DNA from: an uncultured Chlorobiaceae bacterium
GTDB lineage: Bacteria; Bacteroidota; Chlorobiia; Chlorobiales; Chlorobiaceae
Direction of reading: 5' to 3'
NCBI GenBank assembly: GCA_903843305.1
Contig: CAIMPI010000048.1
Span: forward strand, 1-47,662
DNA length: 47,662 nt
Within the stretch, counting starts at the first letter, position 1, and every line of letters begins with the position of its first letter. Position numbers and translations under genes: made by a program. Below the pieces are notes generated by a model. That model saw only the letters and a list, made by a program, of their open reading frames with translations, had not been told where the DNA came from and searched no databases. This document shows positions 1 to 47,662 of the stretch, piece by piece.

Positions 1-100
1 CGTTTAAAAATGGTGCAATAGAATTGTATGTTTTACGTTGAGTAATCTAATTTTGAACAGGGTCTGTTTTTCATTTACCCACTATTGAGGAACTCGAGAA

Positions 101-307
101 ATGGTCGAGATTGAAGACCGTTGGTTATCGATCCATGAGATTTGCAGTCACCTTGGTGTTAGCAAGGACACTGTGTATAAGTGGATTGATAAAAATGAAA
201 TGCCAGCCCACCGTATGGGTCGCCTCTGGAAATTCAGGAAGGACGAGGTAGACAAATGGGTGAAAGCTGGAGGTGCGTCGGAGTCGAACAAAAAGGGTGT
301 TTTCTGA
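101..307 (+). CDS. Small helix-turn-helix (excisionase/MerR-like) DNA-binding protein
   Basis: This 68-residue protein is almost entirely one winged-helix domain of the excisionase/MerR-like HTH_17 type. A helix-turn-helix occupies about residues 8-33 (LSIHEICSHLGVSKDTVYKWI), followed by a wing with the family's GRLWKFRKDEVDKWV pattern. A GAGG lies about ten bases before the ATG. Proteins of this size and sequence style often head type I restriction-modification or other defence operons, where they probably act as local transcription regulators; that role is inferred here. It is about 100 bp upstream of a 45-residue ORF and the AAA-ATPase/DUF4276 pair, all on the same strand, so it may regulate them. 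No hsdM, hsdS or hsdR is present, so it could also be a leftover of a lost restriction locus. Confidence 0.85.
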   Translation: MVEIEDRWLSIHEICSHLGVSKDTVYKWIDKNEMPAHRMGRLWKFRKDEVDKWVKAGGASESNKKGVF

Positions 308-407
308 TGTTAGCGAAGGAACGGCAATCCTGTTTCGACCGAGAAGAGAACACGAATAAACAAAAAATCCTCATCACTGTTCATTGTTCACTGGAGATTG
401 AAATATT

Positions 408-545
408 ATGCTCACAACGCCAAAATTGCGCAACCGTCTTATCAACAACCTGCCGAACCTGAAGCTTGATGACGAGAACTGGACGGTTCGTCTTATTGAG
501 GAAGAGTTTATGAAACAGATGTGGAACGAGGAGGGTTTGTCATGA
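408..545 (+). CDS. 45-residue ORF overlapping the ATPase gene start
   Basis: A short ORF of 45 codons runs from ATG 408 to a TGA at 543-545 that overlaps the ATPase start codon (ATGA, 542-545). That overlap is typical of translationally coupled operon genes. GGAG at 393-396 could serve as its ribosome-binding site, although the spacing of about 11 is long. The peptide begins MLTTPKLRNRLINNLPNL and ends in an acidic helix (RLIEEEFMKQMWNEEGLS). I do not recognise the family. It is either a genuine small third component of the module or the tail of a gene whose front was lost when the locus was rearranged. The overlap argues that at least its stop codon sits in its original context. Confidence 0.45.
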   Translation: MLTTPKLRNRLINNLPNLKLDDENWTVRLIEEEFMKQMWNEEGLS

Positions 546-1675
546 AGGGAGCTATCAAGACAATAAGTATCAACGGGTTCAAATCGATTCGTGAATTACA
601 TGAATTTGAACTCAGGGATATGAATATCATTATCGGAGCGAATGGCTCCGGAAAAAGTAATTTCGTCCAGATCTTTCAGTTGCTTATGGCGATGACGCGA
701 AAAGGGCTGCAGAAGTTTATTGGTGAAAACGGCGGTGCGGACAATTTTCTGCATAATGGCCCAAAGAGCACTTCGGCAATAACGATGGAGTTAGAATTTG
801 AATCACACAGTGACCATAGAGAAGGATCAAATTTCTATCGTTTTGAATTGAGCCCTACCGTAGAAGAAACATTCCTTATCAGTGAAGAACGGAAATATGT
901 GACAACCAGTTGGCGTTCTTATGGCAGCCCGTCACTGGAGAGCGGTTTATATGATGAGAGAAATGAAAAATCTGCTGTTAATAATTTCAACGGGGTTGGC
1001 CATTTTGTCTATGAGTCCATTGCTCATTGGATGGTTTACCACTTTCATGACACCAGCTCATCGGCCCCTATGCGCCGATCTGAAATTGTCGAGGATAATA
1101 AACTTCTCAGGAGCAATGGTAGCAATATTGCACCTTTTTTACTGAGATTAAAAAACGAGAATTTGTTCCGTTCTTACTATGAGGAAATTGTAAGTGCGGT
1201 TCGGCTTGTCATCCCGTTTTTTGACGATTTTCGCCTGGATGTGCTCAAAATGGGTGAGGCGGAAAAAGTTAAGCTCGGCTGGCAACAAAAAGGCTCCGAT
1301 TTTCCGATGCAGCCTTATCACCTCTCCGATGGCTCCATTCGCTTCATCTGCCTTGCCACAGCCCTGTTAAATCCATTTCCGCCATCCGTCATTGTCATTG
1401 ACGAACCGGAACTGGGCTTGCATCCAGAAGCTATCCGGATTCTTGGTGAGCTTATTCAGGATGCGGCCAAGCGGACTCAGATCATGGTTGCTACGCAATC
1501 TCCTCTGTTGCTTGATCAGTTTTCCATCGAGGATATTGTTGTTGTGAATCGCAAAGAGGGTCAATCCACTTTTGAACGATTAAATCGTGAAGATTTCAAT
1601 GAATGGCTGAATAATTATTCTGTGGGTGAGCTCTGGTCGAAGAATGTCATCCAGGGAGGTACGAGCTATGAATAA
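542..1675 (+). CDS. AAA/OLD-type ATPase (AAA_21), putative defence ATPase
   Basis: 377-residue ABC-like AAA ATPase of the AAA_15/AAA_21 (OLD/RecF-like) group. The N-terminus (KTISINGFKSIRELHEFEL) leads into a Walker A loop GANGSGKS at residues 32-39. A signature-like LSDGS lies near residue 262, Walker B is VIVIDEPELGLHP with D287/E288, and an ATQSPLLLDQF switch motif follows. In-frame codons extend upstream to 521, but ATG 542 is preferred because it overlaps the previous stop (ATGA) and starts right at the family's KSI..FK region. The gene overlaps the DUF4276 gene by 8 bp, so the two are surely one transcript. In PARIS and AbiL, ATPases of this class sense infection and control a TOPRIM-family partner. 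By analogy this is the sensor/NTPase half of a two-gene anti-phage module; the partner family here differs from those of the named systems. Confidence 0.9.
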   Translation: MKGAIKTISINGFKSIRELHEFELRDMNIIIGANGSGKSNFVQIFQLLMAMTRKGLQKFIGENGGADNFLHNGPKSTSAITMELEFESHSDHREGSNFYRFELSPTVEETFLISEERKYVTTSWRSYGSPSLESGLYDERNEKSAVNNFNGVGHFVYESIAHWMVYHFHDTSSSAPMRRSEIVEDNKLLRSNGSNIAPFLLRLKNENLFRSYYEEIVSAVRLVIPFFDDFRLDVLKMGEAEKVKLGWQQKGSDFPMQPYHLSDGSIRFICLATALLNPFPPSVIVIDEPELGLHPEAIRILGELIQDAAKRTQIMVATQSPLLLDQFSIEDIVVVNRKEGQSTFERLNREDFNEWLNNYSVGELWSKNVIQGGTSYE

Positions 1676-2342
1676 TTATGCAGAAGTGGTTGTTCTGGTA
1701 GAGGGGCCAACAGAACAGCAATTTGTAAAGCAATTGCTTGCGCCGTATCTCGCGCAACGAGGTGTCTATCTTACTCCCATTATTTTGGATAAGCCGGGTG
1801 AAAAAGGCGGGGATGTGAAATTTGCACGGGCTAAAAATGACATCGAAAAACATCTGAAACAGCGACGTGATACTTGGTTGACCTTTCTTGTCGATTATTA
1901 CGGTATACGGGGTGATTGGCCGGGATATTCGGAATCAAAAATGCAAACAGAGCATTTCCGTAAAGCTCAAATTATGAACAAAGCTACTCATGATGAGGTA
2001 AAAAAGCTTTTTCCAGGCCATAATTCTGACTCCCGTTTTATTCCCTATGTATCCATGTATGAGCTTGAGGCTCTGTACTTCAGTGATCCACCTTGCCTCG
2101 CTGAAAAGTTAGGTGTGCAGCAAAAACAAATCGAGGAAATTCTCGAAGAGTGCGGAGAGCCTGAGAAGATCAACGATCATAACACGACAGCTCCCTCTAA
2201 AAGACTGGTAAAGCTCTCGGATCAGTTCAAAAAAACTTCAACAGGCATTGCAATTGCCACGACAATCGGCATACCGAAAATGCGAGACGCTTGTCCATTA
2301 TTCAACAACTGGGTAACAACACTTGAAAATCTGGGGCGCTGA
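1668..2342 (+). CDS. DUF4276 family TOPRIM-like protein, putative nuclease partner
   Basis: 224-residue DUF4276 protein. The start is fixed by a strong GGGAGG (1654-1659) eight bases before ATG 1668, inside the end of the ATPase gene. The N-terminus carries the family's VVLVEGPTEQQFVKQLL motif, whose glutamate resembles the first catalytic acid of TOPRIM folds. An acidic LVDYYG strand near residue 75 and a YELEALYFSDP segment near residue 125 are also typical. TOPRIM/OLD-like nucleases paired with AAA_21 ATPases act as abortive-infection effectors in related systems such as PARIS. That this protein cuts nucleic acid is inferred. The gene is full length, and no further gene follows before the tRNA-Ser terminator. 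Confidence 0.85.
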   Translation: MNNYAEVVVLVEGPTEQQFVKQLLAPYLAQRGVYLTPIILDKPGEKGGDVKFARAKNDIEKHLKQRRDTWLTFLVDYYGIRGDWPGYSESKMQTEHFRKAQIMNKATHDEVKKLFPGHNSDSRFIPYVSMYELEALYFSDPPCLAEKLGVQQKQIEEILEECGEPEKINDHNTTAPSKRLVKLSDQFKKTSTGIAIATTIGIPKMRDACPLFNNWVTTLENLGR

Positions 2343-2474
2343 CAATGGCTTTGACAAAATAAAAAAGGTCAAAAGGGGCATGATTTTCGCAGCAAGCTGT
2401 TGCTGAACGAATAGTTGATCAGCCTTTTCTGGATTTATCCACTGGTTGAGCATAAACTGCATGGTGTGAACAAG

Positions 2475-2500
2475 AAAAGCCCTGATTTTACAGGGCTTTT
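2475..2500 (-). terminator. Rho-independent terminator of tRNA-Ser
   Basis: A perfect 10-bp inverted repeat (AAAAGCCCTG and CAGGGCTTTT) around a 6-base loop lies 35 bp beyond the 3' end of the minus-strand tRNA gene. Read on the minus strand the stem ends in CTTTTC. Its flanks are A/T-rich on both sides, so it may also stop plus-strand transcripts leaving the DUF4276 gene. Confidence 0.7.
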
Positions 2501-2534
2501 CGGACTATATAGGATAGTGCTGGACTATCGCCCA

Positions 2535-2622
<88 letters not shown>

Positions 2623-3179
2623 GTATATTTTATAATAACTTAGTCGAGATTTTGATATTCATTCTGATGATTTTCATTAGTAATGAGCATTCAAACTATG
2701 CAACCAAGGCTGTGAATATAATAAAATATCACAATCCTTTTTCTCACCGATATTTTTTAATTGGCGAGCAGTGGACCAGGATGGCAGTTGCGAAAGTTCA
2801 AATCACCAAGGCAGGCGCAACGGTTCCTGTCGGTTCACGCTTACTGAGGGCCATTCAGCCGACAATCCGTTTCACAAAAGCCGATTCCGGATTCTGTTTT
2901 CACAAAGTTTATTTATAGCTCTATATAGTAAAGTTGCTTAGAGTTATCATTCAAGTATGGTCTTATAAAACATAATAAGAGTGTTTGACAGTAAATTATT
3001 TTTTTACTCTCTTCTTTGATGCTGTTCATAAAAACAAAGAAATATTCAGGGAAATGTATTGAGTGGCGAACTTTTTGTTATGTTGCTTTGTTTATTAAAG
3101 TATTGTTAAAAGAACGAGTAAAAGAAATGAAAAAGTTTGGTGCAGTAAAAAACTCTTTTCAATTAAACGGAGATGCGAC
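2623..3179. other. Intergenic region, no gene recognised
   Basis: About 560 bp between the tRNA-Ser gene and the first small stress gene, mostly A/T-rich. A plus-strand reading frame that runs through the tRNA and on to 2918 is the antisense of the tRNA rather than a protein. Short frames after 3016 are interrupted and lack family resemblance. The promoter of the 3180 gene should lie in the last 150 bases, but no clear sigma-70 hexamer pair is seen. Confidence 0.5.
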
Positions 3180-3326
3180 ATGCTCGAAACCATTGCAATC
3201 ATTCTTATTGTTCTCTGGCTTCTTGGTCTTGTTACTTCATACACGATGGGAGGACTTATTCATGGCCTTCTGGTCATTGCTATTGTGGTCATTTTGATTC
3301 GCGTCATTCAAGGTCGTCGAATCTGA
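3180..3326 (+). CDS. lmo0937-like small membrane protein (DUF5670)
   Basis: 48-residue protein starting MLETIAIILIVLWLLGLV. Two closely spaced hydrophobic stretches (about residues 4-20 and 27-42), separated by a polar turn with TSYTMGG, end in a basic tail IQGRR. This matches the lmo0937/DUF5670 family of tiny stress-associated inner-membrane proteins in length and pattern. The start at ATG 3180 is preceded by CGGAGA. The precise function of the family is unknown; it is usually near genes induced by osmotic or envelope stress. Its neighbours here (coiled-coil, CsbD-like and sigma-like genes on the same strand) agree with that. Confidence 0.85.
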   Translation: MLETIAIILIVLWLLGLVTSYTMGGLIHGLLVIAIVVILIRVIQGRRI

Positions 3327-3516
3327 AGAACAAAAGCAATACGATGTCGGACACAGCGAAATGCTTGTTTTTATGCAGCTCAAGACGGTATTCAGGAGCA
3401 GGAAAGAGAAGGAATTATCTGTTTATTTTTTTAGGAGTTAACACAACGGTGCAGGTATCATCTGATCAGGATGGCCTGAAAATTTTTGAATGTCAATGTA
3501 ACAAGGGAGAGATGCT

Positions 3517-3807
3517 ATGAGTCTGAAAGAAGCCTATAAAAAGAAAGCCGAGACAGAGCTGGAGCTGGCACAAGCCAGATTGGTTGAGCTCAGGGCGAAA
3601 GCAAAGAATTTTACAGCCGAAGCGAATCTTAAGTATGCTAAACAGCTTGATGATTTTGAGCATACAATTGATATCACGAAGGCTAAACTGAAGGAGCTGG
3701 GTGAGGCGGGAGAAGATGCCTGGGAGAAGCTCAAGGATGGTGTGGAGAGTGCATTGCGGTCATCAAGTGATGCTCTCCGGGATATAGCTGACAAGATTAA
3801 AAATTGA
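3517..3807 (+). CDS. sll1863-type stress-response coiled-coil protein
   Basis: 96-residue soluble, fully helical protein with MSLKEAYKKKAETELELAQARLVELRAKA-type heptads through about residue 65. The conserved KLKELGEAGEDAWEKLKDGV segment follows at residues 58-77. It matches the sll1863 stress-response family in length and in this motif. No signal peptide or membrane segment is seen. The ribosome-binding site AAGGGAGAG lies just upstream of ATG 3517. The 190 bp back to the membrane-peptide gene suggests its own promoter or a loose operon. Biochemical function is unknown; induction by osmotic or general stress is known only for family members elsewhere. Confidence 0.85.
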   Translation: MSLKEAYKKKAETELELAQARLVELRAKAKNFTAEANLKYAKQLDDFEHTIDITKAKLKELGEAGEDAWEKLKDGVESALRSSSDALRDIADKIKN

Positions 3808-3936
3808 CATAGTCTTAACATTATGCTCAAACGGATTACTGTTGTTGTAGTACATGGTGCTCCGTTTGACCTGATTTGACAATTTGCAGTGCAATAACGG
3901 CTAAAGACATTTTAACCCAATATGAGAGAGGCGACT

Positions 3937-4434
3937 ATGATTAAGGAAAAAAGAACGCCAATGGATTTGATGGATGAAATTTACAGCCTTGCGTATTGGA
4001 TAACCGGATCTGAGGCATCAGCCACTGAACTTGTAAACCTAACCTATCTGAATGTTACTCTTGATACGCCTGAAAGAGAGGTATTCAAAATATTCAGAAA
4101 TTGTTATTTCGATACGTTCAGTCACGACAATGCGTCCTGTATTCCGAAACCGTCATGTAACCCTATGGAACAGCTTGGGGCGGCAATACTCCAGCGGGAT
4201 GCCGATATAAACCTGTCGGTACTGCTTTCAGCGGTTTCTGGACTAAAACACAGAACGATATCAGAAATAATCGGCAAACCCCTTAAAACCATTAGAGTAT
4301 GGTTATCAGCGGGGCGTAAATCGCTTGCAGAGAGAATACTTACGTTTGATGCCTCACTTTTGCATGGTATTTCCATCGACAAGGGAGGTGCGTTAAAAAA
4401 AAACTTCGGATTGCCCGATAGCTCCTTTAGTTAA
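3937..4434 (+). CDS. Degenerate sigma-70/ECF-like protein
   Basis: 165-residue protein that looks like an ECF sigma factor with weakened core regions. A region-2-like helix pair (MDLMDEIYSLAYWITGSEASATELV) opens the protein, followed by a poorly conserved linker. A region-4-like HTH then follows (LLSAVSGLKHRTISEIIGKPLKTIRVWLSAGRKSLAERI, about residues 87-125), with the typical sequence for promoter -35 recognition. ATG 3937 is chosen over ATG 3922 because GAGAGG sits seven bases upstream of it. The region 2 DNA-melting residues are not obvious, so it may be a working but divergent sigma factor or a regulator. No anti-sigma gene adjoins it. It lies in the middle of the small stress-protein cluster, which it could control. 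Confidence 0.65.
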   Translation: MIKEKRTPMDLMDEIYSLAYWITGSEASATELVNLTYLNVTLDTPEREVFKIFRNCYFDTFSHDNASCIPKPSCNPMEQLGAAILQRDADINLSVLLSAVSGLKHRTISEIIGKPLKTIRVWLSAGRKSLAERILTFDASLLHGISIDKGGALKKNFGLPDSSFS

Positions 4435-4578
4435 AATGATTAAAGGATAACGTGATGCGGCGAAAATAAATATTAGAATATATTGTGCTTTATTTTTACT
4501 GCACGATATACACTGTAAAAATATCGCTTTGATTACTGAAAAGAAGATGAATTTTATAAAACTAAACAGGAGATACCA

Positions 4579-4800
4579 ATGATTAACTGGGATCAGATTG
4601 AAGGTAACTGGAAACAACTCAAGGGTAGAGTGCGGGTGCAATGGGGCAAGCTCACTGATGATGATTTAGATGTAGTTGCAGGGAAACGAGAACAGTTCCT
4701 TGGCAAGATTCAGGAGCGGTATGGCATTGCTAAAGACGATGCTGATAAAATGGTTGACAAATGGGAGAAGTCTGCCGACGACTCATGGTTCTCAAAATGA
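4579..4800 (+). CDS. CsbD-like stress protein
   Basis: 73-residue CsbD-family protein. The family hallmark is at the N-terminus (MINWDQIEGNWKQLKGRVR), followed by QWGKLTDDDLDVVAGKREQF and a C-terminal half ending DKWEKS. Length and motifs are full. An excellent ribosome-binding site (AGGAGAT) lies seven bases before ATG 4579. CsbD proteins are small, abundant, soluble and induced by general stress; their molecular activity is unknown. Here the gene sits between a degenerate sigma-like gene and an exported Lys/Ala/Glu-rich protein gene. A TTTACT...TAAAAA pair at about 4494-4520 could be its promoter. Confidence 0.95.
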   Translation: MINWDQIEGNWKQLKGRVRVQWGKLTDDDLDVVAGKREQFLGKIQERYGIAKDDADKMVDKWEKSADDSWFSK

Positions 4801-4861
4801 AGCATTGAGGGGCTGTTTAATGTTCCACTTAATCAACAACAACAACAAAACAACAAGTCAA

Positions 4862-5224
4862 ATGAAAAAGAATCTTATCGCAGGTATGATTGTATCACTT
4901 GCAATGGCCGGAATGTTTGGTGGCGTTTCTTTCGCCGCTGACAACGCAGCAGACGTCAAGGCTGCAAAAAAGGTAGAGAAGAAAGAAGAGGTCAAAGCTG
5001 AGATGAAATCTGAAATCAAAGCCGAGAAGAAAGCCGAAAAGAAGGAACAGATCAACTCCGAGGAAAAAGCTGAAAAAAGAGCTGTAAAGAGAGCTGAGCT
5101 CAAAGCTGATCAAAAAGCGGAAAGAAAGGCAGAGAGGAAAGCTCACAGAAAAGCCAGGAAAGCAAGAGAAGCCAAGAGAGCAGAACTAAAGGCTGAAGAA
5201 GTTAAAGCCGAAGCTGGCAAATAA
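4862..5224 (+). CDS. Exported Lys/Ala/Glu-rich helical protein
   Basis: 120-residue protein with a clean Sec signal peptide (MKKNLIAGMIVSLAMAGMFG, then GVSFAA with cleavage after the AA). The mature chain of about 94 residues is nearly all Lys, Ala, Glu and Arg in imperfect KAEKKAE/RKAERKA-type repeats, so it should form one long, highly charged helix that becomes more basic toward the C-terminus. ATG 4862 has no Shine-Dalgarno sequence; a CAA-rich tract (4835-4857) precedes it instead. An in-frame ATG at 4820 does have GAGG nine bases upstream and would add 14 polar residues before the signal peptide, so the start is open. It is probably periplasmic. Function is unknown; low complexity makes homology searches unreliable. 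Confidence 0.75.
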   Translation: MKKNLIAGMIVSLAMAGMFGGVSFAADNAADVKAAKKVEKKEEVKAEMKSEIKAEKKAEKKEQINSEEKAEKRAVKRAELKADQKAERKAERKAHRKARKAREAKRAELKAEEVKAEAGK

Positions 5225-5267
5225 GATTGTTTCGGTTGTCAAAAAAGCGGCCATTGTAATTGTTAAC

Positions 5268-5299
5268 AGAAAAGCCTCTTCGCAAGTTGGGGCTTTTCT
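5268..5299 (+). terminator. Rho-independent terminator after the stress cluster
   Basis: A stem of nine perfect pairs (AGAAAAGCC with GGCTTTTCT), extended by a T-G and a C-G pair, around a loop of about 10 bases, 43 bp after the exported-protein stop. The 3' arm carries the TTTTCTC tract. It marks the end of the small stress-gene cluster. Confidence 0.7.
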
Positions 5300-5414
5300 C
5301 ATTCAAGGACTTGGGAAGGTCTAAATCCGCTCGCCAACGATAATCTTTTTTTTCTTTATTTTTGATAACTTGAACGTGCCCTTCTAACAACTCCAAGTTT
5401 TAAACAAAAAATCT

Positions 5415-5789
5415 ATGATCAACAATCCGGTTATCTGGTTTGAAATTTTTGTGCAGGATATGCAGCGTGCAAAAGCTTTTTATGAACCCGTGTTTCAGGT
5501 CAAGCTCGAAAGGCTGGAGAACAATCCTGATATTGAGATGTGGGCTTTTCCAATGGCGATGGATCGAGCAGGAGTGGGCGGCACACTCGTTAAAATGGAC
5601 GGAGCCGTTTCGGGGGGTAATAGTACGCGAGTCTATTTCAGTTGTAAAGATTGTTCCGTCGAGGCAGCTTCAGTAACCCAATATGGCGGGAAGGTTTATC
5701 GTGAAAAGATGTCTATTGGTAAATACGGCTTTATGGCGATCATTGTTGATACCGAGGGCAACATGATCGGGTTGCATTCGATGGAGTGA
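5415..5789 (+). CDS. VOC (glyoxalase/bleomycin-resistance fold) family protein
   Basis: 124-residue single-chain VOC protein with two beta-alpha-beta-beta-beta repeats. The first begins NPVIWFEIFVQDMQRAKAFYEPVF, typical of the YdcJ/PhnB-like group, and the second is around VYFSCKDCSVEAA. It ends IIVDTEGNMIGLHS, the usual last metal-site strand. Such proteins dimerise and bind a metal for isomerase, lyase or resistance reactions; this subgroup's substrate is unknown. Its stop overlaps the extended reading frame of the DUF302 gene, so the two are probably co-transcribed. The start at 5415 has only weak ribosome-binding signal. Confidence 0.9.
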   Translation: MINNPVIWFEIFVQDMQRAKAFYEPVFQVKLERLENNPDIEMWAFPMAMDRAGVGGTLVKMDGAVSGGNSTRVYFSCKDCSVEAASVTQYGGKVYREKMSIGKYGFMAIIVDTEGNMIGLHSME

Positions 5790-5821
5790 GATTATTAAAA
5801 AATAAAAGGTTAAATGAAATT

Positions 5822-6208
5822 ATGCTGATTACATTGTCGTCCAGCAAAACAGTTGCTGATGTGGTGACTGCCCTTGAAGCGGCTATTCCTGCAAATCAGT
5901 TTGGTCTCATGCAGATTCATAACATCAAAGCAACAATGGCAAAAAAGGGTGTAGAGTTTGACCATGAATGTTTGATTATTGAGCTTTGTCAGCCGAACAA
6001 GGCCAAACAAATTCTTGATCAAAACATAAGTATCTCTACCGTATTGCCATGCCGTATCTCCGTTTATGAAGAGAGAGGTAAAACTACGCTTTCAACAGTA
6101 AAACCAACAACTCTTATTGAAATGTTCAATGCTCCAGAGCTTGCAGGTGTAGCTCAGGAGATAGAGGAGGCTATGGTCAAGATTATGCAAGAAGCGGCAG
6201 CAGGGTGA
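5822..6208 (+). CDS. DUF302 domain protein
   Basis: 128-residue protein of the DUF302 family: N-terminal LITLSSSKTVADVVTALEAAI, a central GLMQIHNIKATMAKKGVEF and the conserved IIELCQPNKAKQILDQN and LPCRISVYEERGKT segments. ATG 5822 is preferred to the in-frame GTG at 5786, which overlaps the VOC stop; AAGG lies 12 bases upstream of ATG 5822. DUF302 proteins adopt a small alpha/beta fold and occur near sulfur and redox genes, with no proven activity. No signal peptide. Likely in an operon with the VOC gene upstream. Confidence 0.9.
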   Translation: MLITLSSSKTVADVVTALEAAIPANQFGLMQIHNIKATMAKKGVEFDHECLIIELCQPNKAKQILDQNISISTVLPCRISVYEERGKTTLSTVKPTTLIEMFNAPELAGVAQEIEEAMVKIMQEAAAG

Positions 6209-6268
6209 TGTCTCTAAGTAACCGTTTCACAGGTTCATTGATAAACTTACAATTCTATTGCTGAATTG

Positions 6269-6559
6269 ATGAAACAAAAACAGCAGGGTACACTGGAAAA
6301 GCAAAAAGCACGGTATCAGCCAGTAGTCGAACAGATTGTTGAACGTTGGGCCTTCGGCAAGCCGCCGCTTGAAGCAACAGGAAAGCCGAGCGGATATTAT
6401 CGTCTCACCAACTATCTGCTTGAGTATCTTCTTGCCAACGGGGCATTCCCCAAAGGTATTCATGCCATGCCTGAAGGACGGGATCGCAACAACACTATTG
6501 AACCATCTTTCCCGGTAGATTTCGACAGTATCGTCGGTGACATTGTCTTCCCCGGCTGA
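6269..6559 (+). CDS. Conserved-looking hypothetical protein, 96 residues
   Basis: Soluble 96-residue protein beginning MKQKQQGTLEKQKARY. It contains EQIVERWAFGKPPLEATGKPSGYYRLTNY and a C-terminal DFDSIVGDIVFPG. I do not recognise a family. The codon pattern and the regular hydrophobic spacing (VVEQIVERW, LLEYLLANGAFP) look like a real protein. ATG 6269 follows a TTG that also lies in frame; there is no strong ribosome-binding site. It lies 60 bp after the DUF302 gene and 73 bp before the SRPBCC gene on the same strand. Confidence 0.6.
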   Translation: MKQKQQGTLEKQKARYQPVVEQIVERWAFGKPPLEATGKPSGYYRLTNYLLEYLLANGAFPKGIHAMPEGRDRNNTIEPSFPVDFDSIVGDIVFPG

Positions 6560-6632
6560 GGCTGCTTGATACCCTTCATGGCATCAATATGATTTCATGA
6601 ACGAGTGTCATTGTGGAACAGAACGCTGCAGA

Positions 6633-7070
6633 ATGAAAACAATACAAAGTGAAATCATTATCAAAGCACCGGTTGAAGAGGTGTGGGCAGTTCTGCAAGC
6701 ATTTCCTCTCTATCCAGAGTGGAATCCCTTTATTCGTGCTGTCAAAGGTAAAACCTTGGCAGAGGAGCGATTAACGGTTAAGGCGAAGCTTAATGGTTTG
6801 CCGGAGATTGCTTTCATTGTCACTATCAGGAGTTTTGTTCCTCCAGTCAAGCTTGGATGGCAGGCTATATTCCTGAAAGGAATTTTTGAGGCTTACCACT
6901 ATTTTGAGATTTATCAGATTAGCCCCTGCAGGAGCAGGTTTATTCATCGTGAGGAGTTTCGAGGAATTTTCAGTTCACCGATTCTCTTTCTGCTTAGGAG
7001 GAGTTTCAGTGAAGGATATCAGATGATGAATGAGGCTTTGAAAAAGCGGGTTGAGGCTGATTTTGAATGA
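6633..7070 (+). CDS. SRPBCC (START/polyketide-cyclase-like) domain protein
   Basis: 145-residue helix-grip protein of the SRPBCC superfamily. The first strand IQSEIIIKAPVEEVWAVL is followed by the hallmark FPLYPEWNPFIRAVKG loop. A beta sheet follows through LGWQAIFLKGIFEAYHYFEI, and a C-terminal helix (FLLRRSFSEGYQMMNEALKKRV) closes the hydrophobic pocket. ATG 6633 is preferred because the added 12 residues from ATG 6597 are cysteine-rich and outside the family. It probably binds a hydrophobic ligand; the ligand is unknown. Confidence 0.85.
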   Translation: MKTIQSEIIIKAPVEEVWAVLQAFPLYPEWNPFIRAVKGKTLAEERLTVKAKLNGLPEIAFIVTIRSFVPPVKLGWQAIFLKGIFEAYHYFEIYQISPCRSRFIHREEFRGIFSSPILFLLRRSFSEGYQMMNEALKKRVEADFE

Positions 7071-7192
7071 ACGTGTTCCAGAACAGCTCTGTATGGGCAA
7101 AGAGGATAACGTTGTTTGTCTCACTTCAGCGACAAGCACCTCTTTATTTATTACATTGAGTAGTCTTTTATTTCTAACAACCTATATTTACA

Positions 7193-7828
7193 ATGAACGT
7201 TACAGCAATTAACGGAAGTCCCCGTAAAGAGGGGAATACCTGGCATGCACTGATGGGCGTAGGCAAGCAATTACAGGAGAACGGCATCAACTTTGAAATT
7301 TTGCACATAGGCAATCAGCCGATCAGGGGTTGCATGGCCTGCGGAACGTGTGCCAAAAATCGTGATGAAAAATGCAGCATCACCACTGATTCGGTGAATG
7401 AATCGATTCAGTTGATGAAGAAGGCTGATGGTCTTATTCTTGCATCACCGGTCTATTTTGCGGGTATTGCGGGCACCTTGAAATGTTTTCTTGACCGTGC
7501 CTTTATGGTTGCAGGGTGCAACGGTGCTCTCTTCCGTCAGAAGGTGGCTGCCTCGGTTGTAGCTGTTCGCCGTACCGGAGGCTCTTCGACTTTCGACAGT
7601 CTGAACCACTATCTGACCTATTCAGAGATGATTCTTGCGACCTCCAATTACTGGAATATAACGCATGGAAGAGCACCTGGTGAAGCATTGCAGGATGCTG
7701 AAGGAGTGCAGATCATGGATGTTCTCGGACGAAACATGGCGTGGCTGCTGAAGATGCGTGAGCAGACGAAAGCCTCACTTCCGGGGCCAGAAACGGTCAG
7801 CAAAATTTTTACCAGTTTTATCAGGTAG
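7193..7828 (+). CDS. Flavodoxin-type NADPH-dependent FMN reductase/iron-sulfur flavoprotein
   Basis: 211-residue flavodoxin-fold protein. The FMN phosphate-binding loop INGSPRKEGNTW is at residues 6-17. A GCMACGTCAK segment near residues 46-55 carries the clustered cysteines of iron-sulfur flavoproteins (ISF family). LILASPVYFAGIAGTLKCFLDRAF follows around residues 81-104. Members reduce quinones, metals or small electrophiles with NAD(P)H. The start is ATG 7193, with only A/T-rich sequence before it. A truncated, diverged copy of its first ~43 codons lies at 12681. It is probably monocistronic. Confidence 0.9.
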   Translation: MNVTAINGSPRKEGNTWHALMGVGKQLQENGINFEILHIGNQPIRGCMACGTCAKNRDEKCSITTDSVNESIQLMKKADGLILASPVYFAGIAGTLKCFLDRAFMVAGCNGALFRQKVAASVVAVRRTGGSSTFDSLNHYLTYSEMILATSNYWNITHGRAPGEALQDAEGVQIMDVLGRNMAWLLKMREQTKASLPGPETVSKIFTSFIR

Positions 7829-7909
7829 GAAGTTTGCCCGTTCCGTTTTTAATGCCTATTCGTGCGATTAACCGTGCAAATCACGTAATCGATATCCATA
7901 ATTGTTCGG

Positions 7910-9076
7910 ATGATAACAAGGGCGCTTCAAGAAAAACTTATCGATGCTCTTCAGCATTTTCCAGCCGTGGCTCTCCTTGGGCCACGTCAGGTTGGCAAAA
8001 CTACTTTGGCATTTGAGATCAGCAAGAATTCCGGTGCGCTTTATCTTGATCTGGAATCTGAAGAGGATCGGTCAAAAATGGCACAACCTCAACTCTACCT
8101 TCAGGACCATCAGGATAAACTGCTTATTCTTGATGAGGTACACCGTGTTCCAGCTCTTTTTCCTGTTCTTCGAGGTTTGATAGACAGTGGCCGCCGTGCC
8201 GGGCTGACAAGTGGGCGCTACCTGCTTCTTGGCTCAGCATCCCTTGATCTCTTGAAGCAATCAGGTGAAACTCTGGCAGGTCGTATTATTTATATGGAAC
8301 TTTCCCCATTCACTATTCTGGAAACAGGCTCAATACCTGTCGATGACTTATGGGTATGCGGTGGTTTTCCTGACAGTCTGCTTGCTACAAGCCCTTCTGA
8401 AAGTCTGCAATGGAGGAGAAGCTTCATTCGCACATACCTTGAACGGGATATTCCCCAGTTTGGCCCTCGCATTGCCGCTGAAACTCTTCGCAGATTCTGG
8501 ATAATGCTGGCCCATAATCAGGGTGAGCTCTTGAACACTGCGCAGTTTGCCAGGAATCTTGGCGTTGATGTCAAAACGGTGAGCAGTTACCTTGACTTGC
8601 TGGTGGACCTGCTTCTTGTTCGTCGTCTGCTTCCATGGCACAGCAACGTTGGTAAACGCCTTGTCAAATCGCCCAAAATTTATGTTCGCGACAGTGGACT
8701 GCTTCACGCATTACTCACCATACCAGACAAGGAGAGCTTGCTTTCTCATCCAGTTGTCGGGCAGAGCTGGGAGTGCTTTGTGATTGAAAATATTCTTAAC
8801 TCTGCTCCGGATGAGGTGCAGGGATACTTTTACCGAACAGGAGGTGGCGGCGAGATTGATCTGTTACTTTCCTGGCCGGATGGAAAGCTTTGGGCAATTG
8901 AAATCAAGCGAAGCATGACGCCAAAACTCGAACGAGGCTTTCATGCTGCCTGTATCGATCTCAATCCTGTACGAAAATATGTCGTCTACCCGGGATCTGA
9001 ACGTTATCGGCTCGCAGAGGATATCGAGGCAGTTTCACTTGCTGAACTTGTGCAACTGGTCAGCCAGAGTATTTGA
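7910..9076 (+). CDS. AAA_14/DUF4143 ATP-binding protein
   Basis: 388-residue protein with an N-terminal AAA_14 ATPase: Walker A GPRQVGKTT at residues 24-32 and Walker B LLILDEVHR near residues 70-78. LLLGSASLDLLKQSGETLAGR is the sensor region, and a C-terminal DUF4143 domain ends with an RTGGGGEIDLLL...WAIEIK motif that resembles a PD-(D/E)XK nuclease core (E..D...EIK). Length is full. The family is widespread and scattered in accessory DNA; function is unproven, with roles in defence or toxin-antitoxin-like modules suspected. It is alone in its transcript, 81 bp after the flavodoxin gene. Confidence 0.92.
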   Translation: MITRALQEKLIDALQHFPAVALLGPRQVGKTTLAFEISKNSGALYLDLESEEDRSKMAQPQLYLQDHQDKLLILDEVHRVPALFPVLRGLIDSGRRAGLTSGRYLLLGSASLDLLKQSGETLAGRIIYMELSPFTILETGSIPVDDLWVCGGFPDSLLATSPSESLQWRRSFIRTYLERDIPQFGPRIAAETLRRFWIMLAHNQGELLNTAQFARNLGVDVKTVSSYLDLLVDLLLVRRLLPWHSNVGKRLVKSPKIYVRDSGLLHALLTIPDKESLLSHPVVGQSWECFVIENILNSAPDEVQGYFYRTGGGGEIDLLLSWPDGKLWAIEIKRSMTPKLERGFHAACIDLNPVRKYVVYPGSERYRLAEDIEAVSLAELVQLVSQSI

Positions 9077-9206
9077 ATTGTTTTATGCTATGTTTTTATT
9101 AAGGTATTTTCTTGATAACAATTCAGGAAGTCCCTTCTTTTCTGTAACATAGAAACTCTGGAAGGAGCTGCAAATATTCTGTTATCGATTGTCCGTGTTT
9201 CAAAGA

Positions 9207-9343
9207 AAAAAAAGAGGGGGGCGGGTTATGCTGGTTTCTACAAACATTTCATCCCTACGGGATTTAAGATAGTGCTCTTTGTTTTCCAGCCCCTGCGGGG
9301 CGGCATATTGGTAGCAAAAAAAAACCTCTTCCCCTCTTTTTTT
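9207..9343. repeat. Hairpin-rich intergenic repeat with 13-bp terminal inverted repeats
   Basis: A 137-bp non-coding block bounded by perfect 13-bp inverted repeats (AAAAAAAGAGGGG at 9207-9219, CCCCTCTTTTTTT at 9331-9343). It contains two smaller GC palindromes (ATCCCTACGGGAT near 9250, GCCCCTGCGGGGC near 9290). The CATTTCATCCCTACGGGAT type of sequence resembles a dispersed repeat that I recall from Bacteroidetes and Chlorobi intergenic regions; copy number in this genome cannot be judged from one window. It ends 12 bp before the start codon of the DUF1016 remnant. Confidence 0.55.
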
Positions 9344-9355
9344 CACCGTTCTATT

Positions 9356-9781
9356 ATGGCGAGGTATCTGTCTGAAATTGCTTGGGGAACTGTGGGATGG
9401 GTTGCTGCGGTTATTCCCAGGCATTCAAAAGATATTCACAATGAACTGCCTGAGATCAAGGGCTTTTCGGAACGAAATATCGGGAGAGTGATTGCCTTTT
9501 ATCGAGAGTATCCGGCCTCCCAGACAATTTTGCCACAGGCCGTGGCAAAATTACCGGAGCAGGTCTTGCTTGCTGGTATTCTTTGGGATCATAACAGGAT
9601 ACTCTGCGAAAGGAAAGACAAGGTATTCGCCGAATACGCTCTCAGGGATATCCATAAACCCATTGGCGTTTCGGAGTACGAACTGACACGCTCGTTGCCG
9701 GAGAATCTGAAGGGGAGCTTGCCGAGTATTGAGGAGATTGAGAATGAGATGAGTCGGGGTGAGGGGGTGGGCGATGAGTGA
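9356..9781 (+). pseudogene. DUF1016/YhcG-family nuclease gene with internal deletion
   Basis: The 141-residue reading frame joins the two ends of a DUF1016 (YhcG, PDDEXK-type) protein. The N-terminal part has the DUF1016_N helix signature (HNELPEIKGFSERNIGRVIAFYREYP, then AVAKLP). After residue ~80 the sequence jumps to the C-terminal tail (CERKDKVFAEYALRDIHKPIGVSEYEL, then SLPENLKGSLPSIEEIENEM). The roughly 200 residues between them, including the nuclease core with its IELK motif in intact relatives, are absent. The deletion is in frame, so a short protein could still be made, but it cannot be a nuclease. Intact members associate with DNA-repair or restriction-type functions. Confidence 0.8.
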
Positions 9782-9986
9782 ACAATTTATCGTGGCTGGT
9801 GACGTGTAAGGTTTTTGAAAGTTGTAAACAATACACCAAATTCAAAGTCAATCCTCACCAACTTCTCCGTTATAGCTTTCAAGAAAAGCATTATCTTTTT
9901 GCTGGAATATCTCTTTTTTGAGCGAGATTGTGTTTGTGACTTTGACGATTAATAACGTCTCCTCCATTCATCACAGGTAACAAATT

Positions 9987-10391
9987 ATGATAGCAAGAAC
10001 AATACTGAAAGTTGCCTCTCAAATTCCATGGGATAAAGTGATTGAACTTGCGCCAACAGTTGCAGAGAGGGCGGCAACTCTCTGGAATAGCATTAAAAGT
10101 AAAAATAAGCGAAATTCAGTTGATGAGAGCAGTGTGTATGTCTCATATAGCACAGAGTTATCAGAGAGTGATATTCTTAAAGCACGATTGGATACATTGG
10201 AAGAAAGAGTGGCGAGCTTGGAGGAGCAAATTCAGGTGTCGTCTGGATTGCTCAAGACATTAGCAGAACAGAATACGGCGTTGGTGCAACGGATTGAGCT
10301 GAATAGAATTCGTCTTATCCGTCAATCTCTCCTTTTTGCTGGAGTTGCTGCTGTTTTGGCAGGAATGATACTTTATCTCTTTATTCGGTAG
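9987..10391 (+). CDS. Tail-anchored coiled-coil hypothetical protein
   Basis: 134-residue protein. The N-terminus MIARTILKVASQIPWDKVIELAPTVAERAATLW resembles a group of conserved hypothetical proteins with the same KVASQIPWDKVIE-type opening. A coiled coil spans about residues 58-108 (ILKARLDTLEERVASLEEQI and on). A single membrane helix ends the protein (SLLFAGVAAVLAGMILYLFI). It is therefore probably a tail-anchored inner-membrane protein with its bulk in the cytoplasm. ATG 9987 follows ACAGGTAACAA. No named function; 28 bp separate it from the YyaL-type gene, so the two may be co-transcribed. Confidence 0.75.
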   Translation: MIARTILKVASQIPWDKVIELAPTVAERAATLWNSIKSKNKRNSVDESSVYVSYSTELSESDILKARLDTLEERVASLEEQIQVSSGLLKTLAEQNTALVQRIELNRIRLIRQSLLFAGVAAVLAGMILYLFIR

Positions 10392-10419
10392 TGATTGCCT
10401 GATTATGGATTGACTCCCT

Positions 10420-12555
10420 ATGAACCGACTCGCCAATGAAAAAAGCCCCTATCTGCTGCAACATGCCAGCAACCCTGTCGAGTGGTTTGCATGGGGTGAA
10501 GAGGCTTTTGCACAAGCAGCGGCAGCAGATCTTCCCATATTTCTCTCTGTAGGCTACGCCACCTGCCACTGGTGCCATGTTATGGAGCGGGAATCGTTTG
10601 AAAATGAGGAGATTGCCGCACTGCTGAACCGCCATTTTATCGCAATAAAGGTTGATCGCGAAGAGCTGCCCGATCTCGATCGCCTCTACATGAACTACGT
10701 TCAGTCGACCACCGGTAGTGGGGGTTGGCCAATGTCGGTTTGGCTTACGCCTGACCGCAAGCCTTTTTATGGCGGTACCTATTTCCCCCCTCACGATCGT
10801 TACGGTATCACCGGATTTACAACCATTCTCAACTCCATTGCTCACCTCTGGCACAACGATCGGGAAAAAATCATCAACGCATCCCGCGGTTTTATCCATG
10901 CTGTTGATGAGCTGTCACAATTACGCCCAGCCGCTTTACCTTCCGATGATGAGGCGCAGCAGCGCTGTTTCGAGTGGCTGGCTGCAACGTACGATTCCCA
11001 GTACGGAGGCTTTGGTGGTGCACCCAAATTCCCGCGTCCAGTGCTGCTGAACTTTCTTTTCAACCACTCCTATCACACCGGCACAACGCAGTCGCTTGAT
11101 ATGACGCTCCACACACTTCGCCAGATGGCGAATGGTGGTATTCACGACCATCTTGGTGTCGTAGGCAAAGGTGGCGGTGGTTTTGCACGTTATGCAACCG
11201 ATGCACGCTGGCATGTACCTCATTTTGAAAAAATGCTTTACGATAATGCACAGCTTGCCATCTCCTATCTCGAAGCATTTCAGTGCAGCGGCGATGCTTT
11301 GTACAAGAGAGTAGCGGAAGACATTTTTAACTACGTGCTCTGCGATATGACCTCGCCTGAAGGTGGCTTTTATTCAGCGGAAGATGCCGATAGCCTCGAC
11401 GCGGCATCAGGCGTTAAAAAGGAGGGTGCATTCTACCTCTGGAGCGCTGAGGAGATGCGTCACACTCTTGGCGATGATCGGCTGGCAGCGATCTTCTCTT
11501 TTACCTATGGCGTAACAGAAGAGGGTAATGTTCAGCACGACCCGCACGGCGAGTTTATAGGCAAAAATATACTCATGCAGCAGGCAAGCGTGGAGGAAGC
11601 GGCAGTGCATTTTGGCGTCAACGTTGCAGAAATTACCGCAGCGCTTGATGAAGCTCGCATTCGCCTTTACGACGTGCGCAGCAAGAGAGCACGTCCATTT
11701 CTGGATGATAAAATACTCACGGCGTGGAATGGTTTGATGATTTCCGCTCTTGCCAAGGGTTATCGTGTGCTGCATCATGGGCCATACCTTGAGGCTGCAA
11801 AAAAAGCGGTGGCGTTTATTCTGGAGAAGCTTTATGATCCCGAGCAAGGTCGCCTCTTGCGCCGCTATCGCGATTGTAATGCAGCTATCGTTGGCAAGGC
11901 TGAGGATTATGCCTTTTTCGTGCAAGCACTGCTCGATTTTTATGAAGCCTCGTTTGACGTTGCTTATCTCCAAAAGACAATTGAACTTATGGAGCTTCAG
12001 AACAGTCTTTTTTACGATAACACACAAGGCGGCTATTTCAGCACAGCTTTTGACGATAACACGGTGCCGATGCGGCTCAAGGAGAATTACGATGGTGCAG
12101 AGCCGTCGGCAAATTCCATCAGCGTGCTCAATCTCTTGCGCTTGGCAGAGATAACCGGCAATCAAAAGTTTGCCCGCCAGGCAGAAGAGAGCATTGCCTG
12201 TTTTGCGGCAATCCTTGTTGAAAGCCCTCAAGCATTGCCGCAACTCCTTGTCGCGCTGAACGTCGCCCGTAAACGCCGATGCAGAATCACGTTTGCAGGG
12301 GAGTTGCACACGCCTGCCATGGCAGCACTGTGTGCTCTTGTGGACGCACGCTATTTGCCCGATACTATCACGATCCATGCCTCAAAAGCGTTGTCGTTAT
12401 TGCAGCATCTACCAGCAATGCCGGAGCCTGAGGTTGTGCGCCCGCAAGCAATGCTCTGCATCAACAATACCTGCCATCTGCCTGTTCAAGAACCAGCAAG
12501 GCTTGCTGAAATGCTCGACAAGATGCAACAACCACGTTCTCCAAACATGGCATGA
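10420..12555 (+). CDS. YyaL/SPATA20-type thioredoxin-domain protein (DUF255)
   Basis: 711-residue protein with the family's invariant opening [20 protein letters not shown] thioredoxin-like domain occupies about residues 1-165 and has the active-site-like C49-H-W-C52 within [17 protein letters not shown]. The rest is a six-hairpin (alpha/alpha) toroid like those of N-acylglucosamine 2-epimerases and glycosidases, with [36 protein letters not shown] and [19 protein letters not shown] motifs. Length is normal for the family. The protein is cytoplasmic. Its biochemical role is not established. It is preceded by a small coiled-coil membrane protein gene. Confidence 0.95.
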
Positions 12556-12680
12556 CTGTGTAAGGAGTTCAGGGAAAGTTCATATCTTTAACGGCACGTT
12601 GTAAACGCTTTCAGACTCATTTATTACTATTCAGGTGTTTTGATTATTAGCCTTATTGTTAATCACAACTTATTCTAAAA

Positions 12681-12851
12681 ATGAGGTTTATAGCAATTAA
12701 TGGAAGTCCTCGGAAAGAGGGGAATATCTATCATGCACTTATGGGAGTTGGCAAGCAATTAGAAGAGAGCGGTATTGACTTTCAGATTTTGCAAATAGAT
12801 GTGAAGGTGATGACTTTCCTGATAGAGCCATTATTAATCGCTAAAGGTTGA
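12681..12851 (+). pseudogene. Truncated copy of a flavodoxin-type reductase gene
   Basis: The first 43 codons closely match the reductase at 7193 (INGSPRKEG, then HALMGVGKQLEESGIDFQILQI against HALMGVGKQLQENGINFEILHI), about 80% by eye at nucleotide level. After that similarity stops and the frame ends 14 codons later. All of the cysteine cluster and the C-terminal two thirds are missing, so no FMN reductase can be made. The divergence shows an old paralogue rather than a recent duplication. Confidence 0.85.
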
Positions 12852-12905
12852 ATTTACCGCCGTTTGCGGTGTCGTTTGTTTTATTTGTAACCGGTGACTC
12901 TTCAC

Positions 12906-13694
12906 ATGTTTTCTTCATTGCCAAAAGTAACTGCTCATAGTCACCAAAGCCCTCCTGTTGGAGGCCCTGATGAAGTTGGGGGAGTGTCCAACGAGCCAGT
13001 CCTCAACATCAGTGAGCTGTCAAAATCCTACGTCATGGGTGAGGTGCAGGTTGATGCGCTGAAGAGTGTGTCGGTGAAGTTTTATGCGGGTGAGCTTATT
13101 GTGCTGCTTGGAGCTTCAGGAAGCGGAAAGTCGACGCTGATCAATATTATCGGGGGCCTGGATGTACCTTCATCAGGGAAGCTTTTTTTTCATGGGCGAG
13201 AGATTACAGCGGCGACTGAGGCTGAGTTGACGGCGTACCGGCGGCGCTCAATCGGGTTTGTGTTTCAGTTTTACAACCTGATATCGAGTCTGACGGCGCT
13301 TGAAAATGTGCAGCTTGTGACGGAGATTGCTGAAAATCCGATGTCGGCGAAGGAGGCGCTTCTGCTGGTGGGGCTTGGCCATCGTCTGAACCATTTTCCG
13401 GCACAGCTTTCGGGTGGTGAGCAGCAGCGGGTGGCTATTGCCCGGGCTATCGCCAAGCGGCCTGAGCTGCTGCTCTGTGATGAGCCGACGGGAGCACTTG
13501 ATTTTCAGACGGGCAAGCTGGTACTTGATGTCATTGAAAAGGTGAATCGTGAACTGGGTACAACAACGCTGGTGATCACTCATAATGCTTCGATTGCCGG
13601 TATGGCTGACCGGGTTGTTCGACTGCGTAGCGGTGAAATTGTTGAAGATCGGAAGAATCTTGAGCGTCTCTCTCCTTCTGAACTTGTCTGGTAG
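12906..13694 (+). CDS. ABC transporter ATP-binding protein, MacB/LolD type
   Basis: 262-residue ATPase with Walker [10 protein letters not shown] at residues 69-77, an [17 protein letters not shown]-loop region, signature [14 protein letters not shown], Walker [13 protein letters not shown] and an H-loop LVITHN. These are the marks of the MacB/LolD/FtsE group that works with FtsX-like permeases. The N-terminus has an unusual ~30-residue extension before the domain; ATG 12906 is the only ATG available and lacks a good ribosome-binding site. It drives the permease encoded 9 bp downstream. The partner adaptor is at 16898, beyond a toxin-antitoxin pair. Confidence 0.93.
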
Positions 13695-13703
13695 GGGAGT
13701 GCG

Positions 13704-16067
13704 ATGAAGCCTCTGCAGAGAAAGTTGTGGCGCGAACTGCTTCACCTCAAGGGGCAGATGCTTGCTGTGGCTGCGGTAGTCGCCTGCGGTATTTCAGTAT
13801 TTGTCTCCATGAGCAGTGTAAAGTACTCGCTGGAAGCCTCGCGGCAGCGTTATTACAGCCGGTTCCGCTTTGCGGATGTCTTTGTTGAGGTCAAGCGTGC
13901 GCCGGAGTTTTATCGTGAGATGGTGAGCCGTATTCCGGGGGTGGCCTCGGTCAGTACGCGCATTATTGCCGATGTGACGCTTGATGTGCCGGGTCTTGAT
14001 GAGCCTGCCACCGCAAGGCTGGTGTCGATTCCCGAGTACCGGACGCCGGTGCTGAACGATATTTTTCTGAAGAAGGGGCGCTACATCGAACCTGGCAAGC
14101 CGGAGGAGGTTATTGTCAGCAAACCTTTTCTTGAGGCAAACCATCTGGCGCCGGGCGACCATATCAGTGCGGTGATCAATGGACGAAAGAAGGAGCTGCT
14201 GATTGTCGGGATGGGTCTCTCTCCTGAATATATCTATGAGGTGCAGCCGGGCTCTTTTTTCCCCGACAAGCGTCGGTTCGGTGTCTTCTGGATGAGTCGC
14301 AGGGCTCTTGAGTCTGCCATGAATATGAGTGGCGCTTTCAATGACATGTCGCTGACACTGGCGCACGGTGCATCGGAAAAGGATGTGATCATGCAGCTCG
14401 ACAACCTCTTCAGGCGCTATGGCTCTCTTGGGGCGTACGGGCGGAGTGAGCAGCTCTCTGACCGCTTTATTGTCGATGAAATCAAGCAGGTCGGCATCCA
14501 GATCACCTTTCTTCCTGTTGTTTTTCTTGCGGTTGCGGTCTTTCTGCTCAATGTGGTGCTTCGCCGAATTGTGGCTACCCAGCGCGATCAGATTGCAGTG
14601 CTCAAGGCGATGGGCTACTCGAACGAGGATGTCGGGCTGCATTACCTCGGCTTTGCCCTGATTCCCACCGCTGTGGGATCAATTGCAGGGACGCTGCTTG
14701 GCGCCTGGCTCGGCAGGGGGCTGATGAATATCTACGGTGATTTTTACAATTTTGCGGAGCTGGTCTATTATTTCCGTTTTGAGGATGTCGCCTTGTCGGT
14801 GCTCTTGAGTTTTGGTGCGGCGGTCTTCGGGGCGCTTGGTGCTGTCCGCAAGGCGGTGCAGCTCCCTCCGGCGGAGGCGATGCGGCCTGAATCACCGGTA
14901 ATCTATAAACCCGGCTTCTTTGATCGCGAGTCGTTTCGGAACAAAATACCGGTCTCCTTGAGGATTATTGTGCGCAACCTGGAGCGTCGTCGGTGGAAGG
15001 CTGCCATGTCGGTGTTTATGATTTCGCTGGCGGTGGCTATTCTTATTGCCGGGCGATTCACCTACGATTCAACGGAACGAATGGTGCAGGTTGAGTTTAA
15101 TGAGAAGCATCGTGAGGATGTAACGGTGCTGTTTAACACCCCCATGCCTCCTTCGGTGGCTTATGCGATTGCTTCACTTGACGGTGTGCTGGAGCATGAA
15201 TATTATCGGGAAGAGTCGGTAAAGATGGGCTTTTGCCACCGGGTCCGTCGTCAGTCGATCAGGGGGATGCAGTCCTCAGAGGGATTACAGCGGCTGGTTG
15301 ACAAAAACAACCGTAGGTTGACTCTTCCCCCGGATGGCATTGTGCTCACCAAAACGCTGGCGGATATTCTGGGCGTCAGGGTGGGCGACAGGATGCAGGT
15401 GGATTTTCTCCAGGGAAAACAGCTTCATCGGGAAGTGGTGGTCAGTGGCACCATTGATGAGATTCTGGGTCTTTCGGCCTATATGAATCTTGGAGCGCTC
15501 AACCGGCTTGCGGGGGATGGCGGGGCGTTGAATGCGGCATATCTGCGTATTGATCAGGCAAAGGCTGCTAATCTTTACACGACCTTCAAAAAGATGCCGG
15601 GTGTTGCCGGTATCATGATGCTGAAGGCGATGAAAGAGAGTTTCGATGAGCTGATTGCCCAAAGCATGACCACTTCGACGGTTCTTCTCACAACCTTTGC
15701 CTGTGTGCTGGCCTTTGCAGTAGTGTACAACGGGGCGCGTATCTCGCTCTCGGAACGGGCGCGTGAACTCTCAAGCCTCAGGGTGCTTGGCATGACAGAA
15801 ACAGAGGTCTCGGTTATTCTGCTGGGCGAGCAGGCGCTGCTCACCATTCTGGCCATTCCGGTTGGCTTTTTGATCGGGATAGGACTTTCTTGGCTGCTGG
15901 CCAAAGGGCTCAGCTCTGAACTCTACCGGCTGCCCCTCGTCTTCAGCGCCTATAACTTTCTTTTTGCTTTTACGGTTATCATTATAGTTTCAGCACTTTC
16001 CGGCCTTCTGGTCAGACGGCGCTTGGTAACGCTTGATTTGGTCGAAGTTTTGAAAACAAGGGAATAG
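13704..16067 (+). CDS. ABC transporter permease with two FtsX domains
   Basis: 787-residue inner-membrane permease. An N-terminal membrane helix (MLAVAAVVACGISVFVSMSS) is followed by a large periplasmic MacB-PCD-like domain. A three-helix FtsX domain lies at about residues 262-395, another single helix near 430 leads into a second periplasmic domain, and a second FtsX domain occupies about residues 650-780. It ends VTLDLVEVLKTRE, the typical cytoplasmic tail. This fused arrangement matches DevC/LolC-like exporters that need a periplasmic adaptor. It starts 9 bp after the ATPase stop with GGGGAG before ATG, so both are in one operon. Substrate unknown. Confidence 0.93.
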   Translation: MKPLQRKLWRELLHLKGQMLAVAAVVACGISVFVSMSSVKYSLEASRQRYYSRFRFADVFVEVKRAPEFYREMVSRIPGVASVSTRIIADVTLDVPGLDEPATARLVSIPEYRTPVLNDIFLKKGRYIEPGKPEEVIVSKPFLEANHLAPGDHISAVINGRKKELLIVGMGLSPEYIYEVQPGSFFPDKRRFGVFWMSRRALESAMNMSGAFNDMSLTLAHGASEKDVIMQLDNLFRRYGSLGAYGRSEQLSDRFIVDEIKQVGIQITFLPVVFLAVAVFLLNVVLRRIVATQRDQIAVLKAMGYSNEDVGLHYLGFALIPTAVGSIAGTLLGAWLGRGLMNIYGDFYNFAELVYYFRFEDVALSVLLSFGAAVFGALGAVRKAVQLPPAEAMRPESPVIYKPGFFDRESFRNKIPVSLRIIVRNLERRRWKAAMSVFMISLAVAILIAGRFTYDSTERMVQVEFNEKHREDVTVLFNTPMPPSVAYAIASLDGVLEHEYYREESVKMGFCHRVRRQSIRGMQSSEGLQRLVDKNNRRLTLPPDGIVLTKTLADILGVRVGDRMQVDFLQGKQLHREVVVSGTIDEILGLSAYMNLGALNRLAGDGGALNAAYLRIDQAKAANLYTTFKKMPGVAGIMMLKAMKESFDELIAQSMTTSTVLLTTFACVLAFAVVYNGARISLSERARELSSLRVLGMTETEVSVILLGEQALLTILAIPVGFLIGIGLSWLLAKGLSSELYRLPLVFSAYNFLFAFTVIIIVSALSGLLVRRRLVTLDLVEVLKTRE

Positions 16068-16244
16068 AACATGGTGTTATCCGGGAGCCTTTACTCAAGA
16101 AATGAGTAAGCCAATGGCGGAGGTGATGAAAAAAGCTATATTGAAAAATACTTGCGGCCGGTTCAGACTGATCTATTCCAAACAATGTTTGCCTTCCTGC
16201 TGTCAAGCCATTGAGCTGCTCTCTAATTGTTTTGAAAAAACGTA

Positions 16245-16267
16245 CGCATTATTGTGCGATAAACGCA
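16245..16267 (+). promoter_or_regulatory. Putative Phd-family operator
   Basis: Three alternating half-sites CGCA (16245-16248), TGCG (16255-16258) and CGCA (16264-16267) form two overlapping inverted repeats just upstream of the antitoxin start. TTGAAA at 16232-16237 may be the -35 hexamer. Antitoxins of this family repress their own operon by binding such short palindromes; binding here is inferred. Confidence 0.45.
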
Positions 16268-16285
16268 TCTATCAGGGAGGATACC

Positions 16286-16528
16286 ATGCAGACACTTACG
16301 GCAAGCCAGGCACGCTCAAACCTCTACCGCATCATTGACGAAGCCGCTACAAACCATGAACCAGTAGTTATCACCGGCAAAAGAAATAATGCCGTGCTCA
16401 TCTCGACAGAAGATTGGGCATCTATCCAGGAAACCATGTACCTGCTGTCCGTTCAGGGCATGCGCGAGTCCATTATGGAAGGGCTACAGACTCCAGTTGG
16501 CGAATGTACCAAAGAGTTAGAATGGTGA
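16286..16528 (+). CDS. Phd/YefM family antitoxin
   Basis: 80-residue antitoxin with the Phd/YefM N-terminal DNA-binding fold: MQTLTASQARSNLYRIIDEA, then the strand EPVVITGKRNNAVLISTEDW. The C-terminal half (QETMYLLSVQGMRESIMEGL onward) is the flexible part that wraps the toxin. A strong AGGGAGG five bases before ATG 16286 fixes the start over upstream frames. It overlaps the toxin gene by 7 bp. It should neutralise YoeB and repress the operon. The pair interrupts an efflux operon. Confidence 0.93.
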   Translation: MQTLTASQARSNLYRIIDEAATNHEPVVITGKRNNAVLISTEDWASIQETMYLLSVQGMRESIMEGLQTPVGECTKELEW

Positions 16529-16788
16529 AGTGGGAATTGGTTTATACAAAGCATGCCAGGAAAGATGCTCAGAAATTATCTTCAGCAGGTCTGAAAGAAA
16601 AAGCGCAGGCACTTTTGATGGTTCTCGGTGAAAACCCATTTCAAAATCCACCACCTTATGAAAAATTGGTTGGTGATTTATCTGGAGCTTATTCTCGGAG
16701 AATCAACATTCAGCACCGGTTGGTTTATCAAGTTTTAGAAGAGCTTCATGTCGTTAAGGTGCTGAGGATGTGGTCACACTATGAATGA
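16522..16788 (+). CDS. YoeB-type ribosome-dependent mRNA interferase toxin
   Basis: 88-residue toxin of the RelE/YoeB family, full length. It has a WELVYTKHARKDAQKL opening, PYEKLVGDLSGAYSRRINIQHRLVYQV in the centre and the end LRMWSHYE. Glu in YEKL, Arg in INIQHRLVY and the His in the final WSHY correspond to the catalytic Glu46, Arg65 and His83 of E. coli YoeB. ATG 16522 overlaps the antitoxin stop. YoeB cuts mRNA in the ribosomal A site when the antitoxin is degraded. All catalytic positions are present, so it should be active. Confidence 0.93.
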   Translation: MVKWELVYTKHARKDAQKLSSAGLKEKAQALLMVLGENPFQNPPPYEKLVGDLSGAYSRRINIQHRLVYQVLEELHVVKVLRMWSHYE

Positions 16789-16897
16789 ATTGTGCCGATA
16801 ACAAACGGGTCAACCAGACTGCGAGCAGCGTTGTGCTAATTTTGCTCAAGTTCAGTGGCCGCTGATGGTTACCCTTGGCGTTCGGTATAGGAACTTT

Positions 16898-18061
16898 ATG
16901 ATACTATCAAAAACACAGCGCCTTGTAGGCCTCTCAGTGGCGATTGCGGCGGTAATCCTCTTTTTTGTCTTCAGGCCCTCCCCGCTTTCGGTGGAGTCTG
17001 GTTTGGTGAAGCGCGGCCCACTCCAGGTGACGCTTGATGGCGAGGGAGTTACCCGTGTCAATGATCGCTTTGTTCTTGCCGCTCCGGTGACCGGAAAACT
17101 GGTGAGAGTGCGGCTGGAAGAGGGTGATGTTGTCAAGAAGGGGAGTCTGATAGCGGAGCTGTTACCCCCGGAGCTTGATCTGCGGGCCTACAGCGAAGCC
17201 TCTTCACGCGTCGGTTCAGCCCGTGCTGCTCTTGACGAGGCCATTGCACGGGAGCGGCAGGTCAGACTCTCACATGAGCAGGCCGAACGCCGTTTTGTTC
17301 GGCAACAGAACCTCTATCGCGAAGGCGCTGTTTCAAAAGAGAGTTATGAACTTGCAGAAAATGAGACAAACATAACAAAAAAAGAGGCCGATCAGGCCCG
17401 ATCCGCTATTGAAGCTGCCCATTTCAATCTTGCAGCTCTTCAGGCAATTGTTGATCGTCAGACGGCGGGAAAGCCTGTTCGGGTGTTCTCTCCGGTTGAC
17501 GGCAGGGTGCTCAGGATTCATGAAAAAAGTGAAAGGATCATTACTGCCGGTTCACCGCTGCTCGATATTGGCGACCCTTCGGCGATTGAAATCGTGATTG
17601 ACGTGCTCTCTTCTGATGCCATTGCGGTAAAGCAGGGAAACCGGGTGCTCATCACCAACTGGGGTGGTGAAAAGGAGTTGCAGTGTGTGGTGAAAACCGT
17701 TGGCCCTGCCGCCTTCAACAAGGTCTCAGCGCTTGGTATTGAGGAAAAACGGGTCAACATCGTAGCGGTTCTTGGCACGAATGAACCGCTTCTCGGCGAT
17801 AACTTCCGTGTTCAGGCAAGTATTGTGCTTCGTGAAGCCAAAAGTGTGCTTCAGGTGCCGGTCAGCAGTCTCTTCAGGGGCAAGAATGGATGGCATCTCT
17901 TTGTAATCGAGAATGGCAAGGCGATTGACAAGAGCGTCACTCTCGGGATGCGCGGAACCTGGCAGGCCGAGGTGCTTGCTGGCGTCAGAGAGAGGCAGAG
18001 GGTTGTGGTTCATCCCTCCAATGAGCTGAAAGACGGGATGGCGGTACAGGTTCAGGAGTGA
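16898..18061 (+). CDS. Periplasmic adaptor (HlyD/RND membrane-fusion) subunit
   Basis: 387-residue membrane-fusion protein. One N-terminal membrane anchor (GLSVAIAAVILFFVF, about residues 11-26) is followed by a first lipoyl half (APVTGKLVRVRLEEGDVVKKG). A helical hairpin lies at about residues 85-175 and a second lipoyl half is VRVFSPVDGRVLRIHEKSE. Beta-barrel and membrane-proximal domains end VVHPSNELKDGMAVQVQE. AGGAA five bases before ATG 16898 supports this start over the upstream frame. It almost certainly works with the ATPase and permease at 12906-16067 although Phd/YoeB separates them. No outer-membrane channel gene is near. Confidence 0.92.
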   Translation: MILSKTQRLVGLSVAIAAVILFFVFRPSPLSVESGLVKRGPLQVTLDGEGVTRVNDRFVLAAPVTGKLVRVRLEEGDVVKKGSLIAELLPPELDLRAYSEASSRVGSARAALDEAIARERQVRLSHEQAERRFVRQQNLYREGAVSKESYELAENETNITKKEADQARSAIEAAHFNLAALQAIVDRQTAGKPVRVFSPVDGRVLRIHEKSERIITAGSPLLDIGDPSAIEIVIDVLSSDAIAVKQGNRVLITNWGGEKELQCVVKTVGPAAFNKVSALGIEEKRVNIVAVLGTNEPLLGDNFRVQASIVLREAKSVLQVPVSSLFRGKNGWHLFVIENGKAIDKSVTLGMRGTWQAEVLAGVRERQRVVVHPSNELKDGMAVQVQE

Positions 18062-18138
18062 CGAACCTACTATCAGAAAGGACCGTTATCAGCGAGGCTG
18101 CTGAATTGACGTACCAAGGGTAATCAGCCTCTCTGGAG

Positions 18139-18158
18139 GGCTTGGTTAAGCCTTTTTT
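18139..18158 (+). terminator. Terminator of the efflux adaptor gene
   Basis: A small hairpin GGCTT-GGTT-AAGCC followed by TTTTTT lies 78 bp after the adaptor stop. The stem overlaps the stop codon of the minus-strand antitoxin gene, so it also sits at the convergent junction. Confidence 0.5.
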
Positions 18159-18430
18159 CTCTCGACAAGGTAACCGGAAACATACTTATGGATAATACTC
18201 GACACGAGAGTCTGGTATGGTATGCCTTCTTGCACTGCGATAAGCTGCACCTGGTCTAAATCCTTTGAAGTCATTCGAATACTGATTCTCTTGTTTTGAT
18301 TCAGCGTGTTCTTTGCGCACTGCTGGAGCTTGTTAATTTCTTTTTTTGCATCCTTGACCGATACCCATTCTCCGTCTTCATAGGATTCAAGGATAGCCTT
18401 TTCTTCGTCATCCAGAACGCTCTTTTTCAT
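18146..18430 (-). CDS. CopG-family antitoxin
   Basis: 94-residue antitoxin of the CopG_antitoxin type. The N-terminal part binds toxin (MKKSVLDDEEKAILESYEDG, EWVSVKDAKKEI). A C-terminal ribbon-helix-helix follows, with the strand KRISIRMTSKDLDQVQLIA and the hallmark EGIPYQTLVSSIIHKYVSG. It starts two bases after the toxin stop and so depends on the same transcript. It should neutralise the BrnT-like toxin and repress through the palindrome at 18718-18738. Its last codons overlap the terminator hairpin of the facing efflux operon. Confidence 0.9.
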   Translation of the reverse strand: MKKSVLDDEEKAILESYEDGEWVSVKDAKKEINKLQQCAKNTLNQNKRISIRMTSKDLDQVQLIAVQEGIPYQTLVSSIIHKYVSGYLVERKKA

Positions 18431-18432
18431 CT

Positions 18433-18705
18433 TTATGCCTTCACGTATTTGTTGGTAGCTTTTCTGCTGGGAATAATTGTCTTGAGAAATATTTCCTCAT
18501 TACTCTCAACATAAGGAACAATATAGGCGTAAGCCTCAATCATAACTACAGCAATTTTCTGTCCAGGATACTTCTCTTGATTTGGATGTTCAACGATATC
18601 CAAGACTTCTCCTTTTTCCATGAGAAGAACCACTTGCTCGAAGCACACCCCTCTACTTTGCTTCAGTAGTTCGTTTTTGTCGTTGTCCCAGCGAAAAATA
18701 CTCAT
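18433..18705 (-). CDS. BrnT-type toxin (DUF497)
   Basis: 90-residue protein of the BrnT/DUF497 family (RelE-like fold): MSIFRWDNDKNELLKQSRGVCFEQVV, then the central strands GQKIAVVMIEAYAYIVPYVE and the end EIFLKTIIPSRKATNKYV. The typical F.WD..K.......V.FE..V spacing is kept. Family toxins are RNases that stop translation. The toxin gene comes first and the antitoxin second, as in brnTA. The start at 18705 is the first ATG; the operator and a TTGACA lie just upstream. Confidence 0.88.
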   Translation of the reverse strand: MSIFRWDNDKNELLKQSRGVCFEQVVLLMEKGEVLDIVEHPNQEKYPGQKIAVVMIEAYAYIVPYVESNEEIFLKTIIPSRKATNKYVKA

Positions 18706-18717
18706 GGCCTAAACTAC

Positions 18718-18738
18718 GACAATATGTGCCTTATTGTC
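18718..18738 (-). promoter_or_regulatory. Operator palindrome overlapping the BrnT/CopG promoter
   Basis: A perfect inverted repeat GACAATA-7 bases-TATTGTC lies 13 bases upstream of the toxin start. On the minus strand it includes a consensus -35 TTGACA (18735-18740), so a bound ribbon-helix-helix dimer pair would block RNA polymerase. A clear -10 hexamer is not obvious. Confidence 0.7.
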
Positions 18739-19075
18739 AATACATTTTTACCAAATAAATTTTTCTGTCCAAAACCACATAGGGGTTGGCTCGGGCGGTA
18801 TGGAGGGTGCGTGGAGCGAAGAGGATTACGATGTCTATCCCAAGGCCGAGCTTGCTGAAGTCAGGGCGCAGATCAAGAGTTTGGGCGGGGAGATGAAAGA
18901 GATTGAGCGGGCCATTAAAAACAAAAGGCAGCAGGTCAAAGCGCTGAAACATGCAGGAGAATCTTTTCAGTCTATTGAAAACGAGATTGCCACGTTGATA
19001 CCACAAGCAGAGGCATTGAGTGAACGCATTGCCGAACAGGAAAAGCGCTGTACCAGCCGCGATGATAAACGGTGA
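18734..19075 (+). pseudogene. C-terminal fragment resembling a DNA methylase tail
   Basis: An open stretch that reads well from about 18758 (QNHIGVGSGGMEGAWSEEDY), followed by a charged coiled coil (YPKAELAEVRAQIKSLGGEM through SERIAEQEKR), and ends at 19075. It has only a poor TTG start within the toxin promoter region, so it looks like the 3' end of a larger gene. The WSEEDYDVYP plus coiled-coil tail reminds me of C-termini of N-6 DNA methylases from restriction loci, but I am not sure of this. No catalytic motif remains. Confidence 0.4.
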
Positions 19076-19110
19076 GTCTCTGTTAATTTTGCGCCATTCT
19101 GGCAAGCAGC

Positions 19111-19355
19111 ATGAAGTCAGTTTACATAGAATCAATATTATAGCTTGTCCAAGCAGGGATGTGGTGACATCTGCGCGACAGGCTATCACTATTGAATGGT
19201 GGGAGACCTACAGGGGTTTATTTGATGTTTTTATTTCAGAATTGGTGTTCGAGGAAATTGGAACTGGTGATCTACAAGCTGCAAGTAATCGGTTGGCAAT
19301 TGTTGAAAATATCCCCATTCTTGTGGCAACAGATAATGCGATGGCATTAGCATGA
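19111..19355 (+). pseudogene. Broken PIN-domain (VapC-like) toxin gene
   Basis: ATG 19111 starts MKSVYIES, the usual first strand of this VapC group with its catalytic-acid position, but the frame ends at a TAG after ten codons. Similarity resumes in another frame: ACPSRDVVTSARQAITIEWW, FDVFISELVFEEIGTGD, RLAIVENIPILVATDNAMALA. The last ~60 residues, with the second acidic cluster, are absent. It thus has a frameshift near 19135 and a 3' deletion, and no active nuclease can be made. Confidence 0.75.
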
Positions 19356-19539
19356 TCCAATCGTAGAAGAAATCCGTAGAGTTAGAAGCGCCCATGCTGC
19401 GAGATATGGTAACGATCTTGATCGTATTTTTGCTGCGCTTAACTTTGTTCCACCTGCTTATTTCAGCGTTCAAAGCCAAACTGCATGGCATTTTGCTGTT
19501 GCTGTTTTTATACCGGAAATCACTGCTATCCGGTTATAA
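19351..19539 (+). pseudogene. Start-less remnant of the small VapC partner
   Basis: Directly after the truncated PIN domain, in a different frame, comes HDPIVEEIRRVRSAHAARYG followed by NDLDRIFAAL. I know this as the opening of a small protein commonly encoded right after PIN-domain toxins of this group. The start codon is gone (a TAG precedes it) and similarity fades after about 30 residues, near the transposase remnant. A single deletion between toxin and partner would explain both missing ends. Confidence 0.55.
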
Positions 19540-19836
19540 ATCGAATAAATTCAACTGGTTACAGGTATAGGTATCTTGAGTTTTGTAAACGGAATTCATA
19601 ACTAATTGTTTTATATGGACTTTCTCGAAAACACTGACACTCAAGATTTGTAGGAATGTGTAGAGAGAGATATCCAAATTCATGCGCTTTTTAACCAAAG
19701 CTATAAGCACACAAGCTGATATTGCTGTCCAGATTTGTGCTTTGACTGCATTTTCAGAAGTACCATAAAAAGCCTTAATTCGTAAATGCTGTTTGATCCA
19801 TTTATAGAAAAGTTCAATCTGCCATCTGCTTTGATG
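19534..19836 (-). mobile_element. IS4-family transposase, C-terminal remnant
   Basis: The minus strand encodes about 100 residues that match the C-terminal end of IS4-type DDE transposases: SRWQIELFYKWIKQHLRIKA (the YREK-like region with the last catalytic Glu), then FYGTSENAVKAQIW, and the end CNQLNLFDL followed by TAA at 19536-19534. The N-terminal three quarters are missing, so this is a dead fragment. An inverted repeat ACCGGA/TCCGGT (19512-19534) lies just past the stop and may be part of the old element end. Confidence 0.85.
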
Positions 19837-20077
19837 AGAAGCACTTTTTGGTGGATCCGGTTTGTTCAGGAAAGATCAGTTCTGGATATTTTGGCAGAGC
19901 AGGCGGATGATTTTGGTTCGGAAGATTTGTCAATGAATGTTGATCATTATCGTTACGGCCTTCCCACAAGCACAAGAAATAATGGAACGGAATAAGCGGA
20001 AAACGCCGTTGATATGAAAAAAGTCCTGCTGTCAGTTTCGTGCCCGAAAGTTTGATAATCATAAAGAATAACACAAC

Positions 20078-20947
20078 GTGCCAAATTATTTCTTCAGAAA
20101 TAAACTTCATCTCTCGCTTCTTTCAGCGTTTGGGGCTGCAAGTTGGTCTATGTATTTCGATATCCCAGTTAATGGATGGGCCATTTTAACCGTCTTTTTG
20201 CTCGCCTTTTCAATTTACCAGGCCAACCGGCTCACCGATGATATTGAAGATGCAACGAACGACCCCGAAGGCCTGAAAAACGCCCTTAAAAACCAAGGTT
20301 TTATCACCTATGTGACCTTCTACCTGATTCCATTCATTTCACTCGTTATCGCCTTTCAATTTCGGCAATCGGCATTCTGGACAACGGCACTTATCATCTT
20401 TCTTGGTATTCTGTATAATCATAAATGTTTCCCGGCGTTTCTCAGCAGGCGTTTGAACGGTGCTCAGCGACTAAAGGATATTTATATTGTAAAAAATCTC
20501 ACCCCTCCGCTTGATTGGGCGACCGCTCTTGTCTTTCTTCCCCTGTTTTTCGCAGACCATTCACTCTCGCTCAAGGCATGGATTTGCTGGGGAAATGTGT
20601 TTATCTGCGCGTTTTTTATCGAGGTCATGTGGGACATGCGCGACAGCCGGGGCGACCTGTTGAGCGGCATCAAAACAATTGCCAACACATTTTCCTTTCC
20701 GCATACAAAACAATTTCTCATCATTGCAAGCCTGATATCCGGACTTCTCCTGTTATATTTTACATTCACAAAAACCCTGCCAGCATCCACCTATTTTCTT
20801 CTTTTAAATAACGTTGCCGTGATAGTCATCGCAAGTATGTACAATGAGAACAAGGAGTCGTTTATGCGGAAGATCAGTGACTTAACCATTCTTCTAGCAT
20901 CCGCCCTATTTCTCTCTTTCGGCTTTATCGCATTTTTTTCTCACTGA
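20078..20947 (+). CDS. UbiA-family prenyltransferase-like membrane protein
   Basis: 289-residue polytopic protein with about eight or nine membrane helices and both aspartate-rich motifs of the UbiA superfamily. N50-R-L-T-D-D-I-E-D58 matches NxxxDxxxD, and D186-M-R-D-S-R-G-D193 matches DxxDxxxD. These bind the diphosphate of a prenyl donor through magnesium, so it should transfer a prenyl group to an aromatic or other acceptor in the membrane. The start is GTG 20078; the next in-frame ATG would remove part of the first helix. There is no good ribosome-binding site. It stands alone among remnants, without quinone, chlorophyll or carotenoid genes nearby, so the substrate is unknown. Confidence 0.85.
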   Translation: MPNYFFRNKLHLSLLSAFGAASWSMYFDIPVNGWAILTVFLLAFSIYQANRLTDDIEDATNDPEGLKNALKNQGFITYVTFYLIPFISLVIAFQFRQSAFWTTALIIFLGILYNHKCFPAFLSRRLNGAQRLKDIYIVKNLTPPLDWATALVFLPLFFADHSLSLKAWICWGNVFICAFFIEVMWDMRDSRGDLLSGIKTIANTFSFPHTKQFLIIASLISGLLLLYFTFTKTLPASTYFLLLNNVAVIVIASMYNENKESFMRKISDLTILLASALFLSFGFIAFFSH

Positions 20948-20986
20948 CGTAGTTGGATATCGGGAACAAAAAAACGACCTATTGTC

Positions 20987-21157
20987 ATGCAGAGTGGTAT
21001 TCTTTCTAGCCAGGCAGTCAATGCCTATAAACGCTGGATGGAGCGAATACCGCTTGTTTACAGGGAAGCTGAGAGATCGTGTTTGGCAGCCAAATACCAT
21101 CATTACTTCATGATGTGTGGCAAGAGGTCGCAATATAATGAATTAGGTGGGGTATAA
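20987..21157 (+). CDS. Unrecognised 56-residue ORF
   Basis: ATG 20987 opens 56 codons with protein-like composition (SSQAVNAYKRWMERIPLVYR, then EAERSCLAAKYHHYFMMCGK). I do not recognise it. There is no ribosome-binding site. It ends inside a perfect TATAAT (21153-21158) that is a likely -10 for the next locus. It may be a fragment of a larger lost gene. Confidence 0.3.
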   Translation: MQSGILSSQAVNAYKRWMERIPLVYREAERSCLAAKYHHYFMMCGKRSQYNELGGV

Positions 21158-21188
21158 TACGAATTACATGATAATAGGAGGACAGCAA

Positions 21189-21664
21189 ATGCAATGGTCA
21201 GAAATACGAAAATAATACTCCAATAAGTTCGTATTACTGGGAGAGATAGTAGAAGAGAAAATGTCAGAGACCCATTCGAAAATTCTGGAAGGAACGGTTT
21301 TGAAAATCAGTGATAATGGAAAAGAGATAAGACAAGTTTACCAAGAATACAAACATAAGGGCAGGGAGGTTTTATATTCTCTTACGTCAACGCCGGAAGA
21401 ATTCATTGTCGAAAATATTCCCTATAAGATAGTCAAACGATTATTTGGAATAGGAGGAGGAACTCAGGAGGTGGTTTCTCAAAATGTGGGGAAAGTTATC
21501 ATCGGCGGCAAAGAGTTAAACAATATCGAGATTGAATTTGGAGATATTCATGCAGAATTAGGTATCAATGGGTAGGTATCAATGGGTTTGTTGGCAATGA
21601 TCTTTTGAGTCGGTTTAGTATTCTCATTGATTACCCAAAACAAGAGATACAATTTAGGGAATAA
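21189..21664 (+). pseudogene. Fused and frameshifted remnant: small hypothetical gene plus retropepsin-like aspartic protease
   Basis: The locus keeps a strong ribosome-binding site (AGGAGG 21176-21181) and a TATAAT (21153-21158), but is broken three times. (1) ATG 21189 reads MQWSEIRK and then an in-frame TAA (21213); past it the same frame continues YSNKFVLLGEIVEEKMSE. (2) The first part is the small protein usually encoded before clan-AA proteases; after EEFIVENIPYK it runs straight into the protease C-terminal half (VKRLFGIGGGTQEVVSQNVG), so the half with the catalytic DTG is deleted. (3) A 14-bp tandem duplication stops the frame at 21573. Deleting one copy restores GINGFVGNDLLSRFSILIDY to the TAA at 21662. 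Confidence 0.75.
21559..21586 (+). repeat. 14-bp tandem duplication causing a frameshift
   Basis: TAGGTATCAATGGG occurs twice in direct succession (21559-21572 and 21573-21586). Because 14 is not a multiple of three it introduces a stop and shifts the protease remnant out of frame; the uninterrupted protease C-terminus reads through when one copy is removed. This is a typical slippage event and looks recent because the copies are identical. Confidence 0.95.
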
Positions 21665-22051
21665 GACTGAATACTCTGTCTGGGCTCTGTAACAGATTCT
21701 TTCATGGTCAGGGGGTAAAATGCATCTTAAAATGCTTGCTTTTTCTGCTCTTGAATAGCCCATATTGCCTCCTTATTTGAGGCGGCATCTATATTAACAC
21801 ATAGGGGATTCCTGCACTCTGCGTTTCACTGTCCAGCCGTTGTTCTGGCATTTTTTCATGTTCTTCCAATAGTTTGTTTTTCACAGTTTCAGAAATTTTC
21901 CGAGTTTTACTGCCTGCATCGTCATTCTGGTTCAGCGTGTTGTTAACTACGATCCAGAAAGGAGATGAAAGCATTGGTGTCCAGATAGAACCTTGTGCAC
22001 CTGTAACGAACAATTGAAGCTGGGATGGCAAAGTTGTTGCCATCCAGCAAT
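21665..22051. other. Intergenic region between protease remnant and fic
   Basis: About 390 bp. A 93-codon minus-strand frame (21789-22070) overlaps the end of fic but shows no family resemblance and has no ribosome-binding site that I can see, so I do not call it. A small hairpin GCCTC/GAGGC (21767-21783) without a T tract is present. Nothing else recognised. Confidence 0.4.
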
Positions 22052-23134
22052 TTATAGCGGGACTTTGCAATCAGTTTCCTGAAGTGATCCTGGTTCATAC
22101 CATACACCATGTCCACTGCCACGCTGGATCAGATGACCGTGTTCGACCAGGTTTCGGAAATGCACTTTCAAGGTGTTGCGGCTGATGCTGGTCAACTTGA
22201 TAGCATTGCCAATTGTGATGCGCCCATGTTCACGGGTAAACTCGACGATTTGGAGTGAAAGCTCCGGCAAGGAGGCTATGACAATCTTTTCGCGTGCTAC
22301 CTTTTTCTCAAGACGGTGTACCTGATCGGCCAGCGAACGCAGAAAAAACACCAGCCACGGTTGCCAGTTTGGAGCATCAGTACGAATCGTACCCTGAGTT
22401 TGCCGCAGAGCAAGATAATAGGCCTCCTTGTTGAGTTCGATGACACTTTCCAGTGAGCAGTACGGTACATAGGCGTACCCTGCCTGAAGTAACAGCAAAG
22501 TGGTCAACACACGACTCAGCCGACCGTTGCCATCCTGAAACGGGTGGATTTCCAGAAAAATCACCAAGAAGATGGCGATGATGAGCAGCGGGTGCAGTTG
22601 CGCCTGATCCCGTTCATCTTTCACCCAGGTAACCAGTTCAGCCATCAGACGGGGTGTGTCGAAAGGAGTCGCGGTTGCGAACACGATGCCGATCTGGCTG
22701 CCATGTTCATCGAAGGCGGCGACACTGTTCGAGTTGGTTTTGTACTGCCCCCTGTGTCTGGCATCCTTCTCGCTGTGTTGTAGCAGAATCTGATGTAACT
22801 GCTTGATGTGATTCTCGTTGAACGGAATGTGTTGCCACGAGGTGAATACCAGCTCCATCAGCTCAGCGTAACCAGCAACCTCCTGCTCGTCACGAGTCTC
22901 GAAAGAGTGGATTTCCAGGTTGGAAAGCAGGCGCTCCACCTCTCGATCAGAGAGTTTGCTGCCCTCAATGCGGGTCGATGATCCGATGCTTTCAATGGTA
23001 GCGACCCGCCGTAAGGCTGAGAGACGGTCAGGGGCGAGCATACCCAAGGCACGCCAGGCGCCTTTGAACTCGTCGATCCGAGCGACAAGGCTCAGGATCT
23101 CCGTGGTAATTTGAAGAGTGTCGGTTCGAAGCAT
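22052..23134 (-). CDS. Fic-domain protein (putative AMP transferase) with winged-helix tail
   Basis: 360-residue class II Fic protein. The N-terminal helix carries the autoinhibitory motif S53-T-R-I-E57-G58, matching (S/T)xxxE(G/N). The Fic core has the catalytic loop HPFQDGNGR (residues 197-205) with its invariant His, so it should transfer AMP or a related group to a protein hydroxyl. The C-terminal ~70 residues form a winged helix (IVEFTREHGRITIGNAIKLT, SRNTLKVHFRNLVEHGHLI), as in many bacterial stand-alone Fic proteins. ATG 23134 (MLRTDTLQ) is preferred over an upstream frame. No separate antitoxin adjoins it, in keeping with internal inhibition. The target is unknown. Confidence 0.93.
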   Translation of the reverse strand: MLRTDTLQITTEILSLVARIDEFKGAWRALGMLAPDRLSALRRVATIESIGSSTRIEGSKLSDREVERLLSNLEIHSFETRDEQEVAGYAELMELVFTSWQHIPFNENHIKQLHQILLQHSEKDARHRGQYKTNSNSVAAFDEHGSQIGIVFATATPFDTPRLMAELVTWVKDERDQAQLHPLLIIAIFLVIFLEIHPFQDGNGRLSRVLTTLLLLQAGYAYVPYCSLESVIELNKEAYYLALRQTQGTIRTDAPNWQPWLVFFLRSLADQVHRLEKKVAREKIVIASLPELSLQIVEFTREHGRITIGNAIKLTSISRNTLKVHFRNLVEHGHLIQRGSGHGVWYEPGSLQETDCKVPL

Positions 23135-23241
23135 AAACCAATAATACACCCATTAACACCCATTTCAAAATCGGATACCTATACCACCCGGTCTACGTTT
23201 TCCCCAAGCTTCGACGAGCAATCCGATACTCTTGATGGTCT

Positions 23242-23306
23242 CGTCGATCTGAGCGATCGGGCTCAGAAGCTTAGGGATGATTTGAAAAAGTTTCGGTGAA
23301 AAGCAT
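23242..23306 (-). pseudogene. Ghost copy of a fic gene 5' end
   Basis: These 65 bases align with the first 64 bases of the fic gene (23071-23134), same orientation, at roughly three quarters identity by eye, including the ATG (MLFTET against MLRTDT). The copy hits a TAA after 11 codons and similarity ends after ~20 codons. It is probably the eroded start of a second fic gene. Confidence 0.5.
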
Positions 23307-23310
23307 TTGC

Positions 23311-24318
<1,008 letters not shown>

Positions 24319-24342
24319 TTATGCTTACAGAAGTTTACGGCA

Positions 24343-25530
24343 TTACAATGCCGAACGGAGAATCTCGATAATATCTGTCTCACTCATGGGTGGACGACCC
24401 GGAAGACGTCCTTCCCCGTTATGAGTAATAGTTATTGTATCCTGGGCATACTGGGTAAGAAGCGCATCTCCGATTTCCAATTGTGACAGACGAGTGGGGC
24501 AGCCGATCGAATGTAAAAACGCCTCAAACCTGTAGATTCCTTCCATTGCAGCTTCTCTATCTTCAGGATGTTTCAATGACAGCCCAAAGATACGTTGGGC
24601 AAACTGGGCAAAACGAGCAGGACGGTTTTGAGCGGCAAAACGCATCCAGGCAGGGTTGACCACAGCCAGACCTGCACCATGCGCGATATCGTGATGTGCC
24701 GAGAGTACATGCTCGATCATATGCACCGGATAGGCCGCAGCGGTGCCGACCTGCACCCACCCGTTGAGGGCGACAACAGATGCCCATTGCACTTGCGCTC
24801 GTGCTTCGAGATTATCACCATCGGCTATTGCTTTGGGCCCCCATTCCATAGCGGTGAGAATGACCCCTTCAGCGAAGCGATCCTGAAGCGGCGTACCATC
24901 GGCGCCATTGAAGTATGACTCGGTTACGTGGGTAATAAGGTCGCAGATGCCGAACGCAGTCTGGTCCTGCGGTACGCTCACGGTCAGTTCGGGATCGACA
25001 ATCGCCACTCGCGGGTAAAGGCATTTTGCGATGACAAACGATTTCACCGTTGTCTTTTCATTAGTAATGACCGCTCCACCGTTCATTTCAGAACCGGTGG
25101 CCGCCAATGTTGGTACGGTGATGATCGGTAGCGCGCTTGTCGGGAGCCTTCGGTTATCCTGACCGTGGGCAATCATGTCCCATGGGTCACCTTCGTACTT
25201 GACGGCCGCCGCCATTACTTTGGCTGCGTCCATGGTGCTCCCGCCACCCATGCCGATGACGACGTCGCAACCTTCATCGCGGGCGATCTGAGCGCCTCTC
25301 AACACCGATGCCAGCCGGGGGTTTGGCTCGACGCCGGAGCATTCTACTACGGTGATTCCAGCGGCGTTCAAACTTGAGACTGCCCGTTCATAAGTTCCGT
25401 TGCATTTGACGCTGCCGCCGCCGGTGACAAGCAAAGCCTTTTTACCATGCGAGCACACTACTTCACCTATTTGCGAGAGTGCCCCTGCACCGAAGACAAG
25501 ATGTGTTGGATTCTCAAATTCGAATTTCAT
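24343..25530 (-). CDS. Iron-containing alcohol dehydrogenase, YqhD/BDH type
   Basis: 395-residue group III alcohol dehydrogenase. N-terminal FENPTHLVFGAGALSQIG, nucleotide-binding VIGMGGGSTMDAAKVMA, and TLAATGSEMNGGAVITN follow in order. Metal ligands are Asp and His in DLITHVTE and the two His of HMIEHVLSAHHDIAHG. The sequence style is that of YqhD/butanol dehydrogenases, which use NADPH to reduce short aldehydes. It lies 36 bp before the aldo/keto reductase gene and 98 bp after the flavoprotein gene on the same strand. Full length with a plain ATG start. Confidence 0.95.
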   Translation of the reverse strand: MKFEFENPTHLVFGAGALSQIGEVVCSHGKKALLVTGGGSVKCNGTYERAVSSLNAAGITVVECSGVEPNPRLASVLRGAQIARDEGCDVVIGMGGGSTMDAAKVMAAAVKYEGDPWDMIAHGQDNRRLPTSALPIITVPTLAATGSEMNGGAVITNEKTTVKSFVIAKCLYPRVAIVDPELTVSVPQDQTAFGICDLITHVTESYFNGADGTPLQDRFAEGVILTAMEWGPKAIADGDNLEARAQVQWASVVALNGWVQVGTAAAYPVHMIEHVLSAHHDIAHGAGLAVVNPAWMRFAAQNRPARFAQFAQRIFGLSLKHPEDREAAMEGIYRFEAFLHSIGCPTRLSQLEIGDALLTQYAQDTITITHNGEGRLPGRPPMSETDIIEILRSAL

Positions 25531-25628
25531 GCTGTGCTCCGTAAAAGATTTTATGGATATCTTTTTTTATAACCAGCCGTTGAAACAATTTACAATGCTT
25601 GCATAATTTTTGCCATGAAGGAGCATCA

Positions 25629-26246
25629 TTAAAGCACTTTACCAGCAGCAAGTTTGCGACCGAGTTTTTGCGCCTTATCGATTGTTCTTTTGCTCAGCTC
25701 CTGATGCTGTTGTTGTGCTGCAAGTCCGATAAAGAGCGTCCCGACTGTTTTAGCACCAAGTAACATTGCTGCATATTTAAGTCGCTTTATCACATCTCCG
25801 GTTAACCTTGCAAGAATGGCTGGTGCAGCGGAGGAGGCAACGAGTATCGCCCGTTTTGACTTTCCTGGGCGTCGGGCTTTAGGAGCAGGCGCTCCCCAAG
25901 GCCAGTAGGCCGTACAGACAAGACGTTCAATAAAGACCTTCATTATAGCCGTTACCGTCCCGGCATTCATCGGTGAAGCAAGAACAAGGGCATCAGCCCG
26001 TTCAATCTCTTGCAGGAGAGCACCCATATCATCATCAAGGATACAGACACCATAGTTTACTCCGGCCACCTGGGTGCAACTGCGGCAGTTGGTGCAGAAG
26101 GCAAGACGCTTGTCGAGCAGGGTGATCTTCCGGGTTACAGCCCCCATCTCTTTGGCAGAGGCAAGGATCTCATCAACAGCTCTTTCAATAATACCCCCTT
26201 TGCGGTAGCTGCCGACAATAGCAAGGATGTTCACTGGAGTATCCAT
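25629..26246 (-). CDS. Flavodoxin-fold NADPH-dependent reductase
   Basis: 205-residue flavoprotein with the FMN loop AIVGSYRKGGIIERAVDEI and a CTNCRSC cysteine group near residues 51-57, followed by CILDDDMGALLQEIERADALVLASPMNAGTVTAIMKVFIERL. The C-terminal part has an unusual basic stretch (PKARRPGKSKRAILVASSAA). It belongs to the same broad group as the 7193 gene but is only distantly similar. First gene of the redox cluster. Its upstream region shares a 15-base block with the mqsR upstream region. Confidence 0.88.
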   Translation of the reverse strand: MDTPVNILAIVGSYRKGGIIERAVDEILASAKEMGAVTRKITLLDKRLAFCTNCRSCTQVAGVNYGVCILDDDMGALLQEIERADALVLASPMNAGTVTAIMKVFIERLVCTAYWPWGAPAPKARRPGKSKRAILVASSAAPAILARLTGDVIKRLKYAAMLLGAKTVGTLFIGLAAQQQHQELSKRTIDKAQKLGRKLAAGKVL

Positions 26247-26279
26247 TTTGTTTTTCCATGATAGATTTATTAAGGTTAA

Positions 26280-26294
26280 TCAAAATGATAAAAT
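26280..26294 (-). promoter_or_regulatory. Upstream block shared with mqsR
   Basis: On the minus strand this is ATTTTATCATTTTGA, 34 bases upstream of the flavoprotein start. The identical 15 bases, with similar flanks, lie 32 bases upstream of mqsR. It contains the palindrome ATGAT-TTT-ATCAT here when one flanking base set is included. Possibly a shared promoter or operator. Confidence 0.35.
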
Positions 26295-26359
26295 CATCAA
26301 AAAGCAAACTTGGTGATTCCTGTTTGACTTGAATTTGTGAATCCTACTGTTATTGTATG

Positions 26360-26384
26360 ACATGTAGTGCATTGTACTACATGT
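26360..26384 (+). promoter_or_regulatory. Perfect operator palindrome of the truncated antitoxin
   Basis: ACATGTAGT-7 bases-ACTACATGT, a perfect 9-bp inverted repeat 17 bases before ATG 26402. TTGACT (26323-26328) and TACTGT (26345-26350), 16 bases apart, form a plausible promoter just upstream. This is the classical layout for a ribbon-helix-helix antitoxin operator; the gene it controlled is now truncated. Confidence 0.7.
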
Positions 26385-26401
26385 ATTGAGGGAGCGAGAT
26401 T

Positions 26402-26509
26402 ATGGAAAAAGAGAAAGCGGATCAGATGATCGGCATCAGCATTCCGAAGAGCATTCGACAACGGCTTGAAAGCCTGGCGATAAGAACTGGCTGCAGCAAG
26501 ACATATTAC
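26402..26509 (+). pseudogene. Truncated ribbon-helix-helix antitoxin (RelB/CopG type)
   Basis: Begins MEKEKADQMIGISIPKSIRQ and continues RLESLAIRTGCSKTYY, the well-conserved N-terminal DNA-binding half of a chromosomal RelB/CopG-like antitoxin. GGGAGCGAG precedes the ATG. Similarity stops at residue 36, exactly where the convergent mqsA gene ends (stop at 26506-26508). The C-terminal toxin-binding half and any toxin gene are missing. The frame reads on into antisense mqsA, so a DNA-binding fusion peptide could still be made. Confidence 0.75.
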
Positions 26510-26901
26510 ATCTTTTGCATCTCATCGAGTAAATCAGGATGCCGGTCTATGAGTTTCAATAACTTTATCAACGGTGCGGGAGGGCGGGTTTCGCCACGTT
26601 CATATCGTGAAAATGCAACTTTACCTACACCGAATGCCAAAGCAAGCTTTGCTTGAGTGATGTTCAGTTTTTTTCGGATGCGTCGAATGTCTGCACCAGG
26701 ATCACCCTTTACAGCTCTCACCAATCCCTCCTGAGCCTCTGTATACCGTCGATAACTCTCTTCGTTCCAGATACCTTCTCCGCAATGTGAGCAGAATTGG
26801 CCATGCATTGCGTGCAACGTCATCGACTTTCCGCCGTATGAAAGAGTTTCCTCGACAACTTTATCCATCATTCCGGCACAACCACATGAAGGGCATTTCA
26901 T
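26506..26901 (-). CDS. mqsA: MqsA-family antitoxin
   Basis: 131-residue antitoxin with both MqsA domains. The N-terminal zinc domain has C3, C6, C37 and C40 (MKCPSCGC and QFCSHCGEG), at the same positions as in E. coli MqsA. The C-terminal helix-turn-helix has ITQAKLALAFGVGKVAFSRYERGETRPP. It starts 12 bp after mqsR, the usual toxin-first order. It should bind MqsR and repress the operon. The gene is complete; its stop abuts the truncated ribbon-helix-helix antitoxin facing it. Confidence 0.95.
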   Translation of the reverse strand: MKCPSCGCAGMMDKVVEETLSYGGKSMTLHAMHGQFCSHCGEGIWNEESYRRYTEAQEGLVRAVKGDPGADIRRIRKKLNITQAKLALAFGVGKVAFSRYERGETRPPAPLIKLLKLIDRHPDLLDEMQKM

Positions 26902-26913
26902 CGTATTTCCAAT

Positions 26914-27222
26914 TCATTTTGCTTTAAACTGTATCACAGGAAGCCGACTATCCGAAAACCCTGTGATTTTAATATAAACGAGAACTCCATCCTCTGTTTT
27001 GCCATGATACACATCCTGCCAGAGCTGGTGGTCTGCATGGGTCGTCATTGATTTGTAGAAATCGGCTCTTTTCAATAAAAGCACAACTTGACGCATGTCC
27101 GATTCGGTCAAGCCCAAAGAGAAACCTCCTTGTAACGCACTTCTCGTGAATGGTCGTGAGGTCATATCAGCAACTGTTGCCTGCACTTCCGTGAGCCTGT
27201 AATGCGGAGCTTTTTTCTCCAA
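26914..27222 (-). CDS. mqsR: MqsR-family mRNA interferase toxin
   Basis: 102-residue toxin matching MqsR in length and order: PHYRLTEVQATVADM, the mid region FSLGLTESDMRQVVLLLKRADFYKSMTTHADHQLWQDVYH, and the end LVYIKITGFSDSRLPVIQFK. The Lys, Tyr and late basic residues used by E. coli MqsR for GCU-specific cleavage have plausible counterparts (KSMTT, YIKI), but exact alignment is needed. MqsR is a ribosome-independent RNase linked to dormancy and biofilm. It is first in the mqsRA operon and 115 bp downstream of jetD on the same strand. Confidence 0.93.
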   Translation of the reverse strand: MEKKAPHYRLTEVQATVADMTSRPFTRSALQGGFSLGLTESDMRQVVLLLKRADFYKSMTTHADHQLWQDVYHGKTEDGVLVYIKITGFSDSRLPVIQFKAK

Positions 27223-27253
27223 AAGAAATACTTTGCCTACTTGGAAAATTTAG

Positions 27254-27268
27254 TCAAAATGATAAAAT
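27254..27268 (-). promoter_or_regulatory. Upstream block shared with the flavoprotein gene
   Basis: Minus-strand ATTTTATCATTTTGA, 32 bases before the mqsR start, continuing to TTGACT, a plausible -35. The same block precedes the flavoprotein gene at 26280-26294 at nearly the same distance. Confidence 0.35.
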
Positions 27269-27336
27269 TCCTCAAAAAACCAAAGGCTTTTCTGCGTTCA
27301 TTGAAAACTTGCATTGTCTTAAACCGCAACCATCGC

Positions 27337-28521
27337 TCAAATCCTCCCCAAAGCCTCCAAGACTCCAACCAGCCACTCAAACCCAATCCTCTCCTGCTCA
27401 AGCCGTAGGTGACTGCCCAGGTCATCCCTCCGTAACTGATCATAAAGTCCACTCTCTTCAGCGGTCAGTCGCGTGAGCGCACCAGTTTCGGGAGATGGCT
27501 CAACGCCCCAAAGCGCTTGATGCTCCAGTAGCGTCTCACGATCCATCAGAAGGGAAGCCACATGGGGAAAGATCCCGCGCAACTGGTTGAGGATGGCGAA
27601 GCCGTGGGTGTCGATGTCGCCCCAGTAATGGATAACGCGGTCACGCAGCCACTCGACTGCGGCCAAATTCTCGAACCCATAACCGGCTCCAAAAATCACC
27701 ATCGCCTCGGGAACATCGGGGAAGGCGAGAAAGTTGATTTCGTTTTCGGTGATGAAAACCCTGGTAACAGGCAGCTCCAGCCGGGCAAAGGTTGCCTGTG
27801 TCACCGTGATATCCTGATTGCTCTCCGTCGAGAACAGCGCCAGTGCCGGGTCGAGGATGCGGAAACGCACCCGCAGGGGTTTGTCCTGAAAGCCGTAACG
27901 GCGGCAGAACCCGCTGGCTCCTGTGGCTGTTGCGTCAATCTCCTCCGGCGGAAGGACGAGGTCGAACAGCTCCCCAAGCACGCCCCGGTGCCCTTCGATG
28001 AATTTGCTGTGCACGCCGGGCAGGTCGATCTGGCGCTGGTAGATTCCCGGGCGGGGATGTTTGAGACGCCAGGCGACAATAGAGAGGATGCGGGGCCACT
28101 CTTCGGCCAGTTCGAGGGCACGCAGAGGACGTTTTGCCAGCCAGGGGAGAAGCGCTGGTTGCTCGTCGCGGGTGAGCTTGACCATGGTGGCAAACTGCCG
28201 GGCTTCTTGCCGCTTGCCAATCAGACCGAGGGCATCGTCCAGCGTGTCAATCCAGATTTCTGCCGGAAGTTCATTGGCTCCATGAGTTTGGGGGTTGACG
28301 CTGCGCCGGACAATCCGATATTGTTTGGCTGCGCCGGAGAGTCGCATAATCCAGTCGCGCACTTCGATAAAAGAGTCGCGCAACTCTCTGGAATCAGGCC
28401 CTTTGAGCGTCAGGCGACGGGGAAAAACCGATTCGCCGCCAATCAGGGAAGAGAGGATGATGCCCCGATCCCATAGTTTCTGAACCTGGGCCTTGAGTTC
28501 AGCGGAAGTTGTCCAGCTCAT
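27337..28521 (-). CDS. jetD: Wadjet JetD, TOPRIM nuclease subunit (DUF3322-DUF2220)
   Basis: 394-residue JetD. The N-terminal DUF3322 arm (about residues 1-190) has WDRG..L and the [10 protein letters not shown] region. The C-terminal DUF2220 domain has the TOPRIM-like acids in [14 protein letters not shown] (E near 259-261), [18 protein letters not shown] (D302 and D304) and a LEQE near residue 375. JetD is the nuclease that cuts closed circular plasmid DNA after JetABC has extruded it. ATG 28521 overlaps the jetC stop by 4 bp (ATGA), which decides the start over longer upstream frames. All key acids are present, so it should be active. Last gene of jetABCD. Confidence 0.95.
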
Positions 28522-31500
28522 TCCAGTGCCTTCATTTTTTCGGCGCGATACTCTTCGATGGTGAGGTTGCGCAACACCGAGCAACGACCATCCTGATTGT
28601 GAACAAAGCCGACGCTGGAGACGAAGGGTTCGATGATGTGGATTTTCTGCAACGGCGTGACAATCAGCAGTTGCAGATTGAGCTGAGCGAAGAGTTGCAG
28701 GCCGTACTGGGCCGATTCGTCGGAGCCGCGTCCGAAGGCTTCGTCGATGACCACAAAGCGGAAGGAGCGTGAGCGCACTGCTCCCCACTCCAGACCGAAT
28801 TGATAGGCAAGGCTTGCGGCAAGCACCGTGTAGGCGAGCTTCTCCTTCTGCCCTCCCGATTTGCCCCCCGAATCGGCGTAGTGTTCATGTTCACTGTCAT
28901 CTTCGCGCCACCGCTCGCTGGCGGCAAAGACGAACCAGTTGCGCACGTCGGTCACTTTGGCTGTCCAGCGCCGGTCGAGGTCGGCATACGCTTCACGGCC
29001 CTGGAAGCGATCAATGATGCGCCGCACTTGAAGGAATTTGGCTTCCGAGTACTGTGCGTCGTCCGAGCCGGTCAGCGAGCCTTCGGTGCAGGCACGCAGC
29101 TCCGACTGAAAGTCACGGATGTCGGCATCGAGGTTCATCTGTGCTTCGAGGGTGATGTATCGGCCCGCATTGAAGTCGATCTGCGTGAGCGATTCGTTGA
29201 GGCGGGTAATGCGCTCCTTGATGGTCTCCCGCTCACGGGCCAGTTGCGACTGAAAATTGGCCACCTCGCGAATGGTATTTTCGTTGAGCAGATCCTTGAA
29301 CCGCCCCTCAAAGCGAGGCAGATCGTCGGCCCGGAGTTGCTCAAACATTGACCGATACTCCTTTCCTGCGGCAATGTTGACATCCACTTCGCGGGTCTCC
29401 AGTTTCCACGCCTCCTTGTACTCGGTCATCGCCCTGATGATCTTTTCGCCCAGTCGGGAGAGCTTCCTGTCTTCGCCGTCTATCTTTACCTGCAACCAGT
29501 CACGCATCTCCCGCTCGCGATTGTCGCACGATTCAACCGTCAGCGACTGATCACCGAAAGCCTCATTGCGCATGAGCTGGAGCGCGGGGAAACGAGTGGC
29601 AACTTCCGCCCCCGCTTCAGCCAGCAGTGCTGCCGTCTGCTGCTGTAGCTCCGTGATGCCGCTGATTTTCTGCTCGATTTTTGACCGTTTATCTTTTCGG
29701 TCATCGAGCTGTCGCTCCGTCTCATGCAGCTCCTGCTCCAGCACGGCAAGTTGCTCGGTCAGGGTTTGCAGGATATTGGATGTGGCTTCAAGGTCGCGCT
29801 TTTCCGTCTCCAGCCTGGCGATAGCAACGGCCAGCGGCTGCCAGTCGAGATCGCTGAAATCGGGATATTCGTCAAGCTTGGAGAGGATGGTCAGCCGATC
29901 CTTGAGGGTTTTCTGCTCCTGCTGCAAGCTGCTGATGCGGCCTGCAAGTTTGGCAAGCTCGCTTTGCTGCTGCTTGGCCTTCTCTTCAAGGACGGCAATT
30001 TTGGCGGCATTGCTCCATCCCAGCACGTAGCGGCTGCGGTCGTCGAGGCGGTGGCGGTCATCCTTTTCGTGCCGTTCACCCGGCGACTTGATCTGTCCAG
30101 CCTGGGTGATGGCTTTTTTCTCCCTCCTAAAATCCTCCTGACTCATGCAGCAGACCAGATCGAAACGATGGGCCACCTCCCGTTCGAGCCAGTCAAAATA
30201 AGGAGAATCGCCTTTGATGGCGAGCTTTCTGGCAAGTGATGCCGGGTGGTCGGGCAACTGCTCGCTGCGGGAGAGCTGGCGCACCCGAAAATAGACAAGA
30301 CGCCCTTTCAGATTGGTACGCTCCACCCATTCGGCCACCTTCGGGTAGTGATGGTCGGGCACCAGCAACGAGAGGCCGAAATTGCGGAGCACCCGCTCAA
30401 TGGCTCCTTCCCAGAGCTGCTCTCCCTCCTGAACCTGAAGCAACTCGCCAGCAAAGGGCATCTCAACCTCAGGCAGATTCAGCGCCTTGCAGAGTAAACG
30501 GCGCATGGTAATCTGCTTATCGTCGATATTGCTCATGCGGGCTTTCAGGCTCTTGATCTCGGTGCTCAACTGCTCATGCTCCTGACGCCCCTGGGTAAAG
30601 AGGACTCCCGCCTCATTGAGATCGTTTTGCACCCGCACTTCAGCTTCGGCCGTTGCCTCGTGCATGGCTGCATGTCCGGCATGCTGCTGATAAAACTCCT
30701 CGGCGCTGGTTGCAGGATGCTCCCCAAGCTGGCCCGCCAGTTTTCCATACCGGGTTGCCTTCTGGTTGCGCCGTTCAAGCTCTTGCTGATGCTGCCGAAT
30801 CTCTGCGGCGATACTCTCAATCCGGTCTCCCCCGTTTTCAGCGATGGTTCGGCGCAGCTCACGATCACGTCCCTGCAGGGTGCGCCGTTCTCCGTCCAAA
30901 CGCTCGATGACGATCTGGTGGCGGCTCAGCTCCTCATGCAGTGCGGTATGGCGTTTGTCGAGCAGTTCGAGTTTGAGGGAGGCGAACCAAGGGCGAAGGC
31001 TGTCGCGCGATGCCCGAAGCTCTTCCGATCGTAGCGCCATAGCGTGGTGATTGTCGCAATCTGCCACCAGAGGACCCAGCATCTCAATCTGCCGCTTCGC
31101 CTTGAGAACAGCTTCGTGCGCTCGGTTGAGATCTTCGAAGTGCTGGATAAGGGCGGCAATGCGTGGCTCAACCGTGAAGGGCTCAAGCATGTGGAGGCGC
31201 ACAAAATCGGTCAGGTTGCCCACCGACTTGAGCGAGACGGTTTGATGAAACAGCTCCAGCGCCTGCTCGTTCTCAATCCCGAAGCGTCGCCGGAACCAGG
31301 CACCATAAGGTGGAAAGCTCTCAAACAGCTCAACTCCAGCCCCGCGAAGACGTTTGCGCAAGGTTGAAATTTCGGTGCCGAACGATGAAAAATCGGTGGC
31401 GATGGAGAGGTCGCCCTCATAAGCGGCATAGATGCGGGCAGGCTGTGCGGCATCCTTCATCCAGAAAATTTGTGCCAAGGTCACCGTTTTGTCGTACCCT

Positions 31501-31886
31501 TCGTTATGAAAAACACCAAGGATGACCGAATAACTGTTGGATTCGCGAAGGGCTACCGGTTTGGCGCCGCCTCCGAGACTCTCCTGCCGCTCCGACTTGA
31601 AGTAGCCCAGCACGTAGGAGCGCAGGGTGCGTTCACGGTTGTCGGCGCCTGCCGCCTTGTTGTAGGCGATGCGCTGGTTTGGTACCAAGAGTGTGGTCAA
31701 GGCATCGACCAGCGTCGATTTTCCGGAGCCGATATCCCCCGTGAGGAGGGCGTTTTTCCCGCCCAGTTTGAGCGTCCAGACCCTGCCGTCGAAGGTGCCC
31801 CAGTTGAATATCTCAAGCCGTTGCAGGCGAAAACCGGCCAGACGGTCATCAGCAATAAATCCCATTTCAAGCGACTCACTCATCAT
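28518..31886 (-). CDS. jetC: Wadjet JetC, MukB/SMC-like ATPase
   Basis: 1122-residue SMC-like motor. Head with [11 protein letters not shown] and Walker [10 protein letters not shown] (residues 50-58). Two long coiled-coil arms follow (about 270-440 and 620-930) around a hinge-like middle with [20 protein letters not shown] and [22 protein letters not shown]. The ABC signature is [20 protein letters not shown] and Walker B is [16 protein letters not shown]. Length and order match JetC (COG4913). With JetA (kleisin, MukF-like) and JetB (MukE-like) it extrudes DNA loops. It overlaps jetB by 11 bp and jetD by 4 bp. Base composition is visibly richer in G+C than the flanking genes, suggesting transfer. 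Confidence 0.96.
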
Positions 31887-32511
31887 GTCCCTCCATCACT
31901 TTTACCGGTCGCTGCAGGTATTCGTCAAGTCGTTTATCAAAATCGGCCAGCCATTGGGCATCGATAAATGCCTTGATAATCCGGCGCACCTCTATCATCT
32001 GCCTCTCTCCCTTCAACCGGCGGATAAAACCAAGATCGGCGATTTTATTCAGCGTCGAATCGACCTGGTCGATCAACTTGACCTCATTGCTGGCGGCAGG
32101 CAGGAAAATCCTGATCAGCTCAACCACCTCATCCCGCGAAAGAATCAGGCGCGTGTCACCAGCTCCCGCATCAAACTCGGCAAGTTTTTTGCGAAGCAGC
32201 GCTAGGAGCAGGCTGACCGGGTAGGAGAGCTGCCTGCGAGCCATCAGTCGGGGAGTGCTGTTCGCCCCCTCCGTTTCGCTTTCGGAATTTGATCGCAAAA
32301 AAGCATATCCTTCCGCCTCATCAAGGATTAACTCCAGACCAAGCACCGCTACGTAATCGCGAACGGCAGCCATCAGGTTGAGCAACGATCCCCATAATGC
32401 AGGGTTATCCTCTTGGTAGATCACCCCTTTCAAAAGAGGAACCACGATTGACGCAAGCTCCTGACCATGAAAAGGCGATCTGCTGTTTTCACTCTCTGTA
32501 TGGTTCATCAT
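31876..32511 (-). CDS. jetB: Wadjet JetB, MukE-like subunit (DUF4194)
   Basis: 211-residue DUF4194 protein made of winged-helix repeats: [20 protein letters not shown], the central [23 protein letters not shown], and [17 protein letters not shown] with the C-terminal [20 protein letters not shown]. It acts as the kite (MukE-like) subunit bridging JetA and JetC. It starts MM at 32511 with ATGA overlap to the jetA stop and ends inside the jetC start, so translation of the whole operon is coupled. Size is normal for JetB. Confidence 0.94.
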
Positions 32512-33956
32512 CCGTTTCTTAATAAGATAATACGCGGCAAGGTGGCCTCACGGGTTGTGCCCGTCGAACTCTGCCATTGCACCTGCTCCTCTACCCCTTC
32601 ATCCACCGTTGTTCTTGGCCACTCTCCGGCAAGTTGGAGATAGGCCACCAGCTCTGCCAGCCCGTTATGCAGAGGATGACGAGCAACCATCTCTCCGAGG
32701 GTGACCTGGTTGCGCATCTGAAGTTCCAGACGGATATTTCGCAACAGCTCTGCCCGGTCGACTATCACCTGGGCGTAGAGAATTGCGGTATCAATCTCCG
32801 CATCCCCCTCATCAAGAGCAATACCGGCAATCAATGGTCTGAACGGAGGGCGATAGAGCGCTCTTTCGAGAGGCAGTTCAATGAGCGCGGCTGAGCCGTC
32901 AAGAGGCATGAAGCCGCCTGAAGGGAGATCATCGCGCAAATCAAGGGCCTGGGTTTCGACGTTGTGCAGAATATCCATGATGCGCCGATTCTCGAGCCAC
33001 GCCTTGTCATCAAGAAAGCGGCGCAACTGCTCGGAGAGGCGGGCCACCGTGCGCTGGGTATGCTCTCCGGCTTCAAGCCAGTCGTAGTGAACTCGCCGCA
33101 GACGGTTGTCGGGGCGCATCGAAATGATCGGCGGCAAGGCCAGCACCTCCTCCAGAAGCAGACTCAGCTCCTCTTGGCGTGACTGCGACATGAGAAAGTC
33201 CCAGAATGCCCGAAAGCTTTTCCCCTGATCCGAATCGGCGATGGCATCACGCTCACCCATGATCTGCTCCAGCAGCGCCCCCTTGGCCCCCTCCCAGAGG
33301 GCAATGCGCTCACGCACGCGGCGGTCGAGGGTGCGAAAGTTGTGCTCCACCTCGCGAAAATCGGTCAACAACTCACGGGCCAGTTGCAGAAACTGCTGAA
33401 AGCGATCCTTCAGGCCGGTGTCATCAAGCAGCGATATCTCTCCGGCACGGATTCGGGCAATTTCGGCATCAATATCGTCACGCCGCTTTTGCAGCTCGGC
33501 AATCCGTACTTCAGGATCAGCCTGGCTTCCCGTGCTCATCTGCCGCAAAAGTTCGAAGAGGGTAAGCAGCCTCGACTCGGTGCCCACAAACGCACGCTCA
33601 GTCAAGCTCTCCAGCCAGGCCAGTGCTTTTTCAGTGGAGGCCGTCAGGTCGAAGTGAGGCTCATCTGTCCCGTCCGGATAGAATTTGCGCAGCCACCCCT
33701 TGTCGTTCTCGGCCCACTCATTCAGGTAACTTTGCGCCGTACCGGGAAACTGGTCGGTGCCCAGTTGCTGGCGCAGGGCAAAAAGCTCATCCTCCAGCGC
33801 CTCAACGAGATCCGCCTGCGAGAGAATCCGCACATTGGGCACAATAAAGACCCGGTGCAGAAACCCGGCCACCAGCGGCGCATGCTGGGCGCACAAGAGG
33901 CGCCAGGCAGGATGGTTCTGACGGAGCAGGTTCAGGGTGGAGTAGTCGAGAGCCAA
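32508..33956 (-). CDS. jetA: Wadjet JetA, kleisin/MukF-like subunit (DUF3375)
   Basis: 482-residue DUF3375 protein opening LDYSTLNLLRQNHPAWRLLC and AP.VAGFLHRVF, the JetA hallmark. Middle coiled coil (ELQKRRDDIDAEIARIRAGE) and a C-terminal winged helix with PRIILLRNG close the chain. The start is TTG 33956, giving MALDYS; no in-frame ATG lies upstream, and shorter starts would cut the conserved opening. First gene of jetABCD; its promoter must lie in the 168 bp before the priA stop. Full length. Confidence 0.93.
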   Translation of the reverse strand: MALDYSTLNLLRQNHPAWRLLCAQHAPLVAGFLHRVFIVPNVRILSQADLVEALEDELFALRQQLGTDQFPGTAQSYLNEWAENDKGWLRKFYPDGTDEPHFDLTASTEKALAWLESLTERAFVGTESRLLTLFELLRQMSTGSQADPEVRIAELQKRRDDIDAEIARIRAGEISLLDDTGLKDRFQQFLQLARELLTDFREVEHNFRTLDRRVRERIALWEGAKGALLEQIMGERDAIADSDQGKSFRAFWDFLMSQSRQEELSLLLEEVLALPPIISMRPDNRLRRVHYDWLEAGEHTQRTVARLSEQLRRFLDDKAWLENRRIMDILHNVETQALDLRDDLPSGGFMPLDGSAALIELPLERALYRPPFRPLIAGIALDEGDAEIDTAILYAQVIVDRAELLRNIRLELQMRNQVTLGEMVARHPLHNGLAELVAYLQLAGEWPRTTVDEGVEEQVQWQSSTGTTREATLPRIILLRNG

Positions 33957-34124
33957 AAGTGCAGCATTGATTTTTGGTGGAAGAAGCGCCGCTGGATGCG
34001 GGCTGGATTTGGGGGTGAATTTAAAGATTTTTCTCGGTTTTCTTCCACTTTCAGGAAAACTCTTCAGTCGAGTGTCTTTGCTGGCGAGTTACTTGCCGCT
34101 GCAAGGATTTTCTCTTTCCCTGCG

Positions 34125-36560
34125 CTACATAAGATTTTGTGGATCAACATCTATAGTAAAAATAACTCCTGCAGATCGAAATCGGGTGGTAATATCATCG
34201 CTCATGTTTTTGATGAATGGTGGTGAGAGTTTGCCGCTTATGAGTTTAACGAGCACGTGGTAGCGGTAACGATTTCTTATTTTGGCAATGCCTGCTGGCG
34301 CCGGGCCGAGGATGTGGCCACTTTCAGCCGGAAGGTGTCGGACCAGGGTCTCTTTGCAAAAGAGCGCTGCGGCTTCTGCCTGTTTTTCATCCACTGAAGT
34401 GCATTCAAATTTTATGAGTCGAGATGCAGGAGGGTAGAGCAGTTCTTTTCTTACAGCGCTCTCCTGTAGAAAAAACTTTTCGTAACTGCCTTTCAGGATA
34501 GCTGTGAAAACATCGCTCTCCCTGTTGTACACCTGCAAGTAGACCTCGCCTGGCTTTGAGGCACGCCCGGCTCGTCCGGCCACCTGAGTGAGCAAGGAAA
34601 ATGTTCGCTCAGATGCCCTGAAGTCGGGAATATTGAGCCCGATATCGGCCATGAGAACTCCGACAAGGGTGACACCCGGGAAATCGAGTCCTTTAGCTAC
34701 CATTTGCGTTCCGAGCAGGATTCTGGCTTTTTGCTCGTGAAACTCTTTGAGAATTCTCCCGTGAGATCCTTTGGTTGTTGTAGTGTCAACATCCATCCGC
34801 AGAATTTTTTCTTCGGGGAAGAGCGTCTGCAGCTCCTCTTCGATGCGTTCGGTACCGCTGCTTTTAAAAAAAAGTTCAGTTGATGAACATTTTCCACATG
34901 ATGCAGTGTAATGTTCCGTATGGCCACAGTAATGACAGCGAAGATGTTTTTGGGTGGCGTGGTAGACGAGAGGAATATTGCAGAACTTGCAGACAGGGAT
35001 ATGGCCGCAGGCAAGGCAGAAGATGCTTCCCGCAAATCCCCGTCTGTTTTGCAAAAGAATGACCTGCTCATTTTTTTCGAGTCGAAGGGCAATCTGGCGG
35101 TAGAGCAGCTCCGAAATTGATACAGAAGCCTTTGGATTATCTCTCATCCAGATCAGACTGATGATAGGCATGGTTGCTCCATCAATTCTTTCTGGTAGAT
35201 TGATAAGGGTATATTTGCCGATCCATGCATTGTGGTATGATTCGAATGATGGTGTTGCCGATCCGAGCACGCAGATTGCCTTGCTGAACATTGCTCTCAT
35301 CACGGCAGTATCACGGGCATGATACCGGGGATTTCGGTCTTGTTTATAGGCTCCGTCGTGTTCTTCATCAACAATGATTGCTCCGAGGTTTTCGAGAGGC
35401 GCAAAAATGGTTGAGCGGGCCCCAAGGGCAATTTTAGTTTTTCCGAGCCGGAGGCTGTGCCAGGCATCATATTTTTCCTGGTTGCTCATGGCGCTGTGGA
35501 GAATTGTTATTTCGTCATGAAAATGTTCGCGGAACCGGCCTGCTGTTTGCGGAGTCAGGGCAATTTCAGGCACCAGAATAATTGCGGTTTTTCCTGCAGC
35601 AATGACTGTTTTCAAAAATTCGATATAAACAAGGGTTTTACCGCTGCCGGTGACACCGTGCAGGAGAAAGGTACTGTAATCCTGCTTTTTAAAAGCGTAG
35701 CGTAGCTGGTCAAGCGCTTTATTCTGAAATGGCGTCAGATTTTTTTGCGTTTGCGGTTTTTCAGTAAAGCCGGTAGAGAAGTTGCTGGTAACCTCTCTCT
35801 GAACTTTTTCTGCAAACCCTTTTTTTACCAGTATGTTAAGAGTCTCTTTTGATACGCCAATGCTTTCTGGAAAAGCGTATTCAGGGTAAAGAGATGCCAG
35901 TAACGTCAGTGCTTCAAGCTGCTTTGGGGAGTTCTTGAGGCTTGTTTCTGCCTCTTCCGGCAATGAGGCGCTGAGAGAGTAAGCAGTTTTCTGTTTTGGT
36001 TTAGTAGACGAAAATTTTTTTGTCAGCAACAGATGTCCTCCCCTTTCGAGTTCAGAAAGAGTGCGGTAAAGCTGTTTTTTGCCAAGCCGTCGCTGAAGCT
36101 GGGCAATGCTCAGCCGTTTCTCCGTGGCCATGATTTTTAAAATTGAACGCCGGAGAGCGGTGTTGATGATTTTCGGGACTTCGGCGTTCAGTGCAAAGCC
36201 GGTCATTTCAACAACATCATGAACGGTTGTCCGAACTGCAGCCGGGAGGGAGCAGGTCAGGGTGTCGATTCTTCTGACAAGATAATAGTCAGCCATCCAC
36301 TCTGTCAGTTGCAGGAGGGTGTGGTTCAGAACCGGGCGACCACCGTAGAGTACGTCAGATATTTCTATGTTGCTGGAGCTCTCTTGGTCAGGTTTTGCCT
36401 TGAGACTCAGAATGTAGCCGATCGAAACAGTTCCATTCCCTTTAGTAAGAGAAAGCAGCACCATGCATCCTGCCTGAATATCATGTTTCAGAGTATCAGG
36501 TATGACGACGATAAATGGTTCTCCCCTGAAAAATTTTTCTGAAACGGTCAGTGCATACAT
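34125..36560 (-). CDS. priA: Primosomal replication-restart helicase PriA
   Basis: 811-residue PriA. N-terminal DNA 3'-end-binding domain (YALTVSEKFFRGEPFIVVIP) and a winged helix are followed by a DEAx helicase with Walker A HGVTGSGKTLVYIEFL, Walker B IIVDEEHDGAYK, SATPS and QNRRGFAG. Eight zinc cysteines lie between CLACGHIPVC and CGKCSS. GTQMVAKGLDFPGVTLVGV and QVAGRAGRASKPGEVYLQ are helicase motifs V and VI. It reloads the replisome at stalled forks. A core gene that forms the right border of the accessory island; a terminator separates it from adk upstream. Confidence 0.97.
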   Translation of the reverse strand: MYALTVSEKFFRGEPFIVVIPDTLKHDIQAGCMVLLSLTKGNGTVSIGYILSLKAKPDQESSSNIEISDVLYGGRPVLNHTLLQLTEWMADYYLVRRIDTLTCSLPAAVRTTVHDVVEMTGFALNAEVPKIINTALRRSILKIMATEKRLSIAQLQRRLGKKQLYRTLSELERGGHLLLTKKFSSTKPKQKTAYSLSASLPEEAETSLKNSPKQLEALTLLASLYPEYAFPESIGVSKETLNILVKKGFAEKVQREVTSNFSTGFTEKPQTQKNLTPFQNKALDQLRYAFKKQDYSTFLLHGVTGSGKTLVYIEFLKTVIAAGKTAIILVPEIALTPQTAGRFREHFHDEITILHSAMSNQEKYDAWHSLRLGKTKIALGARSTIFAPLENLGAIIVDEEHDGAYKQDRNPRYHARDTAVMRAMFSKAICVLGSATPSFESYHNAWIGKYTLINLPERIDGATMPIISLIWMRDNPKASVSISELLYRQIALRLEKNEQVILLQNRRGFAGSIFCLACGHIPVCKFCNIPLVYHATQKHLRCHYCGHTEHYTASCGKCSSTELFFKSSGTERIEEELQTLFPEEKILRMDVDTTTTKGSHGRILKEFHEQKARILLGTQMVAKGLDFPGVTLVGVLMADIGLNIPDFRASERTFSLLTQVAGRAGRASKPGEVYLQVYNRESDVFTAILKGSYEKFFLQESAVRKELLYPPASRLIKFECTSVDEKQAEAAALFCKETLVRHLPAESGHILGPAPAGIAKIRNRYRYHVLVKLISGKLSPPFIKNMSDDITTRFRSAGVIFTIDVDPQNLM

Positions 36561-36571
36561 TGTTGTAAATT

Positions 36572-36603
36572 AAAAAAGCCAGTCCCGGAGCACTGACTTT
36601 TTT
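36572..36603 (-). terminator. Terminator of the rlmN-adk operon
   Basis: On the minus strand, AAAAAAGTCAGT and ACTGGCTTTTTT form a 12-pair stem (one U-G) around an 8-base loop, ending in a U tract, 25 bp after the adk stop and before priA. Confidence 0.85.
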
Positions 36604-36627
36604 AATGGAAGAATTTATTATGGATTT

Positions 36628-38074
<1,447 letters not shown>

Positions 38075-38093
38075 AATTCAATTGAGACTTAGA

Positions 38094-39173
38094 TTATTTC
38101 GGTTCTGTATACCTGGTTGTTGCCAGTTGGCCGCAGGCGGCATTAATGGTCGTTCCGTAACTTTTTCTTAATGTGACATGCAGTCCTGCATTAACGAGGT
38201 ATTGCTGGAACAGCGCCTTGGTAGTACTGTAAACAGGACTGAAGTTTATATTAATGATTGAATTGTAATCAATCAAATTTATTTTGCATAAAAAGCTCCT
38301 TGAAAACCGTGCGAGCATCTTTGCGTCGTTCAGAGAGTCATTGATTCCTTTAAGGAGCATATAGACAATGGTAACCGGCATTCCTGTAGATGTCGTATAT
38401 TCAGCAAGCGATTTCCCCAGCTCTTTCAGGGGGTATTGCCGGGCAGCGAAAGGCATGAGTGATTCGCGTATCTGCTGATCTGCGGCATGAAGTGAAACGG
38501 CAAGTTTCGTTTTCATGCCTGATTTTGCGAGTCGTTGAATTTCAGGGATTACTCCAACTGTTGAAATGGTTATTTTTTTTTGCGAAAGGCAAAAGCTGTA
38601 ATTTCTTGTGCTTAAGGTTTGAATGGCTTCAATGACGTTGTCGGCATTCAGAAGAGGTTCCCCCATCCCCATAAAAACAATATTGGTGATGGTGTTTCCA
38701 GGTTTATTGGCGGAAACCATGTTGTTGAGCGCATATACTTGCTCTGTAATCTCTCCTGCACTGAGATTGCGCCTGAATCCCATTTGACCTGTAGCACAGA
38801 AATGGCATTGAAACGGGCAACCAACCTGAGTTGAGACACAGGCGGTCAGTCTTTCTTCTGAAGCAATGAGAACGCTCTCTACCATCTCATTATCGGGGAG
38901 TTTCAGCAGAATTTTTTTTGTTGGGTTATGGCACTCTTCTTCAGTACTCTCATGGTGATCAATGCATTGCAGACGATGGATTGAGAAGGTTTCCGAAAGC
39001 TTTTTGCGTAAGGCAAGGTTAAGGATTGTCATCTCTTCAAAGCTTTCTGCATGGTGGCTGAATAGCCACTGGTGGAGCTGGGTGGCCCTGAATGAGGGTT
39101 CACCCAACGAATTCATTGCTTGCTGAAGTTCTTTGAGAGACAGATTGATGATGTTTGGCAACAGTGCAGTCAT
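38094..39173 (-). CDS. rlmN: 23S rRNA (adenine2503-C2)-methyltransferase RlmN
   Basis: 359-residue radical-SAM methyltransferase. An N-terminal helical domain (LSLKELQQAMNSLGEPSFRA, TQLHQWLF) precedes VSTQVGCPFQCHFCATGQMG with the CxxxCxxC iron-sulfur cysteines. GMGEPLLN, ISTVGVIPEIQRLA, SLHAADQQIRESLMP and a C-terminal NAACGQLA follow, the last supplying the cysteine that carries the methyl group. It methylates A2503 of 23S rRNA and A37 of some tRNAs. ATG 39173 (MTALLPNI) is chosen because the 36 upstream codons are outside the family. First gene of the operon with adk. Confidence 0.96.
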   Translation of the reverse strand: MTALLPNIINLSLKELQQAMNSLGEPSFRATQLHQWLFSHHAESFEEMTILNLALRKKLSETFSIHRLQCIDHHESTEEECHNPTKKILLKLPDNEMVESVLIASEERLTACVSTQVGCPFQCHFCATGQMGFRRNLSAGEITEQVYALNNMVSANKPGNTITNIVFMGMGEPLLNADNVIEAIQTLSTRNYSFCLSQKKITISTVGVIPEIQRLAKSGMKTKLAVSLHAADQQIRESLMPFAARQYPLKELGKSLAEYTTSTGMPVTIVYMLLKGINDSLNDAKMLARFSRSFLCKINLIDYNSIININFSPVYSTTKALFQQYLVNAGLHVTLRKSYGTTINAACGQLATTRYTEPK

Positions 39174-39284
39174 TAAAGAAGAGCCCGGTTCGTGAAAAAA
39201 AGCAGTATACCATTGAAAGTTATATAAAACGGGGAAAAAAGCATAGATTACATTTTTTGATTTCGTTAAAGTTATCACCAACTA

Positions 39285-40343
39285 ATGATAGTTCCAGAGT
39301 ATGGTCGGACGCTTAAATCCGAGGAATGGTCTCCGATCATCGATGTGCTGCTTACGGGCCAGCATTTTGTTCTTACAACCCATGAAAATTCTGATGGTGA
39401 CGGTCTTGGGAGTGAGGTTGCCCTTGCAATAGTGCTCAAGGCACTCGGTAAGGAGGTATCAATTGTCAATCCGACTGAAGTTCCTCCAAATTACCAGTTT
39501 CTTAAGCAATTGTATCCCATGGTTCTTTTCGACAACAAAAGTGAGGAGGCTATCCAGGAACTCTCGCTTTGCGATGTTGTCGTGCTGCTTGATGCAAATT
39601 TGCGGGACAGAATGGGCTCGCTGTGGCCACATGTAAGTTTTTCAAGAGAGCTTGGTAATCTGAAACTTGTCTGTGTTGATCACCATCTTGAACCTGATGA
39701 TTTTACGGATGTTATGATATGCGAAAACTATGCCTCGTCGACTGGTGAGCTTGTTTATGCCCTTATCTACGCACTTCAGGATAGGACAGGTCGGGAACTT
39801 TTTACCACGGAAGTTGCAGAAGCGCTTTATGTTGCTGTCATGACGGATACCGGATCGTTCAGGTTTCCCAAAACAACACCCTATGTCTACCAGCTTGCCG
39901 GGGATCTTGTGAGCAAGGGAGCTGATGCAGCAAAGATTTACGATATGATTTATAACTCACTGACACCCCAGGCACTCAAACTTCTCGGGGCGGCCTTGAG
40001 TGCGATAACCATTCTTGATAACGGCAATATTTCATGGCTTTTCATATCACAGGATATGCTCAAGTCTACTGGTAGCAAACTGTTTGATACCGATCTTATC
40101 ATCCGTTATCTTTTAAGTGTTCCTTCGGTACGGATTGCTGTTCTGATGGTTGAGATGCAGGATGGCAGAACCAAGGCTAGTTTCAGGTCGCGCGGAAATA
40201 TTTTCGTGAACCAATTAGCCAAAAAATACGGTGGTGGTGGCCACATGAATGCTGCTGGGTGCCTTTTTCAGTTTTCTTCCGACAAAGCGCAAAAGGTATT
40301 GCTGGAAGACCTGAGGCAGTTTTTGAAAAATAACCAGGAGTAA
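39285..40343 (+). CDS. nrnA: DHH-family NrnA-like phosphoesterase
   Basis: 352-residue NrnA/oligoribonuclease-type DHH protein. It has [17 protein letters not shown] (DHH motif I with the DxD), [12 protein letters not shown], the DHH box [11 protein letters not shown], the [11 protein letters not shown] motif and a DHHA1 domain ending [14 protein letters not shown]. Such enzymes degrade nano-RNA and 3'-phosphoadenosine 5'-phosphate with manganese. Its start (ATG 39285) is 111 bp from the divergent rlmN start. Probably first of a five-gene run (nrnA-pepA-lipase-lipoprotein-ugd). Confidence 0.93.
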
Positions 40344-40390
40344 ATGGAGTAAATATCAATCCATTAACATTGACCTATTGGAGCCATGAC

Positions 40391-41905
40391 ATGAAAGTAA
40401 TTGTAACCAAAAGTGATCTTCAAAGTGTTGCTGCCGATCTTCTTGTACTGCCGTTCAGTAGCGTTGAACTGAAAAAAGAGGCAGGAAAGGCACTTGCGGC
40501 TATCGGGTTTGATGTGAAGGTACTGAAAGATTTCAAGGCTGAGGCTGGTGAGCTTGTTGTGTTGTATGGTGGCAAGGTGGAGTATTCTTCAGTAAGGATT
40601 GCACTGCTGGGAATTGGAGAGGGAAAAACGATTGATGATTGGCGAAAGGCCGCAGTTTCTTTTGCGTCTAAAGCTGTGGATTTGAAAACCGAAAAAGTTG
40701 CTGTTGATTGTTCTGGCCTTGCAGTGCTTGCTGCTGCCACAGGGCAAGCTGTTGCAACGCTTGTTGCCGCTTTTGTAGAGGGTTGTTTTTCTGGTTCATA
40801 CCGGTTTGATCGTCTGAAAAGTGGCAAGCTGGATAAAAAGAAGAACTCTGGCGAGAAGTCAAGAGAGCTTGCGGAACTGTTTTTAAGGGTAGATTCCAGT
40901 GTTTTTGATGAGGCGGAAAAAGGAGCTGCCTACGGAAAAATTATTGGTTCATGCCAGAAGATGGCCAAGGATATGGTTAATCTTCCAGGAAATCATCTCC
41001 ATGCTGGAGATATTGCAAAAGCTGCGGTTGATTCCGGCAAAAAATATGGTTATGATGTAACGGTTTTTCATAAAAAAGAAATAGAGACTCTTGGCATGGG
41101 CGGTCTGCTTGCAGTGAACAAAGGCAGCCATCATCCTCCTACCTTTACTGTCCTTGACTATAAGCCAAAAGGAAAAGCAAGGGCTGTTATTGCGCTTGTT
41201 GGTAAAGGGGTTACCTTTGATTCCGGTGGGATTTCGCTTAAGCCTTCCGAAAATATGGCTGAAATGAAGTCAGATATGTCTGGTGCTGCCAGCGTGTTGG
41301 GAACCGTTGAAGCGGCTGCCCGTCTTGGGTTGCCTGTACATGTTATCGGGCTGATTCCGGCTACAGACAATATGCCGGGTAGTACTGCCCAGCAGCCAGG
41401 TGATGTTATTACCACTTATTCGGGAATTACGGTTGAGGTTGGCAATACAGATGCAGAGGGTCGTCTGATTCTGGCTGATGCCTTGAGCTATGCAAAAGAG
41501 AAGTACAATCCGGAAGTGATTGTTGATATTGCCACATTGACTGGTGCGTGCATTGTTTCATTGGGTTACGCTGTTGCCGGTCTTTTCAGCAACAGTGATA
41601 AGCTGGCCGACAATATTTTTCAGGCTGGCCAGCAATCAGGCGAAAAGGTTTGGCGAATGCCTCTTTGGGATCTCTATGATGAACAGATAAAGTCTGATGT
41701 TGCGGATGTCAACAATACCGGAGGCCGAGGCGCCGGTTCGGTTACTGCAGCCAAATTTCTTGAAAAATTCATTGATGGGCATAAAAACTGGGCTCATATT
41801 GATATAGCCGGGCCCTCATTTGCATCGAAAAGTTCAGGTAAGGTGAATGGAGGAACAGGTTTCGGTGTCAGCCTGCTTGTTGAATGGCTTAAAAACTACT
41901 CTTGA
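40391..41905 (+). CDS. pepA: Leucyl aminopeptidase (M17 family)
   Basis: 504-residue M17 aminopeptidase. N-terminal macro-like domain (about residues 1-165) is followed by the catalytic domain with [17 protein letters not shown] (metal-binding Lys and Asp), [11 protein letters not shown], the family signature [14 protein letters not shown], and [15 protein letters not shown]. The end [10 protein letters not shown] is typical. It removes N-terminal residues from peptides using two metal ions; a hexamer is expected. ATG 40391 is preceded by GGAGCC and preferred over a TTG at 40370. Confidence 0.97.
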
Positions 41906-41947
41906 TAAAGGATGTTGCAAGAAGTACATCGATAAATCTGAACCATC

Positions 41948-42652
41948 ATGATTGCTGTGCCACAAAATCCTGTAGTGATAATTCCCGGTGTGCTGTTCTG
42001 GGACACTCTGTACGATACAATGAAAGAAGCGCTTGCACGCTACATTCCTCAAGAGAGAGTCGCTATTGCGCCAGTATCTCTTTTTGACTGGATAGGTTTT
42101 CCGCCATCACCGGAAAGATCCACAAACAGGGTTATGAAAGTACTTGATCGCGCAATCAGGAAGATGGAACAGAAATTTCCCGATGAACCGATAACGCTTG
42201 TGGCTCATAGCGGAGGTGGTACTGTAGCAATGGTTTATCTGCTTGAAAAACCATTTCAGGGAGATGTTTACCATCACGGCAGAAGCGTAGGAAAGCTGAT
42301 TACTCTCGGTACCCCTTTTCATACCCATGAACATTATGCAAAGATAAAGACAGATTTTATTGTCCGTCATTTGCAAGCCGATTTTTTTTTGCGTTGTCAT
42401 GTTGTTTCTGTCGTCAGCGATAAGTATTATGGCAACCCTTGCGGGAGTTTTGTCGAAAAAATGTGTTTTCAATTTTATAAAAGTGTTCTTGAAGATGGTA
42501 AAGTGAGTGGTGACGGGATTGTGCCTGCAAAAAGTTGTTTTCTTGAGGGTGCTGAAAATGTTACTATTCAGGATGCAGAGCATCTTCCAACACCACATAC
42601 CCGATGGTATGGTACTAAAGAGGGGGTTAATCAATGGATTCAATGCCTTTAA
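41948..42652 (+). CDS. Alpha/beta-hydrolase, putative lipase/esterase
   Basis: 234-residue alpha/beta-hydrolase. [12 protein letters not shown] is the oxyanion strand. The nucleophile elbow is LVAHSGGG with Ser88 (the usual GxSxG has Ala in the first position). [13 protein letters not shown] follows, and the likely Asp and His are in SGDGIVP and [10 protein letters not shown]. The triad is therefore complete. It resembles triacylglycerol-lipase-like or PGAP1-like cytosolic esterases. No signal peptide. It ends in an overlap with the lipoprotein gene, so both are co-translated. Confidence 0.85.
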
Positions 42653-43485
42653 GGGATAGTCGTTTCAGGGTTGTCGGGGTTGTTTTTGTGGCGTTCCTTC
42701 TGCTTCTCTCGTCTTGCAGTCCAGAGAAGCAAAAACCTGATCCCCAGCAGGAACATATTGAATCGATGATGGCTATTCTTGCCCAGATACAGAAAAATCT
42801 TGGCCGAATTCAGCAGAAAGAGTCGGTCGTGGAACGTCTTTCTTCCGGGATTGAGAGGAATGAGAGTCAGAATGTTGAGCAGATTGGTAAGGATATTGCA
42901 GCAAGCATCCGTTTTATTGATTCCACCCTTGTTGCAAGTAAAAATCTTGTCCGGAAGCTTGAATCAGAGAACAGGTCGTCATCGTATCGTGTTGAATCTC
43001 TTGACCGGCTTGTGTCGGAGCTGCATATCGCCATTAATACCAAAGACGGTGAGGTGAACACCCTCAAGGGGCATGTTCAGAATCTTAATAAGCAACTTTC
43101 TTCTCTTCTGGCAACCGTGGATGTACTGGACGAGTATGTTCAGGATCAGGAAGTGCAAATCTATACAGCTTATTATATTTCCGGCACCTTCAATGAACTT
43201 GTTGCCAAAGGTGTTCTTGTACGCATCAATCCGCTTGAAAAGCTTTTTGGAAGCGATTACCGTCTCGCATCCGATTTTAATATCAATCTTTTCAAAAAAG
43301 TTGATATTACTGAAACAAGGGATCTGTTTTTTGATAAGCCGCTGAAGAACCTGAAAATTATAACACCACATACTATAGGTTCTTACGAACTTGTTGGGGG
43401 GAAAACTTCATCATTGCTCCTTATCCGCGATGAAAGTGCGTTCTGGCAAAAATCCCGCTGTCTGGTGATTGTTACGGAGGAGTAA
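42643..43485 (+). CDS. Lipoprotein with coiled-coil domain
   Basis: 280-residue exported lipoprotein. Hydrophobic segment ([13 protein letters not shown]) precedes the lipobox LSSC with Cys25 as acylation site. A coiled coil spans about 35-160 ([20 protein letters not shown] and [20 protein letters not shown]). A C-terminal beta domain with [15 protein letters not shown] closes the chain. It should sit in the inner or outer membrane, facing the periplasm. Starts at 42643 (ATG within the previous gene's end); an earlier ATG at 42634 is possible. Function unknown. Confidence 0.8.
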
Positions 43486-43499
43486 AACAATGTTTAATC

Positions 43500-44837
43500 A
43501 TGAAAATAACCATATTTGGATCAGGTTATGTTGGGCTGGTTACGGGTGCCTGTTTTGCTGAAGTAGGTAATGATGTTCTTTGTGTCGATATTGACCGGAA
43601 GAAGATAGAAAGTCTCAAAGAGGGAAAAATACCTATCTATGAGCCTGGTCTTGATGAAATCGTTGCGGATAACATCAAAGAAGGGCGTTTGAAATTCACC
43701 ACAAATATTCGCGAAGGCGTTGAATTTGGGCTATACCAGATTATTGCTGTTGGCACTCCTCCTGATGAAGATGGTTCGGCTGATTTGCGTCATGTCCTGA
43801 GCGTCGCCGAAAGTATTGGCACGTTGATGCAGGAGTACAGAATTGTCATCAATAAATCGACAGTACCGGTTGGTACTGCTGATCTAGTGAGGGGAAAAAT
43901 AAGCTCTGTGCTTACTGAAAGAAAGTTCAACATTGATTTTGATGTTGTTTCAAACCCCGAATTCCTCAAGGAGGGTGATGCGGTTAACGACTTCATGAAA
44001 CCCGAACGAATCATTGTTGGTGTTGATAATCCACGAACCAGAGAGTTACTGCGTTTTCTCTATTCACCCTTCAATCGCAGTCATGAGCGTTTTATCTCTA
44101 TGGATATTCGCTCTGCAGAACTGACCAAGTATGCCGCTAACGCTATGCTGGCGACTAAAATCAGTTTCATGAACGAGATAGCCAATATTGCAGAATGTGT
44201 TGGAGCCGATGTCGAAGCTGTAAGAAGGGGAATTGGGTCTGATTCAAGGATTGGATTTTCCTTTATTTACCCAGGCATTGGTTATGGGGGATCCTGTTTT
44301 CCCAAAGATGTGCAGGCACTCGAAAGAACAGCTCACAAGCATGGTTATCATTCACGAATTCTTCAGGCTGTCGATGCAGTCAATCATGACCAAAAAAGCT
44401 CTATCGTCAGAAAAATAAAAAAGCATTACGGTGAGGATCTCAATGGTCAAGTTTTTGCGATATGGGGGCTCGCTTTCAAGCCAAATACTGACGATATGCG
44501 AGAAGCTCCGAGCCGTCGGGTTATTGAAGAGCTTTTGGAAGAAGGCGCAAAGGTTAGAGTCTATGACCCGGTTGCCATGAATGAAGTCAGAAGGATATAT
44601 GGTGAGTGTGATGGCATTTTTTACGCATTGAATCCGGAAGATGCGGTGAAAGGTTCCAATGCTCTTGTTGTTTTGACCGAGTGGCTTGTTTTCCGAAGTC
44701 CGGATTTCGATATGATTAAAAGAGATCTCAGCCATCCGGTCGTTTTTGACGGCAGAAATATTTATAGCCCAGAATTTATGGAGCAGTCAGGATTTATCTA
44801 TTATTCAATAGGTCGCCCACCCCGAGGAGTTCAATAA
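43500..44837 (+). CDS. ugd: UDP-glucose 6-dehydrogenase
   Basis: 445-residue UDP-sugar dehydrogenase. N-terminal Rossmann [18 protein letters not shown] (NAD), [14 protein letters not shown]-type strand at [27 protein letters not shown], and the catalytic loop [12 protein letters not shown] with Cys266. The C-terminal domain has [20 protein letters not shown] and ends VFDGRNIY. It oxidises UDP-glucose to UDP-glucuronate for polysaccharides. It follows the lipoprotein gene by 14 bp; a cell-surface link between the two is possible. Confidence 0.97.
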
Positions 44838-44838
44838 C

Positions 44839-45654
44839 TTATTTCCAAAGCCTGTAAAAGTGTTGCAGCGGGCCGTTTCCATTTCCGAGACGGTAGTCAG
44901 TTCCAGCCTGCAGTGTTTCATCAATGTAGTTTTTAGCCTTTTTTACAGCATTTTCAGTAGTTTCCCCTTTCGCCATGAATGCCGCAATTGCGGATGAAAG
45001 CGTGCAGCCAGTCCCATGGCTGTTGTTGGTAATGATTTTTTTTGAACTGAACCAGAAAAAGCGATTATCATAAAAAAGACAGTCACGACACTCATTGCTT
45101 TCACCATGCCCCCCTTTCACAAGGATTGAGGCCGCTCCGGTTTTATGGAGATGAAGAGACGCATCCTCTATGGCTTGAGGCGTTTCCAGTTTTTTTTTCC
45201 TGCCGGTGAGGAGAGCTGTTTCAGGAAGGTTCGGTGTAATCAGAGTGGCAAGAGGGAAAAGCTCTTTCATCATGAGGAGAATAGCCTCTGGAGAATAAAA
45301 AGTGGTACCTCCAGAAGAGCCTAAAACGGGATCCAGAATAATTGGAGGATTCCCTTTCAACTCCATCAGTAACGCTGCCACAGCTTTGATAATGGCAGCA
45401 TTTCCAAGCATACCAATTTTTACCGCATCGATTGATATGTCGGCGGTAATGGCTCTGAACTGGGCGCTGACGATTGTTTCAGCAAGAGGGTATATCGCAC
45501 TGACTCCCAAGGTGTTTTGGGCAGTTAGCGCTGTTATGACCGATAATCCGTAACATTCGAGGGCAGCAAATGTTTTGATATCTGCCTGGATACCAGCTCC
45601 TCCGCTACTGTCTGATCCGGCAATGGTGAGCACGGTCGTGTAGGCTTTTTTCAT
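44839..45654 (-). CDS. thiD: Hydroxymethylpyrimidine/phosphomethylpyrimidine kinase
   Basis: 271-residue ThiD. TIAGSDSSGGAGIQADIKTF is the substrate-binding opening, then YGLSVITALTAQNTLGV, DPVLGSSGG, TLITPNLPETALLTG and the anion hole NNSHGTGCTLSSAIAA with its catalytic Cys. It phosphorylates HMP and HMP-P for thiamine synthesis. It overlaps thiE by 4 bp (45651-45654) and is last of the operon, converging with ugd one base apart. Confidence 0.97.
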   Translation of the reverse strand: MKKAYTTVLTIAGSDSSGGAGIQADIKTFAALECYGLSVITALTAQNTLGVSAIYPLAETIVSAQFRAITADISIDAVKIGMLGNAAIIKAVAALLMELKGNPPIILDPVLGSSGGTTFYSPEAILLMMKELFPLATLITPNLPETALLTGRKKKLETPQAIEDASLHLHKTGAASILVKGGHGESNECRDCLFYDNRFFWFSSKKIITNNSHGTGCTLSSAIAAFMAKGETTENAVKKAKNYIDETLQAGTDYRLGNGNGPLQHFYRLWK

Positions 45655-46274
45655 GAATATTTCCTTTTTATGGCGGAAACGAGTTCGCGTGCAGCCATTA
45701 AGGGCTCATCTGTTCTGCTTACTGCAGAGATAACCGCTACACCGGCTGCTCCGCAAGAGATGAGCGATGCTGCATTTTCAATGTTAATACCGCCAATTGC
45801 AATAATTGGCAGCGAGAGAAGGGCAGCCGTATTCTGCAAGGTTTCGGGGCCAAGCGGCGGAAATCCTTTTTCTTTTGAATAAGTCGGATAGATATGACCG
45901 AATCCGATATAGTCAGCTCCATCCTTTTCTGCCTGCAGTGCTTCCTCAAGAGAAGAGGCAGAAACCCCTATAATGCGTTTTTTCCCAAGCAACTTCCGTG
46001 CAATATCGGCTGGCATGTCCTTTTGTCCGAGGTGCACGCCGTCTGCTCCGCTCGCCATGGCAATGTCCACGCGGTCGTTGATAATGCAGAGTCCCCGGTA
46101 TTTCTGGCAAAGTTTGCTGATTTCAACAGCCCATGAAAAAAGCTGGCTGCCAGATGCACTTTTATGTCTGAGCTGAATTATTGCAGCTCCTCCTTTAAGA
46201 GCCAGTTCCGCAATGGTAACAGGGCAAAACGCGTCATCGGTTATGACGCAGAGAAAAGGAGAGGGGGGAATCAT
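45651..46274 (-). CDS. thiE: Thiamine-phosphate synthase
   Basis: 207-residue TIM-barrel ThiE. AAIIQLRHKSASGSQ provides HMP-PP contacts, IINDRVDIAMASGADGVHLGQKDMP binds the diphosphate and metal, then GVSASSLEEALQAEKDGADYIGFGHIYPTYSKEKGFPPLG and IAIGGINIENA. It joins HMP-PP and the thiazole phosphate. All usual motifs are present. It overlaps thiD and the second ThiE-like gene by 4 bp each, so the three are tightly coupled. Confidence 0.95.
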   Translation of the reverse strand: MIPPSPFLCVITDDAFCPVTIAELALKGGAAIIQLRHKSASGSQLFSWAVEISKLCQKYRGLCIINDRVDIAMASGADGVHLGQKDMPADIARKLLGKKRIIGVSASSLEEALQAEKDGADYIGFGHIYPTYSKEKGFPPLGPETLQNTAALLSLPIIAIGGINIENAASLISCGAAGVAVISAVSRTDEPLMAARELVSAIKRKYS

Positions 46275-46918
46275 TTAGTGACAATGTGATAAAATTGTTC
46301 AAGAGTTTTAACAAATCGGAAAGTGTCTTGAAAAATTGATAAGCCAGCTATTCCATAAGCGCCTTCTGCCATGCACAGCGCTCCATTTTCGGGAGTTATG
46401 CCACCAATCGCAAAAATGGGAAGTGTGGTTGCCCGGCAAAGCTTTCCAAGTTGTTCAAGGCCCTGAGGTGTTCCATATATGCGTTTTGATGGTGTGTCGA
46501 AGATAGGGCCAAACAGCAAATAATCTGCGCCGGATTTTTCTGCAATAAGTGCTGATTCTTGCGAGTGTACGCTGCAGCCGAAGATCATGTTAGGAGCAAG
46601 AGGGCGAAGTTGATAGGGAAAACAGCTCTTTTCTGGCAGATGAACACCATCAAGGCGCGCTGCAAGGGCAATATCAACCCGTTCATTAACCAAAAGGCGG
46701 GTACCTTCAGGTAGTCCGATTTCCCTCGCTTTAAGAGCCAGCGTCAAAAGTCGTTTTGCATTGAGCTGTTTTTCCCGAATTTGCACCATGCAGCAAAGTG
46801 AGCCGGGTATGAGATTGAGATTCCGAAGGAGTGAAGTTTCCTTATTATGATTTTCCTGTCCGCTACTGATCAGATAGATACGCGGAAGGGGAGTTTTCGG
46901 CAGTTTATTATGCACCAT
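46271..46918 (-). CDS. Second ThiE-like protein (ThiE/TenI family)
   Basis: 215-residue ThiE/TenI-family TIM barrel, a diverged relative of its neighbour. It keeps CCMVQIREKQLNA, LLVNERVDIALAARLDGVHLPEKS, FGCSVHSQESALIAEKSGADYLLFG and IFAIGGITPENG. The GQ.D diphosphate motif is changed to PEKS. It may be TenI-like (thiazole tautomerase) or a second synthase. ATG 46918 is preferred to a TTG at 46927. First of the thi operon; no TPP riboswitch is seen in the ~90 bp upstream to ridA. Confidence 0.85.
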   Translation of the reverse strand: MVHNKLPKTPLPRIYLISSGQENHNKETSLLRNLNLIPGSLCCMVQIREKQLNAKRLLTLALKAREIGLPEGTRLLVNERVDIALAARLDGVHLPEKSCFPYQLRPLAPNMIFGCSVHSQESALIAEKSGADYLLFGPIFDTPSKRIYGTPQGLEQLGKLCRATTLPIFAIGGITPENGALCMAEGAYGIAGLSIFQDTFRFVKTLEQFYHIVTK

Positions 46919-47047
46919 TATGATCAAAAGGCTTTGATTTCTCAGGAACTATAAATAATTTTAACCGTAATTGCAATAAACACCACGGCGATCCGTTTTT
47001 CTGCAGTGTTAAATTTTCTCTTTAAACTGGTTAACTCTCTTTTGATT

Positions 47048-47530
47048 ATGGGCAGTATCGAAGAACAAATTATCAAGATAGGTTTTACTCTTCCACAGCC
47101 AGCCACCTCTGCGGGGCTCTATTCTCCTGCAATCCGTAGCGGTAATCTTGTCTACACCTCGGGTCAGCTTCCTCTTCGGAATGGCAAACTTGTTGAGGCT
47201 GGCGGAAAAGGGAAGGTTAATGACACCAACTGGGAAGACGCAGTACAAGCCTCTAAAGTTGCCCTTCTCAATGCACTTGCTGCTATTAAATCAGTTACCG
47301 GAACGCTTGACAGTATTGAAAGAGTTGTCAAGCTTACTCTCTATGTCGCTAGTGAGCACCTTTTTTCTAGTCAGCATCTTGTTGCCAATGGTGCGTCATC
47401 TTTGCTGCATGAGATTTTTGGAGAGCAGGGAGCCCATGCGAGAAGTGCAATAGGTGTTGCGGAATTACCCCTTAATGCAAGTCTTGAAATTGAGTTGATT
47501 GTTCAATGTAAATTCCCGATTATACAATAG
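47048..47530 (+). CDS. RidA/YjgF-family protein
   Basis: 160-residue RidA superfamily protein: [44 protein letters not shown], then an [26 protein letters not shown] core and the end [25 protein letters not shown]. The Arg near the end (ARSAIGV) is the residue that binds the imine carboxylate in active RidA. The longer length and GSIEEQI opening suggest a YjgH-like subgroup rather than RidA proper. ATG 47048 is chosen because the upstream 14 codons are hydrophobic and outside the family. Confidence 0.93.
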
Positions 47531-47533
47531 GTT

Positions 47534-47558
47534 AATAATAGAATATACTGCTATTATT
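47534..47558 (+). terminator. Possible weak terminator after the RidA-family gene
   Basis: Perfect 8-bp repeat AATAATAG/CTATTATT around nine bases, followed by TTT, four bases after the stop. The stem is A/T-rich, so efficiency is doubtful. The remaining ~100 bases of the window are A/T-rich without a gene. Confidence 0.35.
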
Positions 47559-47662
47559 TTTCATTTCATCCCTCCTATTATCCGACAAATCACCCAAATT
47601 AATAAATAATAAAATCATTTAGATCGCATTAATATAGCGGTAATTATACAATTGCATATTTA

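Follow-up and report, generated by a model that had tools for sequence, protein, structure and literature searches.

A stretch of DNA between a flavodoxin gene and a Wadjet defence locus of an uncultured Chlorobiaceae bacterium carries what is very probably a decaying, functionless stump of a relBE toxin-antitoxin operon, left by a deletion of about 0.56 kb. The relic looks real but ordinary, a product of deletion that undergoes ordinary decay rather than a new regulator. The relic alone would be a gene fragment of little weight; together with its relatives it documents the loss and swapping of neighbouring toxin-antitoxin operons beside a Wadjet locus. Homology, gene order in relatives, the junction and the sequence changes were read directly from the DNA. 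Searches of the open-access literature retrieved no publication on this locus and none of relevance to microhomology and antisense at toxin-antitoxin operons. A table on the distribution of toxin-antitoxin operons in Makarova et al. includes several Chlorobium genomes. In contrast to the decayed toxin-antitoxin remnants and solo antitoxins described by these authors, relatives here supply the intact form together with several different breakpoints.

A truncated relB gene beside mqsRA

The window, i.e. the whole stretch of 47,662 nucleotides that was analysed, is contig C48 of a 2.59-Mb genome with a completeness of 99.94%. The gene order is flavodoxin (-), relic (+), mqsA (-) and mqsR (-), followed by jetD, jetC, jetB and jetA, all on the minus strand (Table 1). 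The Wadjet type I genes jetABCD span 27337-33956 (PADLOC JetA1-D1). The same window contains the two genes of the candidate anti-phage system HEC-01 at 521-2342 (HEC-01A, 2.9e-135; HEC-01B, 2.4e-75), and two ORFs of 105 and 124 amino acids at 16211-16788 may, by eye, be a yefM/yoeB-like pair.

Table 1. Positions of the relic, its upstream elements and the adjoining genes in the window.
Feature	Position	Strand	Evidence and remarks
Flavodoxin/FMN reductase gene	25629..26246	-	PF03358; left boundary of the toxin-antitoxin interval
First putative operator box of the relic	26353..26369	+	TTGTATGACATGTAGTG; relatives near TTGTRTAACATGTATTG; base shared by all 12 compared relatives changed, A to G
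Inverted repeat	26360..26384		12-nt arms, 11/12 pairs (92% complementary), 1-nt centre
Second putative operator box of the relic	26372..26388	+	TTGTACTACATGTATTG; relatives near TTGTATAACATGTATTG; base shared by all 12 compared relatives changed, A to T
relB relic, codons 1-37 of a RelB-type RHH antitoxin	26402..26512	+	Homology to intact copies
Actual open frame, 84 aa	26402..26656	+	37 relB codons, continued by 47 that are antisense to mqsA
Putative deletion junction, common TTACAT(C)	26506..26512		relB homology ends here; also the 3' end of mqsA with the stop codon
mqsA antitoxin gene	26506..26901	-	PF15731 (4.6e-46), TIGR03830; apparently intact, under purifying selection
mqsR toxin gene, TTG start	26914..27222	-	PF15723 (7.4e-32); apparently intact
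jetD, Wadjet type I	27337..28518	-	PF09983, PF11795; right boundary of the toxin-antitoxin interval

The plus-strand RHH/RelB-like coding sequence is homologous to intact relatives up to codon 37, where it is joined to the 3' end of mqsA. Thus the truncated RHH antitoxin gene reported beside mqsRA in the initial annotation is real, yet contrary to the statement there its frame runs past the mqsA stop codon. That codon reads TTA on the plus strand, and the frame stays open to 26656.

The 37 codons were matched in 30 of 98 genomes of the order (E ≤ 0.001). All 37 align with relB of G010 at 89% identity, which demonstrates common descent with intact RelBE members. Intact homologues have 80-82 codons and usually overlap a RelE-type toxin gene. 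A RelE frame lies directly behind relB in 20 of the 29 translated loci other than that of the window (one of the 20 is shortened) and in 72 of the 80 named homologues kept from at least 248 relatives in a genome contig collection. The named records matching the relatives belong to Chlorobium, Chlorobaculum and other Chlorobiaceae, which marks the source of the window as a green sulfur bacterium. The intact antitoxin scores 112.6 bits against the NCBIfam RelB-like family (cut-off 50), and its partner toxin matches RelE_StbE (NCBIfam) and ParE_toxin (Pfam). With a pair of this kind, and a RelE frame usually behind relB, we concluded that the relic was once a relBE operon. It shares the coding start, the putative upstream boxes and the first 37 residues with RelBE-type operons (RHH antitoxin NF048017/RelE-ParE toxin PF05016), the nearest intact copies being in other Chlorobiaceae. 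Unlike these operons it lacks the toxin-binding half of the antitoxin and the toxin gene, and it differs at two of the most conserved residues. The relic covers positions 2-25 of 70 of the RelB-like profile with 20.8 bits, short of a full antitoxin with RHH and C-terminal toxin-binding parts, and directly downstream no RelE/ParE toxin gene was found; antisense of mqsA follows instead. Matches to the G010 RelE elsewhere in the genome are on other contigs, with 35-40% identity. A search of a plasmid collection returned one 73-bp match covering 7% of the query.

A native antitoxin of 37 codons was considered and rejected, as none of the 29 other translated loci ends at codon 37. Four of them are short, i.e. 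G034 (without start), G007 (internal deletion), G069 (no longer matching the family past codon 50) and G058 C90 (reaching the contig end). Thus no relative was found in which the short form is the intact gene, in agreement with the initial annotation.

A probable deletion between facing operons

G034 shares with the window the ADH and flavodoxin genes as well as the upstream sequence up to window position 26356. It has lost the operator and the start codon; relB codons 13-82 and about 11 relE codons are kept, followed by mqsA and mqsR. The two genomes are complementary in that G034 lacks what the window retains, operator and start, and retains part of what the window has lost. relB reads ATATTACATTCG in G034 and the mqsA end reads AGCTTACATCTT, while the window reads ATATTACATCTT. 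Homology in the window switches within the common TTACAT(C), and the cut seems to fall exactly at the mqsA stop because TTACAT holds that codon. This junction was found in one genome only. Intact relB-relE facing mqsA-mqsR occurs in G029 and G006, with 557 bp between the codon-37 position and the mqsA stop in G029. Both are at another locus, therefore their arrangement is an analogue and does not prove the ancestral state. G034, which has the same neighbours, keeps the part missing from the window; the comparison therefore speaks for loss of DNA between relBE and mqsRA as adjacent operons facing each other, rather than for a landing of mqsRA in relBE.

The ancestor would have carried relBE on the plus strand facing mqsRA on the minus strand, between the flavodoxin gene and jetD. 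A deletion running from the TTACAT in relB codons 35-37 to the one that contains the mqsA stop codon, for which we infer a single step and a size of about 0.56 kb, would account for the loss of antitoxin codons 38-82, of the relE toxin gene in full and of the spacer. The mqsA stop codon would have been kept because it sits inside the repeat. Left over would be the upstream region, an altered operator and 37 codons continued by 47 antisense codons, with no toxin to neutralise, and this leftover is most likely inert and decaying.

That one pair had replaced the rest of another, as first proposed, is borne out as far as the remnant of a second pair beside mqsRA is concerned. It is unlikely, however, that mqsRA came in as a cassette, inserting into relB and displacing relE and the 3' part of relB. 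Such an arrival would fit the presence of mqsRA at several loci with differing neighbours, the homology left of mqsA, which in the window and several further genomes breaks off precisely at the stop codon, and the flavodoxin-jetD intervals of G059 and G016, which are empty of the toxin-antitoxin genes searched for. On the other hand, G034 holds relB codons 13-82 and the relE start together with 61 bp of mqsA downstream sequence common to G031, G042, G045 and G058, and therefore mqsRA and the relB 3' part coexisted there. Furthermore, the junction lies at a 6-bp common word and no element ends were seen.

The upstream region of the relic

The 25-bp palindrome upstream of the relic had been described as a perfect operator left behind by the truncation. 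It pairs at 11 of 12 arm positions, a value attained in 4 of 2000 mononucleotide shuffles of 26247-26402; therefore the inverted repeat is not simple chance. The relatives show a different pattern. Twelve of the 29 other upstream regions were compared, picked for almost gap-free alignment; G034 (region absent), G072 (second box absent) and others with different spacing or no clear second box were left out. All 12 carry two direct boxes near TTGTATAACATGTATTG, 19 bp apart and identical to each other at 13-17 of 17 positions (14 of 17 in the window). In the window both boxes are recognisable as candidates at the same spacing, and each has lost an invariant base, one in each AAC. A wider alignment showed the first box to be kept in 28 of 29 loci, each with TAA in place of the TGA of the window. 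Read as a palindrome, the same DNA pairs at 8 or 9 of 12 positions in the 12 relatives. The lost invariant bases and the low pairing in relatives imply that the greater symmetry arose as the conserved pattern was lost. Judging from this alignment the palindrome is a derived by-product of change in a direct-box operator, and the idea of a native 25-bp palindromic operator was rejected. The example cautions that an operator really built from paired direct boxes can, as it changes, give rise to a striking palindrome as a by-product. With up to 3 mismatches, the ancestral operator pattern has a single match in the window genome, at the relic.

A promoter had also been reported here. A scan for sigma-70 consensus hexamers 16-18 nt apart with 9 of 12 matches found none on the plus strand upstream of the relic; its single match in 26200-27400 is at 27241. 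This bears on the idea that the stump works as a cis-regulator, in which the old promoter has escaped its repressor and sends antisense transcripts into mqsA, thereby adjusting the antitoxin. The upstream region and the start codon of the relic do survive, which counts against decay, the genome has no intact homologue of the relic's antitoxin, and no terminator was found between relic and mqsA. Nevertheless we regard such a cis-regulator as very unlikely, given the outcome of the promoter scan and the boxes altered at invariant bases. In addition, identity to G034 is about 87% in the flank up to 26356 and about 85% in the relic stretch 26439-26511. Flank and relic are similarly close to G034, whose own copy is broken; therefore neither looks specially conserved. 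That the stump has been kept because the freed promoter drives antisense RNA through both mqsA and mqsR is even less likely; if true, the death of one toxin-antitoxin pair would have rewired the dose of the next. Thus we favor the view of a decaying stump that probably exerts no regulatory effect.

The product of the relic

A further proposal was a repressor-like peptide, i.e. a product of 37 to 84 residues with remaining affinity for the operator or for another RHH antitoxin, serving as a solitary or dominant-negative repressor. Codons 1-37 do cover the DNA-contacting strand and helix A. In the RHH fold helix B is required for the dimer and for backbone anchoring. The intact antitoxin was modelled with a mean pLDDT of 90.4 and helices at 16-29 and 33-62 (helix B), and of the 30 helix-B residues in this model the window retains five. 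The 84-residue ORF of the window, modelled with the same family alignment built from 36 of the 80 homologues, yielded a pLDDT of 51.4 and a pTM of 0.31, i.e. a poor predicted fold.

Two conserved arginines are changed as well. R31 is arginine in 80 of 80 homologues and cysteine in the window; R13 is arginine in 77 of 79, glutamine in the other two and serine in the window. A gap-free alignment places R13 opposite residue 9 of the PutA RHH domain, presumably the lysine that contacts DNA. AmrZ, another RHH protein, makes base contacts through the strand residue Arg22 and is anchored to DNA by the N-terminus of its helix 2; the mutant R22A is reported to bind DNA 44-fold less well (PMC3325190). 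By analogy, R13 of the relic family may be likened to Arg22 of AmrZ. A product that still binds is thus extremely improbable, and a functionless stump is the preferred reading of the coding sequence, too.

Signs of relaxed selection are weak and only suggestive. Codons found in the window only encode four new residues and none seen elsewhere, compared to a ratio of 17:19 in 14 relatives (one-sided Fisher p = 0.065). The median pairwise dN/dS of the relic was 0.097 for pairs with the window vs. 0.070 for the remaining pairs, calculated with 14 relatives after the near-duplicates G057, G062, G019 and G067, which are part of the codon count, had been dropped and four more distant ones added.

The mqsRA operon

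MqsRA systems are defined by mRNA cleavage by MqsR, which MqsA neutralises. The window has the typical order, an MqsR-family toxin gene preceding mqsA in one minus-strand operon, and an antitoxin with an N-terminal zinc finger and a C-terminal HTH (PF15731, PF01381, TIGR03830, TIGR03831); its assignment here is based on sequence. The dN/dS of mqsA against 10 relatives was 0.03-0.10, therefore the surviving antitoxin is maintained, and mqsRA looks intact and constrained. The E. coli MqsRA operator is the palindrome AACCT(N)AGGTT (PMC4894380). Unlike E. coli MqsRA, the window does not have this operator nearby, a single match with up to 2 mismatches in 26201-27400 being located at 27278, and the 3' end of mqsA adjoins a relB stump.

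The sequence TCAAAATGATAAAAT, which contains the small palindrome ATCAAAATGAT, occurs at 26280-26294 and 27254-27268 in the same orientation. The first copy precedes the flavodoxin start by 33 bp, the second the mqsR start by 31 bp. These are the only two copies in the whole genome (≤1 mismatch). At the flavodoxin loci checked it is exact in G000, G034 and G014 and absent within 90 bp in most others. TCAAAATGATAAAAT is possibly a common operator or a captured promoter.

In G058 (L062) and G045 (L063) mqsR is deleted from near its start to the last codons, and mqsA is intact and constrained. By their sequences, these mqsA genes are probable orphan antitoxins adjoining jetD.

Turnover of toxin-antitoxin genes beside jetD

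Relics beside jetD or the flavodoxin gene were found in at least 5 of 65 genus genomes (the window, G034, G007, G042 and G058). In G007 relB codons 1-21 are joined to the last codons, and the relic adjoins jetD with no mqsRA between. In G042 (L070, 2305-2867) relB is present from codon 22 on, joined head-to-head to the 3' part of mqsA, and is followed by an intact relE. In this genome relBE lies on the other side of mqsA, therefore other rearrangements occurred. There the toxin gene remains, with an antitoxin that lacks operator, start and DNA-binding strand. The G058 relic consists of relE codons 8-32 only.

The content of the flavodoxin-jetD interval also varies. It holds relBE scraps and mqsRA in G000 and G034, and a relE scrap with DUF4258/YgiT-finger genes in G058. 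G014, which has the flavodoxin/FMN reductase neighbour in common with the window and G034, carries in place of relBE/mqsRA the genes for a DUF4258 protein, a protein with a YgiT-like zinc finger and a Phd/YefM antitoxin (L061, 5443-7183). Taken together, these comparisons indicate that the interval beside jetD turns over toxin-antitoxin genes.

A second, diverged jetD 3'-end fragment lies downstream of mqsA in G031 (L064, 1499-1786), G058 (L062, 4009-4152) and G042 (L070, 3003-3170), as if gene ends had been duplicated when cassettes were added beside jetD.
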